Positions 1 through 64,000 of a stretch of 64,000 nucleotides of DNA are shown piece by piece (the first letter of the stretch is position 1; every line of letters begins with the position of its first letter). This DNA is from Dyella dinghuensis (GTDB lineage: Bacteria; Pseudomonadota; Gammaproteobacteria; Xanthomonadales; Rhodanobacteraceae), in NCBI RefSeq assembly GCF_003977615.1, contig NZ_RYZR01000002.1, positions 249,214 to 313,213 of the forward strand, in the 5' to 3' direction. The notes below the pieces were generated by a model. That model worked only from the letters and a program-made list of their open reading frames with translations. It ran no database searches and had not been told where the DNA came from. The translations under genes were made by a program, and so were the position numbers.

Positions 1-1051
1 TGCCACAACCGATCGTGACACCGGCCTGCATGGCAAGTTTGAATGCGTTGGCGGCTTGCTGCATGTCTGCGGTCGGTGGCTGGCCCGGTTTCCAGCCTTT
101 GAAGTATTCGGAATAGGCCGCTTCCGCTTCGAGCGTTGGCATGTAGGCGACATTGTGCTTTTTCATCAAGGCGAACACCTCGCTTGTGCCGCCATAAGCG
201 TGTTCAACGGTGTCGACGCCGGCGAGGATGGCGCGGCGCATGCCTTCCGGCGTGGTGGAGTGCACAGCAACGGGCAGGCCGAGCGAGTGCGCGGCTTCCA
301 CGCCTGCGTTGAGTTCTTCCTGCGTGAAGGTAGGCACAGCACCGCTGCTTTTGCCACAGTGGTAGTCGGCATAGAGCTTGATCCAGTCGGCGCCGTGGCC
401 CGCTTGATCGCGGACGGCATCGATCATCTCTGCCGTGCCGCTGACCGGGATGCCGCCTTGAGGCAGATCGATATCGGTACGGAAGCCCATCGGGCCCGGC
501 CCATAGCAATGTGCAGCGATGGTCGCACGCGTGGCGACGAACATATGTGGGCCGGGAATCAGGCCATCGTTGATGGCGTGCTGCACGTCGACGTCGGCGT
601 AGCCCGCGCCTTCGGTGCCCAGATCGCGCAGGGCGGTGAAGCCGGCCATCAGGGTGTCGTGCACGTGCTGCACGGCCTCGATGGTGCGATAAGCCTGCGA
701 TTCCTTCAGCACCTGATCGTTCCAAAGTGTTTCGTTATACGGATGGAGGAAGATGTGCGAGTGCGCATCGATCAGACCAGGTAGCAGTGTTGTCCCCGGA
801 AGTTCGATGGTTTGCGTACCCGGCGGTGCGCTGACTTGTGCCGCGGGTCCAACGGCCGCGATCTTGTCGCCTTCGACCAGCACGACCCAACCGGTATGTG
901 CTTGCTCGCTGCGCGCGTCGAACACGCGATCGGCCTTGAGCAACCATGGATGATCGGCGGGTTTGTCGACAGCTTCGGCAACGGTGCTAAGTATAAACAG
1001 GGCACTGCAGAGCAGGGCGGCTGCGAGGCTCCGCCGTTTGCGCATCGACAT
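1..1051 (-). CDS. Amidohydrolase family protein (exported, partial)
   Basis: A signal-like N-terminus is followed by an amidohydrolase barrel resembling the imidazolonepropionase-like / Xaa-Pro dipeptidase group. The HxH metal motif is seen in LPGLIDAHSHI, the bridging lysine candidate in WIKLYADYH, and later metal histidines in VAVHSTTPEG and GVDTVEHAYGG. These motifs indicate a binuclear metal hydrolase, probably periplasmic and acting on peptide-like or cyclic amide substrates; the substrate is unknown. The start at 1051 is chosen because AGGAAG lies five bases before it. The gene runs off the left edge of the window, so about 350 N-terminal residues are present and the C-terminus is missing. 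Confidence 0.85.
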   Translation of the reverse strand, partial: MSMRKRRSLAAALLCSALFILSTVAEAVDKPADHPWLLKADRVFDARSEQAHTGWVVLVEGDKIAAVGPAAQVSAPPGTQTIELPGTTLLPGLIDAHSHIFLHPYNETLWNDQVLKESQAYRTIEAVQHVHDTLMAGFTALRDLGTEGAGYADVDVQHAINDGLIPGPHMFVATRATIAAHCYGPGPMGFRTDIDLPQGGIPVSGTAEMIDAVRDQAGHGADWIKLYADYHCGKSSGAVPTFTQEELNAGVEAAHSLGLPVAVHSTTPEGMRRAILAGVDTVEHAYGGTSEVFALMKKHNVAYMPTLEAEAAYSEYFKGWKPGQPPTADMQQAANAFKLAMQAGVTIGCG

Positions 1052-1124
1052 GTTGCTTCCTCACGCTATCGTGGTTGACCGGCGTCACTTTTATCATTGT
1101 TTGACGCGTCGGGTAGCACTTTCT

Positions 1125-1523
1125 TCAAGCGAGTGATGAACGGCCGACCAGGCGTCTGTTGCGCGGCGTAAGTACGGCAAGCACGATCGCGATAAGGAAT
1201 AACGCAGGAACGTCTCCCATAAGATGTCCATGTTGCCCAACATCGGTCAATGCTTGATAGGTCATGATTAGTGCGTGAACCACGCTCGACCACACCGTAA
1301 ACCAGATCAGGCTTAGATGTTCCATGGGATCGCGTGCGGCCAGCAGCAGAAAGACGCCGAGCGTTGCATAGATACCGACGATCATCATCGGATAGTCGGA
1401 ATAGCCCATGTGCCAGGTCCAGCCGGATGGCCACACCAGCATCAGGGGGTACACGCAAAAAAGCATGATGCCGACAATTATCAGCGCGACACGTAGGTAG
1501 GAAAGACGCTGTTCGATGGTCAT
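1125..1523 (-). CDS. Small four-helix membrane protein (DUF6632-like)
   Basis: This 132-residue protein has about four hydrophobic segments (roughly residues 10-30, 45-62, 70-92 and 105-120) and a positively charged C-terminus, so it is an inner-membrane protein. It resembles small bacterial proteins grouped as DUF6632, but no function is known to me. The start is well supported by AAGGAGG seven bases upstream. It stands alone, upstream of the amidohydrolase on the same strand with a 73-base gap, and might be read with it. Confidence 0.75.
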   Translation of the reverse strand: MTIEQRLSYLRVALIIVGIMLFCVYPLMLVWPSGWTWHMGYSDYPMMIVGIYATLGVFLLLAARDPMEHLSLIWFTVWSSVVHALIMTYQALTDVGQHGHLMGDVPALFLIAIVLAVLTPRNRRLVGRSSLA

Positions 1524-1771
1524 GGAGTGCCTCCTTAACGTCGAAACTTCAGTGGATGAAGAGTCGTACTACCGGAGCACTTTTGTGCGATCCGGCCCCT
1601 GGACGCCATGCGCCACCCCGTTGCTTGTAGGGTGCTGGATCGGGTTATACGCCGACCGCGGATCGCCTACAACGTGATGCCTGCGATGCAGGCTGTCCTT
1701 GTGTACACTCCTGCCGCGACGAGGCGTTTCCACCGCGTCTGTTCATGATGATGTTCGACCTGGAGGCAGTC

Positions 1772-2443
1772 ATGAAAGGAGTTTCGGCTTTGCGCGCATG
1801 GGTGATGCTGGGATGCTGTTTCGTCAGCTTCTCGGCGATGCCACAGAAAACGTTGACGCCGGTCACCGTTACTGCGCCCGCGTATACATCGCATCATGGC
1901 GGTTATCTCATTTCCGGCGATTTCAAAACCGATCCACGCATTCCGTCCGTGATTTTCCCAGCGCAGGCGCTGGTCAAGGATGATGTTCTCAGCGTCGAGC
2001 CGGTGCATCTGGCGGATACCGACTATCTTGTTGTGCAGGAATGCGCGACGGCCGATTGCGCCACCGCCAGCATCGTGCGCGTGTGGAATGCGGATGGCGC
2101 GAAGACCGCGGTGAGAAACAGCGATGATCGCATCCAGATTCAGCACGAAAATAAATACTGGATCTGGGTGAAACATTTCCCCGAGGCTTTTTCAGCGGGC
2201 TGCGACAATTGCGGCGAGCATTACAGTAGTTTCGAACCTTTCAGTCCGCCGATGGTGCTTGTTCCCAGTGGACAGCTCGCAGCGATGAACAAGGACGAAC
2301 TGGCAGCTGCCCGAACAGAAGAGCCTGTGCAGATCGAAAGCCAGACGCACGATGGCTCAACCTTTGTGGTGACTTATGACGGTGGTACCATCGTTCGAAT
2401 TCGGCGCATGCATGCCGATCACATCGACAAATCCGAGCATTGA
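1772..2443 (+). CDS. Secreted protein of unknown function
   Basis: A 223-residue protein begins with a hydrophobic signal segment (residues 5-22). The start at ATG 1772 is preferred over upstream in-frame codons because GGAGG lies six bases before it and the signal peptide then starts at the N-terminus. The mature part has paired cysteines in CATADC and CDNC, which suggests periplasmic disulfides. I recognise no family. A CxxxDC segment followed by a Val-rich strand also appears in the secreted protein at 5159-5710, so the two may be distantly related. The downstream DUF302 gene follows within a few bases. Confidence 0.6.
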   Translation: MKGVSALRAWVMLGCCFVSFSAMPQKTLTPVTVTAPAYTSHHGGYLISGDFKTDPRIPSVIFPAQALVKDDVLSVEPVHLADTDYLVVQECATADCATASIVRVWNADGAKTAVRNSDDRIQIQHENKYWIWVKHFPEAFSAGCDNCGEHYSSFEPFSPPMVLVPSGQLAAMNKDELAAARTEEPVQIESQTHDGSTFVVTYDGGTIVRIRRMHADHIDKSEH

Positions 2444-2448
2444 TCGCC

Positions 2449-2862
2449 ATGAATACTTCCCGTTCAGATGCGAAACTTTCCGCGGGTATTTTGAATTTCA
2501 AAAGCCCGCACACGTTCGATGACACGGTGCAGCGACTCCTGGCGGCTTTGAAAGATCACAACATCAAGGTCTTCGCTACGATCGACCAGCGGGCCGAAGC
2601 GCAGGCGGTCGGGTTGTCCATGCCTTCGACGGTGTTGATCCTGTTTGGCAATCCGAAGGGCGGTACGCCGCTTATGCTGGCGAATCCGGAAGCGGGTATC
2701 GATCTGCCGCTGAAGGTTCTGGTATCGGAGTCGCAGCCCGGGCAGGTGGATGTGTTCATGAACTCCTCCGAATACATCATTCAGCGCCATGCATTGCCAA
2801 ACGAATTGCTTGCAAACATTGCGCCGGTAGAGCGTCTGATTGCAGGTGCATTAAGCGCGTAA
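2449..2862 (+). CDS. DUF302 domain protein
   Basis: This 137-residue protein matches the DUF302 fold: an N-terminal TFDDTVQRLLAALKDHNIKVFATID stretch (written here only as a description of the helix and strand at residues 19-42), a central VLILFGNPKGGTPLM strand-turn, and a DLPLKVLV strand. DUF302 proteins are small cytoplasmic alpha/beta proteins of unsettled function, often near redox or metal genes. The ATG at 2449 is chosen over an in-frame TTG at 2440, which would overlap the preceding stop codon. It probably shares a transcript with the secreted protein just upstream. Confidence 0.8.
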   Translation: MNTSRSDAKLSAGILNFKSPHTFDDTVQRLLAALKDHNIKVFATIDQRAEAQAVGLSMPSTVLILFGNPKGGTPLMLANPEAGIDLPLKVLVSESQPGQVDVFMNSSEYIIQRHALPNELLANIAPVERLIAGALSA

Positions 2863-2931
2863 CGCACCTGCATTGCTTCCGTCGGAATTTATCCGCGGCT
2901 GGCAATTCACGCTTCTGGACGGCCTTGGCGA

Positions 2932-3936
2932 TCAGGGATGCGTTGCTTTGGCGACGTCACGTGCCAACTCGGCGTACATCGCGTCGCGTTGCTTGGGCGG
3001 TGCGTTCGATCCGCTCATGAAGGCCGCGACGATCACGGCGTGCCCATCGGGCCACACCATGATGCCGATGTCGTTGTACGCAGCACTCAAGCCGTTGATG
3101 TCGTCGGAGGTGCCGGACTTATCGGCAAGTTTTACGCCCGGCGGCAAACCGCCTCGTAGACGATGGGTGAGGGTCTGCGCGTACATCAGATCCAGAAGGT
3201 ATTTGCTGGACGCTGGAGACAGAAGTTCGTTGTGCCATAACTTCTGCAAGAAGGCCGCAGCCGCAACCGGCGTGCTGCGATTGCCTGGATCAGCCATGAA
3301 TCTGGCGTAGCCGCGCTTGTAGCGCTCATTTTGCTCTGTTTCTGTTTCGTTGGCCGGTAATGAATCGCCGGGACCGAGGTCTTCGAAAAGACGGCCGATA
3401 CCTGCTTCGTCGCGATCGACGCGCATACCTGTGATGCCGTGCTCACGAAGATAAGCCGTCACGATCGTTGGGCCGCCGACAAGACGAACCAAAGCATTGA
3501 CCGCCGAGTTGTCGCTTTTGCTAACGGCGGCGGCCAGCAATTGCCGCACGGTGAAGGTCATCTGCTCACCCTTGAACTGGTCGCGGATGGGCCCGTAGCC
3601 CAAATCGGCACGCGTCACGGTAACGGTCTGGTCCATCGTGTTTTGACCATGCTCGATGCGCGACAGCACCGTCGCAGCAACCGGTGCCTTGAATACGCTC
3701 ATCATCGGATATGCCTTGTCGGCGTTGACTTGCCACGTATCGCCGCTTTGCAGATCGAGCACTGCAATGCCAAACGCACCAGGGAGCGCGCGCTTTGCCA
3801 GGGCATCGATCTGTGCCTGCAGGGTGGCACGCGCCTGAGTAGCCGATGGTGACGCAGCGGATGCGATCATCGGTAAGGCGGTCAAGGCCGGGAGAAGCAG
3901 TGTGGCAAGCAGCAGGCCGGCTTTCTTACGCGTCAT
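2932..3936 (-). CDS. bla: Class A (subclass A2-like) beta-lactamase
   Basis: The protein has a signal peptide (to about residue 28) and the serine beta-lactamase fold. The catalytic SVFK motif has Ser80 and Lys83, the SDN motif is at 141-143, and the KSG triad element at 273-275. Glu177 in VDRDEAGIG is the general-base equivalent of Ambler Glu166. The residue equivalent to Asn170 is Gly181, which is unusual. The LRGGLPPG segment before KSG and the long omega region resemble subclass A2 enzymes (PER/CepA type). ATG 3936 is chosen because AGGA lies upstream and the signal peptide then begins at the start. Hydrolysis of beta-lactams in the periplasm is expected; the spectrum cannot be read from sequence. 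Confidence 0.88.
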   Translation of the reverse strand: MTRKKAGLLLATLLLPALTALPMIASAASPSATQARATLQAQIDALAKRALPGAFGIAVLDLQSGDTWQVNADKAYPMMSVFKAPVAATVLSRIEHGQNTMDQTVTVTRADLGYGPIRDQFKGEQMTFTVRQLLAAAVSKSDNSAVNALVRLVGGPTIVTAYLREHGITGMRVDRDEAGIGRLFEDLGPGDSLPANETETEQNERYKRGYARFMADPGNRSTPVAAAAFLQKLWHNELLSPASSKYLLDLMYAQTLTHRLRGGLPPGVKLADKSGTSDDINGLSAAYNDIGIMVWPDGHAVIVAAFMSGSNAPPKQRDAMYAELARDVAKATHP

Positions 3937-4052
3937 CACTAGATCCTTTAACGTGAGCGTGGGAATGCGTATTGACGCATCGGAACATGGCAAAGCTCGG
4001 GCACCTGACGGGCCATTTATGGCAGTCATACATTTCGCGTTATTTGCGCCAA

Positions 4053-4937
4053 TTACTTCAGCGGTAGATACAAATCCAGAATCATTTCGTTCTCGGGCAC
4101 ATCCGGATAGAAATGAACGCGCTGCAGAAAAAGCGGAAAGTCACGCGGCTCTTCACCGCTTTGCGGTAACCATTCCTGATAGAGGAATGAAATGGATTGG
4201 CCGAGGTGGTCGTCCGATCCAACATGACGCAATACCGCGCACCGGCCCGCAGGAATGGTCTTGCGGATAACACCATAGTGCTCGTCATCCGTTTGGCGAT
4301 CGACAGCCGCGCAGAGGTCCAGCTGAAAATCCGCGGGGCTCACGTCAGCGGGGTCTTCGTAGAGAATGTTGAATGTCGCACTCTGCGTAGGATGAAGATG
4401 GTTGTGCTTTCGCCATGCAATGAATTGCGCGATGGAGTCGCCGATCAATGCCGGATCGCCATGATGTTCAAGTACGCCGACGTCGGTCGCCTTGAAATCC
4501 ACGATTTTTACATCCTGAAGTTGATGAGTCATTTTCATGTGCGTTTTCCTTAGATCAGCCAATATCTCATAGGTCTCTTGCCAAGAAGTCCACTGCGGCT
4601 GACGTCGAAATTCCGTGGGTGTTTGTCCTGTGCTTCTCTTGAACGCGCGTGCAAAGGATTCGGGATTGTCGTATCCGCTTTCCAGCGCGATGTGAAGGAC
4701 CGATTGCTCGTGGCGGAAAGCAAGCCGATAGGAGGCTCGCTTCAAACGGCTCAGTTGCACGTATTTGTAGACACCCATACCGAAGAGTTCCGAAAACTGC
4801 CTCAGAAAATGATGTTTCGAGAACGCTGCGATCTGACTGAGGCGATCCACAGTCACATCTTCCGAAAGATGCGTGTCGATGTATTGGAGTGTTTCCTGGA
4901 ATCGACGCCGATAGGCGTCGGTGGATCGTGTCGTCAA
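4053..4937 (-). CDS. AraC-family regulator with GyrI-like effector domain
   Basis: Residues 10-110 form an AraC/XylS double helix-turn-helix, with the typical second-helix signature ALESGYDNPESFARAF. Residues 140-294 form a GyrI-like (SRPBCC/Rob C-terminal type) small-molecule domain ending in MILDLYLPL. Such proteins sense drugs or hydrophobic ligands. The start is a TTG codon at 4937 with AAGGAG eight bases upstream; no better ATG exists. The beta-lactamase gene lies 116 bases downstream on the same strand, so the two could be co-transcribed or functionally linked, which is inference. Confidence 0.87.
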   Translation of the reverse strand: MTTRSTDAYRRRFQETLQYIDTHLSEDVTVDRLSQIAAFSKHHFLRQFSELFGMGVYKYVQLSRLKRASYRLAFRHEQSVLHIALESGYDNPESFARAFKRSTGQTPTEFRRQPQWTSWQETYEILADLRKTHMKMTHQLQDVKIVDFKATDVGVLEHHGDPALIGDSIAQFIAWRKHNHLHPTQSATFNILYEDPADVSPADFQLDLCAAVDRQTDDEHYGVIRKTIPAGRCAVLRHVGSDDHLGQSISFLYQEWLPQSGEEPRDFPLFLQRVHFYPDVPENEMILDLYLPLK

Positions 4938-5158
4938 TGAGGTGTCTCCTTGGTCATCGCAAGCCTAGTTGGATGCTTGCGGCGATGCCTGACAGAAATT
5001 GCTCAATGACTGAATACACCGCTGATCAAGCCCTTGGCCACCATGTGACCCTTGATGGCCCCGGCTATTCGTGTATGGGGTAGGGAACGGCTGGAGTCGG
5101 GGAGGCAAGGCTAACGGGCAGCCCGGACGTCTGCCTGGGTTGCGTGTGCAGACCGACT

Positions 5159-5710
5159 TCAGATGTTGGTATCGGCGAGACTGACGGTTACAAACGTGCG
5201 GTGATAGAAACGTGCGCGCAACGTGCCGTCGTTCAATGTATAGCCACTGGCGGGGACAAGGCCCTCGGTGGGATTTTCGCTGACATGGGTTGCGTAAGGG
5301 CCGACGTACTGCACGGTCCACGGTGTTCCTCCACCCACTCCGACCAGGGATTGAACCGAGGCGCCACCGTTCTGCATCGAGATCGCGACGCGGCCATCTT
5401 CCGGCAGCACGATTTGCTGATTGCTTGTCGGCAGTCCCAGGAAAGACAGCGGCACCACTTTGACCAGGTGCATGTTCGGGCAATCTTCATTACACATGGC
5501 GATATTCAACATGGCGACAAACTGCGCATTGAATGCGCGGATGTTGATCACGTCACCTTTCTTTAACGCGGCGGTGCTTTCGAATATCACGGCTTGCCCG
5601 TTGCGGTCGTTTTTGGCAACGGTAAATGCGGAGGTATCCGCGGCCTTCGTGATTGTCGTGAAGGCTAGGGCGATAGCCGCAACGGTGATGACACTACGCA
5701 AGAGGGACAT
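5159..5710 (-). CDS. Secreted protein of unknown function
   Basis: A 183-residue protein starts with a clear signal peptide (cleavage near TKA-ADT, residue 24). The mature region is beta-rich, with one CNEDC pair and many Val/Gly strands. I recognise no family. ATG 5710 is chosen because GGAG lies upstream and the signal peptide begins there, whereas a longer in-frame start would place 17 extra residues before it. The gene stands alone between the AraC-type regulator and the PanE-like gene, which points the other way. Confidence 0.6.
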   Translation of the reverse strand: MSLLRSVITVAAIALAFTTITKAADTSAFTVAKNDRNGQAVIFESTAALKKGDVINIRAFNAQFVAMLNIAMCNEDCPNMHLVKVVPLSFLGLPTSNQQIVLPEDGRVAISMQNGGASVQSLVGVGGGTPWTVQYVGPYATHVSENPTEGLVPASGYTLNDGTLRARFYHRTFVTVSLADTNI

Positions 5711-5865
5711 GAGCTTGATCTCCGGTAAGAGCTCAGCGAATCGATGCCACGGGCCGATCATACGCCGGTTTATACCGGGGCGGTTTTAGATGCGTCAGTT
5801 AACGCGAGAAAAAGAAAAGGTGTCGGATACTACGCATTCACGTTGCGCAGCAGGGCTGATCGACC

Positions 5866-6801
5866 ATGAAGATTCTTGTAGTAGGCGCGGGTGCTACCGG
5901 CGGTTATTTTGGCGGCCGTCTGGCGGAAAGCGGGCAGGATGTCACCTTTCTGGTGCGCAAGCATCGCGCCGAATCGCTGGCGAAGGACGGCCTGGTCATT
6001 CGCAGCCCCGCGGGCGATGTAACGATACCTTCACCAAAGACGGTGCAAGCCGAAACGCTTAAGCAACCTTTCGATCTGATCATCGTCAGCTGCAAGGCCT
6101 ATCACTTGAAGCAGGTGATCGATGACATGGCCCCAGCCGTCGGTCCGCAGACGATGATCCTGCCGCTGCTCAACGGTATGCGTCATCTCGATGAGCTCGA
6201 TGCGCGCTTTGGCGCCGAACACGTGCTGGGCGGTCAATGCGTGATTGCCGCAACACTGGACCCCGAAGGCGTCGTGCGCCATTTGAATGCAGCGGCCAGT
6301 CTCACGTTCGGCGAACGCAACGGCTCGCGCTCGGAACGCATCGAGCGCGTCGCGCAAGCCATGGCGAAGGTCCGCTTCGAGCCTCGCCTTACCATGACGA
6401 TCCTGCAGGATATGTGGGACAAGTGGGTATTCCTGGCCTCGCTGGCAGGGATCACGTGCCTGATGCGCGCGCCCATCGGAGACATCGTGGCAGCGCCCGG
6501 TGGCATGCATGCAATACAGAGCCTGCTTGAGGATTGTCGTCGCGTGGCAGAGGCCTGCGGCCACGCGCCGAGCGATCTGGTGATTCAGCGCGCCAATTCC
6601 GTGTTGACGGAGCAAGGCTCCACGCTCAGTGCCTCGATGATGCGGGACCTGGAGCAGGGCGCTCCCATCGAGGCCGATCACGTTGTGGGAGACCTGCTCG
6701 CCCGGGGCGGCGCGGCGGGATCGGATCTGTCGACGCTTCGATTGGCCTATACGAACCTGAAAGCTTATGAGGCGCGCCGCGCCCACGGTTCCAAGGGCTG
6801 A
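5866..6801 (+). CDS. 2-dehydropantoate 2-reductase (PanE/ApbA family)
   Basis: This 311-residue protein has the N-terminal NADP-binding motif GAGATGGYFGG (residues 7-17) and the all-helical C-terminal domain of the ketopantoate reductase family. The conserved lysine is present in WDKWVFLAS and the substrate-loop acidic residue in APIEADHVVGD. The canonical reaction reduces ketopantoate to pantoate for coenzyme A synthesis. No pan genes are adjacent, and many genomes carry extra paralogs acting on other 2-keto acids, so the physiological substrate is uncertain. Confidence 0.87.
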   Translation: MKILVVGAGATGGYFGGRLAESGQDVTFLVRKHRAESLAKDGLVIRSPAGDVTIPSPKTVQAETLKQPFDLIIVSCKAYHLKQVIDDMAPAVGPQTMILPLLNGMRHLDELDARFGAEHVLGGQCVIAATLDPEGVVRHLNAAASLTFGERNGSRSERIERVAQAMAKVRFEPRLTMTILQDMWDKWVFLASLAGITCLMRAPIGDIVAAPGGMHAIQSLLEDCRRVAEACGHAPSDLVIQRANSVLTEQGSTLSASMMRDLEQGAPIEADHVVGDLLARGGAAGSDLSTLRLAYTNLKAYEARRAHGSKG

Positions 6802-6936
6802 GGGGAAACTCGGCTCGTCCCAGCGCACGACCGTTCGTCACAACATGCGCTCAGCTCATCCCCCTGCGGTAGTTGCCGACCCTTGTGATACCGATAGTTA
6901 CGGCATCCAAGGCCATACTGTCTGGAGAGGGATTTC

Positions 6937-8757
6937 ATGAACCGACGTGACGTATTGAAGGCTGCCTTTGCGCTTCCGTTTGTATCAAGCGTGATGACCG
7001 GCGGCATCGCCTCAGCGTTCGTAGCGACCGGAAAAAAAGTCGCGAGCGCGTTCCGCTCACGCGTGCGGCCCGGTGATCCGGGCTGGCCTTCATTGGCGGA
7101 ATGGGACCGGTTGAAGAACGAGGTGGGCGGTCGTCTCTTTAAACTGACATCGCCTTTTGCCGATTCCAACTCGGCGGCCTGCCAGAACGCGCTCAAACAC
7201 ATCAAGAATCCGTTCTTCATCGGCGACGACCCCGCACTTACACAGACCAGCGGCTGGGCGGATGCCTGGGTTTCGCGACCAAGCGCCTACGCCGTGGCTG
7301 CAGAAAGCACGGCGGATGTTGTGGCAGCGGTGAACTTTGCGCGCGAACATCATCTGCGCCTGGTCGTGAAAGGCGGTGGCCACAGTTATCAGGGCACGTC
7401 CGATGCACCCGATTCCTTGCTCGTGTGGTCGCGGCACATGAATAAGGTGACGCTGCACGATGCCTTCGTTGCACAGGGTTGCGAAGGCGTGCACGCAGCG
7501 CAGCCAGCGGTTACCGTGCAGTCTGGTGCCATGTGGATCGATGCATACGATGCCGTGACGACGCACGGCGGCCGTTACGTGCAAGGCGGCGGTTGCACGA
7601 CCGTGGGCGTTGCCGGGCTCATCCAGAGCGGCGGTTTCGGCAGTTTCTCCAAACAGTTCGGAACCGCTGCGTCCGGATTGATCGAAGCGGAGATCGTTAC
7701 AGCCGATGGTGTTGTGCGCATCGCCAACGCGTGTACAAATCCGGAGTTGTTCTGGGGCATCAAAGGCGGTGGCGGTGGCAGTCTGGGCGTCGTGACGCGG
7801 CTGACCTTGCGCACGCATGACTTGCCGATGTTCTTTGGCGGCATGTTCGGCGAAATCAAAGCATCCTCCGACGACGCGTATCGCGCGTTGATTGCGAAGG
7901 CGATCGACTTTTATCAAGGCCATTTGTTCAACCCGCACTGGGGCGAACAGATGTCGTTTCGGCCGGACAATTCGCTGCACATTTCGATGGTGTTCCAGGG
8001 ACTGGATCAGCAGGGTGCGCAGGCCGTGTGGGCGCCGTTTATCGACTGGGTTCATGCGCGAAAGGAATACGTCGTCACGCGCCCTGTGCAAGCCCTTGCG
8101 ATACCCGCGCAACATTTCTGGGATGCCGACTTTTTCCGCCAGCATGCGCCCGGTGTGATGGTCGATGACGATCGCGACGGGGCGCCGCGCAATCATGTGC
8201 TGTGGGCTGGCGATCAGGGACAGGTGGGCTGGTTTATCCATAGCTACAAATCAGCGTGGATGCCCGCTTCGCTTTTGCAGAAAGACAAGCAGTCGCAGCT
8301 CGTTGATGCGCTCTTTGCCTGCACGCGTCACTGGGATGTCGCGTTTCACTACAACAAGGGATTGGCGGGTGCGCCGGATGAGGCACTGGCAGCATCGCGA
8401 GACACTGCTACGAATCCGCAAGTGCTCGATGCGTTTGCGTTAGCGATCCTCGGTGCAAGTGGCGACCCGGCCTATCCGGGCATGCCTGGGCCAGGTCCCA
8501 ATATGGCTGACGCTCGCGACGATGCCACACACATTGCGAAGGCGACGGACGAGTTGCTGAAAGTCGTGCCTGATGCCGGTGCGTATGTATCGGAGAGCGA
8601 TTACTTCCAACAAGACTGGCAAGCGGCGTTCTGGGGCACGAATTATTCCAGGCTTGCAGCGGTGAAGCAGAAGTACGATCCGGACGGATTGTTCTTTGTG
8701 CATCACGGTGTCGGCAGTGAAGCGTGGAGTGCCGACGGATTTACGCGTGTAACTTAA
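6937..8757 (+). CDS. Tat-exported FAD-linked oxidase (BBE-type)
   Basis: The 606-residue protein begins with a twin-arginine signal (NRRDVLKAA), so a folded flavoprotein is exported. Residues 110-300 are a PCMH FAD-binding domain. His149 in GGGHSY and Cys220 in QGGGCTTVG sit where berberine-bridge-type oxidases attach FAD at two points, so bicovalent flavin is likely. The C-terminal BBE motif NYSRLAAVKQKYDPDGLFF is present. Such enzymes oxidise sugars, alcohols or alkaloid-like substrates with oxygen. The substrate is unknown and neighbours give no clue. Confidence 0.87.
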   Translation: MNRRDVLKAAFALPFVSSVMTGGIASAFVATGKKVASAFRSRVRPGDPGWPSLAEWDRLKNEVGGRLFKLTSPFADSNSAACQNALKHIKNPFFIGDDPALTQTSGWADAWVSRPSAYAVAAESTADVVAAVNFAREHHLRLVVKGGGHSYQGTSDAPDSLLVWSRHMNKVTLHDAFVAQGCEGVHAAQPAVTVQSGAMWIDAYDAVTTHGGRYVQGGGCTTVGVAGLIQSGGFGSFSKQFGTAASGLIEAEIVTADGVVRIANACTNPELFWGIKGGGGGSLGVVTRLTLRTHDLPMFFGGMFGEIKASSDDAYRALIAKAIDFYQGHLFNPHWGEQMSFRPDNSLHISMVFQGLDQQGAQAVWAPFIDWVHARKEYVVTRPVQALAIPAQHFWDADFFRQHAPGVMVDDDRDGAPRNHVLWAGDQGQVGWFIHSYKSAWMPASLLQKDKQSQLVDALFACTRHWDVAFHYNKGLAGAPDEALAASRDTATNPQVLDAFALAILGASGDPAYPGMPGPGPNMADARDDATHIAKATDELLKVVPDAGAYVSESDYFQQDWQAAFWGTNYSRLAAVKQKYDPDGLFFVHHGVGSEAWSADGFTRVT

Positions 8758-8791
8758 AGGCAAGTCATACGGCTAGAAAACGAACACTAAT

Positions 8792-8810
8792 AAGCTTAGG
8801 AGAAGCTTAG
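8792..8810 (+). promoter_or_regulatory. Tandem octamer repeat upstream of secreted protein gene
   Basis: The octamer AAGCTTAG occurs twice, starting at 8792 and 8803, which is 11 bases apart or about one helical turn. This arrangement suits a dimeric DNA-binding protein. It lies about 150 bases before the start of the secreted protein gene at 8963. Assignment as an operator is inference. Confidence 0.3.
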
Positions 8811-8962
8811 TTCCAGCTAATTTTTCTGCGCTTAGGTGATTGTCGTCACGCGAACCTAACATACGAACCATCTTGCGCGCCGCTGTCAAAAATACTTCAT
8901 TTCACATGATTACCGTGGCTGGGTTGTGCCCTGTAGCTCCGCTCACACACCACTCGGAGATC

Positions 8963-10651
8963 ATGATGACCATGACCACGTCTTTCCGCTTTAGACGTCG
9001 GCACGCTGTTGCCGCGCTTGCACTAACCGCGCTTGCAGCAAGTGTCGCTGCTTATGCCGATGATTTTTCGTTCCAGCGTGATTTTCGTTTTTGGCCAGAT
9101 AATCTGGTCGTCAGTCGCAGTGTGTACGACAACAATGCAAGCAACGTTCAGGTGGGAGAGATCTTGCCGCCGAACTGCCCGGCAAGTAGCGGTGCTTGCG
9201 GCGCTGCGCCGGGTGCACCGTATGACGGCACCTTTCCTTATGTGTTTAACGATGTCATCTATGATCCGAGCTTCGGTATCACTTCGCGCATCTACCTCGA
9301 TCAGCTGACGCCGAACGGTTGGTTGATCGATTCGCTGGAAGTTCCCAACAGTCTGCGTCCTGCTGCGCGAGAGGGTCAGTTGGTAACCAGCTTTAGTTCC
9401 AAGTCGGAACTTGGCCTGCATCTGTCGATGGACGGCAAGTACCTCACTTTTATGGGTTACGTTGCCCCGGTGAATTTCATCGATGCATCGAATGGCGATA
9501 CGCCCGCTGTCGTCGATCCGACGAACCCTGATGGGCAGTCCGTTTACCGCGCGGTTGCTACGGTCGACGGTGCGGGTCGATTCCAGTTCACCGAAACCAA
9601 TGCTTACAGCGGCAACAATGGCCGTGTCGCGATCTTCAATAACGTCAACGGCGAAAACATCTTCTACACCGCGGGCAACGCTGGTAATGGAAGCAACCCG
9701 CAGCCCGCCGGCGTCGTTCTTGGTGCTGGCGCGCAGTTCATCACGCCGTCGCAGTTGCCGGAGGCTTTGCAGAATCCGAGCACTCCTACGCCCTTGGCAA
9801 GTTTCTCTGTCACGACGCTCGGCGACAAAGCCGACAAGATCGGCAAAGACGATAACTTCCGCGGTATCGCCGTGTACAACAACGTGTTGTATTTCACCAA
9901 GGGCAGCGGCAGCAACGGCGTGAACACCGTGTACTTCGTGGACACCACAGGCACGGCATGTCCGAAAGGCGTAGGCGTTCCGGTGCCGGGTGCATCGCTG
10001 CCTACCGCACCTCTTTCCTACAACGCGGCCACACTGCAAACGACGGGTCTGCCGACCAACATGTGCATCCTTTCCGGCTTCCCGAGCACCCCGGTGAAGA
10101 CGGCGACGACGGTATCGTATCCGTTCGGTATCTGGTTCGCCGATGCAAACACGCTGTATGTCGCCGATGAAGGCGATGGCTATGTGGGTGGCACCGACCT
10201 GTATACGCATGCTGCCGCGCAGACGACAGCCGGTTTGCAGAAGTGGGTGTACAACGCGTCGACAAAGACCTGGAATCTCGCTTACACCTTGCAGGCTGGT
10301 TTGAATCTCGGCCAGCCCTACACGGTGCACAACTATCCCACCGGCACGAATGAAGCGACGAATCTGCCGTGGTCGCCGGCAACGGACGGTCTGCGTCAGC
10401 TCACCGGCCGCGTGGATGCCGACGGCAAGGTCACCATCTGGGCTGTTACCTCCACGATCAGTGGCGGCGGCGACACCGGTGCCGACCCGAACCGTCTGGT
10501 TGCGATTCGCGATACGTTGTCGAACACGACGGCTGCGGGCGCTGCGAAGGAACAGTTCGTGACCTTGCGCTCGGCGAAGTTCGCTGAAGTATTGCGCGGC
10601 GTGTCTTTCACCCCCGGCTCGAATACGTCGAACAGTCGCTGGCCTTGGTAA
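8963..10651 (+). CDS. Large secreted protein of unknown function
   Basis: The protein of 562 residues starts with an Arg-rich n-region and a signal peptide ending near AYA-DD (residue 33). ATG 8963 has GGAG four bases upstream; a longer in-frame start at 8840 lacks this and would bury the signal. The mature protein is rich in Gly, Asn and Thr with repeated strand-turn segments such as FRGIAVYNNVLYFTKG, YPFGIWFADANTLYVADEG and LTGRVDADGKVTIWAVT, which suggests a beta-propeller (NHL/SMP-30-like) shape. I do not recognise a catalytic family. A strong terminator follows. Confidence 0.72.
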   Translation: MMTMTTSFRFRRRHAVAALALTALAASVAAYADDFSFQRDFRFWPDNLVVSRSVYDNNASNVQVGEILPPNCPASSGACGAAPGAPYDGTFPYVFNDVIYDPSFGITSRIYLDQLTPNGWLIDSLEVPNSLRPAAREGQLVTSFSSKSELGLHLSMDGKYLTFMGYVAPVNFIDASNGDTPAVVDPTNPDGQSVYRAVATVDGAGRFQFTETNAYSGNNGRVAIFNNVNGENIFYTAGNAGNGSNPQPAGVVLGAGAQFITPSQLPEALQNPSTPTPLASFSVTTLGDKADKIGKDDNFRGIAVYNNVLYFTKGSGSNGVNTVYFVDTTGTACPKGVGVPVPGASLPTAPLSYNAATLQTTGLPTNMCILSGFPSTPVKTATTVSYPFGIWFADANTLYVADEGDGYVGGTDLYTHAAAQTTAGLQKWVYNASTKTWNLAYTLQAGLNLGQPYTVHNYPTGTNEATNLPWSPATDGLRQLTGRVDADGKVTIWAVTSTISGGGDTGADPNRLVAIRDTLSNTTAAGAAKEQFVTLRSAKFAEVLRGVSFTPGSNTSNSRWPW

Positions 10652-10674
10652 AACGCCAGAACGAAGATGAAAAG

Positions 10675-10703
10675 GCCGGCGCTATCAAGCGCCGGCTTTT
10701 TTT
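10675..10703 (+). terminator. Rho-independent terminator after secreted protein gene
   Basis: A nine-base stem GCCGGCGCT pairs with AGCGCCGGC around an ATCA loop and is followed by seven T residues. It lies 23 bases after the stop codon at 10651. Confidence 0.93.
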
Positions 10704-11104
10704 ATGCGGACGGGCGCGATGTGCTCCTCGTACCTGTAAAGGCGCATTTAGCGCCGATGTTTTTGCGATGATCCTCGAACACATGCTTGCGGTGAGCTGA
10801 AAAAAAGCTGCGGTGCATGAATTGCCCGGAAGGCCCCACTGGTGCAGCCCGCACGCACCATGTCCACCGGCTGATATAGCCGTCTAGTTATAAAGCCGGC
10901 CCGGAGGCCTTCGAGCCCTCCCCAGTTGCCGTGAAGGCACCCTTCAAAGGGTCCACACAGAATTTTCATCAGGTAGTCGCAACGCCGCCGGAAGGCGACC
11001 AATATTGGGGTACCGGGACCGCCCGAGGGCCTGGTATCGGCTGGCATTTGTCCTACCGAACAAACCCTGTCGTTAACGACTAAACAAATAGTGGAGACAC
11101 ACAC
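10704..11104 (+). promoter_or_regulatory. Long structured leader before the undA-like gene
   Basis: This 400-base stretch has no convincing gene. It is full of hairpins: GGCGC/GCGCC at 10741-10755, CGGCT/AGCCG at 10868-10882, ACCCTTCAAAGGGT near 10950, and a nine-pair stem joining 11009-11017 (GGTACCGGG) with 11030-11038 (CCTGGTATC). The last stem contains two G-U pairs that would be A-C mismatches in the opposite-strand RNA, so the structure fits a transcript on the plus strand. It does not match a riboswitch I recognise. It may be a regulatory leader or an independent RNA. Confidence 0.4.
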
Positions 11105-11881
11105 ATGCACGCACATTTCGAACGCACCGGCGACCTGATGGAACTGTCCACCTACCCGACCTGGGCCCAGGATTTGGTTACCCATTGCGAGGAGACCAAG
11201 CAAGGCGTGATTGGTCATGGCATTTGGACGATGATGCGCGAAGCCCGTCTGGACGCCCAGGCGACGCGCGATTTCATGGTCGGCGTATGGCCGGTTATCG
11301 AGCGCTTTCCCGCCTATATGGCGCAAAATCTGCTGAAAACGCGTTATGGCCGCAGCCAGGGCGAAAACATGGCCCGCCGGTGGCTGGTACGTAACATCCG
11401 AGTGGAGCAGAATCATGCCGACTATTGGCTAAATTGGGCCGAAGGGGCCGGCGTTTCCAGGGACGACGTATTGAATGGCCCGGTCCCGTATGGTTCGGAG
11501 GCACTGGCCGGGTGGTGCGAAGAGGTGAGCCGTAGCGCGCCGTTGGCGGCAGGCATGATTGCCACCAATTACGCGGTCGAAGGGGCAACAGGGGAATGGT
11601 CGCAGCTGGTCTACGACAGCTTGGCCTATCACGAATCACTCCCCCAGTCCGTTCGGGCCCATAGCCTGCGTTGGCTTCAACTTCACGCAGCCTATGACGA
11701 TACTCATCCCTGGGAAGCGCTGGAGATCGTATGCACCCTGGTGGGTACCTCTCCTCGAGCAGATCAGGTCGCTTACCTGCAAGAATGCGTGAAACGGAGC
11801 TATGTCAGCATGAGGATCACTCTGGATCGTTGCCTGGATGTGCGTCGCGACCCATGGCTGGCCAACGAGGCTGCCGCTTAA
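11105..11881 (+). CDS. undA: UndA-like heme-oxygenase-fold diiron oxidase
   Basis: This 258-residue all-helical protein has the ligand set of the non-heme diiron UndA family: Glu66, Glu101 and His104 (in RVEQNHADYW), Glu159 (in NYAVEGATGEW), and His194 with Asp198 (in LHAAYDDTH). These positions agree almost residue for residue with those reported for Pseudomonas UndA (E67, E101, H104, E159, H194, D198), and the length is also nearly the same. UndA converts medium-chain fatty acids to terminal alkenes, for example lauric acid to 1-undecene, using Fe and O2. The protein is cytoplasmic with no signal. GGAG precedes the ATG. Older annotation would call it TenA/PqqC-like. Confidence 0.78.
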   Translation: MHAHFERTGDLMELSTYPTWAQDLVTHCEETKQGVIGHGIWTMMREARLDAQATRDFMVGVWPVIERFPAYMAQNLLKTRYGRSQGENMARRWLVRNIRVEQNHADYWLNWAEGAGVSRDDVLNGPVPYGSEALAGWCEEVSRSAPLAAGMIATNYAVEGATGEWSQLVYDSLAYHESLPQSVRAHSLRWLQLHAAYDDTHPWEALEIVCTLVGTSPRADQVAYLQECVKRSYVSMRITLDRCLDVRRDPWLANEAAA

Positions 11882-11966
11882 ACGCTTAAGTTTCATGCGG
11901 TAGGGGGCGATACACATATCAGCAGCTTCTTCGTGTGGAGTGTCAGCTGATTACAATAGGGGCACG

Positions 11967-14714
11967 ATGCGTATCGCTCGCAAAGTTCAGCAACGGCCGC
12001 TGTTACGACGCCTTATGCCATTGGCATATGGGTTGGCGGCGGTCGTTGGTCTTGTTTTATGCCTGACCTGGGGTGCCCTCCAGGTCCAGGTAACGCTTGC
12101 CGGTTTTTTGAATGGCGAAAGTCTTTGGTCGAAGGCCCAGAAGCAGGCGGTCATCGACCTGTATGTCTACGCCCGCAGCGGCGATCCCACTGACCTGGAC
12201 AACTTCCGGCGCAACTACGAAGTCTTGCGCACGGACCGTTGGGCGCGCGACACGATCGCCACCGGCCATTACAAGAAGGCCGAGGTGGATGATGCGTTCA
12301 AGCGTGGCGGCGTCATTCCCGCCGCCATTCCCGGGATGGTTTTCATCCTGGATCACTTCTCGCAAGCGCCCTACATGGGGCAAGCAGTAAAAGACTGGCG
12401 CTCTGTCGATAGCTCCATCGAAGAACTCAACGCCATCGCCAATCACCTTGAGCAGGTGTATGCCCACGGCACTCCGGCTGCTGCAGAGCTGGAACAGCAG
12501 CGCGCGCGAATCGATACGCTGAACGATTACATCCAGCCGCGCAGCGACGAATTTTCGCTGGATATCGCGCTGGGTGCGGCATGGCTGGGCAAGGTGCTGT
12601 TCTTCAGCGTACTGGTCAGCGCCATGCTGGCGTGCCTGATCTGGTTCCGCATGGCCAAGCGCATTTTCACTAGCATCCGCGGCACGGAAGAGCGTTATCA
12701 GCTGCTGTTCGACAGCGCGGCCGATGGCATCGTAATGGTCGATGAAACGCACGGCATCATTCTTGGCGTCAATCGCACCGCCTGCATCTGGACAGGGCAC
12801 GAGTCGAACGCGCTAATCGGAAAGAACTTCCAGGATCTGTTTATCGAAGGCAGTACACGTTCGGCAGGCGCGCAAACGATAGGCATGTTGCGCGCCGAGA
12901 ACGGCCTGGTACGCACGGTGGAAACGCATAGCAGCCTTACCACCTGGGGCGCGCAACCGGTGCGTCAGGCCATCATGCGCGACATTTCCGATCGCGTGGC
13001 GATGGAGCAGGAGCGTCGTATCGCTTCGGAGGCCATGGCCAGTGTGGCGGAAGGCTTGATCATTGCCGATGCCGACCGCCGCATTACGACCATCAATAGC
13101 GCGCTGACACGCATCAGCGGCTACACATTGCAATACCTGCAACACCATCGTTTCGACGAACTGAGGCGTATGCCGGACGGCTCGCCGTTGCCATCGTCCA
13201 TCTGGGAGATGGTTGCCGATGGCGGCAACTGGGTGAGCGAAGTGCAGAGCTGGCGCGCGGACGGGTCGTCGTATCCGGAGCTGCTCAGCATCAGCGCCAT
13301 TCGCAATAGCGAGGGACGCATACAGCATTACGTCGCCGTGGTGACGGATATCACGCGCAGCAAGGCCGATCGCCAGCGCCTCGAATATATGGTGGCGCAC
13401 GATCCATTGACCGGACTTGCCAATCGCAGCGAATTCCAGCGTCACTGCGCCAATGCTATCGATGCCGCCGCGCGCACCAATGGTGCAGCAGCCGTGTTGT
13501 TCGTCGATCTGGATGCGTTCAAGGCGGTGAACGACAGTTACAGCCACGCCATCGGCGACCGTTTGCTGGTGAAGGTGGCGCAACGCATTCGTCGCGAACT
13601 GGGCGAGAACGATGTGGCCAGCCGTATCGGCGGCGATGAATTTACCGTGTTGCTTGGCAGTTTGCGCACGCGCGAACAAGCAGCGCAGTTTGCCAGCCGC
13701 CTGTTGCTGAGCTTGTCCGAGCCGATGCTGATTGGCGATTACGAAATCGTGATGAGTGCGAGCATTGGCATCTCGGGCTATCCGCTGGACGGCAGCGATC
13801 CGGTGGTGTTGATCGCCAATGCCGACGCGGCGATGTATGCCGCCAAGACGCAGGAGCGCAACACGTTCCGCTTCTACACGCCATTGATGCACGCCGATGC
13901 GCGCATGCGTTTGATGCTGGGTGCCGATCTTCGTCAGGCGCTGATGCGCGACGAATTCCATCTGGCATTCCAGCCCAGCGTGGAATTGCGCAGCGGCCGC
14001 ATTGTGGCCGTGGAAGCCTTGCTGCGCTGGCGTCATCCCGAGCGCGGTGAGTTGATGCCGGATGAGTTTATTCCGTTGGCGGAAAGCCTTGGCCTGATCC
14101 GGCGAATCGATGCGTGGACGCTGCGTGCCGTGTGCGCGCAGATACGTCAATGGGATCAGGCAAAGTTGCCGCCGATACGCGTTGCACTGAATGCGTCGGC
14201 GGCCACCTTCGGTCATCCCGGCTTTATCGAAAGCGTGAAACAGGCGCTGCAGATCAGTCAGATTTCACCGAAGCGTCTGCTGTTTGAAATCACCGAAAGC
14301 GCGATTCTGCGTTTGGGCGAGGCCACCGAGCAGACCATCCACGCACTCCATGCGTTGGGTATTTGCATCGCGATCGACGACTTCGGCACGGGTTATTCGT
14401 CGCTGGCGTATCTGAAGATGTCCGGTATCGATTTCCTGAAGATCGACCGCTCGTTCGTCACCGACTTGCCCGATAGCAGCAACGACGTCGCTATCGTCGA
14501 AGCGATGCTGGCCATCGCCAAGAGTCTGGGTATGTACACGATTGCCGAAGGCATCGAAACGGCGGCGCAGCACGAATTCCTGCTCCAGGCCGGTTGCAGC
14601 GAAGGGCAGGGTTATTACTATGCGCGCGGCCTGCCGCCGGTGGAGATTGAGCGCATGCTGCTGCCCAATCCCCGCCACGAACCATCCAAGCTGCGGTTGG
14701 TTCCTCCGAAGTAA
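11967..14714 (+). CDS. PAS-GGDEF-EAL cyclic-di-GMP signalling protein
   Basis: The protein of 915 residues has a membrane helix at about 17-38, a periplasmic loop, a second helix near 190-215, two PAS domains (about 230-345 and 350-460), a GGDEF domain with intact RIGGDEF at 553-559, and an EAL domain with intact Glu683-Ala-Leu. The signature DDFGTGYSSLAYL is present. The RxxD product-inhibition site before GGDEF reads GEND, so feedback control is probably absent. It may both make and break cyclic-di-GMP. ATG 11967 is preferred over GTG 11940 because AGGGG lies before it. Confidence 0.9.
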   Translation: MRIARKVQQRPLLRRLMPLAYGLAAVVGLVLCLTWGALQVQVTLAGFLNGESLWSKAQKQAVIDLYVYARSGDPTDLDNFRRNYEVLRTDRWARDTIATGHYKKAEVDDAFKRGGVIPAAIPGMVFILDHFSQAPYMGQAVKDWRSVDSSIEELNAIANHLEQVYAHGTPAAAELEQQRARIDTLNDYIQPRSDEFSLDIALGAAWLGKVLFFSVLVSAMLACLIWFRMAKRIFTSIRGTEERYQLLFDSAADGIVMVDETHGIILGVNRTACIWTGHESNALIGKNFQDLFIEGSTRSAGAQTIGMLRAENGLVRTVETHSSLTTWGAQPVRQAIMRDISDRVAMEQERRIASEAMASVAEGLIIADADRRITTINSALTRISGYTLQYLQHHRFDELRRMPDGSPLPSSIWEMVADGGNWVSEVQSWRADGSSYPELLSISAIRNSEGRIQHYVAVVTDITRSKADRQRLEYMVAHDPLTGLANRSEFQRHCANAIDAAARTNGAAAVLFVDLDAFKAVNDSYSHAIGDRLLVKVAQRIRRELGENDVASRIGGDEFTVLLGSLRTREQAAQFASRLLLSLSEPMLIGDYEIVMSASIGISGYPLDGSDPVVLIANADAAMYAAKTQERNTFRFYTPLMHADARMRLMLGADLRQALMRDEFHLAFQPSVELRSGRIVAVEALLRWRHPERGELMPDEFIPLAESLGLIRRIDAWTLRAVCAQIRQWDQAKLPPIRVALNASAATFGHPGFIESVKQALQISQISPKRLLFEITESAILRLGEATEQTIHALHALGICIAIDDFGTGYSSLAYLKMSGIDFLKIDRSFVTDLPDSSNDVAIVEAMLAIAKSLGMYTIAEGIETAAQHEFLLQAGCSEGQGYYYARGLPPVEIERMLLPNPRHEPSKLRLVPPK

Positions 14715-14719
14715 TCCGC

Positions 14720-15403
14720 TTACAGCTTCACGTCGACAACAGCTTCTTCCGGCTGATACAGCGACGGATACAGCTGCTTGAGCGCAGCAACTTTGGGCGC
14801 GTCGTTGATCACGATATACGGCTCGTCGGGATGCGTACGCGCGTAATCCTGATGGTAGGACTCCGCTTCGTAGAACGCGTTCAACGGTTGTAACTGCGTC
14901 ACGATCGATCCGTTGAAAACTTTCGCCGCATTGAGCTGCGCGATGTATGACTGGGCAATCTTCTGCTGCTGCGGATTGGTGAAGAAGATTTCCGAGCGGT
15001 ATTGCGTACCGGTGTCAGGGCCCTGGCGATTCAGTTCCGTTGGGTCGTGCGCGACGCCGAAGTACACCTTCAGCAGTTGGCCGTAGCTGACCACCGAGGG
15101 GTCGAATTCCACTTTCACGGATTCGGCGTGGCCGGTGTTGCCGTCGCTGACGTCGTCGTAGTGGGCCGTGCTCGCTGCGCCGCCGCTGTAGCCCGCCCAG
15201 ACCTGTTTCACGCCGTGCACGTGTTCGAACACGGATTGCAGGCCCCAGAAGCAGCCGCCTGCCAGTACGGCGGTTTCGGTGGCGTGGGTGGCGGTTTTGG
15301 CGGTGTCGTAGGTGGGGTCGGGGAGGTTGGCGGTGCTTGCGGTGGCTGAGCAGGCGGTGAGGGCGGCGAGGGTGAATAGGGTGGCTAGACTGCGGGTGCG
15401 CAT
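14720..15403 (-). CDS. msrA: Peptide-methionine (S)-S-oxide reductase, lipoprotein
   Basis: The family signature GCFWG is at residues 50-54, with Cys51 as the catalytic nucleophile, followed by YSGG and the GHAESVKVEFDP segment. MsrA repairs oxidised methionine in proteins. An N-terminal signal with lipobox LTAC (Cys18) predicts a lipoprotein, so it acts in the envelope rather than the cytoplasm. GGAG precedes the ATG at 15403. It is convergent with the cyclic-di-GMP protein gene, with five bases between the stop codons. Confidence 0.93.
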   Translation of the reverse strand: MRTRSLATLFTLAALTACSATASTANLPDPTYDTAKTATHATETAVLAGGCFWGLQSVFEHVHGVKQVWAGYSGGAASTAHYDDVSDGNTGHAESVKVEFDPSVVSYGQLLKVYFGVAHDPTELNRQGPDTGTQYRSEIFFTNPQQQKIAQSYIAQLNAAKVFNGSIVTQLQPLNAFYEAESYHQDYARTHPDEPYIVINDAPKVAALKQLYPSLYQPEEAVVDVKL

Positions 15404-15487
15404 GGGGACTCCAGGAATGTCCGGATGTCTTGTATTCGTTTTGGGTGCTTTGAAGGTTACTTCGTAAGCTTGCGATCACGTTAATCT

Positions 15488-15509
15488 CGTCATTCCGGCG
15501 AAGGCCGGA
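15488..15509. repeat. Partial copy of inverted-repeat arm
   Basis: The 22 bases starting CGTCATTCCGGCGAAGG match the left arm of the complete inverted-repeat element at 38070-38170. Here the right arm is absent and the sequence diverges after CCGGA, so this looks like a decayed or single-arm copy. Confidence 0.6.
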
Positions 15510-15599
15510 GGCGCTTCTTAACAGCGGAGCTGGTCATCCAGTGACTGCATCGCTTGGTTGATGCGATATCGCCAGCTTGCTCGCCTGCGCGGCGGGCGT

Positions 15600-15885
15600 T
15601 TCGTCCGCCTGCCAGCGGCCGAGTTACTTTTCTTTGCTTGTCCAAAGAAGAAGTAACCAAAAGAAAAGACACCCCGGAGAGCGCGCCCTTCGGGTGCGCG
15701 AACAGGTTACGGGGTTTTTCGACAGCACCTCCTGTGCTGGCGAAAAACTGGCTGGCATCCATGCCAGCCACCCTGCGGGCTGTCCTTCACCCGTTCGCCG
15801 CGCTCTACGGGGCCCCGGTTTAAGAGCCAGAGCAGCGCGCGTGCGCGCACTCTTTAAGAGCGCAAAGCGCAGGGCAAATGCAATC
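15600..15885. repeat. Hairpin-rich noncoding repeat element
   Basis: This part of the 521-base gap between msrA and the S4 gene holds consecutive inverted repeats: GTTACTT...AAGTAAC (15623-15657, with CTTTG/CAAAG inside), a GCGCGCCC-TTC-GGGTGCGCG stem near 15681, CAGCAC/GTGCTG near 15723, and a perfect GGCTGGCA-TCCA-TGCCAGCC at 15750-15769. The AAGTAACCAAAAGAAA segment is familiar to me from dispersed intergenic repeats of Xanthomonadaceae and relatives. Short open frames across it look spurious. No transposase is present. Confidence 0.55.
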
Positions 15886-15924
15886 AACAAAAGCAGTCGT
15901 GCGCAGTGGGCGCCCGCGGTTTTC

Positions 15925-16146
15925 TTACTCGGCTGCTATGACGTAAATTTCCACATCATCTAACCGCACGACCTGTCCCGCGTGAATCTTGCAGGTCTTG
16001 CGCAGTTCCTGTTGACCATCGACGTAAACGTCGCCGCTGGCAACGATCATTTTTCCCGCGCCGCCGCTGTCGCATAGGCCGACCAATTTTAAAAGCTGGT
16101 TGAGTTCCACGTGGTCGCGGTCGAGTTCGAATTGTATGTGTTGCAT
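15925..16146 (-). CDS. S4-domain RNA-binding protein (YbcJ-like)
   Basis: This 73-residue protein is a single S4 domain: ELNQLLKLVGLCDSGGAGKMI leads (in two pieces) into the beta-turn VYVDGQ and the closing strand HAGQVVRLDDVEIYV. Small S4 proteins of the YbcJ type bind structured RNA; their target is not known. It starts one base after the barstar stop codon and so is translationally close to the RNase-barstar pair. Confidence 0.87.
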   Translation of the reverse strand: MQHIQFELDRDHVELNQLLKLVGLCDSGGAGKMIVASGDVYVDGQQELRKTCKIHAGQVVRLDDVEIYVIAAE

Positions 16147-16147
16147 G

Positions 16148-16585
16148 TCAGCGGTGCGTGGGAAGTGAGATGGGATGTTCGGGCAGGCTCAGGAAGGCGA
16201 AGAACGGGCGGTTCTGGCCGATCGCGAAGTTGGCAGCTTCATGCAGGATGCCGAGCAGGATGTCGAAGTCTTTCGCTGCGGCTTGACGCAAATCGTTGGC
16301 GTGATCGAGCAGTAACGCGTGACCGGTGCCATGTAACCAGCCCAGGTCGCGCAGACTGTCGACCAGCGCGTCCCAGTTTTGACCGAAGCCTGATGGCAGC
16401 TTTAGTGCCGTGGCCAGGCGTTTGAGTAGCTCGCTTTTGTCGTGGCAGCCTTCGAGATCGGCACGGCAAACATAGAGCTTTCCTTCTTCGGCGGCGGTGG
16501 CGAGTGCATCGAGGTCGGCGGCATCGACAAAGTAAACGCCACCGTCATCGGCATGCGTCAGATCGAGTGAACCTTCGGCGCTCAT
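16148..16585 (-). CDS. Barstar-family ribonuclease inhibitor
   Basis: The 145-residue protein contains the barstar fold, with the LEGCHDKSELLKRLATALKLP helix region (described here in shortened form: residues 45-65), the family core FGQNWDALVDSLRDLGW at 67-83 and an acidic surface. It is cytoplasmic. The ATG at 16585 overlaps the stop of the upstream RNase gene (ATGA), which couples the two. The role inferred is to neutralise that RNase before export. The core Asn-Trp-Asp-Ala-Leu is intact. Confidence 0.9.
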   Translation of the reverse strand: MSAEGSLDLTHADDGGVYFVDAADLDALATAAEEGKLYVCRADLEGCHDKSELLKRLATALKLPSGFGQNWDALVDSLRDLGWLHGTGHALLLDHANDLRQAAAKDFDILLGILHEAANFAIGQNRPFFAFLSLPEHPISLPTHR

Positions 16586-17019
16586 CGGTTCACCTGAAAA
16601 GGCTGGAAGCTGCGGTAGTGATCGCCGGTGTAGTAAAAAACAGTTGGCGGAGTGCCGCCGGTGATGATCCGGCGCGTACCGCGATTGCGCGCATCGGGGG
16701 TGTCGACGGTGTATTCGTGGTAGTAGCCGCGCGGTTGTTGCGGCAGTAAACCTTCGTAATTGCCGAATACAACGCCGTCCTGGCTGTACGGGAATGGGCC
16801 GCCTTGCAGGATAAGCGTTAGCGTCTGACAGGCTTCCGGCGGCATGAACTGCGGCAGATTGGTTGCCGCCGAGGGACAGTTGACGTTGCTTGCGGGTGCA
16901 AGCGCCACCTTGCCTTCCGAGGTCATGCTCGGCGGCACGGATGGATGGTGATTCAAGAAAACCAGCAGCGCGATAAACAGCGCAAGAAGCACGAGCGAGA
17001 TCAGACGTGAAACGGACAT
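16582..17019 (-). CDS. Guanyl-specific ribonuclease (N1/T1/Sa type), exported
   Basis: The 145-residue protein has an N-terminal hydrophobic helix (residues 5-24), serving as signal or anchor, and a microbial RNase domain from about residue 47. The catalytic set seen in RNase Sa is recognisable: Glu102 in HEYTV, Arg113 and Arg117 in RNRGTRRII, and His134 in GDHYRSF. It should cleave single-stranded RNA after guanosine outside the cytoplasm. The barstar gene overlaps its stop codon by four bases, forming a barnase-barstar-like pair. Confidence 0.9.
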   Translation of the reverse strand: MSVSRLISLVLLALFIALLVFLNHHPSVPPSMTSEGKVALAPASNVNCPSAATNLPQFMPPEACQTLTLILQGGPFPYSQDGVVFGNYEGLLPQQPRGYYHEYTVDTPDARNRGTRRIITGGTPPTVFYYTGDHYRSFQPFQVNR

Positions 17020-17167
17020 CGCGGGCTCCCTCCAGGCGACAGCGGGCAGTGTAATGCGTTCCGCGCGCTGTGTTTACAGAAAGCATGCGTCGGATGACTT
17101 TAAGGACATGTAGACGCAGCTTGCTGGGAATACAACAAGGCTCCCATTCCCCAGCAGGAAGAACGAC

Positions 17168-18157
17168 ATGATCGGTAAACCTTTCGGCTTGGCGGTTGTG
17201 GCCGCCTTATGCGGCATAACCAGTTCCGTGTTTGCCGCAAACGAGGCAACGGCTACACCTGAAGTGTTTGCGCCAGGCGTGATTTCCGGGCCGGCCAACG
17301 AGGCTTGCCCTGCGTTCACGCCGGATGGCAATACGGTGTACTTCGACGTCGGCACGATGATTCTTGTATCGCATCGCGCGAGTGGCGTGTGGTCGAAACC
17401 GGAGATCGCCTCGTTCTCCGGACAATGGGGCGATCATGATCCGGCGATGTCGCCGGATGGTTCTTACATCGTATTTGTTTCGAATCGGCCTGTTACATCC
17501 GGTGCCGATGGGCTTGGTGCAACCGTGCATGGCAAGTTCTATCCGCAACGCGGTGGCCATTTGTGGCGTGTAGATCGCAAAGGCAATGGCTGGGGTGAAC
17601 CCGTGCATCTGCCCGCTGCGGTCAATGCGAGCGATCGCACTTACGCCCCCAGCATCGCGGCGGACGGAAGTCTGTATTTCATTCATCCCGACGATGCGGG
17701 CGTGTTTCATATCTACAGTTCGTCGTTCGCCGGTGGCGTATATCAGCCCGCGGTAAAAGTTGCCGTGGGCGATCCTGCCGCGTCCACGCATGATCCAGCG
17801 ATAGCGCCGGATCAATCGTTCATGGTGTTCAATTCCGCCGATGCGAAAGCATCCGACATGGGCGATTTTTACATTTCATTCCGCGAGAACGGTCAATGGA
17901 GCAAACCGATCGATCTTGGTGAGGCCATCAACGGCAAAGGAACATGGAGCCAATGGGGTGCGCATTTGAGCCCTGATCATCGAACGCTCTACTACACGAG
18001 CGATCGGACCAGCCACACGACGTTCCCGCTGACACACGAGCAGGCAAAAGCGGCGCTGGCGCAGATGGAAAGCTGGGATAACGGCGCGGACAACATCTGG
18101 TTCGTTTCGCTGGCGCCCTGGCTGGACGGGCACAGCGGCGCGAAGAAAGGCACGTAA
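17168..18157 (+). CDS. Secreted PD40/TolB-like beta-propeller protein
   Basis: A signal peptide (to about residue 23) is followed by repeated WD40-like PD40 blades: CPAFTPDGNTVYF, DPAMSPDGSYIVFVSNRP, APSIAADGSLYFI, DPAIAPDQSFMVF and AHLSPDHRTLYYTSDR. The fold is a five- to six-bladed propeller in the periplasm. The function is probably ligand or protein binding; no catalytic residues are obvious. AGGAAG precedes the ATG. It is divergent from the RNase operon. Confidence 0.83.
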   Translation: MIGKPFGLAVVAALCGITSSVFAANEATATPEVFAPGVISGPANEACPAFTPDGNTVYFDVGTMILVSHRASGVWSKPEIASFSGQWGDHDPAMSPDGSYIVFVSNRPVTSGADGLGATVHGKFYPQRGGHLWRVDRKGNGWGEPVHLPAAVNASDRTYAPSIAADGSLYFIHPDDAGVFHIYSSSFAGGVYQPAVKVAVGDPAASTHDPAIAPDQSFMVFNSADAKASDMGDFYISFRENGQWSKPIDLGEAINGKGTWSQWGAHLSPDHRTLYYTSDRTSHTTFPLTHEQAKAALAQMESWDNGADNIWFVSLAPWLDGHSGAKKGT

Positions 18158-18290
18158 GGCGGGCATGACTTGTTCCGGCGCTGCGCAAGCTTTTGGTTGT
18201 TGCAGCGCAAGATGGCGCGTATGACTTTCGGGCTGGAAATCTAGCGCGTCAAGCCAGCTAGACTGCGGCTTTGTCATCGATGGAGCGGGC

Positions 18291-19973
18291 ATGTCCCTGT
18301 CACCGAAGTTTTTGCGCCTGACCGGGTGCAGCGCCTTTTTTATCTTTGCGTCGGCCGTCGCTGCCGTGCAGCCATCGGTGGCCCCCGAGGCATCTGCGGT
18401 GGTGCGGCACAACCCGCAGGCCGATTTGCCACCGATGCTGCAGGATTTCGACAGCTACGTGGATAGCGCGCGCAGCACGTTCAATGTGCCCGGCATCGCG
18501 GTGGCGATCGTCAAGGATGGCAAAGTGGTGTTCGAACAAGGCTACGGTTTGCGCGAAGTCGGCAAGCCCGAAAAGGTCGACGCGCGCACCCTTTTCGCGA
18601 TTGCATCCAACACCAAAGCGTTCACCGCCGCGGCGCTGCAGATGCTTGCCGAGCAGGGCAAGGTCGATATGGACGCTCGCGTCACCGATTATCTGCCGTG
18701 GTTTCAGATGTCCGATCCATACGTGACGCACGAGATGCGCGTGCGCGATTTGCTCGCGCACCGCAGCGGCTTGAGCCTGGGCGCTGGCGATCTGCTTTAT
18801 TGGCCACCGACCAGCTATACGACCAAGGATGTGGTCGAGCGTCTCGCCAAGGTGCCGCTGACGAACGGATTCCGCAGCCATTACGCCTACGACAACATTC
18901 TCTTTGCCGTTGCGACACTGATCATCGAAAAACAATCCGGCCAGTCGTATGCCGATTACATCCGCGACCACATCTTCAAGCCGGTCGGCATGGACGAATC
19001 GCTGGTCGACATGACCTATCTGAAACCGGGTATGGACTATGCGACGGGACATGCCCTCTTCGACTTCAAGGATCTGAAGCCAGTGCCGCCGATGGCGTGG
19101 TTGAACGATCCGGGCGCAGGCGGCATCTATGCGAGCGTGCACGATCTGGCCAAGTGGATGAATGTGCAACTTGCGGGCGGCGAACTGCCTGGTATGGGTT
19201 CGGACGGCAAGGCTCGTCATCTATTTTCGCAAGATAGCCAGAACCAGATGTGGTCGATGCTGACGCCGATTCCAGTGAACAAGCCGCCGATTCCGGAACT
19301 GGAACCGTTGATGCCGATCTTCTCCGGTTATGGCGAAGGCTGGTTCCTCAGCGATTATCACGGTCAGAAACTCGTGTGGCACACCGGCGGTTGGCCGGGC
19401 ATGGTGTCGCGCGTGACGCTGGTGCCAGGGCTCAAGTTGGGTGTGGTGGTGCTGACCAATCAGGAATCGGGCGCGGCGTTCAACGCGATGACGTATCGCG
19501 TGCTGGATGCGTATCTTAATCCCGGTGCGAAGACCGATTGGGTGGCCGTCTACGACAAGGCCGTCAAACACGCGCACGGCGATGCGGATGACAGCTGGAG
19601 CAAGCACGAACGCGCACGCGATCCCAACAGCAAGCTGTCGTTGCCGTTAACCGGCTACGTGGGCACTTATCGTGATCCATGGTATGGCGATGTCATCGTA
19701 AGCAACGACAACGGCAAGCTGCGCATGCGTTTCAGCAAGACCAAACAGCTGATCGGCACGATGACGCCGTGGCAAAACGATACCTTCATCGTGCGCTGGG
19801 ACGATCGCGCCTTGAATGCCGATGCATTCGTTACGTTCAATCTGGATATGGACGGCCATGTGCGCGAAGTGCGTATGCAGCCGGCGTCGCCGCTGACCGA
19901 TTTCAGTTTCGACTTCCAGGATTTGCGACTGGTGCCGCTGAAAGAAGCAGAGGCGTCGGCAAAAGCGGATTGA
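18291..19973 (+). CDS. Exported serine hydrolase (beta-lactamase class C fold)
   Basis: After a signal peptide (to about residue 26), residues 50-410 form the class C/penicillin-binding fold. SNTK places the nucleophile Ser106 and Lys109, the Tyr-x-Asn motif is YDN in HYAYDNILFAV, and the KTG-like motif is HTGG. The remaining C-terminal 120 residues match the DUF3471-type beta domain found in many such hydrolases. Targets could be peptides, esters or peptidoglycan fragments; true cephalosporinase activity is not implied. GGAG precedes the ATG. Confidence 0.87.
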   Translation: MSLSPKFLRLTGCSAFFIFASAVAAVQPSVAPEASAVVRHNPQADLPPMLQDFDSYVDSARSTFNVPGIAVAIVKDGKVVFEQGYGLREVGKPEKVDARTLFAIASNTKAFTAAALQMLAEQGKVDMDARVTDYLPWFQMSDPYVTHEMRVRDLLAHRSGLSLGAGDLLYWPPTSYTTKDVVERLAKVPLTNGFRSHYAYDNILFAVATLIIEKQSGQSYADYIRDHIFKPVGMDESLVDMTYLKPGMDYATGHALFDFKDLKPVPPMAWLNDPGAGGIYASVHDLAKWMNVQLAGGELPGMGSDGKARHLFSQDSQNQMWSMLTPIPVNKPPIPELEPLMPIFSGYGEGWFLSDYHGQKLVWHTGGWPGMVSRVTLVPGLKLGVVVLTNQESGAAFNAMTYRVLDAYLNPGAKTDWVAVYDKAVKHAHGDADDSWSKHERARDPNSKLSLPLTGYVGTYRDPWYGDVIVSNDNGKLRMRFSKTKQLIGTMTPWQNDTFIVRWDDRALNADAFVTFNLDMDGHVREVRMQPASPLTDFSFDFQDLRLVPLKEAEASAKAD

Positions 19974-19992
19974 GTTCGAAAGCAGCACGTTC

Positions 19993-20012
19993 TGCTCTAC
20001 GCATGTAGAGCA
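19993..20012. repeat. Perfect short inverted repeat between hydrolase genes
   Basis: TGCTCTAC, a GCAT loop and GTAGAGCA form a perfect eight-base-pair hairpin 20 bases after the serine hydrolase stop and 30 bases before the esterase start. There is no T tract, so it is more likely a binding site or processing/attenuation element than a terminator. Confidence 0.4.
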
Positions 20013-20041
20013 GCATCATCGATGAATCTGGGGAGATGCAC

Positions 20042-21682
20042 ATGCGATATCGTCAGCTTGGTTTGACTGCGTTGGTTGGGCTGGGTCTCCTGTCGGGTAC
20101 CTGCACCTGGGCTCGGCAGGATGTGCAGAGCGTTCCAACGCATCGCTTTTTCCACGTGCAACTGGGTGCGAACGAAACATTGCCCGCGTCGGGTCGGCTG
20201 CTGCTGTTTGCCGAAGATGCAAAGACAGCCAAGTCGCAGTCCAAGGATGGCACCATCAAAGAAGTGGATATCGATGATCTCGATCCTGCACAGGTAACCA
20301 TCGCCGCGCAGGATGTCTATCGGATCGCCCCGGGACAGGTCATCGATATCGACGCCGACAAGCTGGCGTTTCCAAAATCGTGGTCGTCATTACCTGCAGG
20401 CGATTACGTGGTGCAGGCTGTGCTGGATGTGCATCACAACTACAACTACCTCGGCCGCAGTGCGGGCGATGTCGTCAGCGACGTCATGACGGTGCATTTG
20501 CCCACCAACGATATTCCGACGTTGACGCTCAACACGACGATGCCGGCGGAAGACCCCTGGAAAGTTCCGGACTCCGCACCCGCTGGCGCGCGTGAATCGG
20601 TGGCCGCAGCGAAGAAGGCCTCGCAACCGGTCGACTTCGTGAGCCCGTCGCTGTCAGCGTTCTGGGGCAGGCCGATTCACATGCGCGCTCGCGTGTTGTT
20701 GCCACCGGGTTACGATGCATCGTCCAACAAGCATTACCCGACCGTGTACTACACGCATGGTTTCGGCGGCACTCTCGATCGCATGGTGCGCGTTTTCGCC
20801 TACGTGAACGATGCGATGACCAAAGGCGAGATGCCGCCGATGATCTGGGTATTCCTCGATGAATCCAGTGCCACCGGCACGCACGAATTCGCCGATTCGG
20901 TGAACAACGGTCCGTGGGGAGAGGCCCTGACGACGGAATTGATCCCGTACCTGGAATCGCACTATCGGATGGATGCCGACGTCAACGGCCGATTCCTCAA
21001 CGGCCATTCCTCCGGCGGTTGGGCGACGCTCTGGATGCAGACGCGTTATCCGAAAATTTTCGGTGGCACGTGGTCGACATCGCCCGATCCGAGCGACTTC
21101 CACGATTTCACCGGCCCGAACCTGTATGCGCCGGGCGCGAACGTTTATCACAAACCGGATGGCGCGCCGTGGCCGCTCGTGCGCGACAAGGGCAAGGTGC
21201 TTGTCACGTTCCAGCAGTATGCGCAGATGGAGCGCGTGCTGGGTCCTTACGGTGGGCAGATGGCGTCCTTCGACTGGGTGTTTTCGCCCCGTGGCGAGGA
21301 TGGCCGGCCGGAGCAGATGTTCAATCGCGATACCGGCGATGTCGACCCCGCCGTGGTGATGTACTGGCGCGATCATTACGACATCGCCTATCGGCTTGAG
21401 AACAACTGGCCGACGCTGAAGTCGGATCTGGACGGCAAGATTCATCTCTACGTCGGCACCGCCGACACGTTCTACCTCGATGGTGCAGCGCATCGGCTGA
21501 AAGCCGTGCTGGATGGCCTGCATGCGCATAGCGACATACGGTTCATCCCTGGCAGAACCCATTTCGACCTGTACAAGGCCGGGGACGACCGTATGGCCAT
21601 GCTCAAACAGATCAGCTGGGACATGTACGCCGTGGCGCGCCCGGATTCGAAGCTGAAACCAAATATGAATCAGACCCACTAA
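20042..21682 (+). CDS. Secreted esterase (EsteraseD/enterochelin-esterase-like)
   Basis: The protein has a signal peptide and an N-terminal beta-rich domain (to about residue 200), then an alpha/beta hydrolase domain. The PGYD and YYTHGFGG segments form the oxyanion region, and GHSSGGW carries the nucleophile Ser323. Family members hydrolyse esters such as acetyl, feruloyl or siderophore esters; the target is unknown. The second ATG at 20042 is chosen because GGGGAG then sits six bases upstream, whereas ATG 20036 would directly abut it. It follows the serine hydrolase on the same strand. Confidence 0.85.
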   Translation: MRYRQLGLTALVGLGLLSGTCTWARQDVQSVPTHRFFHVQLGANETLPASGRLLLFAEDAKTAKSQSKDGTIKEVDIDDLDPAQVTIAAQDVYRIAPGQVIDIDADKLAFPKSWSSLPAGDYVVQAVLDVHHNYNYLGRSAGDVVSDVMTVHLPTNDIPTLTLNTTMPAEDPWKVPDSAPAGARESVAAAKKASQPVDFVSPSLSAFWGRPIHMRARVLLPPGYDASSNKHYPTVYYTHGFGGTLDRMVRVFAYVNDAMTKGEMPPMIWVFLDESSATGTHEFADSVNNGPWGEALTTELIPYLESHYRMDADVNGRFLNGHSSGGWATLWMQTRYPKIFGGTWSTSPDPSDFHDFTGPNLYAPGANVYHKPDGAPWPLVRDKGKVLVTFQQYAQMERVLGPYGGQMASFDWVFSPRGEDGRPEQMFNRDTGDVDPAVVMYWRDHYDIAYRLENNWPTLKSDLDGKIHLYVGTADTFYLDGAAHRLKAVLDGLHAHSDIRFIPGRTHFDLYKAGDDRMAMLKQISWDMYAVARPDSKLKPNMNQTH

Positions 21683-21698
21683 TGCCGTAAGAATTTGC

Positions 21699-21716
21699 CG
21701 CCTGACATGTCAGGCG
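21699..21716. repeat. Perfect 18-base palindrome
   Basis: CGCCTGACATGTCAGGCG is fully self-complementary. It lies 17 bases after the esterase stop and is followed by ACACCCTTTT, so it may be a weak terminator or a dimeric regulator site for the gene starting at 21868. Confidence 0.45.
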
Positions 21717-21867
21717 ACACCCTTTTCAGGCATAGTTGCCGACGCAGGCGCTGTAGGAACAGGGCGCTTGGGAAGTGTCGTTCTCATGCAAGCGACACGG
21801 CGGAAAGGCGTCCGTTTGGGGGCGGGCGCTTGCCGCATCGGGGCTATTCAAGCTGGAGGGAATCGCA

Positions 21868-22371
21868 ATGAAAACGTTCGGGTTGATCGCAGTAATGGCG
21901 GCTGCCGTGATGATCGCCGCTCCTGGGGTACATGCGCAGGCCGCGGCGTCCAGCGGCGGCACGACGGTCCAATGCAACGACGGCACCTCACAGACGGTGG
22001 CCACCACGAAAGGCGCTTGCCGCGGGCACAAGGGCATCAACAAGTCGGCAAGTGGCTCATCGAGCTCCACGTCGAGCTCGTCAGGCTCCACGTCGAGCAG
22101 TGCCAGCAGCAATACCGCCGCCGCTGCTCCGGCGGCAGCCAGCAAAACCAGTACTTCAAGCAGCAATTCGATGAAGTCTGCGCCGTCCACGACGCCAGCA
22201 GCCGGCGGTGGTCCGGACAAGGTTTGGGTGAACACCGCCTCCAAAACCAAGGCTTACCACTGCCAGGGCGACAAGTACTACGGCACAACCAAGCAGGGTC
22301 AGTACATGACCAAGGCTCAGGCCGAATCGCAGGGTTATCACGCTTCCAAGAGCAGCAAGGCCTGCGGTTGA
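21868..22371 (+). CDS. Secreted Ser-rich protein, DUF3761-like
   Basis: A 167-residue protein begins with a signal peptide ending at VHA-QA (residue 23). The first mature section VQCNDGTSQTVATTKGAC plus a following RGHKG resembles DUF3761. A long Ser/Ala/Thr linker (about residues 62-115) follows, then a C-terminal module with VWVNTASKTKAYHCQGDKYY and a closing KACG. Four cysteines in two pairs suggest disulfides. ATG 21868 has GGAGGG upstream. The function is unknown; an envelope role is inferred. Confidence 0.77.
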   Translation: MKTFGLIAVMAAAVMIAAPGVHAQAAASSGGTTVQCNDGTSQTVATTKGACRGHKGINKSASGSSSSTSSSSGSTSSSASSNTAAAAPAAASKTSTSSSNSMKSAPSTTPAAGGGPDKVWVNTASKTKAYHCQGDKYYGTTKQGQYMTKAQAESQGYHASKSSKACG

Positions 22372-22388
22372 TTCAATGGGTGTTGCGA

Positions 22389-22419
22389 AGCCCTCTCCCG
22401 TTGCGGGGGAGGGCTTTTT
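22389..22419. terminator. Bidirectional Rho-independent terminator
   Basis: AGCCCTCTCCCG, a TTGC loop and GGGGGAGGGCT form a strong stem followed by five T residues. It lies between the convergent DUF3761-like gene (plus) and the VOC gene (minus). Confidence 0.88.
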
Positions 22420-22428
22420 GTTTGGCGC

Positions 22429-22854
22429 CTACGGCGTGTGCCACGGGTCGTAGCTGCCGAACCACCACATGTGGCCTTCCGGATCGCGGCAACCGTAACC
22501 GGCACCGCCGTATTCCTTCTCCGCATAGTCGTCGATAATGTCGGCACCGGCTGCTTTGGCGCGCTCGTAATGCGCCTTGCAGTCTTTCACCGTGACGCTC
22601 ACAACCTGCGTTTCCCGTCCCTGTATGTCAGCCGGATGTGCAAGGCGTCTGCCGAAGTCATCGTCTTTCGCATCGCTCAACATCACCATGCCGCTGCCGT
22701 ACGTCAGCTGCGCATGCATCACACGGCCGTCCTCGTCTTCATAAACTGCCTGCTTTTCGAACCCGAAGGCGTTGCATAACCAATTAATGGCTGCGTGCGC
22801 ATCGCGGTAGCGCATCGACGGAATCATGGTGCTGCCTTGGAATGCATGACTCAT
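22429..22854 (-). CDS. VOC (glyoxalase/bleomycin resistance) family protein
   Basis: This 141-residue protein has two beta-alpha-beta-beta-beta units of the vicinal oxygen chelate fold, in the PhnB-like branch: SMRYRDAHAAINWLCNAFGF at residues 13-32, HAQLTYGSGMVMLSD at 47-61 and the C-terminal GCRDPEGHMWWFGSYD. His47 and a Glu in the last motif are plausible metal ligands. The reaction is unknown. It lies 48 bases downstream of the mechanosensitive channel gene and shares the terminator at 22389. Confidence 0.87.
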   Translation of the reverse strand: MSHAFQGSTMIPSMRYRDAHAAINWLCNAFGFEKQAVYEDEDGRVMHAQLTYGSGMVMLSDAKDDDFGRRLAHPADIQGRETQVVSVTVKDCKAHYERAKAAGADIIDDYAEKEYGGAGYGCRDPEGHMWWFGSYDPWHTP

Positions 22855-22902
22855 GACCAGACACCTTGTATGGAGTGAGGGAAGTCGAAAGCCTTTGTCT
22901 CG

Positions 22903-25344
22903 TTATCCCGGTGCGGCGGGGCTGTCTTCGCCGAGCGGGCCGAGGTTGCGAATCACCATGCTCTGCGGCGTCGAAAGCGGCAACTGCGCTTTTGCCAGCC
23001 GCGAGAGAATGTCGAACAGAATGTCACTCTTTACGGTGGACGCATCGCGCGGGCTGCGCACATAAGCAACGCCGGTGAACGTCATCGCGCTGCTGGTGAT
23101 GTCGTCCAGGCTTACCGACGGTGCGGGCGTGGCGAGCGTTGCATGATTGTCTTGCAGCGCCTCCAGCATGATTTCGCGCATCTTGGCGGCATCGGTATCC
23201 AGTGGCATGGGCAAACTGAGTTTTACGCGACCGAGCGAATTGCCGTGTGTCACATTGCGCAGGTTCTGCGTGATGAATTGCGAGTTCGGCACGATCATCG
23301 TGGAGCGGTCGCTAAGCTGGATCTCCGTGGCGCGCACATTGATGCGACGAATATCGCCTTCCACACCCGGCATGCTTACCCAGTCGCCCACTTTTACCGG
23401 CTGCTCGGCGAGCAGAATCAAGCCGGAGATGAAGTTCGACACGATGGCCTGCAAACCAAAACCAATACCGACGGACAACGCGCTGGCGATCCACGTGATG
23501 CTCTGCAAGCTCACATCCGCCGTTTTAAGGGCGAGCGCAAAGACGATGACGACCGCGACATAACCCAGCAACGTGACGATCGAGTTCTGCATACCGACAT
23601 CGAGCGACGTCTTGGGCAGCAATTGTTCGGAGAGCCAACGCTTGACGATGCGTACGATAAGCAGGCCCGCGATGAAAACCACGAGCGCCCTGAATACGGC
23701 GCCGGGATTGATCGTGAGCTTGCCAAAACTCAAATTGGTGAACGCTTGGCCGATATGCGAAAACAGATCGTTCGGACTACCGCCAAAAGGCATCAGCACG
23801 GTGCCGACGGCAATGATCAGAAGAAGTACGCGGCAAATGGCCGAAAGAACGGTCGCGGCTTGGTCCAGTGTCGCCGGAGCCACCCCGAACGTCGATTGAA
23901 GCCTCAAGCCACTGCGTCCCTTCGGCGACAAGAGTGCATCGAATAGATCGTGTTGGAAATGCGTGAGGATGTAGAGCGACGCCACGATCATGCCGACCCA
24001 CAGCAGCTGCCACGAGATGAAGAAGCCGAACGCGATGTAGCCGATCAAGACCGAAAGCCACGCGAGGACGACTGCAACCACCGCGACACCGCCGAGTACG
24101 CCAACCCAAAGCGCATGCCGTTTGGGCTCTTTTTCGCCGTCCTGGCGCAAGGTGCGCCGAACGCGTTGAACGCGAAGCAACGCAAGACCAACGAGGCCGC
24201 TAATCAACAGCGCAAGGAATGCGCGTGTCGCAATGGCAGCGGGAAGGCTGGCCCCGGCAATGTTGTTCAGATGCTCGATCACGCCGAGCAGGAAGAAGGC
24301 GGCGCCGAGCACCCACGGGAACCAGCGCAGATCGCGCACGGTTTCCTCAGCCAGGGCAGGCAGCCGCCAGGACGGATGATGGTAGGAAAGCAACGCACGT
24401 CCGAGTCCGGCAACAAACGCAGCAAAAAACATGGTGCGTACGTTTTGCAGTGCGAACGTCATCAGATCGTCGTCGAGCGTCTCGTTCCAGTTGACGCCTT
24501 CGTATGCCAACCATGCGGCGACGCCAAACGATAGCGTGACAGTCAGCGTGAGGATCAAAGCCAGCGCGCTGCGGCGCAGATGGCCATCAGGCATGTATCG
24601 GCGCGTGATCATCAGCACAACGCGTTCCACCAGCCAGCGGCCGGGCACGACTAACAGCAGCGCGCCAATCAGGCACAGCACGAACGGCAAGCGATTCGGG
24701 GGCTGCCACGCCGTGCTGACACCATCGACGAACAAGCCTTCGACACGTTTGATATGAACGCTGTCTTCGGAGAAGGACTGCTTGAGGTTCGACCAGAACG
24801 CGACGCTGAGCGGTGTGCCATTGCGCGTGCTCAGTTGTGTCTGGAATTGTTCGTTTCGTGTCTCGGCAATCTGCGCTGTCAGCTTTACAGCATCCTGGCT
24901 CAACAACTGTGCTTGTTTGATTTCGCCATCGAGCTTGCTTTTGTCACGTTCAAGTTGGCGGCGTTGCTGACTGACCGCTGGGGTTTCCGGCGGTGCGCCA
25001 GCGGCGGGAGCGGGGCCAAGGACGGTAAGTCGTGCCTGCAGGCCATCCATCTCCGGTGTGAGCGTGGTGAGCCACTGATTTGCCTCTTGCTGCACTTCAC
25101 CCGCTTGCGTGCGGAGATCGTTGAGCGGCTGCGTACTGTTCTTGTTCGTTAGCGTGGTCTTCAGACCATCCAGCTGCTTGCTGAGGCCGACGAGTGCCTG
25201 GGCCGGGTCTTGCGTCGTGCTTGCACTGGCGGGCGCAGACGACGAAGCGGCCGGATTCTGAGCATGCAGCAGGGACGACGCGCCAAAGACGAGTAAACCG
25301 ATGGCGAGCGGAAGGGCAGAAAGCTTACGAAGAATGGTATGCAT
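22903..25344 (-). CDS. MscS-type mechanosensitive channel (DUF3772 family)
   Basis: The protein of about 813 residues has a signal peptide, a periplasmic coiled-coil DUF3772-like domain (about residues 40-190), roughly ten membrane helices, and a C-terminal MscS core. The pore-helix region GIGFGLQAIVSNFISGL and the following QPVKVGDWV beta domain are typical. It should open under membrane tension to release solutes on osmotic downshock. The start is uncertain: ATG 25344 gives a clean signal peptide, while ATG 25353/25356 and TTG 25380 are also in frame and none has a clear ribosome binding site. Confidence 0.88.
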   Translation of the reverse strand: MHTILRKLSALPLAIGLLVFGASSLLHAQNPAASSSAPASASTTQDPAQALVGLSKQLDGLKTTLTNKNSTQPLNDLRTQAGEVQQEANQWLTTLTPEMDGLQARLTVLGPAPAAGAPPETPAVSQQRRQLERDKSKLDGEIKQAQLLSQDAVKLTAQIAETRNEQFQTQLSTRNGTPLSVAFWSNLKQSFSEDSVHIKRVEGLFVDGVSTAWQPPNRLPFVLCLIGALLLVVPGRWLVERVVLMITRRYMPDGHLRRSALALILTLTVTLSFGVAAWLAYEGVNWNETLDDDLMTFALQNVRTMFFAAFVAGLGRALLSYHHPSWRLPALAEETVRDLRWFPWVLGAAFFLLGVIEHLNNIAGASLPAAIATRAFLALLISGLVGLALLRVQRVRRTLRQDGEKEPKRHALWVGVLGGVAVVAVVLAWLSVLIGYIAFGFFISWQLLWVGMIVASLYILTHFQHDLFDALLSPKGRSGLRLQSTFGVAPATLDQAATVLSAICRVLLLIIAVGTVLMPFGGSPNDLFSHIGQAFTNLSFGKLTINPGAVFRALVVFIAGLLIVRIVKRWLSEQLLPKTSLDVGMQNSIVTLLGYVAVVIVFALALKTADVSLQSITWIASALSVGIGFGLQAIVSNFISGLILLAEQPVKVGDWVSMPGVEGDIRRINVRATEIQLSDRSTMIVPNSQFITQNLRNVTHGNSLGRVKLSLPMPLDTDAAKMREIMLEALQDNHATLATPAPSVSLDDITSSAMTFTGVAYVRSPRDASTVKSDILFDILSRLAKAQLPLSTPQSMVIRNLGPLGEDSPAAPG

Positions 25345-25541
25345 GCCGGGCATCATCCGAATGAGACGCCGGATGGTCAATTGTTCTTGCGCTGGTGGCC
25401 CTTTTTATAGGCAGTTAGCGTTCAGGCACGCGCCGATCGTGCTGTGTGCGAAGAAAATGTGACGGGTTGTGCGAGGAGGACCCTGTAATATGGGGTGCCC
25501 ATCCCCATGTTGTTGTGGCACGCACAGGGACAGCACACGCC

Positions 25542-27389
25542 ATGATTTTCCGCTGGTTCGAATCCTTGATCGACGCCTTCAAGGAGCCGGTCGACAGCAT
25601 GCCGCCCAAATCGGTGTGGCACTTCTATGCCTTTTATCTGCGCCAGGTTTGGCCGGTGTTCCTTGCCGCCATTGTGGTGGGTTTTGGTGTGGCGTTGGTC
25701 GAAGTGTCGCTGTTTGGCTTCATCGGCAGCATTGTCGATATGGCCAAGGGTGTGCCTGACGGAAAGGTCTTCTTCCAGACGCACGGGCATGAGTTGCTGT
25801 GGATGGGTTTTGTGGCGCTGGTGCTCCGTCCCATCTTCATCGGCTTGCACGATCTGCTGGTCAATCAGGCTGTTGTGCCAAACCTCACCAATCGCATCCG
25901 CTGGCAGAACCATCGGTATGTGATTCGGCAAAGCTTGGGCTTCTTCCAGAACGATTATGCCGGCCGCATCGCCAATCGCATCATGCAGACCGGTGCGTCG
26001 TTGCGCGAATCTGCCGTACAGATTGTCGACGCGATCTGGTACGTCGCCATCTATACCGGCAGCGCTATCGTCATGTTCGCGAAGGCGGATGTGTGGCTGG
26101 CGGTGCCGCTCATTGTCTGGCTGTTTGCGTACGTCGGCACGCTTTCCATTTTCATTCCTCGCACGCGCGAGCGTTCGTGGCAGGCCTCCGAGGCGCGCTC
26201 GAAGTTGATGGGGCGCATCGTCGACGGCTATAGCAACGTGCTGACGCTCAAGTTGTTTGCGCATACCCAGCGTGAAGAGGCTTATGTCGCACAGGCGATG
26301 GAAGAGCAGACGCAAAAACTGCGTGGCATGACGCGTCTGACCACGGCGATGGATACCACCATCACCACGCTCAACGGTTTTCTCATCGTGGGGACGTCTG
26401 CCCTTGCGGTGTGGTTGTGGAGCCAGGGCAAAGTAACGGTGGGTGCGATCGCGTTGTCTACGGGACTGGTGATCCGCATCAACAACATGTCCGGCTGGAT
26501 CATGTGGGTGGTCAACGGCATTTTCGAAAATGTCGGCACCGTGCAGGACGGCATTACGACCATCTCCCAGCCGCGCGCCGTGCAGGATCGCGACGGCGCC
26601 ATGCCGCTCGAAGTGGTCGCGGGCGAGGTTCGCTTCGAAGATATCCATTTCCACTACGGCAAGCAGGGTGGCGTGATCACCGGCTTGAACCTGCATGTGC
26701 GGCCGGGTGAGAAGATCGGCCTCATTGGTCCATCGGGCGCTGGCAAATCCACGCTGGTGAATGTGTTACTGCGTTTGTATGATCTCGAAGGCGGTCACAT
26801 CCGCATCGATGGCACAGATATCTCGCAAGTGACGCAGGAAAGCTTGCGTTCGCAGATCGGCGTGGTGACGCAGGATACGTCGTTGCTGCATCGTTCCGTG
26901 CGCGACAACTTGCTATATGGCCGCCCCGATGCCAGCGAAGCGCAATTGCTCGAAGCCGTTCGCAAGGCCCGCGCGGATGAATTCATCCCCAATCTGATCG
27001 ATGGCGAAGAGCGCCGCGGTCTGGATGCGCATGTGGGCGAACGCGGCGTCAAGTTGTCCGGTGGACAGCGGCAGCGCATCGCCATTGCGCGCGTCTTGCT
27101 GAAGGACGCGCCGATTCTTGTGCTCGATGAAGCGACGTCGGCACTGGATTCCGAAGTCGAGGCGGCCATTCAAGAAAGCCTGGAATTGCTGATGCAAGGC
27201 AAGACCGTGATAGCGATTGCTCATCGCCTTTCGACCATTGCACGCATGGATCGTCTTGTCGTGATGGACAAGGGGCATGTGGTGGAAAGCGGAACGCACG
27301 CCGAGCTGATTGCGCACGGCGGTTTGTATGCGCGCTTGTGGCAACGGCAGACGGGCGGCTTTGTCGCCGCGGATGACGCGCTGGTTTAA
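25542..27389 (+). CDS. ABC exporter, fused permease and ATPase
   Basis: The 615-residue half-transporter has six membrane helices (about residues 30-320) and an ATPase domain with Walker A GPSGAGKST, signature LSGGQRQR, Walker B ILVLDEATSALD and the H-loop in AIAHRLSTI. It should work as a homodimer exporting lipids or drugs, like MsbA-type proteins. Its substrate is not evident. ATG 25542 is preferred because upstream in-frame codons lack hydrophobic or family-like sequence. It is divergent from the channel gene. Confidence 0.9.
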   Translation: MIFRWFESLIDAFKEPVDSMPPKSVWHFYAFYLRQVWPVFLAAIVVGFGVALVEVSLFGFIGSIVDMAKGVPDGKVFFQTHGHELLWMGFVALVLRPIFIGLHDLLVNQAVVPNLTNRIRWQNHRYVIRQSLGFFQNDYAGRIANRIMQTGASLRESAVQIVDAIWYVAIYTGSAIVMFAKADVWLAVPLIVWLFAYVGTLSIFIPRTRERSWQASEARSKLMGRIVDGYSNVLTLKLFAHTQREEAYVAQAMEEQTQKLRGMTRLTTAMDTTITTLNGFLIVGTSALAVWLWSQGKVTVGAIALSTGLVIRINNMSGWIMWVVNGIFENVGTVQDGITTISQPRAVQDRDGAMPLEVVAGEVRFEDIHFHYGKQGGVITGLNLHVRPGEKIGLIGPSGAGKSTLVNVLLRLYDLEGGHIRIDGTDISQVTQESLRSQIGVVTQDTSLLHRSVRDNLLYGRPDASEAQLLEAVRKARADEFIPNLIDGEERRGLDAHVGERGVKLSGGQRQRIAIARVLLKDAPILVLDEATSALDSEVEAAIQESLELLMQGKTVIAIAHRLSTIARMDRLVVMDKGHVVESGTHAELIAHGGLYARLWQRQTGGFVAADDALV

Positions 27390-27410
27390 GGCGCGTCATC
27401 CGCAGGATGT

Positions 27411-29261
27411 TTAGGCGGAGGGCGACTTTTTCCCCAGGTGCCTCGACACTTCCCGCGCCTCGCGCAGCCTTCTGGCGTGCGCGGCGAGCAAATCACCGCG
27501 CGTCACAATCCCGACCATGCGATGTGGCGCCGTTGGGCTTACCACTACAAGGCGACCCACGCCTGCCTCGACCATATGATCGGCGGCTTCACGTAGCGTG
27601 TGATCTTCGCGCACCACCAAGGGCGCGCGCTGTATCAGAGAACCCGCTTTCGTTTCATTGCTCAGGGTCGTGTCGTACAACTGGCGGCGCGTGATCACGC
27701 CAAGCAGTTGCCCATTGTCGTCGACAACCGGAAAGCCCTGATGCTTGGTCGGTACCGCTTCCGAAGCCAGCCACGTGCGGATGTCGGCAATGGTCTGACT
27801 CGCCTGCAAACTGACAACCTGGCGGCTGCACGCATCGCGTACATAAATCTGATCCAGATAGTCGGCCGCGTAATCGGAAGGAACACGTACACCGCGGCGC
27901 ACGATTTTTTCCGTCATGATCGTATTGCGCATGATCAGGCCTGAAATCAGATAGGCCGCCGCGCACGCGCCTAGCAGAGGCAGTAATCCGTGCGGCTGCT
28001 GGGTGGTTTCGAACGCAAACACCACGGATGTTAGAAATGCACGCGATGCACCCGCGAAGATCGCAGCCATACATACCAGCGCCGACATGCGCGGGTCGAT
28101 GTGGAGGGCTGGTACTGCAGCAGCGAGCCAAATACCCAGTACGCCACCCATCGCGCCGCCAATCGTAAAGAGCGGCGCCAGCGTACCGCCGGAGGTTCCG
28201 CTTCCCAGCGCGACGGACCATGAGAGCAGTTTCAGCAGACACAGAGCGAGCATCACGCCAAGACTCATCTGCCCGGCAAGCACCGCGGCGATGTTGGTGT
28301 AACCCACGCCCAGCGTCAGCGGCATGAAGTAACCGACGATGCCCACGACAAAGCCGCCCAGCGCGGGCCACCACATCCAATGAATCGGCAACTTCTCGAA
28401 GCCATCTTCGATGGCATAGGTGAGACGCGTAATGCCGACGCTTGCCACACCCACGATCAAGCCGAGCAATACGTAAACGGCGAGGGCAGGAAGCGACGGC
28501 GTGGCGATGTCCGGCATCGGAAACATCGGCTGATTGCCTTCCAGCAGGTAACGAACGCCGGTGCCGACCGTTGCAGCCAGTGCAACGGGAATCAACGAGC
28601 GCGCGCGGCGTTCGAACAGCAGCAATTCAATGGACAGCAACACCGCGGAAATCGGTGCTGAAAACACGGCAGCCATGCCTGCCGCAGCGCCCGAGGCCAG
28701 CAATGTCTTGCGCTCATCCGCGGTGACATGCATCCACTGTGCGATCAGCGAACCGAGCGCGCCGCCGGTCGCGATAATCGGGCCTTCTGCGCCGAACGGG
28801 CCGCCCGTGCCGATCGCGATGGCCGATGAAACGGGTTTGAGCCATGTAATGCGCGGTGGAATACGGCTCTCGTTGAGCAACACTTGTTCCATCGCTTCGG
28901 GAATGCCGTGACCACGGATCGCGCGCGAACCCCATCGCGCCATCGCGCCAACGATCAAACCCCCAACCACCGGCACGAAAATGGCCAGCAGGCCAAGGTG
29001 ATTGCCCGCCGGGCTCACAAAATCGAAGCTCCAGCGACCGTAAAAGGCGAGATTCGTCACCAAGCCGATCAAGGCGGTGAGTACCTTCGCGACGCCTGCC
29101 ACCACGGCACCCAAAAGCATCGCGACGAAGCTGATCCAGAGAACACGGCTATCCAGCGGCCGAAATTGCCGTGGCATGTGGGCCGCGGCGAGGGTTGGGT
29201 CCAGGGAGGGAGCTAAGGGTAGCGATGCGCGGGTGTGTTGTTCGTTTTTTTCGGTCTGCAT
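27411..29261 (-). CDS. CLC-family chloride channel/antiporter with CBS domains
   Basis: The 616-residue protein has the CLC membrane core followed by a tandem CBS pair (about residues 470-605). The anion motifs are GHGIPE at 117-122, GAEGP at 157-161 with gating Glu159, and GSGTSGGTLAP. The residue corresponding to the inner proton glutamate of E. coli CLC (E203) is Leu213, while the preceding Glu212 is kept. This pattern is that of channel-like members rather than a strict 2:1 Cl-/H+ exchanger. CBS domains may bind nucleotides. It is convergent with the ABC exporter gene. Confidence 0.9.
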   Translation of the reverse strand: MQTEKNEQHTRASLPLAPSLDPTLAAAHMPRQFRPLDSRVLWISFVAMLLGAVVAGVAKVLTALIGLVTNLAFYGRWSFDFVSPAGNHLGLLAIFVPVVGGLIVGAMARWGSRAIRGHGIPEAMEQVLLNESRIPPRITWLKPVSSAIAIGTGGPFGAEGPIIATGGALGSLIAQWMHVTADERKTLLASGAAAGMAAVFSAPISAVLLSIELLLFERRARSLIPVALAATVGTGVRYLLEGNQPMFPMPDIATPSLPALAVYVLLGLIVGVASVGITRLTYAIEDGFEKLPIHWMWWPALGGFVVGIVGYFMPLTLGVGYTNIAAVLAGQMSLGVMLALCLLKLLSWSVALGSGTSGGTLAPLFTIGGAMGGVLGIWLAAAVPALHIDPRMSALVCMAAIFAGASRAFLTSVVFAFETTQQPHGLLPLLGACAAAYLISGLIMRNTIMTEKIVRRGVRVPSDYAADYLDQIYVRDACSRQVVSLQASQTIADIRTWLASEAVPTKHQGFPVVDDNGQLLGVITRRQLYDTTLSNETKAGSLIQRAPLVVREDHTLREAADHMVEAGVGRLVVVSPTAPHRMVGIVTRGDLLAAHARRLREAREVSRHLGKKSPSA

Positions 29262-29372
29262 CGCTTGAGCCAGCTTGTAGGTGGCGAAAGGTTAGTGAGA
29301 TCGCGGCGCAAAAGCTGGCTGGAAAATGAACGGGGTGCCGTCAGCTTGCCAAGTGCTTCTTTCGCAAAGTAC

Positions 29373-29404
29373 TTGACTCTGGACCTTGATCAAGGGTCTA
29401 GACT
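29373..29404 (+). promoter_or_regulatory. MerR/CueR-type promoter and operator
   Basis: A TTGACT -35 element (29373-29378) and a TAGACT -10 element (29399-29404) are 20 bases apart, longer than normal, and flank the dyad ACCTTGATCAAGGGT. Over-long spacers with a central CCTTG/CAAGG dyad are the hallmark of promoters untwisted by CueR-like activators. Transcription would begin about at the regulator's own start codon at 29411. Confidence 0.75.
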
Positions 29405-29410
29405 TTCACC

Positions 29411-29836
29411 ATGACCACTCCCACGCCTTCTCTGACCATCGGTACCGTCGCCAAGCGCGCGGGCGTTCCCATCGACACTATCCGCTACTACGAGCGTGAA
29501 GGCCTGCTGCCCGAACCGCTGCGGCGTGCATCGGGTTACCGCAGTTACAACGAGTCTGCGATAAGCCGGTTGCGCTTTATCCGCCGTGCCAAGGATCTGG
29601 GTTTCACCCTGGAGGAAATTCGCGACCTGCTTGCGTTATCTGCCGACCGCCATCGCGGCGTGAAAGCGGTGCGGCAACGTGCCGAGCAGCGTCTGGCGAG
29701 CATCGACGCACGCATCGCCGAACTCACGCGCATACGCAAGGGCCTGGAGCAATTGATCGAAGCATGTCCTGGCCGCGGCGATCCGGAGCAATGCCCGATC
29801 CTGCGTGCGTTGGCCGATGAGGAGTCGCAAGCATGA
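29411..29836 (+). CDS. CueR-like MerR-family metal regulator
   Basis: The 141-residue protein has the MerR winged helix (residues 8-75, with [16 protein letters not shown]) and a dimerisation helix. The metal loop has Cys119 and Cys128. Position 77 is Ser, as in CueR, where it favours monovalent Cu/Ag/Au over divalent ions. The regulated gene is almost certainly the copper ATPase, whose start overlaps this stop codon by four bases. No ribosome binding site fits upstream, since the promoter itself ends seven bases before the ATG. Confidence 0.88.
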
Positions 29837-32385
29837 GCGAGCATGGCGCGTGCTGTCATGCGACTGGCAACGAGGCGCGAGATCCGATCTGCGGCATGAG
29901 TGTCGATGTCGCAACGGCACAACACGTTAGCGAGTACGACGGCAACACATTCTATTTTTGCTGCGGCGGTTGCAAGACAAAGTTCGATGCCGATCCTGCG
30001 CGTTACGCGCAGGCAAAGCCGGTTGCCTTCGCCATGCAACCGAAGACCTTACATGTGCTTTCGGCGCACGATGCCGCACACGCGCATGAAGCGAAAAAGC
30101 TGGCGAAAGATCCCGTCTGTGGCATGACGGTTGATCCTGCCACGACACCGCATCGCGCCGAACATAACGGTCATACGCACTATTTCTGCGCAGCAAGCTG
30201 CCAGCAGAAATTCATCGCCGACCCCGATAAATACTTGCAGGAACATCGCGAACCTGCGGCGGCTGTGCCCGGCGCTATCTATACATGCCCAATGCATCCG
30301 GAAGTACAGCAGGATGGTCCCGGCGATTGCCCGCTATGCGGCATGGCGCTGGAACCCATGATGCCAAGTCTGGAACACGACGATGCGGCTGAACTCCATG
30401 CGATGGCGCGTCGCTTCTGGGCATTGACGGGTTTGACGCTTCCGGTATTCGTCATCGCGATGCTGCCGCATATGACTTCGATGCAATGGCCATCGGCGTG
30501 GATGGGTGCTGTTGGTTGGACCGAGGCGGCGCTTGCCAGCATCGTCGTGCTATGGGGCGGGGCGTCGTTCTTCGCGCGTGGTTGGCGTTCTCTGAAACCG
30601 TGGCAACCGAACATGTACACGCTGATCGCCATCGGTACAGGCGTGGCGTGGGTATACAGTGTGCTGGCGTTCCTGTTCCCGCAGATGTTTCCACCGGGCT
30701 TTCATGACATGCATGGACATGTCGCGGTTTACTTTGAATCCGCTGCCGTCATCGTCACGCTGGTGACGCTTGGCGATTTCCTCGAGTGGCGCGCACGGCG
30801 ACGCACGGGCGAGGCGCTGAAGGCTTTGCTGGGCCTCACGCCCAAAACGGCGAGGCGCTTGTGTGGCGAAACGGAAGAAAGCGACATTCCCATCGACGAC
30901 GTGCAGGTGGGCGACTTGTTGCGTATTCGTCCGGGCGAAAAAGTACCTGTTGATGGCGTCGTGCTGAGTGGTACGAGTCAGGTGGACGAATCCATGCTGA
31001 CGGGCGAGCCGATGCCAGTAGAGAAAAAGGCAGGCAATGTGCTAACCGGCGGCACCGTGAATCGCGATGGCGCACTGACGATGCGTGCGGAGAAGGTCGG
31101 TGCATCGACGGTGCTCTCGCAGATCGTCGCGCAGGTCGCGCGGGCGCAACGCAGCAAGGCGCCACTGCAACGTGTGGCTGATCGTGTGGCTGCATGGTTC
31201 GTACCCGTTGTCATTGCGGTCGCGGTGCTCGCTTTTGGCTGCTGGGCCTGGTTCGGGCCCGAGCCTCGCTTCGCGCACGCGTTGATTGCGGCGGTATCTG
31301 TCCTGATCGTGGCATGCCCTTGTGCACTGGGCTTGGCGACGCCTATTTCCATCATGGTGGCGAGCGGACGAGGTGCTCAGCAAGGCTTGCTGTTCAAGGA
31401 CGCCGCTGCAATCGAGACCATGCGCGATGTCGATACGCTCGTCGTCGATAAAACCGGTACGTTGACCGAAGGCAAGCCGTCGCTGGCGTCCATCGTTGCA
31501 CTTGGACAGGACAGTCGAGAAAACCTGCTGATGCTCGCCGCTAGCCTGGAGCAATCAAGCGAACATCCTTTGGCGAAAGCCATTCTTGATGCAGCGAAGG
31601 TGGAGCAGGCGTCACTCGTCCGCCCGACAGATTTTCATGTGCTTGCCGGTGGTGGCGTGTATGGCCGAGTGATGCACAACGATGTTGCGTTCGGCAACGC
31701 ACGAATGATGGATGAGCGAGGCGTCATGCTTGATGGAGAAGCCATCGTCAAAGCCGATGCGTTGCGTGAGGAAGGTTCCACCGTGATGATGCTGGCGGTG
31801 GATGGCAAGCTTGCTGGATTGTTTGCGGTGAGCGATCGCATCAAATCGGATACGCCTTCGGCCATCGCCGATCTCAAGGCGTCGGGTTTGCATGTGGTGA
31901 TGCTGACGGGCGACAACGCCACTACCGCCAACAAGGTTGCGCGTGCGTTAGGCATCGAAGACGTGCATGCCGATGTTTCCCCATCCGGCAAGGCACAAGT
32001 GATCGAAACGCTGCGCAAGCAGGGCAGGCGTGTCGCCATGGCCGGTGACGGTATCAATGACGCGCCCGCACTGGTCGCTGCCGATATCGGTATCGCCATG
32101 GGGCACGGCACGGACGTGGCCATGGAAAGCGCGCAACTTACTTTGGTGAAAGGGCAGCTCAGCGGCATTCTGCAAGCGCGCACGTTGTCTCAGGCGACGG
32201 TACGCAACATTCGGCAGAACCTGTTCTTTGCCTTTATCTACAATGCACTTGGCGTGCCGTTGGCGGCCGGGGTGTTGTATCCGGCATTCGGCATCGTGCT
32301 GTCGCCCATGATCGCGGCATTCGCCATGAGTTTGTCGTCGGTGTCGGTGGTGAGCAACGCCTTGCGTCTGCGGCGCACGGCGTGA
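29833..32385 (+). CDS. copA: Copper-translocating P1B-type ATPase with YHS domains
   Basis: The 850-residue pump begins with two YHS-type metal domains (DPICGMSVD near 17 and DPVCGMTVD near 93, each with a later CxxxC-like pair) and a heavy-metal-binding segment YTCPMHPEV...CPLCGM near 153-175. The membrane CPC motif is at Cys495-Pro-Cys497, the phosphorylated Asp539 in DKTGT, and the SEHPLAKAI histidine-proline motif follows. CPC and the CueR-like partner indicate Cu(I) or Ag(I) export to the periplasm. Expression should be induced by copper through the upstream promoter. Confidence 0.92.
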
Positions 32386-32475
32386 TTGCCGTAGGGTTTC
32401 GATCTGCATGACGACTGTCAGATGCGATGGATGACGTACGCGCCTGCCGCCAAAAGCGCTTCAGCAGGATGATTT

Positions 32476-32501
32476 CTCCCGCACCACAGGGGTGCGGGAG
32501 G
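32476..32501 (+). promoter_or_regulatory. Hairpin sequestering the ribosome binding site
   Basis: CTCCCGCACC (32476-32485) and GGTGCGGGAG (32491-32500) form a perfect ten-base-pair stem with a five-base loop. The ribosome binding site GGGAGG of the small gene at 32509 occupies 32496-32501, inside the right arm. No T tract follows, so a simple terminator is less likely than translational control. Confidence 0.55.
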
Positions 32502-32508
32502 ACACGCC

Positions 32509-32670
32509 ATGAACACCGTCAACAACGCACGCAGTACGCTCGATAAATACCTGCCGCTGCTGGTAGGCCTCCTGGCCGCATGGTTGGCCGGCAAAGCATT
32601 GCAGCGCGCTTTCTGGAGCATGTTCGGTATGTATTGGGCACTGCGCGCATCGGGGATCCATCTGTTCTAA
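32509..32670 (+). CDS. Small single-helix membrane protein (53 residues)
   Basis: The frame encodes a 53-residue protein with a charged N-terminus, a hydrophobic stretch LPLLVGLLAAWLAG (about residues 15-28) and a second aromatic-rich stretch ending in SGIHLF. GGGAGG is spaced seven bases from the ATG. The hydrophobic composition suggests an inner-membrane microprotein. It lies 123 bases after the copper ATPase and 60 bases before folC, on the same strand. I know no family; the case rests on the ribosome binding site and composition. Confidence 0.6.
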   Translation: MNTVNNARSTLDKYLPLLVGLLAAWLAGKALQRAFWSMFGMYWALRASGIHLF

Positions 32671-32730
32671 AAGGATTGTGCGCAGCCGCCGCTGCCCTTA
32701 TGGTTCGCGGGCCCGTAACCGGAGTCCCGC

Positions 32731-34002
32731 GTGAAGCCCACAACCCTCGCCGAATGGTTGGATTATCAACAGCGCATTCATCCGCTGGGCGTGGATCTAG
32801 GCTTGGATCGGGTCGGCGCTGTTTGGCAGCGCATGGGAGCGCCAACCCTGGCACGGCGCGTGATCACGGTCGGTGGTACGAACGGTAAGGGTTCGACGGT
32901 CGCCTTTCTTGAAAACATGCTGGCAGCGGCTGGGCTGGGAGTGGGTTGTTACACGTCGCCGCATCTGATGCGCTACAACGAACGCATTCGCATTGCCGGT
33001 GCCGATGCCGGCGATGCTGCGTTGATTCAGAGCTTCGAGCGCATCGAGGCTGCGCGTGGCGATATTCCTCTGACCTACTTCGAATTCGGCACGCTTGCTG
33101 CGTTCGATCTGTTCTCGCGCGCGGATCTTGATGTGGCTGTGCTGGAGGTGGGTCTTGGCGGCCGGCTCGACGCCGTAAATCTGGTCGATGCCGATGCCGT
33201 GGTGATCACGACCGTGGATCTCGATCACGTGGAATGGTTAGGACCGGACCGCGACAGCATCGGCCGTGAGAAGGCGGGCATTGCTCGTCGCGACAAACCG
33301 GCGATTGTGGGTGAGTTACAGCCGCCGGAAGGCTTGCTCAACACGTTGGCGTCGATTGGCGCGCGCCTGGAAAGAGCAGGGAGCCATTTCAATTTCGAAC
33401 GGTCCACCCACCGCTGGCGTTGGCAGCATCGCGATGGCACCACGCTTACGCTGCCCGATCCCGAACTTGCAGCGCCCGTGCAATACGCCAATGCATCGGC
33501 CGCTATTGCTGCATTGCATGCATTGCACGTCGTAAACACCAATGAGCTGGAGCGCGTTGCCGCCGCGGGCATGCATATGCCACGTGCGCCTGCGCGCCTT
33601 CAGTCGCTGGGTGGCGATCCGGTATTGATTGTCGATGTGGGGCACAACCCTCAAGCGGCCAGAGCCCTTGCCGATTGGCTCGATACGCAACCGGCCGGTC
33701 ATGTGCATGCGGTGTACGGCGCCCTCTCCGATAAAGATGTCGGTGGCGTGATGACGGCACTGGGTGCGCGCATCACGCACTGGCATCTGGCAGGACTGGA
33801 TCGCGACACGGAGCGCGGTTTACCGGCGGCGGTCATCGCTGGCGTGTTGCAACAGGTGTTGCCGCGCGCGTCGTTCGATACGTACGCCGACGTGCAGCAT
33901 GCACTTCGCGCGGCACACGCCTCCGCCCGGCATGGCGAGCGCATTCTTGCGTTCGGCTCCTTTTTCGTTGCCGCGGCGGTCATCGCAGCAACGGCTGGCT
34001 GA
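32731..34002 (+). CDS. folC: Bifunctional folylpolyglutamate/dihydrofolate synthase
   Basis: The 423-residue Mur-ligase-type protein has the ATP loop TVGGTNGKGST (about 47-57), the TSPHLMRYNERIRI substrate segment, and the C-terminal DVGHNPQAARAL motif. It joins dihydropteroate and glutamate and extends folate glutamate tails in the cytoplasm. The start is GTG at 32731 with GGAG eight bases upstream. It heads the folC-SPOR-cvpA-purF set, a conserved gammaproteobacterial arrangement; accD, often upstream, is absent here. Confidence 0.93.
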   Translation: MKPTTLAEWLDYQQRIHPLGVDLGLDRVGAVWQRMGAPTLARRVITVGGTNGKGSTVAFLENMLAAAGLGVGCYTSPHLMRYNERIRIAGADAGDAALIQSFERIEAARGDIPLTYFEFGTLAAFDLFSRADLDVAVLEVGLGGRLDAVNLVDADAVVITTVDLDHVEWLGPDRDSIGREKAGIARRDKPAIVGELQPPEGLLNTLASIGARLERAGSHFNFERSTHRWRWQHRDGTTLTLPDPELAAPVQYANASAAIAALHALHVVNTNELERVAAAGMHMPRAPARLQSLGGDPVLIVDVGHNPQAARALADWLDTQPAGHVHAVYGALSDKDVGGVMTALGARITHWHLAGLDRDTERGLPAAVIAGVLQQVLPRASFDTYADVQHALRAAHASARHGERILAFGSFFVAAAVIAATAG

Positions 34003-34088
34003 ACCGACGATGGAATTCTCTCCGTGCCCGGCGGCGCGGACAGGTATAATCGCCGCGCCACACACAAGCTGGTTGACTGGAGTCCATC

Positions 34089-35054
34089 TTGAACACACGC
34101 CTCTTGGGAGCTGCCGTCATCGTTGCACTGGCAATCCTGTTCGTGCCGATGTTCATCCCGAGCAAGTCGCCGTCGACGAGCACCAGCGATCAATCGGTCT
34201 CCCTGACGATTCCTCCGGCGCCCGACAGCAATCTCCAGACCAAGACGATGAGCCTCTCGGGGCAGCCGGCCAGCGGTGCGTCCAGCGTTGCGCCAGCCAC
34301 AACCGTGGCGCCCAATGCCAACGGCCTGGCGACGGTGAGCATTCCCTCCAGCCGGCCGCAGAATCCGGCAACCGCAGCGGCACCGGCCATTCCCACGCCT
34401 GTGCAGCCGCCCCAGCCAACGCCGCAGCCGGCGCAACCCGCTATTCAGACGCCCACGGCCAACGTCGCCTCCAGCACCCCAGCCATCGCACCCCAGCCCA
34501 CGCCGCCAGCGTTGCCGCCGGCCACTGCTGCGCGGGGCATCTACGCCGTCAACCTCAGCGCCTATGCGCCCGATGGCGCCAATCGCTTGATACAGCGCGT
34601 CCGCGCGCTCGGCTATCCGGCGCATGGCGAGCCGATCCAACGCGCCGGCAAGAGCCTGACCCTGGTCAGCGCCGGCCCCTTTGAAACCCGTGCAGTCGCG
34701 GAAGCGGCGAGACTGAAGATCGCCCAATCGATACCGGGCGCGCCGGCCCGTCTCGAAGCGGGCGCCAACACGCCACAGGGCGATGTCCCTGCGCCTGCGA
34801 CTGCCGGGCCGACCAGAGCAGGCGCCTGGGCGGTGCAGGTCGCTGCCATGGGCAGCCAAACGGACGCCCTGGCGCTGCGCGACAAGCTGCGCGCCAACGG
34901 TTTTGATGGCTTTGTAGATTCGGTGAATGCAGGCGGCAGGCAGCTCTGGCGCGTGCGTGCCGGCCCCCAAACCCAGCGCAGCGATGCGGTGAGCCTGCGC
35001 GACCAGATCAAGGCGAAGCTCGGCCTCGACGGTAACGTCGTCAGCGCCAACTGA
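34089..35054 (+). CDS. SPOR-domain protein (DedD-like)
   Basis: The 321-residue protein has an N-terminal membrane helix (residues 4-23), a long Pro/Ala/Thr-rich periplasmic linker, and two SPOR-like modules: GIYAVNLSAYAPDGANRLIQ onward (about 155-230) and WAVQVAAMGSQTDALALRDK onward (about 245-318). SPOR domains bind denuded peptidoglycan at the division septum. The start is TTG at 34089 with TGGAG six bases upstream. Position between folC and cvpA matches dedD of other gammaproteobacteria. Confidence 0.87.
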   Translation: MNTRLLGAAVIVALAILFVPMFIPSKSPSTSTSDQSVSLTIPPAPDSNLQTKTMSLSGQPASGASSVAPATTVAPNANGLATVSIPSSRPQNPATAAAPAIPTPVQPPQPTPQPAQPAIQTPTANVASSTPAIAPQPTPPALPPATAARGIYAVNLSAYAPDGANRLIQRVRALGYPAHGEPIQRAGKSLTLVSAGPFETRAVAEAARLKIAQSIPGAPARLEAGANTPQGDVPAPATAGPTRAGAWAVQVAAMGSQTDALALRDKLRANGFDGFVDSVNAGGRQLWRVRAGPQTQRSDAVSLRDQIKAKLGLDGNVVSAN

Positions 35055-35080
35055 CCCCACTCCGGACTGGAATCCAGACA

Positions 35081-35686
35081 ATGAACGCGGTCGACGTCAT
35101 CATCATCGCGGTATTGCTGCTGTCGGTCCTTGTAGGGCTCTGGCGCGGCCTCATATCAGAGGTCCTGGCCCTGCTCACGTGGATCGCGGCGTTTTGGGTG
35201 GCATGGAAGTTCGGGCCCGGTGTTTCGGCCCACTTTGACCGGATGATCCAGACGCCGGTATTGCGGCTGGTGGTCGGATACGGCCTTTGCTTCATCGCGG
35301 TGCTGATTGTCGGCGCGCTGGTTCGGTTCGGTATTCAGACGCTGGTGGATAGTACGGGTCTGGGCGGTACGGATCGCCTGCTCGGTATGATTTTCGGATT
35401 TGCGCGCGGCCTTTTGTTGGTGACGCTCATTGTGTTCCTGGTTGGTCTGACATCGTTCGCGCGCGAGCCGATGTGGCAGCAGTCGACATTGCTGCCGCAG
35501 TTCAAGGGTCTTGCTGCATGGCTGGAAGAGCAGTTGCCAGCGAACGTACGCGAGCACTTGCATCCGGACGACGTACCCGAACGCCTGAAGAATCTGCAAA
35601 ACGTGTTGCCGCGCGCACTGCAAACACCGGCACACGACACGACTTCACCGGCTGCTGCTTCGAGCGCGGCCGGTACAACGCATTGA
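35081..35686 (+). CDS. cvpA: CvpA family membrane protein
   Basis: The 201-residue protein has four membrane helices in the first 130 residues and the family signature DVIIIAVLLLSVLVGLWRG at the N-terminus. CvpA is named for colicin V production and contributes to envelope stress or bile resistance in enterobacteria; the mechanism is unsettled. The tail is Ala/Thr/Ser-rich. It precedes purF by 21 bases, the usual cvpA-purF pairing. Confidence 0.92.
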   Translation: MNAVDVIIIAVLLLSVLVGLWRGLISEVLALLTWIAAFWVAWKFGPGVSAHFDRMIQTPVLRLVVGYGLCFIAVLIVGALVRFGIQTLVDSTGLGGTDRLLGMIFGFARGLLLVTLIVFLVGLTSFAREPMWQQSTLLPQFKGLAAWLEEQLPANVREHLHPDDVPERLKNLQNVLPRALQTPAHDTTSPAAASSAAGTTH

Positions 35687-35707
35687 CAAGTAACAGGTAG
35701 CAGCACC

Positions 35708-37183
35708 ATGTGCGGAATCATTGGCATTGTCGGTACCACCGAGGTGGCATCGGCGCTTTATGACGGCCTGACCGTCCTGCAGCATCGCGGGCAGGACGCA
35801 GCCGGCATCGCGACCGTGGACGGGGCGCGATTGAGACTGCACAAGGACAACGGATTGGTGCGCGACGTCTTCACCCAGTCGACGATGAGCCGCCTGGGCG
35901 GCCGCATCGGCATTGGCCACTGCCGTTATCCGACGGCAGGCTCGGAAGGTTCTTCCGAGTCGCAACCGTTTTATGTGAATTCGCCTTACGGCATTGCCTT
36001 CGCGCACAACGGCAATCTGGTGAATACCGAAACATTGCGCCGTGAAATGTTCGAAGACGATCGCCGGCACATCAACACCGACTCGGATTCCGAAGTGCTG
36101 CTCAACGTGCTCGCGCACGAATTGCAGATCCAGGATCGCATGGCGTTGACGCCCGATCACATCTTCAAGGCCGTCGCCGGCGTGCATGCGCGTGCGCGTG
36201 GCGGTTATGCGTGCCTGGCTCTGCTGCTCGGCTACGGACTGCTTGCGTTCCGCGACCCGAATGGCATTCGTCCGCTGGTGATCGGCGAGCGCGTGACGCC
36301 GGAAGGCCGCGAATACGCCGTAACATCCGAATCCGTCGCGCTGGACATCCTCGGCTTCAAGCGTCTGCGCGACGTGGCGCCGGGCGAAGCGGTATTCATC
36401 ACCGATGACGGCCAGTTGCATACGCGCATGTGTGCCGACGGTGCGGTGCATGCGCCGTGCATTTTCGAATACGTCTACCTTGCGCGTCCCGATTCGATGA
36501 TCGAGAACGTGTCGGTTTACAAAGCCCGTTTGCGCATGGGCCAGAAGCTCGCGGAGAAGATTCTGCGCGAGCGCCCCGATCACGGTATCGATGCGGTGAT
36601 TCCGATTCCCGACACCGCGCGCACCGCAGCGAGCGCACTTGCCGAAGAACTCGGCGTGCCGTTCCGCGAAGGCTTCGTCAAGAATCGCTACATCGGCCGC
36701 ACCTTCATCATGCCGGGGCAGGGCGAGCGCGTGAAATCCGTGCGCCGCAAGCTCAATCCGGTCGAGCTGGAATTCCGCAAGAAGAACGTGCTGCTGGTCG
36801 ACGATTCCATCGTGCGCGGCACCACGTCGCGGCAGATCATCCAGATGGCGCGCGACGCTGGCGCGAAGAATGTGTACTTTGCCTCGGCGGCCCCGCCGGT
36901 TCGCTATCCGAACGTGTATGGCATCGACATGCCTGCGGCATCCGAACTGATTGCGGCGGGTCATACCGAGAAAGAAGTCGAAAAGATGCTCGGTGCGGAC
37001 TGGCTGATCTATCAGGATCTGCAGGATCTGATCTGGGCCGTGCAGGACGGCAACGAGAAAATCAAACATTTCGATACATCGTGCTTCTCGGGCGAATACG
37101 TCACCGGTCTCGATCAGCAGTACCTGCAGCAGATCGAAATGCTGCGCTCGGACGATGCCAAGGCCGCTCGCCGCAGTGCGTAA
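35708..37183 (+). CDS. purF: Amidophosphoribosyltransferase
   Basis: The 491-residue enzyme starts MCGIIGIVG, so Cys2 becomes the N-terminal glutaminase nucleophile after Met removal. The PRPP-binding motif [14 protein letters not shown] lies in the C-terminal phosphoribosyltransferase domain. It catalyses the first committed step of purine synthesis, PRPP plus glutamine to phosphoribosylamine. The length matches the E. coli-type enzyme without propeptide. A 9-bp TCTCTCTCC/GGAGAGAGA hairpin at 37190-37213 follows the stop codon. Confidence 0.95.
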
Positions 37184-37189
37184 TGCGTG

Positions 37190-37213
37190 TCTCTCTCCCA
37201 ACGTGGAGAGAGA
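37190..37213 (+). terminator. Hairpin after purF, possible terminator
   Basis: TCTCTCTCC and GGAGAGAGA pair over nine bases around a CAACGT loop, seven bases after the purF stop. There is no T tract, so it may stabilise the 3' end rather than terminate on its own. It also argues against a start of the next gene at GTG 37187. Confidence 0.4.
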
Positions 37214-37243
37214 GGCCCGCCAAGGGTGTTTGAAGCGCTCGTC

Positions 37244-38053
37244 ATGACGAATCTGCACGCTGCCGCCAAGCGTTGCCTTGACGCTCGCGACCCTGCTGAA
37301 AAATTGCGTCTTACGCATGCAGCGTGGGATGCATTGCAGTCGGGCGCTTTGTCCGCCGATTACGCAGCGCCCGAGCCGGAACCTATTGGCGATCCGGGTC
37401 GCCCCGAGCGCCCGCTACTAGTCCCGCAACGGCAAGTTCCACATCGTGGCCTTGGCACGCCCGAAGGTCGCGCAGCGTTGGTGCATGCGGTGGCGCACAT
37501 CGAATTCAACGCTATCAATCTCGCTTGGGATGCGGTCTATCGGTTCCGCGGCATGCCTGACGAGTACTACCGCGACTGGGCAAGCTGCGCGAATGATGAA
37601 GCGCGTCATTTTGCGATGCTATCCACGCGACTTGCGGAGTTGGGTCACGGCTACGGCGACTTCGACGCCCACAACGGTTTGTGGGAAATGGCAGAGAAGA
37701 CCGCGCACTACGACACGGCGCGCATGGCACTTGTTCCGCGTGTGCTGGAAGCGCGCGGGCTGGATGTTACGCCAGGCATGATCGAACGTCTTCGCGCCGT
37801 CGGTGATGAAGGCACCATCGCAATTCTTGAAGTCATTCTGCGCGAAGAAGTTGCACACGTAGCCGCTGGCACGCGATGGTTCCGCTGGTGCTGCGAGCGT
37901 GATGGGCTGGATCCGCGCGAAACGTTTCTGGATATGCTGCGCGATTACATGGGTCGCAACCTGCGCGGCCCGTTCAATCGGCCCGCTCGTTTGCAAGCGG
38001 GGTTCGATGAAAGCGAGCTCGATCAGCTAACGGCGTTGGCGCTAGCCAGCTAG
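37244..38053 (+). CDS. DUF455 ferritin-like protein
   Basis: The 269-residue all-helical protein has the DUF455 pattern of paired carboxylate-histidine motifs: HIEFNAINLAWDAVYRF, NDEARHF (ExxH) and EEVAHVAAG (ExxH). These are typical ligands for a di-metal centre in a ferritin-like four-helix bundle. It may be an oxidase or hydroxylase; no substrate is known to me. ATG 37244 is chosen because the preceding in-frame GTG lies in the hairpin after purF and adds residues without family character. Confidence 0.85.
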   Translation: MTNLHAAAKRCLDARDPAEKLRLTHAAWDALQSGALSADYAAPEPEPIGDPGRPERPLLVPQRQVPHRGLGTPEGRAALVHAVAHIEFNAINLAWDAVYRFRGMPDEYYRDWASCANDEARHFAMLSTRLAELGHGYGDFDAHNGLWEMAEKTAHYDTARMALVPRVLEARGLDVTPGMIERLRAVGDEGTIAILEVILREEVAHVAAGTRWFRWCCERDGLDPRETFLDMLRDYMGRNLRGPFNRPARLQAGFDESELDQLTALALAS

Positions 38054-38069
38054 GCCTCAATTACCACAC

Positions 38070-38170
38070 CGTCATTCCGGCGAAGGCCGGAATCCAGTGA
38101 CTTCAGTCTTTGGACCGTGTCGCCCTAAACGCGCTGTCTCCACTGGATTCCGGCCTGCGCCGGAATGACG
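38070..38170. repeat. Long inverted-repeat element (REP/dRS3-like)
   Basis: A 30-base arm starting CGTCATTCCGGCG (38070-38099) and its reverse complement (38141-38170) agree at 29 of 30 positions and enclose 41 bases. ATTCCGG...CCGGAAT cores ending in CCAGTG are widespread extragenic repeats in proteobacteria. It separates the DUF455 gene from the convergent methyltransferase gene, and a single arm recurs at 15488. Confidence 0.8.
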
Positions 38171-38179
38171 AGCGGGGCG

Positions 38180-38941
38180 TTACGGCTTGCGGAATTTGTA
38201 AATGAACTTATCCGTCTTGCCCTTGATCGCCGGATTGAAAATCGCCAGCGTGTGGTCATCCGCCGGATTAGCCAGCACATCGCTTTCGCCAACGAACTGA
38301 AAACCCGCAGCGGTGACTTCCGCCTTCACAACTGCGGGGTCGATACGATGCAGATCATTCGTCTTCGACGTACCCGTTCCTGCAGCCGCTGCAGCATCAA
38401 GCACGATATAGACACCACCCGGCTTGAGCGCATTGAAAATGGCCTTGTTGATATGCGCCACGTCCGGCGATCCCATAAAAGGATCGTGCAAGTCGTGATA
38501 GTTCTGCGACGTCCACACCATGTCGACGTTCTTGGGCAACTGCAATGAGGCAATCGGTTGCACAAGAACCGCCACGTTCTGGTAGTCCGGCGTTCCTGCA
38601 AAACTCTTCACGCTTTTCAGAAACTTGGGATTGGCCTTGTCCATCTCCGTCGGTTGCACGGCATAGACCGCGCCTTGCGCGCCGACAATCCTGCTGAAAA
38701 GACGCGTGTAGTACCCATAGCCCGGCATCAGATCGATCACCTTGTCACCGGGTTTGATCCCGCTGAACTGCAGCACCTCCACCGGCTTGCGATTCGCATC
38801 CTGCGCACGGTCTTCCGCCGGCCGATTGGTGAAAGCGATAGCTTTCGCAATAAATGACGGATTGGCCATTTGCGCTTTCACGGGCGCACTTGCGCCTGCC
38901 ACCAACGCGGCGGCTGCGATAAACAAACCATAGAGCTTCAT
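38180..38941 (-). CDS. Exported class I SAM-dependent methyltransferase-like protein
   Basis: The 253-residue protein has a signal peptide (to about residue 23) and then a Rossmann-type methyltransferase core: motif I region VIDLMPGYGYYTRLFSR, an acidic strand end and LKPGGVYIVLD as motif III. It belongs to the predicted-methyltransferase group COG4798. An exported SAM-dependent enzyme is odd, because SAM is cytosolic; the fold may bind another ligand. It is the last gene of the operon that starts at 41174. Confidence 0.83.
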   Translation of the reverse strand: MKLYGLFIAAAALVAGASAPVKAQMANPSFIAKAIAFTNRPAEDRAQDANRKPVEVLQFSGIKPGDKVIDLMPGYGYYTRLFSRIVGAQGAVYAVQPTEMDKANPKFLKSVKSFAGTPDYQNVAVLVQPIASLQLPKNVDMVWTSQNYHDLHDPFMGSPDVAHINKAIFNALKPGGVYIVLDAAAAAGTGTSKTNDLHRIDPAVVKAEVTAAGFQFVGESDVLANPADDHTLAIFNPAIKGKTDKFIYKFRKP

Positions 38942-38979
38942 GCGACGATCTCCAGACTGCCAGTGGGGATGCAGGGGTT

Positions 38980-39576
38980 TCAGAGTGTCTTGCTCGCATC
39001 ATCGGGGATGCGGGTGTCCACGGCAATCCAGTTCACTTCCCAGGTCTTGCCGCCATCAGCGGAATAAGACCACACCGAACGACATGAATTTGGCGTGATG
39101 TCCGACCAGACGTTTTTTACCAGAATCGCACGCCCGTTGTATGTCTCCTGGTCGATGAATTCACCACGTCCATTCTTAAACTCGCCGTACATCGGTACAC
39201 CAAGCGTCCCGTCGGTGCTGCGGGCAAAGTTGAGACTCCATTGGCGCGTCGTCGGGTTGTAGAGACGCAGCGATAGCGCCTCGATATGGCCGCCGGGGCC
39301 ATCGATTTCCAGTACGCCGATGTTGGCGCGGCCACTCCAGATTTTGCGTACGACATGGGTGCCATCGTATTGCACCCAGGTTTTCGATCCCGATAGCGGG
39401 TTCACCAGGCGTGAGATGTGCGTTTTCCACGCGCCGATGTTGAAGTCGAAATCGTGCTGCCCATCAGTCGCTGAAAGTGTGGTAGTTGTCAGCTCGGTGT
39501 AACCCTTGAGCGGCGCGATGCACGCAACCAAAGCAGCGGTAAATATCACGGCCCGCAAACGTTGTGACGCAGTCAT
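38980..39576 (-). CDS. Secreted DUF1579-like protein, copy B
   Basis: A signal peptide (to about residue 25) is followed by a lipocalin-like beta domain starting DGQHDFDFNIGAWKTHI. Shared blocks with the copy at 40599-41174 include HDFDFNIG, VRKIW, LYNP, GRGE and VWSDI, so the two are clear paralogs. DUF1579-type proteins have unknown function, perhaps binding small hydrophobic ligands. It lies 21 bases after the outer-membrane gene and 38 bases before the methyltransferase gene. Confidence 0.75.
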   Translation of the reverse strand: MTASQRLRAVIFTAALVACIAPLKGYTELTTTTLSATDGQHDFDFNIGAWKTHISRLVNPLSGSKTWVQYDGTHVVRKIWSGRANIGVLEIDGPGGHIEALSLRLYNPTTRQWSLNFARSTDGTLGVPMYGEFKNGRGEFIDQETYNGRAILVKNVWSDITPNSCRSVWSYSADGGKTWEVNWIAVDTRIPDDASKTL

Positions 39577-39597
39577 AGACGCCTCCGTTTTGCATGC

Positions 39598-40602
39598 TCA
39601 GTAAACGACGTTGAGTGCGATGGCGGGCGTTACCGTTCCCACGGTGTTGTGTCCGCCGAAAATAACGCGCGTGCCCAGCAACACGCCGATGTTGGGCGTC
39701 CAGTTGTATTCGATGGCGGGTGCAACGCCATACGCTTCGCTGGGTCCGGAATTGAGCGTGACGTTTTGTGCATAGGGAAGACCGTTTATTTCCTGCACAT
39801 CCACGCCGTTGATGCGCGTGTTGCTGTTGTAGCTATAGGTCATATCCAGCGCGAGCACCCAGCGCTGTGTGAAGCTGTATTCGAACGCGAGATCCGCGTA
39901 GAACGAAGTGCCTGGTTTGGCCGTGCCGCGAAATCCGGAATCCGTTCCATAAACACTCGCGCCTTCGACATTGGCCGTACGCGAAAACGATCCGGATAGA
40001 TTGAAACGCGTGCGCAGAATGCGCCCGTTCGGCATCCACAGGTACATTTGCGTATTGAACGCAAGCGTCGTCGTGTACGCACCGCCACCCAGCCCATCGC
40101 TTGTGCGATCACCCAACTGATCGTAACGGCCGGTCGGCAGTGTTTCCTGCAACAGGATCGCCGTCGTCGGCATCCAGCTGCCCGGATGAAATTCCGTCAA
40201 TCGGTACTGCGCCTGCAGCGTGAGATCGCCAAAACCAATGCTGGAGCTGCTGCGGCCATTCGTCATTCGGTTGTATCCGAATACCGGGATGATGCCGACC
40301 GAAAGCCGATTGACCAAGCCGTAAAGAATGTACGTGCGCGATCCAAAGCTATCCGTTCCCGGCGAACGAATGTCGTAGAGATACGGTTCGAACAGGAAGT
40401 GGCCCGGCGGTAGCGTTTCCGCGGAGTTAGCCAGCATCGGGCCGGTCCACCATGCATCGCTCATCGATTGCGTGGTGACGGCAGGTAGCGTGGACGGATC
40501 GGCCGATGATGCTACCGTTTGCGCCATAGCGCGCGAAGACCACGCGCCACAGCACAGAATGCCGAGCGCAAACGACATCCATGCATGTCGTTTCGCCATC
40601 AT
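39598..40602 (-). CDS. Outer-membrane beta-barrel protein (MetA/SphaD-like transporter)
   Basis: The 334-residue protein has a signal peptide ending AMA-QT and then amphipathic strands throughout, ending in the outer-membrane terminal signature IALNVVY with an aromatic last residue. The LPPGHFLFEPYLYD start resembles the phenol-degradation MetA-like transporter family. It should form an outer-membrane pore or ligand channel. ATG 40602 overlaps the upstream stop codon by four bases (ATGA), which shows operon membership. Confidence 0.8.
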   Translation of the reverse strand: MMAKRHAWMSFALGILCCGAWSSRAMAQTVASSADPSTLPAVTTQSMSDAWWTGPMLANSAETLPPGHFLFEPYLYDIRSPGTDSFGSRTYILYGLVNRLSVGIIPVFGYNRMTNGRSSSSIGFGDLTLQAQYRLTEFHPGSWMPTTAILLQETLPTGRYDQLGDRTSDGLGGGAYTTTLAFNTQMYLWMPNGRILRTRFNLSGSFSRTANVEGASVYGTDSGFRGTAKPGTSFYADLAFEYSFTQRWVLALDMTYSYNSNTRINGVDVQEINGLPYAQNVTLNSGPSEAYGVAPAIEYNWTPNIGVLLGTRVIFGGHNTVGTVTPAIALNVVY

Positions 40603-41174
40603 GGGCTGATGCGTGTCAACGAGGCGATGAAATCCGGCTGCCATGTCTTGCCGTTGTCGTCGGAGAACGATTCTTCAAAGTGATGCGAGTTCGGTTGGAT
40701 GTCCGACCACACGTCGCGGATAAGCACGGTTCGGCCGTGCATCGTGTCCTGCGAAATCAACTCGCCGCGCCCATCCTTGAATGCACCGACGGCCGACTTG
40801 TTGATGGCGCCGTTGCTGCTGTCGACCCACGTCTGGCTCCACTGATGCGTCTGCGGGTTATAGAGAAACAGCGTCAGGCCTTCGAAGTGGCTGTCCTTGT
40901 TGCCGGCTTCGATTTCCTCCATCGAGGCCTTGCCGCCCCAGATCTTTCGAACGGTCACCGTGCCGGTCATCTCTCCCCAGGCAGTGGAACCAAGCGGGTC
41001 CTGCAGGGCTTTGATGTGCGTCTGCCAGGTGCCGATATTGAAATCGAAATCGTGGGCACCATCGCGGTACGTGGCGGAAGCGGAGGTAGGGGCGTCGGCG
41101 GCGGGAAGGGCGGTTCCCGCCAGGCCCAAAGCCAGACCGGTGGCGATAAACAGAGCTTTCCTGAACGTCCTCAT
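40599..41174 (-). CDS. Secreted DUF1579-like protein, copy A
   Basis: The 191-residue protein has a signal peptide ending near LPA-AD, then the same lipocalin-like domain as copy B (HDFDFNIGTWQTHI, VRKIWGG, LFLYNPQTHQW, GRGELISQDT, RDVWSDI). It is the first gene of a four-gene operon divergent from the MocR-type regulator. ATG 41174 is chosen because GGAA lies upstream and the signal peptide begins there. The function is unknown. Confidence 0.75.
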   Translation of the reverse strand: MRTFRKALFIATGLALGLAGTALPAADAPTSASATYRDGAHDFDFNIGTWQTHIKALQDPLGSTAWGEMTGTVTVRKIWGGKASMEEIEAGNKDSHFEGLTLFLYNPQTHQWSQTWVDSSNGAINKSAVGAFKDGRGELISQDTMHGRTVLIRDVWSDIQPNSHHFEESFSDDNGKTWQPDFIASLTRISP

Positions 41175-41225
41175 GGCTTTATTTCCAGGCAACGCGAGAT
41201 TGCGTGGCTGAAAAATTAAGCCCGA

Positions 41226-41273
41226 TAGTGGTTCTCGGAAATAACCACTTTGCTATGATCTTATATAACCACT
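41226..41273. promoter_or_regulatory. Repeated operator sites in the mocR divergent promoter
   Basis: The motif ATAACCACT occurs at 41241-41249 and 41265-41273 (24 bases apart), and its inverted form ATAGTGGTT at 41225-41233. Direct plus inverted repeats of this kind are how MocR/PdxR-type regulators bind. A TATGAT -10-like element at 41254-41259 sits between the sites on the plus strand. The sites lie between the two divergent start codons. Confidence 0.65.
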
Positions 41274-41299
41274 CTAGTAACCGATCTAGGCCGTGCGCT

Positions 41300-42781
41300 A
41301 TGAAACGGATCCCCGCCAGTTTCCTGCCGCCTATCGCCCTCGACGCCGCCAGCGGCACGCCGATGTACGACCAGCTTTCGGAGTGGTTCCGGCGCGCCAT
41401 CATCGATGGTCATCTGCGTGCCGGCCAGCGCGTGCCCTCTACGCGAAATCTTGCCCGTGAGCTGAAAATCTCGCGCGTACCGGTGCTTAGCGCCTACGAG
41501 CAACTCTTCGCCGAGGGCTATCTGGAAACCTTCGTGGGTGCGGGTACCTGCGTGGCCCGGGCGATTCCGGGGCAGGCGCTGAAATCGGCTGCGGCGGCTG
41601 GACGCGCGAAGTCCGAGCAAATCGTCGCGCCGAAAGGGCCGCGGCGTATTTCCGAACGTGTGGATACCTTACGCACAGCGCCACAAACCTGGGCCGATAC
41701 GCAGGGAGCTTTCCGCGTGGGCGTGCCAGCGCTCGATCATTTTCCGATAACGACGTGGTCGAAGCTGGTCAATCGCCATTCGCGCAAACCGCCAATGGAG
41801 CAGATGCTCTACGGCACTCCGATGGGGTATCTGCCATTGCGCGAAGCCATCGCGGAATACCTGGGCACCGTGCGCGCCGTGCGCTGCGATGCGGAGCAGA
41901 TTCTGATCACGACCGGATCGCAACAAGGCCTGCAGATTTGCGCCAACGTGCTGCTGGACACGCATGCGCCCGTGTGGATCGAAGATCCCGGTTATCCCGG
42001 TGCGCGGCAGGCCTGCAAAACCATCGGCGCCGAACTCATTCCCGTGCCGGTCGACGAGGAGGGGCTCAACGTCACCGAAGGGATTCGTCTGTGCAGCAAC
42101 GCGCAGGCGGCTTACATCACCCCGTCGCATCAGTTTCCGCTGGGCTGCACCATGAGCGCGGCGCGGCGGCTGCAGTTGCTCAGTTGGGCAGTGCGTGCAG
42201 GGGCATGGATCATCGAAGACGACTACGACAGCGAATACCGCTTCGGCGGCCGTCCTATTGCATCGCTGCAAGGCATGGATACGGACGACCGGGTGATTTA
42301 CGTGGGCACCTTCAGCAAGGTGATGTTTCCCTCGGTGCGCATCGGCTACGTGGTGATACCGAAGGACCTGGTCGCCGCGTTCGGGCGTGTGCGCGATGCG
42401 TTCGATACGTTCTCGTCGATGCTGTATCAGGTCGTGCTGACCGACTTTATTCGCGAAGGACACTTCGCGCGGCATATCAAGCGCATGCGCACGCTGTACG
42501 CCGAGCGCAGGGCGGCATTGCTGGACGCTATCGGCAGACACGCAAGCGGCAAGCTCGAGCCCATCGGCACCGACGCCGGCATGCAGCTCACCGCGTTACT
42601 GGCACCGGGTGTCGACGACGTCGCGATGTCGATGGCGGCGGCCAAGGTCGGTGTTTCCGCGCGGCCGTTGTCCATTTCCTACGCGAATCGGCCGGCGCGC
42701 GGCGGCCTGATCCTCGGCTATTCCAACGTCAACGTGCATGAGATTCGCGAGAGCATGCGCAAGCTGGCGACCTGTCTGTGA
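41300..42781 (+). CDS. MocR/PdxR-type PLP-dependent regulator
   Basis: The 493-residue protein has a GntR-type winged helix (residues 20-90, AGQRVPSTRNLARELKISR) and a fold-type I aminotransferase domain. The PLP lysine is in YVGTFSKVMFPSVRIGY and the cofactor Asp/Tyr in the WIIEDDYDSEYRF segment. Such regulators sense PLP or amino compounds. It is divergent from the secreted operon starting at 41174 and is its likely controller, since the repeated sites lie between them. A bidirectional terminator follows. Confidence 0.9.
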   Translation: MKRIPASFLPPIALDAASGTPMYDQLSEWFRRAIIDGHLRAGQRVPSTRNLARELKISRVPVLSAYEQLFAEGYLETFVGAGTCVARAIPGQALKSAAAAGRAKSEQIVAPKGPRRISERVDTLRTAPQTWADTQGAFRVGVPALDHFPITTWSKLVNRHSRKPPMEQMLYGTPMGYLPLREAIAEYLGTVRAVRCDAEQILITTGSQQGLQICANVLLDTHAPVWIEDPGYPGARQACKTIGAELIPVPVDEEGLNVTEGIRLCSNAQAAYITPSHQFPLGCTMSAARRLQLLSWAVRAGAWIIEDDYDSEYRFGGRPIASLQGMDTDDRVIYVGTFSKVMFPSVRIGYVVIPKDLVAAFGRVRDAFDTFSSMLYQVVLTDFIREGHFARHIKRMRTLYAERRAALLDAIGRHASGKLEPIGTDAGMQLTALLAPGVDDVAMSMAAAKVGVSARPLSISYANRPARGGLILGYSNVNVHEIRESMRKLATCL

Positions 42782-42812
42782 GATAGACGGTCGGCGGCGA
42801 ATTCGGCCATAG

Positions 42813-42840
42813 AAAAAGCCGGCTTTCGGGCCGGCTTTTT
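42813..42840. terminator. Bidirectional terminator after mocR gene
   Basis: AAAAAGCCGGC, a short TTTCGG loop and GCCGGCTTTTT form a symmetric hairpin flanked by A and T runs. It can serve both the regulator gene (plus) and the tRNA gene (minus). Confidence 0.92.
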
Positions 42841-42850
42841 CAGGAAACAT

Positions 42851-42927
42851 TGGTCGGGGAGACATGATTCGAACATGCGACTTCTACGTCCCGAACGTAG
42901 CGCTCTACCAGGCTGAGCTACACCCCG
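42851..42927 (-). tRNA. tRNA-Pro (anticodon CGG)
   Basis: The 77-base gene folds as a full cloverleaf: acceptor CGGGGTG paired with the 3' segment before CCA, D-arm AGCTCAGCCTGGTAGAGC, anticodon stem CTACG/CGTAG with loop TTCGGGA, and T-arm with GTTCGAATC. The anticodon CGG reads the proline codon CCG. The terminal CCA is encoded. It is divergent from hisS. Confidence 0.95.
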
Positions 42928-43086
42928 TGGGAGCTGCGTATCATATCGAGGCCGCGTGACCTTGGCAACATCCGGCGGCGGCTGGAGGGCGTCTTCAGAC
43001 CCGAAAACGGCTGGGAAGTCCGGTCCATCTGCTACCCTATGCGGCTGCCGTAATGTGGCATTTCGACAACGTTAGCAGAGGATTCC

Positions 43087-44460
43087 ATGGCGCTTACCCC
43101 GGCCCGTACCATGCCCGGCGTGCTCGAGCTTTTACCGCTCGACCAGATCGCTTTCCAGCGCATGCTCGACGTGATCCGTCGCAACTACGAGCGCTTTGGT
43201 TTTCTGCCGGTGGAAACGCCGGTGATCGAATACTCGGATGTGCTGCTGACCAAAACCGGCGGCGAGACCGAGCGTCAGGTTTATTTCGTGCAGTCCACCG
43301 GCGCGCTGGAGCAGGGCGAACGGCCCGATCTCGCTTTGCGCTTCGACCTCACCGTGCCACTGGCTCGTTACGTCGCCGAGCACGAACATGATCTAAGTTT
43401 TCCGTTCCGCCGTTATCAGATGCAGCGCGTCTATCGTGGCGAGCGCGCACAACGCGGACGCTTCCGCGAGTTCTATCAGTGCGATATCGATGTCATCGGT
43501 AAGGACAATTTGTCGGTCCGCTATGACGCCGAACTCCCGGCAGTGATCTATAGCGTCTTCCGCGAGCTGAACATCGGCGGGTTCACCATCCAGCTCAACA
43601 ATCGCAAGTTGATGCGCGGCTATTTCGAAAGCCTCGGCGTCACCGATCCTGAGCAGCAGACATTGGTGCTGCGCGAAGTGGACAAGCTGGACAAGCGTGG
43701 CGCCGATTACGTGCGTGAGACGCTTACCGGCGAAGCTTTTGGCCTCAGTGCGGACGCCGCACAGAAGATCCTCGACTTCGTGCAGGTGCGCTCCACGTCG
43801 CTGGCGGATGCTTTGAGCAAGCTCGATGCACTCGGCCCTGGCCCCGAAGCGATGGAACAGGGGCGTAGCGAACTGAAGGAAGTGCTCGAGCTGATCCACG
43901 CCTTCGGTGTGCCGGAAACGCATTACGCGCTGAATCTTTCCATCGCGCGCGGTCTGGACTACTACACGGGCACCGTTTACGAGACCACGCTCAATGATCA
44001 TCCGCAGATCGGTTCGATCTGCTCGGGCGGCCGCTACGAGAATCTCGCCGGTCAGTACACCAAATCGCATCTGCCTGGCGTGGGCATCTCCATCGGTCTG
44101 ACGCGCTTGTACTGGCAGCTGCGCGATGCCGGATTGATCGGCACGGCACGCAGCACTGTCGATGTACTTGTGACGCAGATGGATGCAGCACAATTGCCTG
44201 CGTATCTCGCTGTCGCCAGCGAGTTGCGTGCCGCGGGCATCGCAACGGAAGTGGTGCTGGACGGTGGCAAGCTTGGCAAGCAGTTCAAGTACGCCGATCG
44301 CGCGGGCATCCGTTTTGTGATCGTGCTGGGCGAAGACGAAATCGCCAAGGGCGTGGTGACGGTCAAGGACTTGCGCCGTGAAGATCAGTTCGAAGTGGCA
44401 CGTACCGAATTGATCAAGACCTTGCGCGTTGAGCTCGCTCAGGCCGAGATCAGCAACTGA
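43087..44460 (+). CDS. hisS: Histidine--tRNA ligase
   Basis: The 457-residue class II synthetase has motif 2 in [17 protein letters not shown], the histidine-specific signature [13 protein letters not shown], motif 3 [11 protein letters not shown] and a C-terminal anticodon-binding domain (about 355-450). It charges tRNA-His in the cytoplasm. AGAGGA lies four bases before the ATG. The tRNA-Pro gene and a histidine ammonia-lyase-like gene flank it. Confidence 0.95.
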
Positions 44461-44592
44461 AGAAAGTGTGGACGGGTCGTGGCTCACGTCGTGATCCAGC
44501 TGTATCACTCATGATTCGCGGTATGCGCCAGCGGTTTCCCCGCCGCTGACGCATTCAAAAACAAGATCTGCCCGAACGGGCGCGGAGCACGC

Positions 44593-46488
44593 ATGACTGC
44601 TAACTCGATCCTGCTGGATGGCAACAGCCTCAGCCGTCAACAACTCGTCGCCGTAGCGCGCCAGGGTTACGGTGTGCGACTCGATCCGGAACAGCTCAAG
44701 CGCGTGCAGCGCGCCGCGGATTTTCTGGCCGACAAGGTGAGCTGCGGCGAACCGACCTACGGTGTTACAACGGGTTTCGGCAGCAATGCAGACAAGTTGC
44801 TGGGCGCCTATCGTCTTCGCGATGAATTGCCTGGCGGCAATCCGCACAAACCCGAAGGCACGTTGCTGGAAGAGTTGCAGCACAACCTGATCACCACGCA
44901 CGCCGTGTGCGTCGGCAAGCCATTTTCTGCGGACGTCGTGCGCGCGATGTTGGTCATTCGCATCAACACGCTGATGCGCGGTCATTCGGGCATCCGTGTC
45001 GCGACACTGGAAGCGCTGACCGCGATGCTCAATCACGACGTCATTCCCGTGGTGCCCGAGAAGGGTTCGGTGGGCGCGAGCGGCGACCTTGCTCCGTTGT
45101 CGCATCTGGCGATCGTTCTGCTCGGTGGCGGCGAAGCGTTCTACAAGGGCGAACGCCTGCCGGGTGCTGAAGCGTTGAAGCGTGCCGGCCTGCAACCGAT
45201 TCGTCTTTCCTTCAAGGAAGGTCTTGCGCTGAACAACGGTACCGCGCAGATGCTGGCCACTGCGGTTCTGGCACTCGACACGATCGAATATCTGCTCGAT
45301 GTCGCCGATCTCGCCGCCTCGATGACGCTCGATGCTTTCGCCGGCCGCAGCGGTGCACTACGCGCGGAAGTGCATGCCTTGCGTCCGCATCCGGGGCAGG
45401 TGTCCGTTGCCGAGCGTGTGCGCGAACTGCTTAACGGTTCCACGCTGGTCGACATTCCGTACCATCTCGTGCCGCGCTTCCGTCAGTGGAGTGTCGATGC
45501 ATGGCATACGACGGAAGATCAGGCCCTGAGTTTCGACATCAGCTGGGAATGGGTGCCGGCCAATCAGCGTCATGGGCGCGAAGCGTTCTACAACCGCTTT
45601 CTGCCGTTCAAGGGCGGCAAGAAGCACCAGCCGCAAGACGCGTATTGCTTGCGTTGCATGCCACAGGTACACGGTGCGGTGCGCGATGCCTGGGCTCAGG
45701 CGTGCCGTGTGATCGACATCGAATTGAATGCCGTCACCGACAATCCGCTGATCTTCCCCGATAACACCGATGCCACGCATATCGAAGAGCAGGTGATCTC
45801 CGCCGGTCACTTCCACGGCATGCCCCTCGCATTGGCGATGAGCTACGTGAAGGCTGCCATTCCGGTGCTCGCTTCGATCTCGGAGCGTCGCCTCAACAAA
45901 CTTGTCGATCCAGCTACCAGCGACGGCTTGCCCGCGTTCCTAACCGGCAACGAAGACGGTACCGACTCCGGCTTCATGATCGTGCAGTACACCGCGGCTG
46001 CACTCGTGAACGACCTCGCGACACGTGCGCATCCGGCAAGCGTCTATTCGGTACCGACCAGCGCGAACGCTGAAGACCATGTGTCGATGGGTGCCAACGA
46101 AGCGCGTCACGTGCTGGAGATGACCGAAGATCTCAGCCACGTGCTGGCGCTCGAGCTATACACCGCTGCGCAGGCGCTCGACTATCGCCAGGAAATGCTC
46201 AACGCCGCACGCCGTCTCGCAGCGCGTGGCAACTGGCAGGCGCTGGCCTCCAAGGTAGCCAATGCACCGCGTGAAGACAGTGCGCACTACGCGCAATTTG
46301 TCGAAGAAGTGAAGCAGCTCACCGCTGCGCTCGCCGACGTCGGCGACTTTCACGCAGGTAAAGCAGTGCGTACGGCACACGACGCGTTGCGTGGACACAT
46401 CAGCTTCATGCATCGCGACCGCGCGATGGATGGCGATGTGCGTACCGTTTGCGAACTCGTGCAAAAGCGCACGTTCACCATCAACTGA
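44593..46488 (+). CDS. Aromatic amino-acid (histidine) ammonia-lyase, enlarged
   Basis: The 631-residue protein has the self-forming MIO cofactor triad Ala162-Ser163-Gly164 in VGASGDLAPLSH and the HAL family residues in YGVTTGFG, LNNGTAQ, QDAYCLRCMPQVHG and EDHVSMG. The selectivity region reads TTHAVCVG, with a His as in histidine lyases. It is about 120 residues longer than typical HutH (near 510), with extra sequence around residues 285-350 (WSVDAWHTTEDQ...GGKKHQP). No hutU, hutI or hutG is nearby, so a role outside standard histidine degradation is possible. GGAG precedes the ATG. Confidence 0.82.
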   Translation: MTANSILLDGNSLSRQQLVAVARQGYGVRLDPEQLKRVQRAADFLADKVSCGEPTYGVTTGFGSNADKLLGAYRLRDELPGGNPHKPEGTLLEELQHNLITTHAVCVGKPFSADVVRAMLVIRINTLMRGHSGIRVATLEALTAMLNHDVIPVVPEKGSVGASGDLAPLSHLAIVLLGGGEAFYKGERLPGAEALKRAGLQPIRLSFKEGLALNNGTAQMLATAVLALDTIEYLLDVADLAASMTLDAFAGRSGALRAEVHALRPHPGQVSVAERVRELLNGSTLVDIPYHLVPRFRQWSVDAWHTTEDQALSFDISWEWVPANQRHGREAFYNRFLPFKGGKKHQPQDAYCLRCMPQVHGAVRDAWAQACRVIDIELNAVTDNPLIFPDNTDATHIEEQVISAGHFHGMPLALAMSYVKAAIPVLASISERRLNKLVDPATSDGLPAFLTGNEDGTDSGFMIVQYTAAALVNDLATRAHPASVYSVPTSANAEDHVSMGANEARHVLEMTEDLSHVLALELYTAAQALDYRQEMLNAARRLAARGNWQALASKVANAPREDSAHYAQFVEEVKQLTAALADVGDFHAGKAVRTAHDALRGHISFMHRDRAMDGDVRTVCELVQKRTFTIN

Positions 46489-47119
46489 GATCAGTCAATC
46501 CGGGCTGGGCAGCGCGCAATAAATGGCGTGACGCCCAGCCGAGCCATAGCAGTATCAGCGCAATCGCCAGCTTTTCCATCAGTCCGTTGGGAAAGATGGA
46601 TACCAAGACCTGAAACCACAGCACGAATGTCGCCAGCCACGCGAGTGCGAGGCCAAAGCGACTACCTTCTTTCATGCGCTGATCACGCAACCAGCGGCTT
46701 GAAAGCAGCACCATGCCGAAACTCAACCACAGGAACGTCGCCAGCGTGGTTGAGCGGTGAATGATCTTCGCCAGCGCGTGGTAGGGCGTATCGGAAAATA
46801 ATTCCGATGCCGCCACGATCGGCAGGATCAAACCCGCGCCCGCAAACAGTAGGGAAGCGAGCAGGCTGCGCCGAGTGCGCACGGTTGCCTCGTAGATGGC
46901 CCAAGCGAACCCAAGCAGCGCGATGGCCATCACGTAGTACACGGAGCGCACATAGACACCTCCCGGACCTCTTAGATAGGTGCTCAGCGGAGTGCGTATG
47001 GGATTGAGGTCAATACGCCAGAATTGCGCTGCCGTGCAGACGGTGGTGAAAACGATGACCGCAATGGCCATCAGATAGGCCGCATGGCGAACGGATACAA
47101 AGCGACGCAAAGCATTCAT
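46481..47119 (-). CDS. DUF998 family membrane protein
   Basis: The 212-residue protein has about six hydrophobic helices and the DUF998 pattern with LSTYLRGPGGVYVRSVYYVMA, a SELFSDTPYHALAKIIHRST segment in the middle (described in shortened form, residues 100-120), and a Trp-rich C-terminus. Its function is unknown. ATG 47119 is chosen because the longer frame adds a basic, unconserved-looking N-terminus. Its last eight bases overlap the end of the convergent ammonia-lyase gene. Confidence 0.78.
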   Translation of the reverse strand: MNALRRFVSVRHAAYLMAIAVIVFTTVCTAAQFWRIDLNPIRTPLSTYLRGPGGVYVRSVYYVMAIALLGFAWAIYEATVRTRRSLLASLLFAGAGLILPIVAASELFSDTPYHALAKIIHRSTTLATFLWLSFGMVLLSSRWLRDQRMKEGSRFGLALAWLATFVLWFQVLVSIFPNGLMEKLAIALILLWLGWASRHLLRAAQPGLTDLS

Positions 47120-47310
47120 CGAGTTTCGTCCATAGGAGGCTCGGGGTTCTTGCCGACCGGGCCTCGGCAGCAACCGTAGGGCAATCGTTGCGGCGTGGGT
47201 CAGGCTTGACGTCACAACGCCGCTACCCGGCATTTGGATGACAAACGATCTTGGCTGGGCGGCTCTAAGTTCTTGCTATGTCGGGAGATTCTGCGGTTCA
47301 GGAGGTGGGC

Positions 47311-47340
47311 TTGCCCGCGCGGCGCCTTATCGCGTATGAT
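47311..47340 (+). promoter_or_regulatory. Promoter of the histidine operon
   Basis: A TTGCCC -35-like element (47311-47316) and TATGAT -10 element (47335-47340) are separated by 18 bases. Transcription would start near 47347, just before the palindromic operator and 25 bases before hisR. Confidence 0.65.
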
Positions 47341-47350
47341 TTGATCCATC

Positions 47351-47368
47351 GTATTAATGCGTTAGTAC
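47351..47368 (+). promoter_or_regulatory. TrpR-like palindromic operator before hisR
   Basis: GTATTAA-TGCG-TTAGTAC is a palindrome with one mismatch in seven pairs. Its GTACTAA half-site resembles the TrpR operator half-site, which fits regulation by the TrpR-like protein encoded four bases downstream. It occupies the place of a ribosome binding site, and no such site is otherwise visible. Confidence 0.65.
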
Positions 47369-47371
47369 ATT

Positions 47372-47707
47372 ATGAAGCGTCGATCGCTGGATCCCGAGAC
47401 ACCGGACGAGTCCGCCAAGGCCAGTTTGTGCCGTGCCTTGCTCTCGCTGAAAAGTGAGGAAGAAATGGATGCCTTCCTCAACGACCTATGCACACCGGCC
47501 GAACTCGAAGTGCTGGTAGATCGCTGGCGGGTGGTGCCGTATCTGCTGGATGGCGTGTCGTATCGTGAAATTCATGAGCGCACCGCCGTCAGCATTACGA
47601 CCATCGGCCGCGTAGCGCGCTATCTGAATCAGGGTAGCGGAGGGTATCTGGCTGCTGCGGCGCGTGCCGCACGAAGCCGCGCCGCGGCCAAAAGGGCCCG
47701 GGCATGA
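47372..47707 (+). CDS. hisR: TrpR-like regulator of the histidine operon (YerC/YecD family)
   Basis: The 111-residue helical protein has the TrpR-type helix-turn-helix: LCTPAELEVLVDRWRVVPYL, then GVSYREIHERTAVSITTIGRV, followed by RYLNQGSGGY. The YerC/YecD family is widespread in Firmicutes and also opens his operons in Xanthomonas, where it is called HisR. It should bind the palindrome just upstream and control the operon. The basic tail ([13 protein letters not shown]) overlaps the hisG start by four bases. Confidence 0.87.
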   Translation: MKRRSLDPETPDESAKASLCRALLSLKSEEEMDAFLNDLCTPAELEVLVDRWRVVPYLLDGVSYREIHERTAVSITTIGRVARYLNQGSGGYLAAAARAARSRAAAKRARA

Positions 47708-48597
47708 AGCCGCGGGATCGTTTGCGAATTGCCATGCAGAAGTCCGGACGGCTGACCGAGCCGGCGCTGGAGCTGCTCAAACGCTGCGGACTGACGTTTC
47801 GTCAGAGCCGCGATAAATTGTTTTGCTTCGGCGAGGGCGAGCCGGTCGATCTTTTGCTGGTCCGCGATGACGATATTCCTGGTTTGATCTCGCAGGGCGT
47901 GTGCGATCTCGGGATCGTCGGCCGCAATGTGCTGAACGAGTACCGCCGGGGCGCGGACGGCGATGCTCCCGCACTCGCCGAGTGGAGACCGTTGGGCTTC
48001 GGTCGTTGTCGCCTATCGATCGCCGTGCCGCAGGACATGGAATATCGCGAACCCAGCGATCTGGGTGGACGACGCATCGCGACGTCGTATCCCGGCCTGC
48101 TCAGTGAATGGCTCAAAGTCCAGGATGTGAGTGCCACCGTCGTCACGTTGGCCGGCTCCGTCGAGATCGCGCCCAAGCTGGGCACCGCCGATGCCATTTG
48201 CGATCTCGTGCAGAGTGGCGGCACCTTGGTTGCCAATCAATTGCGCGAGACCGATGTGTTGTTGCAAAGCGAGGCCGTGCTCGCCGGGCCTGATGCATTA
48301 CCTGCAGACGAGCGCGGCGACATGATCGAGCTGCTGCTGAAGCGACTCGATGGAGTGATTCAAGTACGTGAATCCCGTCTGCTGTTGCTGCAAACCTCAC
48401 GCACATCACTCGATGCCGTCACGCGACTTTTACCGGGCGGTCCGCAGCCAACGCTGCTTCCTGTTGCGGGGCAACCCGATCAGTTGATGTTGCAGGCCCT
48501 ATGCGCGGGTGAAGTGAGCTGGCGTCAGCTGGAAGAAATAAAGAAAGCCGGTGCGCGAGAGATGTTCGTGCTGCCGGTCGAAAAAATGCTGGCGTGA
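47704..48597 (+). CDS. hisG: ATP phosphoribosyltransferase, long form
   Basis: The 297-residue protein is the long HisG form with a C-terminal regulatory domain, so it needs no HisZ. The N-terminal [12 protein letters not shown] and the PRPP-binding segment around [16 protein letters not shown] are typical. It joins ATP and PRPP in the first step of histidine synthesis and is normally inhibited by histidine. Its start overlaps the hisR stop (ATGA). Confidence 0.95.
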
Positions 48598-48607
48598 GTC
48601 GACGGAT

Positions 48608-49915
48608 ATGAAGCGCATCACCTGGAATACCCTGGACGAACCCGCACGTCGCGACGCATTGGCGCGGCCGGCGCAATCCCGCGCAGATGAGTTGCGGCGG
48701 GGCGTCGAGAACATCATTGCCCAAGTACGCACCAACGGTGACGCGGCGTTGCGAGAGCTTTCCGCACGCTATGACCACTGCGCCCTCGATGCGATGGAAG
48801 TCACCGAGGCTGAATTTGCGTCCGCCGAGGCGAATTTAGCTCCTGAGTTAAAAACAGCCATTCGTGAGGCTGCCGGCCGTATCGAGGCGTTTCATCGCGC
48901 ATGTGCGCCACAACCCGTGTCTGTGAATACAGCCACGGGCGTAAGAGTGGAGCGTGTATTGCGCCCAATCGGTCGCGTGGGGTTATACGTGCCAGCGGGT
49001 AGCGCGCCGTTACCTTCGACGGCAATCATGCTAGGCGTACCTGCACACATTGCGGGTTGTCGTGAAATTATCCTGTGCTCGCCCGCACGCGCCGACGGAA
49101 CATGCGACGAAGCAGTGCTGTTTGCTGCGCGCTCTGTTGGCGTCCATCGCGTCTTCAAGCTCGGTGGCGCGCAGGCTATTGCTGCCATGGCCTACGGTAC
49201 GGAAAGCGTTCCGCGTTGCGACAAGCTGTTCGGCCCTGGCAATGCGTGGGTGACCGAAGCGAAATTACAGGTGTCCGGCGACCCGGAAGGTGCCGCCATC
49301 GATATGCCGGCAGGCCCGTCGGAAGTGTTGGTGATTGCGGAGGCGCAAGCCAACCCCGTTTTCGTCGCGGCCGACTTGCTATCGCAGGCTGAGCACGGCC
49401 CGGATTCTCAGGTCATCCTTGTCAGTCCGTCTGCATCGTTGCTCGACAGGGTATCTGCAGAAGTAGCGCGACAGTGCGCGGAATTGCCGCGCGGTGCCAT
49501 CGCCGAACGTGCGTTGGAGCAAAGCCGTCTTATCGAGGTGGAATCGCTTTCGCAGGCAGTCGAAGTCAGCAATCGGTACGCGCCGGAACACCTGATTCTG
49601 CAGGTGAGCGCTGCGCGCGATTTGCTGGAAAGTATCGAAAGCGCCGGTTCGGTGTTTGTCGGTGCGTGGACGCCCGAATCCGTTGGTGACTATTGCAGCG
49701 GAAGCAATCACGTGCTGCCGACTTACGGCTATGCACGTAGCTATAGCGGTGTGTCAGTGGCGAGTTATCAAAAACAGATCACGGTGCAGGAGCTGGACCC
49801 CAATGGCCTGCGCGCTATTGGGCCATGTACAGCAACATTGGCCAGTGCCGAGCAACTGGAGGCACACCGCCGAGCGGTGACGCTACGTTTGGCCGCGCTT
49901 GGGGTTCGCTTATGA
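48608..49915 (+). CDS. hisD: Histidinol dehydrogenase
   Basis: The 435-residue Zn enzyme carries [39 protein letters not shown] (Zn-ligand Gln-His) and the catalytic region [11 protein letters not shown]. It performs the last two oxidations, histidinol to histidine, with NAD. ATG 48608 is used because earlier in-frame codons fall inside hisG. The weak GACGG lies just before it. Confidence 0.95.
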
Positions 49916-50973
49916 GCGTGCTGGATCTGGCCAGGCCGGAAATACGGACATTGCAGCCTTACTCTTCAGCGCGTATGGAAGCTGAGGGCGCGCAAATCAT
50001 GCTCAACGCCAACGAGTCGGCGTGGCCACCCGCGGGCGATGCCGGACTGGGTTGCAATCGTTACCCTGATCCACAGCCGGGTGGCTTGCTCCAGGCACTG
50101 GCGACGCTCTATGGCGTTCGAAGCGAGCAGCTGTTTGTCGGCCGCGGCAGTGATGAAGCTATCGATCTGCTGGTGCGCGCTTTTTGTGGTGCGGGGCAAG
50201 ATGCGATTCTTATTCAACCGCCAACGTTCGGTATGTACGCCGTCTGCGCGCGCATCCAGAATGCCAATATCGTTGAGGTGCCGTTGGCTGACGATTTTAG
50301 TCTGGACATTGAAAGGCTGGTCGGTGCCGTAACTCCGGCGGTGAAACTGGTTTTTCTGTGCACGCCGAATAATCCAAGCGGCAAATCTATCGCTCGCACG
50401 GACATCGAGTATTTGGCCAAGGCCTTGGTTGGCAGGGCAGTCCTTGTGGTTGACGAGGCGTATATCGAATTCTCCGATCAACAAAGCGCTGTCGATCTGA
50501 TCAACACCTACGATCATGTCGCGGTACTTCGGACATTGTCCAAGGCGTGGGCGTTGGCGGGTGCGCGAATTGGCAGCCTGCTCGCAAGTCCCGACGTCAT
50601 CGCATTGATACGCCGGATCATGCCGCCGTATCCGCTGCCGCTGCCGTGCGTGTCTGCTGCGATGTCCGAACTGTCTGCATCGGGGCAGGCTGCTGCGCGC
50701 GACAACATCGCCATTGTGCGGGAGCAACGCGAGATCATGCGTGCGGCTTTGGCGCGTCTTTCGGGTATTCGCGAAGTGTTGCCGTCCGATGCAAACTTTC
50801 TCGCCGTGCGTTTCGACGACGCCGGCACCGTTTATCAACGATTGCTAAAGGCTGGCATCGTGGTGCGTGATATTCGCCGTTACCCAAATTTGAAAGATGC
50901 ATTGCGCATCACGATTGGCACACCAGAAGAAAATGCACGCGTGCTCACGGTGCTGGGTGGAGAGAAGCCATGA
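49912..50973 (+). CDS. hisC: Histidinol-phosphate aminotransferase
   Basis: The 353-residue PLP enzyme has the N-terminal [22 protein letters not shown] phosphate-binding turn, TPNNPSGKS and the Schiff-base lysine in [14 protein letters not shown]. It converts imidazole-acetol phosphate to histidinol phosphate. Its start overlaps the hisD stop (ATGA), and its own end overlaps hisB. Confidence 0.95.
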
Positions 50974-52034
50974 GCCGCAAAATCCTCTTTGTGGACAGGG
51001 ATGGTTGTCTTATCGACGAACCCGCCGACGAGCAGATCGACAGCTATGAAAAGCTTTCGTTGCTTCCGGGCGTGTTGGCTGCATTGCAACGCATCGTGTC
51101 AGCCGGCTACGAGCTAGTGATGGTCACCAATCAGGATGGTCTGGGTACCGAACGCTTTCCTCAGGCCAGCTTCGATGGACCGCATGAGCTTCTGATGCGT
51201 ATTTTCTCGTCTCAGGGCGTGTCGTTTCGCGAAGTGCTGATCGACCGCAGTTTTCCGCACGACGGCCTGGATACGCGCAAACCTGGCGTGGGCATGATGC
51301 GTCACTATTTGGCGGATGATAGTTGGGCGCGCGCCGATTCGGCGATGGTGGGCGATCGCGAGACCGACCTGCAGTTTGCCGCCAATATGGGCGTGCGCGG
51401 TTTTCGTGTCGGGCCCAAAGGCATGAGCTGGGATGAAATCGCGCATCAATTGCTCGATCGTCCACGTATTGCCGAAGTCACCCGCAACACGAAGGAGACA
51501 CGCATCAAGGTGCGCGTCGATCTGGATCGGCAGGCAGATCCTATCGTTCATACCGGGTTGGGCTTCTTCGATCACATGCTGGAGCAGATCGGCAAGCACG
51601 GTGGTTTCGCGTTGCAACTTACGTGCGAAGGCGATACCAAAGTCGACGAGCACCACACCATGGAAGATAGCGCCCTGGCGCTAGGACAGGCGCTGCGCCA
51701 AGCGTTGGGCGATAAGCGCGGTATCGCGCGCTACGGGTTTACGTTGCCGATGGATGAATCGCAGGCGAGCGCGGCGCTGGATCTCTCCGGACGTCCTTAC
51801 TTTGTTTTCGAGGGACAGTTTCCCCGTGAACGCGTGGGCGATGTACCTACCGAACTGGTTCCACATTTTTTTCGCTCGCTGTGCGACACGCTTGGCGCCA
51901 ACCTTCATCTGGCGGTGAAAGGCGAAAACGCGCATCACATGGTGGAAGGATGCTTCAAGGCGACAGCGCGCGTGTTGCGCCAGGCCATCCGCCGTGAAGG
52001 CGACGAATTGCCGAGTACAAAGGGTGCGTTGTAA
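50970..52034 (+). CDS. hisB: Bifunctional histidinol-phosphatase / IGP dehydratase
   Basis: Residues 1-165 form a HAD phosphatase ([39 protein letters not shown]). Residues 170-354 are imidazoleglycerol-phosphate dehydratase with [18 protein letters not shown] and the metal motif DEHHTMED. The fusion is the usual form in this lineage. The HAD nucleophile motif has Cys where Thr is common (DRDGC). The start overlaps hisC (ATGA) and the end overlaps hisH by one base (TAATG). Confidence 0.95.
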
Positions 52035-52624
52035 TGAACGTGGTGCTGGTCGATGCAGGAGGCACCAACATAGGATCGGTGCGTTATGCGCTGCAACGCC
52101 TTGGCGTCGACGCTTGCCTGACATCGGATGCCGATGAGATACGTTCCGCCGATAAGGTGATATTACCTGGTGTCGGCGCAGCAGGACCTGGCATGGCACG
52201 GTTGCGAGAACTGCAACTGATCGACGTCATCCGATCGTTGAGTCAGCCGGTGTTGGGTGTATGCCTTGGCATGCAGTTGCTATGCGAGCACTCGGAAGAG
52301 GGCGATACGCCATGTTTGGGCGTCATTCCGGCGAAGGTTCATCGCTTCGAAGAAGCGCCGGGTCAGTGTGTTCCGCATATGGGCTGGAACCGATTGTCTG
52401 CGGTCGCCGCGCATCCCTTGCTCAAGCAAATGAATGAGGGCGATTGGGCGTATTTCGTGCACAGCTACGCCGTGCCGCTCGGCACGTATACGCTGGTGAG
52501 TACGGACTACGGGAAAGGCTTTTCATCCGTCATTGGCCACCGTAATTTTCACGGTATGCAGTTCCATCCGGAGCGTTCGGCAAGTGTCGGCGCAACGCTA
52601 TTGAAGAACTTCCTCGAGCTATGA
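52034..52624 (+). CDS. hisH: Imidazole glycerol phosphate synthase, glutaminase subunit
   Basis: The 196-residue class I glutaminase has LPGVGAAGPGM, the catalytic Cys in GVCLGMQLL and the His-x-Glu pair in GMQFHPERS. It releases ammonia to HisF for ring closure of imidazole glycerol phosphate. Both ends overlap the neighbouring genes (TAATG with hisB, ATGA with hisA), which fits balanced synthesis with HisF. Confidence 0.95.
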   Translation: MNVVLVDAGGTNIGSVRYALQRLGVDACLTSDADEIRSADKVILPGVGAAGPGMARLRELQLIDVIRSLSQPVLGVCLGMQLLCEHSEEGDTPCLGVIPAKVHRFEEAPGQCVPHMGWNRLSAVAAHPLLKQMNEGDWAYFVHSYAVPLGTYTLVSTDYGKGFSSVIGHRNFHGMQFHPERSASVGATLLKNFLEL

Positions 52625-53349
52625 ATTTCGAAGTGATACCCGCCATCGACTTGCGCGGCGGTCAGGTTGTCCGCTTACGGCAAGGCGATTATGCGCAGGA
52701 AACCCGTTACGACTCTGATCCACGAGAACTCGCCGCGCGTTACGCCCACGCGGGTACACGCTGGTTGCATGTGGTGGATCTTGATGGTGCTCGCGCCGGT
52801 GATTTGTCCAATCTCGCGATAATCGAAGTCATGGCTAAAGCGGGTATGCACGTTCAGGCAGGCGGTGGCGTGCGCAGCGAAGAAGATGTGCGTCGATTGT
52901 TTGCCGCTGGCGTCTCACGTATTGTCGTGGGTAGTGTTGCAATTCGTGATCCGGAGCGCGTAGCGGAATGGTTGAACCACCATGGTGCGGACCGTTTCAC
53001 CATTGCGCTGGACACGCGCTGGCGTGACGGCCACTGGCGCTTGCCAAGCGCCGGCTGGACGGAGCAGGAGGTACGAACGCTAGATGAACTCGCGCCGTGG
53101 TACGCCGAGAAGGGAGCGCGTCACCTGCTTTGCACGGATATCGACCGCGATGGGATGCTCGCCGGCTTCAACCTCGATTTGTATCGGCATTTAACGCAAT
53201 GCGCGCCGGGGTTGGCCGTGCAAGCGTCCGGTGGCGTGCGCTCGTTGGAGGATATTCGCGCCGCGCGCAACGCAGGCGCACGTGGCGTGATTCTGGGACG
53301 TGCGTTGCTGGAAGGTCGTTTTACGCTGGAAGGTGCGCTGGCATGTTGA
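52621..53349 (+). CDS. hisA: ProFAR isomerase
   Basis: The 242-residue TIM barrel has the catalytic Asp in [14 protein letters not shown], the phosphate loops [13 protein letters not shown] and [12 protein letters not shown], and the second acid in CTDIDRDGM. It opens the ribose ring of ProFAR to give PRFAR. It overlaps hisH at the start and hisF at the end. Confidence 0.95.
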
Positions 53350-54113
53350 GCCGCCGCATTATTCCCTGTCTTGACGTACGCGACGGCAAAGTCGTCAAGG
53401 GTGTGCGTTTTCGCGATCACGTTGTGATGGGCGAAATCGTCGATCTGGCTTTGCGTTATCGCGACGAAGGTGCCGACGAGCTGGTGTTCTACGACATCAC
53501 GGCTAGTCCAGAAGGGCGAAGCGTCGACCGCGCCTGGGTCGAGCGCGTCGCGCGTGTCATCGATATCCCGTTTTGTGTGGCCGGCGGTATCCGTTCCGTC
53601 AACGAAGCGCGCGATGTCTTGCATGCCGGCGCAGACAAGATTTCTGTCAACTCGCCTGCTCTTGAGCGACCCGAGTTAATCGATGAACTGGCCGCGGCAT
53701 TTGGCGTGCAATGCGTGGTGGTTGGCATCGACTCCTTGCGCGATGCAGATGGTGAGTGGCGCGTGCGTCAGTACACGGGCGATCCTTCCAAGACGCGATC
53801 GCTGATGCGCCGCACGCTCGACTGGGTGTTGGAAGCGCAACGACGTGGTGCGGGCGAAATTGTTCTGAACTGCATGGATAGCGATGGCGTGCGCAAGGGT
53901 TACGATCTCGAACAGTTGAAGGAAGCGCGTGCCATTTGCCGTGTGCCGCTTATTGCATCGGGTGGTGCAGGTGCCGTTGAACATTTTCGCGATGCCTTCA
54001 CGGATGCAAGAGTCGATGGCGCACTGGCCGCCAGTGTTTTTCATAGCGGCGCGATTGCCGTGCCGGATCTGAAACGCTACCTGCAGGGGCAGGGCGTGAC
54101 CGTTCGCTTGTAG
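53343..54113 (+). CDS. hisF: Imidazole glycerol phosphate synthase, cyclase subunit
   Basis: The 256-residue TIM barrel starts [20 protein letters not shown] with catalytic Asp11, and has FVCAGGIR-type and [13 protein letters not shown] phosphate loops plus [13 protein letters not shown] with the second Asp. It uses ammonia from HisH to form imidazole glycerol phosphate and AICAR. It starts seven bases inside the end of hisA. Confidence 0.95.
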
Positions 54114-54124
54114 GAGGCTCAATC

Positions 54125-54742
54125 ATGAGCGACGCAAAGTTCGACATCGATCAGCTGGATTGGGCCAAATCCAATGGCCTGCTACCGGCCATCGTGCAGC
54201 ACTATTTGACTGGCGAAGTGCTGATGCTTGGCTACATGAATGCCGAGGCGCTTGCACAGACGCAAGTCAGCGGTCACGTCACTTTTTACAGTCGAAGCAA
54301 GCAACGCCTGTGGACCAAAGGGGAAAGCTCTGGCCACGTATTGCAGGTGAAATCCATTCGCGTGGATTGCGACGCCGACACATTGCTGGTGCAGGCTGAG
54401 CCACAAGGTCCAACGTGCCATTTGGGCACAAGCAGCTGCTTCGGCGATACCGCGCGGCCGCCACTTGGTTTTCTCGCCGAGCTGGATGCCTTGGTAGCGA
54501 GCAGAAAAGCCGAGCTGCCCGAAGGCAGTTACACGACGCGATTGTTTAGTGGCGGTACGCGCCGCATCGCGCAAAAGGTTGGCGAAGAGGGCGTCGAGAC
54601 AGCGCTGGCTGCGGTCACTCAGGGCGATGATGACCTATTGGGTGAAGCGGCCGATCTCGTTTTCCACTTGACGGTATTGCTGCGCGCGCGCGGTTTCGGC
54701 TTGGCCGATGTCACAGAGGTATTGATCAAACGTCACTCCTGA
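54125..54742 (+). CDS. hisI: Bifunctional phosphoribosyl-AMP cyclohydrolase / phosphoribosyl-ATP pyrophosphatase
   Basis: The 205-residue fusion has the HisI half (to about 115) with [25 protein letters not shown] (metal Asp/Cys) and CHLGTSSCF, and the HisE half with [18 protein letters not shown]. It carries out steps two and three of the pathway. GGAGG lies eight bases before the ATG. It is the last gene of the operon, and the terminal hairpin covers its stop codon. Confidence 0.95.
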
Positions 54743-54750
54743 CGTTTGAT
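54725..54750 (+). terminator. Hairpin across the hisI stop codon
   Basis: ATCAAACGTCA and TGACGTTTGAT form a perfect eleven-base-pair stem with a CTCC loop. The TGA of hisI lies in the right arm. There is no long T run after it, so it is a probable operon-end structure rather than a textbook terminator. Confidence 0.6.
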
Positions 54751-54755
54751 TCATC

Positions 54756-55772
54756 TCATCGGGCCGCGTCAGGTGCGCTGCTGGCGGACGGCGGTGGCGG
54801 TGTAAATGGCACAGCGGGGCCGGGCGTGATGTCCTTGCGCCACAAAGCGAGTTGCTGTGCGATACCGGTGCCGATATCGATCTGCGGTTCCGACGGTGTG
54901 AGTTTGTCTTCGTTCTCCCACCCGGCGATATCGTTCTTGGCCAATTGGAATGCATCGACGAAGTTGTCGGTCTTGTTTAAAGCATCGACCAGCCACGCCT
55001 TGCCGAAGTAAGTCATGTCGGAGTCGCTACCGCAGCCGAAAGAGCTGCGATCGGTGCGCGCTGCGGTAAGCACAAGCGTCCCCGGGCCACGCAACTCTGG
55101 AACAAAGCCTCCCGAATAACAGGCATTGACGATAACCACTTTCCACTTGAATGGGCGCTTCTTGAGAATGCCGGCAAGATCCGGCGCGCCGATTTGATCG
55201 AGTGGAATGGGGTCCATATCGACAAGGAGGTTATGGTCTTCGTCACCGTGCGAGGTCATGTAGAGAACCAGGACGTCTTCATCCGGGTTCATTGCCGTGG
55301 CCACGCCATCCAGCGTGCTTTCAAGGTTGCTCCAATCTGCTAGCGGATGTGATTGCAACGCGGTGGGATTGTTTTCCAGTACCAGCGCGTGCGCAGTCGG
55401 GCCGAAGCGTTTCGTGAACAACTGCGCAGCGTACTCTGCCTCGTTACGGAATACGTCTTCGCCACCGTCACCGGCAAAGGTCACCAGATAAAGATTGGTT
55501 TTGCCTGCGACGCGTGGGCTGAGCTGCGTGAGCGCCTGATGCACCATGTTCGGTTGCGCGTACACAACTTGCTCTGGCGACGGTCCTTGGCTTGGCCAGT
55601 TGTCGTCGGCGTCGTTGTCATCGGAATCGGTGCTGGAACTCGCGTGAGCCGGCGAAGACGAGCTGCTTGCCACACTCGCCGTCGCCACGCGGTGCGAAGC
55701 CGAGTGCCCGACCATCACCATCAGCAGAACGCCGGCGGCGAAAGCGAGCAGGGCAGTCAATACAGTGCGCAT
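54756..55772 (-). CDS. Membrane-anchored C13 (legumain-family) cysteine peptidase
   Basis: The 338-residue protein has an N-terminal helix (residues 4-22), a Ser/Asp-rich linker (31-60) and a caspase-hemoglobinase fold domain. The catalytic His175 is in YMTSHGDED and Cys218 in VNACYSGGF, as in peptidase family C13. It is predicted to sit in the periplasm tethered to the inner membrane or outside as a signal-cleaved protein. The tail is Pro-rich. It begins 20 bases after mtnC and is probably co-transcribed with the mtn genes. Confidence 0.85.
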   Translation of the reverse strand: MRTVLTALLAFAAGVLLMVMVGHSASHRVATASVASSSSSPAHASSSTDSDDNDADDNWPSQGPSPEQVVYAQPNMVHQALTQLSPRVAGKTNLYLVTFAGDGGEDVFRNEAEYAAQLFTKRFGPTAHALVLENNPTALQSHPLADWSNLESTLDGVATAMNPDEDVLVLYMTSHGDEDHNLLVDMDPIPLDQIGAPDLAGILKKRPFKWKVVIVNACYSGGFVPELRGPGTLVLTAARTDRSSFGCGSDSDMTYFGKAWLVDALNKTDNFVDAFQLAKNDIAGWENEDKLTPSEPQIDIGTGIAQQLALWRKDITPGPAVPFTPPPPSASSAPDAAR

Positions 55773-55792
55773 GCGTGAACTCGCGGCGTAAG

Positions 55793-56479
55793 TCAGGGTT
55801 GGATGGCGTCGAACGTGGTGTAGGCCGGGTGCTTGGGTTGAGCTGGAACGGTCAGCGGGGGGCGCACCAGCCAGCCGGTTTGCAGGCCCGCGGCCTTGGC
55901 GGCATCCAGCTCTTCAACAATGTCGGAAAGAAACAGCACATGTTCGGGACGCTCGCCAATGGCATCGACGATGCGCTGATACGACACCGTTTCGCGTTTC
56001 GGGCCGGTTTCCGTATCGAAATAGCCAGCAAAGACAGGACTCAGATCGCCGGACTCGCTGTAACGGAAAAACAGTTTTTGTGCGGGTACCGAGCCGGACG
56101 AGTAAACATAAAGATGCAAACCTTCGCCACGCCACGCGTGCAGGCGCGAGGCGACTTCCGGATAGAGGTGCGCGCGGTACTCGCCGGCTTCGTAGCCTTC
56201 TTTCCAGATCATTCCCTGGATGGCTTTCAGAGCGGTGGATTTGCGGTCTTCGTCGATCCAGCGCACCAGCAGCTCGATGACTTCCTGTCGGCTTGCTTCG
56301 ATTAAACCAGCCTCTTTGGCGGCTTCGTGCAGCCAGTGCTGAACCTCGGCCTGGTCAGCATGGGTTTCGATAAACGCGGGCAAGCGTTTGCGCGCATACG
56401 GAAACAGCACGTCCTTGACGAAGCTGATCGAGCTGGTGGTTCCTTCGATATCGGTGACGATGGCGCGAATGGCGGTCAT
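55793..56479 (-). CDS. mtnC: Acireductone synthase (enolase-phosphatase E1)
   Basis: The 228-residue HAD enzyme has the N-terminal nucleophile motif IVTDIEGTTSSISFVKDVLF with Asp9 and the YVYSSGSVPAQKLFF motif with Ser and Lys. The LFLSDIVEELDAAKAAG segment supplies the metal Asp. It enolises and dephosphorylates 2,3-diketo-5-methylthiopentyl-1-phosphate in methionine salvage. It lies 106 bases after mtnD. Confidence 0.95.
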   Translation of the reverse strand: MTAIRAIVTDIEGTTSSISFVKDVLFPYARKRLPAFIETHADQAEVQHWLHEAAKEAGLIEASRQEVIELLVRWIDEDRKSTALKAIQGMIWKEGYEAGEYRAHLYPEVASRLHAWRGEGLHLYVYSSGSVPAQKLFFRYSESGDLSPVFAGYFDTETGPKRETVSYQRIVDAIGERPEHVLFLSDIVEELDAAKAAGLQTGWLVRPPLTVPAQPKHPAYTTFDAIQP

Positions 56480-56585
56480 GGAGGCGGCCGGGGAATCAGG
56501 CCCACAAGCTTAACGCGCCTCCAGAGACGCGCAAGCGACGAACGTCATAAACGATTGAAAGATTGGGCTGAAACGGCAGCCCCGG

Positions 56586-57146
56586 TCAGGCGGCCGTGGC
56601 CAGGGGCGTCATGCGGGGAAAGTGTTGGGCGATATCGGAGCCGGTAAAGTTCGCCACCCAGCCTTCCTTGTTGGTGAACAGGCGGATGGCCACGAAGTAG
56701 GGGGCCTCGCTCATGTCGAACCAGTGGCGGGTGCCATCGGGCACGCCGATCAGGTCGCCTTGCTCGCACAGTACGTCGTAGATCTTCTCGCCGATGTGCA
56801 GGGTGAACTGACCCGCGCCTGCCACGAAGAAGCGGACTTCATCCTCGCTGTGCGTGTGCTCGCTCAGGAATTTCTGGCGCAGTGCAGCCCGGTCCGGGTG
56901 GTCCGGTGTCAGGCTGATTACATCCACAGCCTGATAACCCTCTTCGCTCATCAGCCGATCGATATCGTGACGATAGGCGGCGATAACCTGTTCCTGACTG
57001 GCACCTGGTGCAACCGGTTGATTGGCTTCCCATTGCTCGAATCGCACGCCGACTTTGCCCAGCTCATGAGCGATGTCTTTGTGTGCGAGGTGTATGGAGG
57101 GCGAGTTCTGCGGTTGTTCCGCATCGAAAATGCGCAGGCGACTCAT
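56586..57146 (-). CDS. mtnD: Acireductone dioxygenase
   Basis: The 186-residue cupin has the metal ligands His97, His99 and Glu103 in [12 protein letters not shown] and His141 in GTRHWFD, the same pattern as the Klebsiella enzyme. With Fe it makes the keto acid precursor of methionine; with Ni it makes methylthiopropionate, CO and formate. It overlaps the mtnB stop by four bases. Confidence 0.95.
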
Positions 57147-57790
57147 GCGTTCAGTCTCCTCAAGTCGAGTTCGCAGCCAAGCAGGAATTCCAGCGCTTCG
57201 AGATGACGCCGGGCTTCGGCCATATCATGGCCCCAGGTATAGATGCCATGACCGTTGATCAAATACGCGTGCAGCGGTTTGCCCGATTCAATCCAGGCAT
57301 CCACTTGCGCAACGAGTTCAGGCATGTGCTGTGTGTTCGGAAAGACGGGAATGTCCAAGGCACTTTCGTGCGTGGTGTGACCACGAATGGCCTTCTGCAA
57401 TTCCCAGCCTTCCAGCTTCACCACGCCGTCTTTGGCAAACAGGCGCGATGCAACACTTTGCGTGCGCGAATGCGTGTGCAGCACCACGTTGATGTCGGGC
57501 CAATGGCGGTACACCTGCGTATGCAGTTCGGTTTCCGCGCTGGGACGCGACTCGGTGCCGACCGCTTTGCCATGCATGTCAACAAGCATGATGTCATCAC
57601 GACCGAGCTTGCCTTTGTCGCGTCCGGAAATGGTGATGGCCGCGTGATCGGCATCCACGCGCATCGAGAAGTTGCTGCTGGTCGCGGGTGTCCAACCGTG
57701 TTGCGCAAGTTCACGCGCCGCCTCGGCAATGGCGTCGGCGCGCTCGTGAAAGAGCGTTGCGGGAATGGAGGCGGGCAAGATTTGGCTCAT
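57143..57790 (-). CDS. mtnB: Methylthioribulose-1-phosphate dehydratase
   Basis: The 215-residue class II aldolase-like enzyme has [12 protein letters not shown] with the Zn histidines and [20 protein letters not shown] near the C-terminus. It dehydrates methylthioribulose-1-phosphate in methionine salvage. It leads the mtnB-mtnD-mtnC set; mtnA, mtnN/mtnP and a final aminotransferase are not in the window. Confidence 0.95.
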
Positions 57791-57948
57791 GGCAAATGGA
57801 CGTCCAAACGAAGCATCACTATAGCATGGGGTCGGAAGGTGAAAATGCGAGCTATTCGCGAACAGGCCTCGGGGGCCTCAATGGCGTTACGATGCCGCGG
57901 AATTGCTGCGATTGAGCGGCATGCAAACAAACCGTGATGAGGATTGTT

Positions 57949-58281
57949 ATGTCTGGCCATGAAGATATCGAGTCACGCCGTCGTTTCCTCAAGCTTGCCG
58001 CGGGCACTGCTGTCGCCGCGGCGCTGGTGAGCGGACTGCCGCGCAAGGCCCGTGCGGACGATCTACCGCACCTCTCCGAAGCGGATCCCACCGCCAAGGC
58101 GCTCGGTTACGTCGAAGATGCTGCGACGACGAAAGACCCCAAGCACACGGCGGGCAACACATGTACCAACTGCCAATTCTATTCAGGCGCAGCGACCGGC
58201 TACGGCCCTTGTCAGCTGTTCCCGGGCAAGGCAGTGAGTGCGAAGGGCTGGTGCATCTCACACACCGCCAAGAAAGCCTGA
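57949..58281 (+). CDS. High-potential iron-sulfur protein
   Basis: The 110-residue precursor has a twin-arginine signal (SRRRFLKLAAGT, cleavage near ARA-DD at residue 36). The four cluster cysteines are Cys72, Cys75, Cys88 and Cys102 with spacing C-x2-C-x12-C-x13-C, as in HiPIPs. It carries electrons in the periplasm through a [4Fe-4S] cluster, for respiration or nitrogen/sulfur oxidation. ATG 57949 with GAGG upstream is chosen over ATG 57934. A terminator follows. Confidence 0.92.
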   Translation: MSGHEDIESRRRFLKLAAGTAVAAALVSGLPRKARADDLPHLSEADPTAKALGYVEDAATTKDPKHTAGNTCTNCQFYSGAATGYGPCQLFPGKAVSAKGWCISHTAKKA

Positions 58282-58311
58282 AGCGCTTTCTCGACATCGA
58301 ATCGTTGTGCA

Positions 58312-58335
58312 GGCCGGCCATGCGCCGGCCTTTTT
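58312..58335 (+). terminator. Rho-independent terminator after HiPIP gene
   Basis: GGCCGGC, a short loop and GCCGGCC are followed by five T residues, 30 bases after the HiPIP stop codon. Confidence 0.9.
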
Positions 58336-58342
58336 ATTTGCA

Positions 58343-58496
58343 CAAAAGAAAACGCCCGCTCAAAGTGCGGGCGTTCGATGAAATCGAAGGGTGTCGCTAA
58401 GAAGTGCTACCCGGACACGTCAGGCTGAGGAGCTGACTCGCCTGACGTGCCGGGTCGCGATCCGGGGCCCACTGCCAAGTGATCAACCCTCGGGCT
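58343..58496 (-). ncRNA. Candidate small RNA with promoter and terminator
   Basis: On the minus strand a TATGAT -10 box (58506-58501) is followed by about 154 bases and a strong terminator: AACGCCCGC paired with GCGGGCGTT (58351-58375) and then TTTTCTTTT. In between, ACCCGGCACGTCAGGC and GCCTGACGTGTCCGGGT form a 16-base-pair stem with one bulged base (58409-58455). No protein frame fits. It could instead be the 3' UTR of the permease gene at 58690, but the internal -10 box supports its own transcript. It does not match an RNA family I recognise. Confidence 0.5.
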
Positions 58497-58689
58497 GTCG
58501 ATCATACTCCGGTTGACTTCGGAGGGGCGAACCGCGACTGGAAATTTGTAGCTGGTTGGCCATTTTTCTATATATTTCAGTTAGTTGAAACAGATTTAGA
58601 AATTTGTCACTTCGTGCCAGTAGAAAGCTGTTCGCAACACGTTATAGGTAATTAACGGAAATTCGCAGCTTTTTGCCGGAGATTGGCGA

Positions 58690-60150
58690 TTATTTGTCCG
58701 ACGACGAGCTATTGGCGAGACGCAGGTGACTATGGCGAAGCCCATAGGCGAAATAAATCGCGAGGCCGATGACAGTCCAGGCGATCATCAGGGCCCAGTT
58801 GAACCAGTCCATCGTCGCCAATAGCGCCAGGCAGCTGAGCACACCGGCTATGCACGTGAAGTGTGCCCACGGCACACGGAAGGTGCGCGGCAATTCCGGC
58901 GACGTGTAGCGAAGGATCAGCACGCCCGCGCAGACCGCGACGAACGCGATCAAAGTGCCCATCGACGTGAGATTGGCGAGCAGATCGAGCGGAAAGATGG
59001 CCGCGAGTATCGCGATGCCGACGCCCGTGATGATGGTGTTGAGATGCGGCGTTCGATGTTTGGGATGAATGCGGCTGAACACCGGCGGCAGCAACCCGTC
59101 GCGCGACATGATCATGAAGATGCGCGGCTGCGCGATGATCATCACCAGAATCACTGACGACAAACCTATCAGTGCGCCGACCTCGACCCATGGGCGCAGC
59201 CAGTTGAGTTCCGCATGCGCGCGAATCGCAGTGACGATCGGCTCGTCTGTACCCAGTTGCGTATACGAGATCAGGCCGGTAAGGACAGCCGCCATCGCCA
59301 GATACAAGACCGTGCAGATCACCAGTGAAACGAGTGTGCCGAAGGGTAGGTCGCGTTGTGGGTTCTTACATTCCTGCGCCGCCGTGGACGTTGCTTCGAA
59401 TCCGATGTAGGCGAAGAACACCATGCCGGCGCCGCGCAGGATGCCATCCCATCCGTACTTGTGATTGCCTTGCGAGGCTGGAATGAACGGGTGCCAGTTC
59501 GCCGGATTCACATAGCGATAACCGGCGATGACGACCAGGATGATTAAACCGACTTTCAGAGCCACCATGGCGAGATTGATGCCTGCTGACTCGCGAATAC
59601 CGACGTAGCACACCCAGGTCAGGATGAGCACGATCGCGACGGCTGGCAGGTTCATCAGATGGCCGGTCGCGACCAATCCGTTATTCGTATAGGCCAAGGG
59701 CGCATCAGAGAGCGATGGCGGCAGGTGAATGCCAATGTTGTCGAGCAGACTGGTGAAATAACCCGTCCAACTGGTCGCTACCGCCGACGCGGAGATGCCG
59801 TATTCCAGCACCATGTTCCAGCCGATGAACCATGCGACGACTTCGCCCAGCGTGGCATAGGCATACGAATACGAGCTGCCGGAAATCGGAATCAATGTCG
59901 CGAATTCTGAATAGCACAGCGCCGTGAAACCGCTGCAGATCGCAGCAAGAATGAAAGAGATCAGCACGGCGGGACCGGCATGCTCTGCGGCAGCCTGACC
60001 TGTCACGACGAAAATGCCGCTACCGATCACCGCGCCGATACCCAACGCGGTAATCCCCCAAGGACCGAGCGTGCGGCGAAGGCTCGGACCATGCGTCGTA
60101 TCGGCGTCTTCCGAGAAGTCGGTCTTGCGGGCGAAAAGCTGCTTGAGCAT
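58690..60150 (-). CDS. APC family amino-acid permease, copy 1
   Basis: The 486-residue protein has twelve membrane helices. The first helix motif GIGAVIGSGIFVVTGQAA is the substrate-binding break of the APC/cationic amino-acid transporter group, and GFEATSTAAQECKNPQRDLP is the family's central loop. It likely imports amino acids by proton coupling. It is a close paralog of the gene at 60241-61731, and the two form a tandem pair separated by 90 bases. The substrate is not determined by sequence. Confidence 0.9.
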   Translation of the reverse strand: MLKQLFARKTDFSEDADTTHGPSLRRTLGPWGITALGIGAVIGSGIFVVTGQAAAEHAGPAVLISFILAAICSGFTALCYSEFATLIPISGSSYSYAYATLGEVVAWFIGWNMVLEYGISASAVATSWTGYFTSLLDNIGIHLPPSLSDAPLAYTNNGLVATGHLMNLPAVAIVLILTWVCYVGIRESAGINLAMVALKVGLIILVVIAGYRYVNPANWHPFIPASQGNHKYGWDGILRGAGMVFFAYIGFEATSTAAQECKNPQRDLPFGTLVSLVICTVLYLAMAAVLTGLISYTQLGTDEPIVTAIRAHAELNWLRPWVEVGALIGLSSVILVMIIAQPRIFMIMSRDGLLPPVFSRIHPKHRTPHLNTIITGVGIAILAAIFPLDLLANLTSMGTLIAFVAVCAGVLILRYTSPELPRTFRVPWAHFTCIAGVLSCLALLATMDWFNWALMIAWTVIGLAIYFAYGLRHSHLRLANSSSSDK

Positions 60151-60205
60151 GCGTAAACCTGCTTGGTGCGAAACGCTGAACTAGTGAACCATTCTTGGTA
60201 AATGC

Positions 60206-60232
60206 AAGAGGCCGGCTCGGAGCCGGCCTCTT
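60206..60232. terminator. Hairpin between tandem permease genes
   Basis: AAGAGGCCGGCT, a CGG loop and AGCCGGCCTCTT form a 12-base-pair stem just after the stop of the upstream permease (60241, minus strand). The following T content is modest, so termination may be partial. Confidence 0.6.
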
Positions 60233-60240
60233 GGGCTTGG

Positions 60241-61731
60241 TCAGGCGGACTTTTTGCGCAGCTTGCTGTGCGAATAGCCATAACCGAAATAGATGAGCTG
60301 GCCAAGCACGATCCACGTCACCATCCAGCGCCAGTGTTCCACGAAGGACTGCATGAACAAATACATGCAGGCCAGTGCACCGAGCGGGCAAACAATCACC
60401 GCAAACGGTACACGGAATGCGCGTTTCAGTTCCGGGCGCGTGCGCCGCAAAACCAATACGCCGATGCACACGGTCGCAAAAGCCAACAGCGTACCCATGG
60501 CTACCATTTCGCCAAGTACGCCGATGTTGAACATACCGCCTAGCAACGCTGCGGCGACGCCAACAACCACCGTACCGACGTGTGGCGTGCGGAATTTCGG
60601 ATGAATGCGGCCGAACAAAGCGGGAATGAGGCCGTCACGCGCCATCGAGTAGAAGATGCGCGGCTGCCCCATCAACATGACGAGGATCACCGAGCTCAAA
60701 CCTGTGACGGCACCGATCACCACAATCACCTGCAGCCAATGCAGTTGAGGATAACCGTCCAGCGCGGTCGACACAGGTTCCGGCGTACCGAGCAGACGGA
60801 AGTCAGTCAGACCCGTAATGATCGCGGAAACGATGATGTACAGGATCGTGCACAAAATCAGCGAACCCAGAATGCCGATCGGCATGTCGCGTTGCGGATT
60901 TTTCGCTTCGCCGGCTGCTGTGGAAACCGCATCAAAACCGATGTACGAGAAGAAGACGATGGCAGCCGCGCGAGTGACGCCAGCCAAACCGTATTTGGAG
61001 CCACCTTCGTTAGCGGGGATGAAGGGATGCCAGTGAGCGGGGTTGACGTACTTGGCGGCAAACGCGATGAACAGCAGAATCACCGTGACCTTGATCGCAA
61101 CGATGATCGAGTTGACGAAGGCCGATTGAGTAATGCCGACATAGCACAGCCCCGCGATGGCAGCGATGATCGCCACGGCAGGCAGGTTGATCAGCATGCC
61201 CGTCGCCTGGATATGCCCATTCACCACGGTAAAAGGCGCTGCGGAGAGTGTCTCGGGCAACGACACATCATGACCAATCCAGCCACTAATCAACAAAAGC
61301 AGTTTGTTGAAATAGCCTGACCAGCCGGCGGCAACGGTGGCCACGGTGAAAAGGTATTCAAGTACGAGACTCCAGCCGACGAACCAGGCGACATATTCGC
61401 CAAGCGTGGCGTAGGAATAAGAGTAAGCGCTGCCCGAGACAGGCAGCATGGCGGCGAACTCCGCATAGCAAACTGCAGCCAGTGCGCAGGCGATACCGGC
61501 GAGCACGAAGCTCAGCACGACAGCCGGTCCTGCATGCTCTGCGGCCGCCTGGCCGGTGATCACGAAAATGCCGGCGCCGATGATCGCGCCAATACCCAAC
61601 ATGATGAGGTGGCGAGCGGTCAGCGCGCGCTTGAGGGTCACTTCACCAGGGGCGCCACCGCCGTCGGGGATGTCGCCCGACCCGGTCGACGATTCCGCAA
61701 TGGATGTCGTCGCAAAAAGATTCTTCAGCAT
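60241..61731 (-). CDS. APC family amino-acid permease, copy 2
   Basis: The 496-residue transporter has twelve helices with GIGAIIGAGIFVITGQAAAEH in the first helix (positions 46-66), a break for substrate binding, and GFDAVSTAAGEAKNPQRDMP in the central loop. The shared blocks show it arose by duplication with copy 1. GGGGAG lies four bases before the ATG at 61731. It is divergent from the Nudix gene. Confidence 0.9.
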   Translation of the reverse strand: MLKNLFATTSIAESSTGSGDIPDGGGAPGEVTLKRALTARHLIMLGIGAIIGAGIFVITGQAAAEHAGPAVVLSFVLAGIACALAAVCYAEFAAMLPVSGSAYSYSYATLGEYVAWFVGWSLVLEYLFTVATVAAGWSGYFNKLLLLISGWIGHDVSLPETLSAAPFTVVNGHIQATGMLINLPAVAIIAAIAGLCYVGITQSAFVNSIIVAIKVTVILLFIAFAAKYVNPAHWHPFIPANEGGSKYGLAGVTRAAAIVFFSYIGFDAVSTAAGEAKNPQRDMPIGILGSLILCTILYIIVSAIITGLTDFRLLGTPEPVSTALDGYPQLHWLQVIVVIGAVTGLSSVILVMLMGQPRIFYSMARDGLIPALFGRIHPKFRTPHVGTVVVGVAAALLGGMFNIGVLGEMVAMGTLLAFATVCIGVLVLRRTRPELKRAFRVPFAVIVCPLGALACMYLFMQSFVEHWRWMVTWIVLGQLIYFGYGYSHSKLRKKSA

Positions 61732-62046
61732 GTAGCTCCCCCTCTGGGAATATCAGCTTTTAGTTGTAGGAAGGCCTGTAGCACCGCTTGGGGGCACCCT
61801 GCACGCAAGCCCCAAACCATAGCCCAGCGGAGGCCGCGGGTACAAGCTGCATTGCGGCTAGATGCAGCCGATCCGCACTCAATCCCGACAACGTTTTCGC
61901 AGCGGCCACTTGGCACTTGCGTAGCGTGATTATTGGCGCGGGCTGGATGGAGAACCATGCGGTCGCGTACGATCGGAGATTGTTTTCTAGCGCGCGGCGG
62001 TCTTAATTGATGCCATGCCGTGATTCGTTTGGGCCTGAGTTTTTGA
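61732..62046. other. Intergenic region without a recognised gene
   Basis: These 315 bases separate the divergent permease and Nudix genes and must hold both promoters. I see no conserved frame, no clear -35/-10 pair and no strong hairpin or repeat that I can support. Confidence 0.5.
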
Positions 62047-62604
62047 ATGTCGAGAGATAGTGTGAATTTGCAGCAGGACTTGTCGGACTACGCGAATCGT
62101 TACCCTGGCGACTTTCATGCGAGTGCGTGTCTGTCGTTTCTGACGAAAGCGTCGCTTCCTTTTCATCGCGAGCACGCAGAAGGGCATTTCACGGGATCGG
62201 CGTGGCTTGTCGATGCGAGCGGCGCGCGTGTTCTGCTTACACATCACCGCAAGTTGAATAGGTGGCTGCAGCTGGGTGGCCACGCTGATGGCGATAGCGA
62301 CCTCTCAGCCGTCGCCTTACGAGAAGCTGAGGAAGAATCGGGTATTTCCGGTCTCAGCGTCGAGCGCGACATTTTTGATGTCGACCGCCACTGGATTCCC
62401 GAGCGTTACAACGAGCCCGGACATTGGCATTACGATGTGCGTTATGTCGTGCGCGCTGGGGCGAACGATACATTCGCGGTCAGCGATGAGTCCCTGGAAC
62501 TCGCCTGGGTTTCGATTGAGGCTATCGCGACAGCGAACGACACCGATGAGTCGCTGCGCCGCATGGCAAAAAAATGGCTCGAACGCGAAGCGAATAGCTT
62601 CTAA
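62047..62604 (+). CDS. Nudix hydrolase
   Basis: The 185-residue protein has the Nudix box from [20 protein letters not shown] to ESGI (residues 77-100, shown in two parts). The REAEEESG metal-binding core is intact, while the first Glu of the box is Ser, as often seen in the LGGHADG subgroup. It hydrolyses a nucleoside diphosphate linked to another group; the substrate is unknown. The final four bases overlap the end of the convergent dioxygenase gene. Confidence 0.88.
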
Positions 62605-63122
62605 CCGTAACGCGCTGGTGCCGGGTTGAGATGGCCACACACCTTGCATGTGCGTGCGTCGTGAGAGGCATAGAAGCGATCGAACACCGGCGGGAAGTCG
62701 GTTTCAATGTTGTCTAACGTGAAATATTCTTCGTAAAGCTTGTTGTTGCAGCGCTCGCAGAACCACATCAGGCCATCTTTCTCGGAGCCGAGGCGACGGC
62801 GCTCGATCACCATGCCGATGGAATCAGGCATCCGCTGAGGCGAATGCGGAACGCGCGGAGGAAGATAAAAAATCTCGCCGGCGCGGATCGGAATATCCCG
62901 CGCCTGCCCATCGTCCTGCACCTTCAACACCATCTCGCCTTCGATCTGGTAGAAGAACTCCGGACCTTCGTCATGGTGATAGTCAGTGCGCGCGTTCGGG
63001 CCACCCACGATCATGATGATGAAATCGCCATCGACGATGCACTTGTTGCCTACCGGCGGCTTGAGCAAATGGCGGTGTTCATCAATCCAGCGTTGAAGAT
63101 CGAAGGGCGGCACGAGCGCCAT
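62601..63122 (-). CDS. nbaC: 3-hydroxyanthranilate 3,4-dioxygenase
   Basis: The 173-residue cupin has the iron ligands His49, Glu55 and His93, and a C-terminal rubredoxin-like site with Cys122, Cys125, Cys159 and Cys162, the layout of the Cupriavidus enzyme. It opens the ring of 3-hydroxyanthranilate in the kynurenine route from tryptophan to quinolinate and NAD. Other kyn genes are not in the window. Confidence 0.94.
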
Positions 63123-63205
63123 GGTAGGAGTCCGACAGGAAAAGACGGCTTACCTTAGCGCCGCCGCTGTACTAAATGAAGCCTCCGGCCCGAGTGGCAC
63201 GCCAA

Positions 63206-63949
63206 TCAGGAGGCCGGCATGACGGCCTGCACGGGGATGAATTGCAGAAACTGGCCGCCAACGAAGCTTTGCAGATAATTGATGGCAGAGCGTCGATATT
63301 TTTCTGCGGTGAATTCCGCGACTAAATCGGTGCGGCCGACAATGCCGCCGAAGAGGCGCTCGAAACTGAGATTGCGGTCATGTTCGGACAGTTCATTCGA
63401 AACCAGCAGTGGCTGACCCTGCGAATCTTTGCTTTGCGCCAGCCTCCACATGGCAATCTCAACATTGCGCGCGGCGTTGTAGACGCGTTGGGCGTCAAGG
63501 CCATCAAGGAGGTACAGATTCTGCTTGCCGCCATGCGCGGTGACCAGCATGTCGGCCGTCCCATAGATCAGCGCGGCGACGCGGTCGCCCTGGAAGTCTG
63601 GATCAAGGGCGCGCGACATTGCTTTGATATCGCGTAGTTCGCCGAGACCGGGCAGCGGTTTGCGGTGATCGATGGCATCACGCACTTGCGCCTCGGCGGC
63701 TTCACGGCTTACCGCACCTGATTTTGCCCATTGGTGCGGATTGCGCTTGTAGAGTTTGTCCATCAAAAGATAGAGCGCGGCGAGGTTGTCGCGTAGTTCA
63801 AGCGTGGCCATGCGATTGGGGTCTGACTGTGCGAATTGTCCGCCAGTGAGATGCGCTTCGGGCACCACATGACCGTTGACGGGCGGTGTCGATTTGCAAC
63901 CCGCAATGACCACCACCAATGGCAGCCCTATCCACGCAAAAATTTTCAT
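63206..63949 (-). CDS. Lipoprotein of unknown function
   Basis: The 247-residue protein starts MKIFAWIGLPLVVVIAGC, with lipobox VIAGC at Cys18, so it is a lipoprotein. The rest is helical and hydrophilic with a YGTADMLVTAHGG segment in the middle. I recognise no family. ATG 63949 is preferred because longer in-frame starts would precede the lipobox by 17 extra basic residues. It is upstream of the dioxygenase gene on the same strand, 83 bases away. Confidence 0.72.
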   Translation of the reverse strand: MKIFAWIGLPLVVVIAGCKSTPPVNGHVVPEAHLTGGQFAQSDPNRMATLELRDNLAALYLLMDKLYKRNPHQWAKSGAVSREAAEAQVRDAIDHRKPLPGLGELRDIKAMSRALDPDFQGDRVAALIYGTADMLVTAHGGKQNLYLLDGLDAQRVYNAARNVEIAMWRLAQSKDSQGQPLLVSNELSEHDRNLSFERLFGGIVGRTDLVAEFTAEKYRRSAINYLQSFVGGQFLQFIPVQAVMPAS

Positions 63950-64000
63950 GCCGAACGTTTCCATCCATGGATGCAAAACGCGCCGCTCGTGGCGGCGCAT

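Follow-up and report, generated by a model that had tools for sequence, protein, structure and literature searches.

UndA is described as a diiron enzyme whose ligands are three histidines and three carboxylates, with Fe1 bound by the substrate carboxylate and W190 suggested as the start of the radical reaction (PMC13108848), and its substrates are reported to be C10-C14 free acids (PMC10614000). An UndA-type decarboxylase would be a soluble, helical protein that holds two irons, binds a free medium-chain fatty acid through its carboxylate and activates O2; its products would be CO2 and a terminal alkene with one carbon fewer than the acid. In Pseudomonas, the pairing of undA with rbdA is already published: rbdA is stated always to lie beside undA, an observation that PMC10614000 credits to Rui 2014. 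The same paper reports that deletion of undA in P. fluorescens abolishes 1-undecene and yields flat biofilms, and that exposure to wild-type volatiles restores them. RbdA is PA0861, and its signal is described as unsettled, with manganese proposed (PMC10294637).

We analyzed a 64-kb window, meaning the whole stretch of 64,000 nucleotides under study, from the genome of Dyella dinghuensis (Rhodanobacteraceae). A sequence-only reading had proposed an UndA-type alkene-forming oxidase here. Our analysis suggests that the locus very likely encodes an UndA-type decarboxylase, predicted to form iso-branched 1-alkenes, that is partnered with a cyclic di-GMP (c-di-GMP) protein (Table 1). The predicted mechanism is ordinary for UndA; what makes the locus interesting is that its product is predicted to be branched and that undA is repeatedly paired with the gene for a c-di-GMP enzyme.

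Table 1. Features of the undA locus in the D. dinghuensis window.
Feature	Position	Strand	Description	Basis
Berberine-bridge-type FAD oxidase gene	6937..8757		Adjoins the gene for the 603-aa protein	
603-aa protein gene	8840..10651		Signal-like start	By eye
Promoter-like element	10976..11005	+	GTCGCAAC-N16-CAATAT; begins 129 bp 5' of undA	
undA	11105..11881	+	ATG start, 258 aa; UndA-type diiron fatty-acid decarboxylase (predicted)	Sequence, profile, fold
undA / GGDEF-EAL gene gap	11882..11966	+		Terminator scan
GGDEF-EAL partner gene	11967..14714	+	N-terminal sensor-like domain, two PAS, GGDEF, EAL; RbdA (PA0861) class	
N-terminal domain of partner	11997..12683	+	All-helical, 229 aa, hydrophobic ends	
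GGDEF domain of partner	13395..13862	+		Domain search
EAL phosphodiesterase domain of partner	13926..14627	+		Domain search

By every sequence and fold comparison that we ran, the undA product belongs with UndA. A phmmer search of PDB chains returned 3OQL (E = 2.3e-83), 4WWJ (3.5e-78) and 6P5Q (6e-78), and the next match after the UndA-type chains was 4-aminobenzoate synthase, at E = 0.4 and among chance matches. A profile made from 34 Rhodanobacteraceae UndA members matched UndA chains at 4e-105 to 4e-101 and CADD at 2e-4. We obtained an AlphaFold2 model of the protein (pLDDT 92.4) and searched with it in Foldseek, which gave 3OQL at 6e-23, 4WWJ and 6P5Q at 1e-21 to 2e-21, and seven UndA-type chains in all between 6e-23 and 6e-20 with 45-51% identity. 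Other branches followed at 2e-6 (CADD), 2.5e-5 (TenA), 5e-5 (PqqC) and 2e-4 (BesC). With the UndA of Pseudomonas (4WWJ, 4WWZ, 4WX0, 6P5Q and 3OQL, the last an UndA-type chain deposited as a TenA homolog) the Dyella protein has in common full-length homology, the ligand residues, W190, the fold and the length, the last as the sequence-only reading had noted; identity is 47% to 4WWJ and 51% to 3OQL. With CADD/PabS, BesC, TenA and PqqC it shares the heme-oxygenase-like fold at far weaker scores, and we rejected these four families as its identity. That reading had named clustering with TenA, PqqC or another branch as evidence against itself; as far as clustering goes, it came through, because sequence, profile and fold all place the product with UndA and none gave a stronger match to TenA, PqqC, CADD or BesC.

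Under automatic annotation the gene would probably receive a generic name, because its only Pfam match is PF14518 (score 42.7 bits, cut-off 28.9) and its sole NCBIfam match is the CADD model, far below cut-off at 33 of 200 bits. It is the single PF14518 match in the 4.2-Mb D. dinghuensis genome.

We found that undA is a widespread trait of the Rhodanobacteraceae rather than an isolated homologue, being present in 131 of 197 genomes and 20 of 26 genera of the family. In the order, 85 of 298 genomes have a match, 83 of them in Rhodanobacteraceae and two elsewhere that are fragments of about 20 bits. Of 370 genomes in the class, four match: D. dinghuensis itself, two others at 60% and 35%, and a further one that is weak. 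Of 397 in the phylum, 14 match, namely three Rhodanobacteraceae, nine members of a single Pseudomonas-like family (48-51%) and two more at 35% and 26%. We use the label Pseudomonas-like for loci that group with the PDB UndA sequences and whose neighbor gene matches PA0861, that is RbdA, with 899 bits (L113). Among named-genome relatives (best 80 of 170), 64 of 80 are Dyella, Rhodanobacter, Luteibacter, Frateuria or Oleiagrimonas, and the rest are other Rhodanobacteraceae or loosely named metagenome-assembled genomes (MAGs). In this best 80 of 170 the nearest named loci are Dyella, apart from one Lysobacterales MAG, in keeping with the earlier call of a Xanthomonadales-like host. The D. dinghuensis gene is nested among Dyella in the undA tree, which like our other trees was drawn midpoint-rooted and places L122 and the pair L121/L124 on very long branches. 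Recent transfer of undA is unsupported: the gene nests in the Dyella clade and its GC content of 59.3% is like that of the window. In the literature searched, we found no earlier report of UndA in Rhodanobacteraceae among the matches listed; the distribution carries a trait so far centered on Pseudomonas into a large part of a family associated with soil and plants. One contig labelled Candidatus Eremiobacteraeota (L017) groups with Dyella psychrodurans in the undA tree and by its neighbor genes, and is probably mis-binned.

A distant UndA-like clade, about 35% identical to D. dinghuensis UndA, occurs in 36 of 46 genomes of a further family, f184 (L121, L177-L188, L190-L209), with an internal stop in 5 of the 36. 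L121 retains the ligand residues and is the one member of this clade in which we looked at them.

The fatty acids reported for the lineage suggest that the product may not be 1-undecene. Branched acids dominate the published profiles of Luteibacter (five strains; PMC9965599) and Dyella (six strains; PMC12789092), and neither table lists C12:0, the Dyella table omitting acids below 1%. Both give cellular rather than free acids. Because these tables are dominated by branched acids and do not list C12:0, we predict iso-branched 1-alkenes, a prediction whose chances we put at about even. The acids iso-C11:0 and iso-C13:0 3-OH appear in the Luteibacter and Dyella tables (PMC9965599, PMC12789092). 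Decarboxylation of iso-C13:0 would give 10-methyl-1-undecene, and that of iso-C11:0 would give 8-methyl-1-nonene; iso-branched products are likely because the acids available in the lineage are mostly branched. In a panel of about a dozen strains that included D. japonica, 10-methyl-1-undecene was reported as specific to Dyella yeojuensis, the compound being named by GC-MS in one strain of that species (PMC9330711). NCBI taxonomy gives D. yeojuensis as Luteibacter yeojuensis, and L. yeojuensis SU11 (L028) carries undA (67% identity) with an adjoining partner that has the N-terminal domain, making this orphan volatile of L. yeojuensis genetically testable. The compound has also been reported from Pseudomonas (PMC8840531; PMC3444334, the latter giving peak area only).

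Less likely, in our estimate, is that the enzyme acts as its Pseudomonas counterpart does, converting lauric acid to straight-chain 1-undecene and giving branched products only incidentally. Ligand residues, W190 and fold as in Pseudomonas UndA would suit that reading, as would the scarcity of iso-C13:0, which three Luteibacter strains contain at 0.2-0.5%, which the table leaves undetected or unreported for the type strain L. yeojuensis DSM 17673 and for L. jiangsuensis (PMC9965599), and which is absent from the Dyella table with its 1% limit (PMC12789092). Against it are the lack of a C12:0 entry in both tables and the fact that the one alkene we found reported for Rhodanobacteraceae is branched. 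The Rhodanobacteraceae genes offer naturally occurring UndA variants with possible activity on branched acids. We could not establish a branched-chain keto-acid dehydrogenase dedicated to this purpose: the best E1 alpha passes a pyruvate-dehydrogenase model.

The gene downstream of undA encodes a protein that falls in the RbdA class by its architecture of sensor-like N-terminal domain, PAS, GGDEF and EAL. Its start is either the ATG used in Table 1, 85 bp after undA, or a GTG at 11940 in the ORF listing; its GGDEF, EALLRW, DDFGTG and EGIE motifs are intact, and by eye the protein appears to be membrane-anchored. The N-terminal domain is homologous to that of RbdA over its length (106-110 bits) and is followed, as in RbdA, by PAS, GGDEF and EAL; the Dyella protein differs in having one more PAS stretch and in lying on the other branch of the partner trees described below. 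Since no terminator-like site was found in the gap between the two genes, co-transcription is likely. The order of undA then PAS-PAS-GGDEF-EAL gene on one strand, probably in one transcript, would link the emission of alkenes to biofilm or dispersal as controlled by c-di-GMP. We consider such functional coupling moderately probable, and think it improbable that the partner senses the alkene directly.

The sensor-like domain itself gave no Pfam match, and a fold search with it returned nothing at E 0.001, the best match being a histidine-kinase periplasmic sensor (0.09), with NarQ lower. It occurs once in the D. dinghuensis genome: besides itself, the partner protein has 28 matches (29 in all), and none of them starts before residue 345. 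An ESxWSKxQK motif is invariant across 23 aligned rows. Because 45 of the 397 phylum genomes have the domain, it is not exclusive to undA operons; 12 of these 45 are among the 14 genomes with an UndA match. Scored with a profile built from Rhodanobacteraceae copies only, the Pseudomonas partners reach 106-110 bits, no higher than several copies that are not beside undA, which reach up to 131 bits when Rhodanobacteraceae's own are set aside.

For the co-occurrence of the two genes we counted loci L002-L081, L123 and L126-L151 with duplicates removed within groups and L083-L111 left out. A same-strand GGDEF-EAL gene adjoins undA in 106 of 106 distinct Rhodanobacteraceae-type loci. In named genomes it lies downstream and carries the N-terminal domain in 79/79 distinct loci; the further loci have a same-strand GGDEF-EAL neighbor in 27 of 27, with the domain in 26. 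The Pseudomonas-like loci have the opposite arrangement, with a same-strand GGDEF-EAL gene upstream of undA in all nine. Across Rhodanobacteraceae genomes, 130 have undA and a high-scoring N-terminal domain (the 245-bit line), one has undA only, four the domain only and 62 neither; a p-value for this co-occurrence is not trustworthy, because the genomes are related to one another and the copies that went into the profile lie beside undA. We found no earlier report of an undA/rbdA-type pairing in Rhodanobacteraceae among the matches listed in the literature searched, and the pairing offers a second case for a connection, proposed but left unexplained by Pseudomonas workers, between c-di-GMP and the emission of 1-alkenes. 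In one locus (L144, genome G124) the partner lies in separate frames.

A c-di-GMP neighbor for every UndA relative is ruled out by the distant f184 clade. Among 20 loci sampled from its 36 matching genomes, with UndA homologs 57-88% identical to that of L121, an adjoining same-strand GGDEF-EAL gene is present in two and no GGDEF or EAL gene in 12. The other six have a different GGDEF gene in the locus; in L209 it is on the same strand at a distance of 27 bp, and in L206 and L207 on the opposite strand at about 100 bp. L121 and L124 do have a GGDEF-EAL neighbor.

In trees of 46 N-terminal domains and 42 GGDEF-EAL cores (21 Rhodanobacteraceae rows, 6/9 Pseudomonas-like rows and 19/20 unlinked loci), the Pseudomonas partners fall among unlinked copies that come from other taxa, and are separate from the Rhodanobacteraceae partners. 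A single clade of undA-linked partners, with undA-less Rhodanobacteraceae copies nested in it, was rejected for the N-terminal domain (p-AU 0.003) and for the core (p-AU 0.001, with a long-branch warning); the same test without the nested copies also rejects (p-AU 0.0001), in what is an unfair comparison. On these values we rejected orthology of the two sets of partners, that is, one clade with RbdA. Because the linked partners do not form one clade and the gene order is opposite, the data favor two separate assemblies of the undA-partner pairing, and an ancient undA/GGDEF-EAL pairing with repeated loss and rearrangement may instead account for them. That the pairing is simply an inherited neighborhood without function we regard as a weaker possibility. 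Shared descent underlies the counts within each family, four Rhodanobacteraceae genomes keep the partner without undA and most f184 loci lack the pairing, all of which would fit such inheritance. The opposite gene order in two lineages whose partners are not one clade speaks against it, as do two genomes with two undA copies each (G013 and G097), which have a separate partner beside each copy. Somewhat doubtful, and offered tentatively, is the combined proposal that Rhodanobacteraceae emit iso-branched alkenes through UndA and that coupling to an RbdA-class c-di-GMP phosphodiesterase had two or more independent origins, with the gene order reversed between them; if true, a circuit of airborne alkene and biofilm would be a recurrent bacterial design.

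All of E66, E101, H104, E159, W190, H194, D198 and H201 are present in the undA product and aligned with their UndA equivalents. All 109 distinct Rhodanobacteraceae-type sequences, and all 11 of the Pseudomonas type (9 loci and 2 PDB segments), have the same ligand residues and W190. These counts omit L140, where undA is broken into two frames close to the end of a contig, collapse the copies L001, L082 and L083 together with identical sequences, and place L123, from a genome assigned to another family, with the Rhodanobacteraceae type. We take the three histidines and three carboxylates of UndA to be E101, H104, E159, H194, D198 and H201, all found here; this assignment of positions is our own reading. 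The sequence-only reading had listed Glu66, Glu101, His104, Glu159, His194 and Asp198 as ligands; all six were found and aligned with UndA, while H201 (of HxxxDxxH) had been missed, and Glu66, itself invariant, would make a fourth carboxylate.

Seven positions are near-fixed (at least 90% per group) to residues unlike those of Pseudomonas: Y41W, V65I, M95V, L102Q, M193L, A228C and K231R. Three of these changes, V65I, L102Q and M193L, adjoin E66, E101 and H194, so substrate or rate could differ from Pseudomonas UndA. These changes and the sole NCBIfam match to CADD would suit some other heme-oxygenase-like diiron enzyme that merely resembles UndA (an amino-acid lyase, an N-oxygenase or a CADD-type protein), a very improbable identity given a full-length UndA match far stronger than those to CADD, BesC, TenA and PqqC. 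We are strongly confident in the predicted alkene-forming catalysis by the undA product. The gene is under purifying selection, with dN/dS of 0.07-0.16 against four relatives.

Upstream of undA, a purine-rich GTGGAG lies a few bases 5' of the start (by eye), and a scan of this region found no sigma-70 consensus site. The promoter-like pattern occurs in 13 of 102 Rhodanobacteraceae upstream regions, mostly Dyella, against 0.4% of random pieces, a count made on the very sequences from which the pattern was derived. A search of 8500-15500 against Rfam gave six weak matches, none reaching its gathering score. The 603-aa protein encoded further upstream has no Pfam or NCBIfam match, and it is found near undA in 22 loci, in Dyella and close kin.
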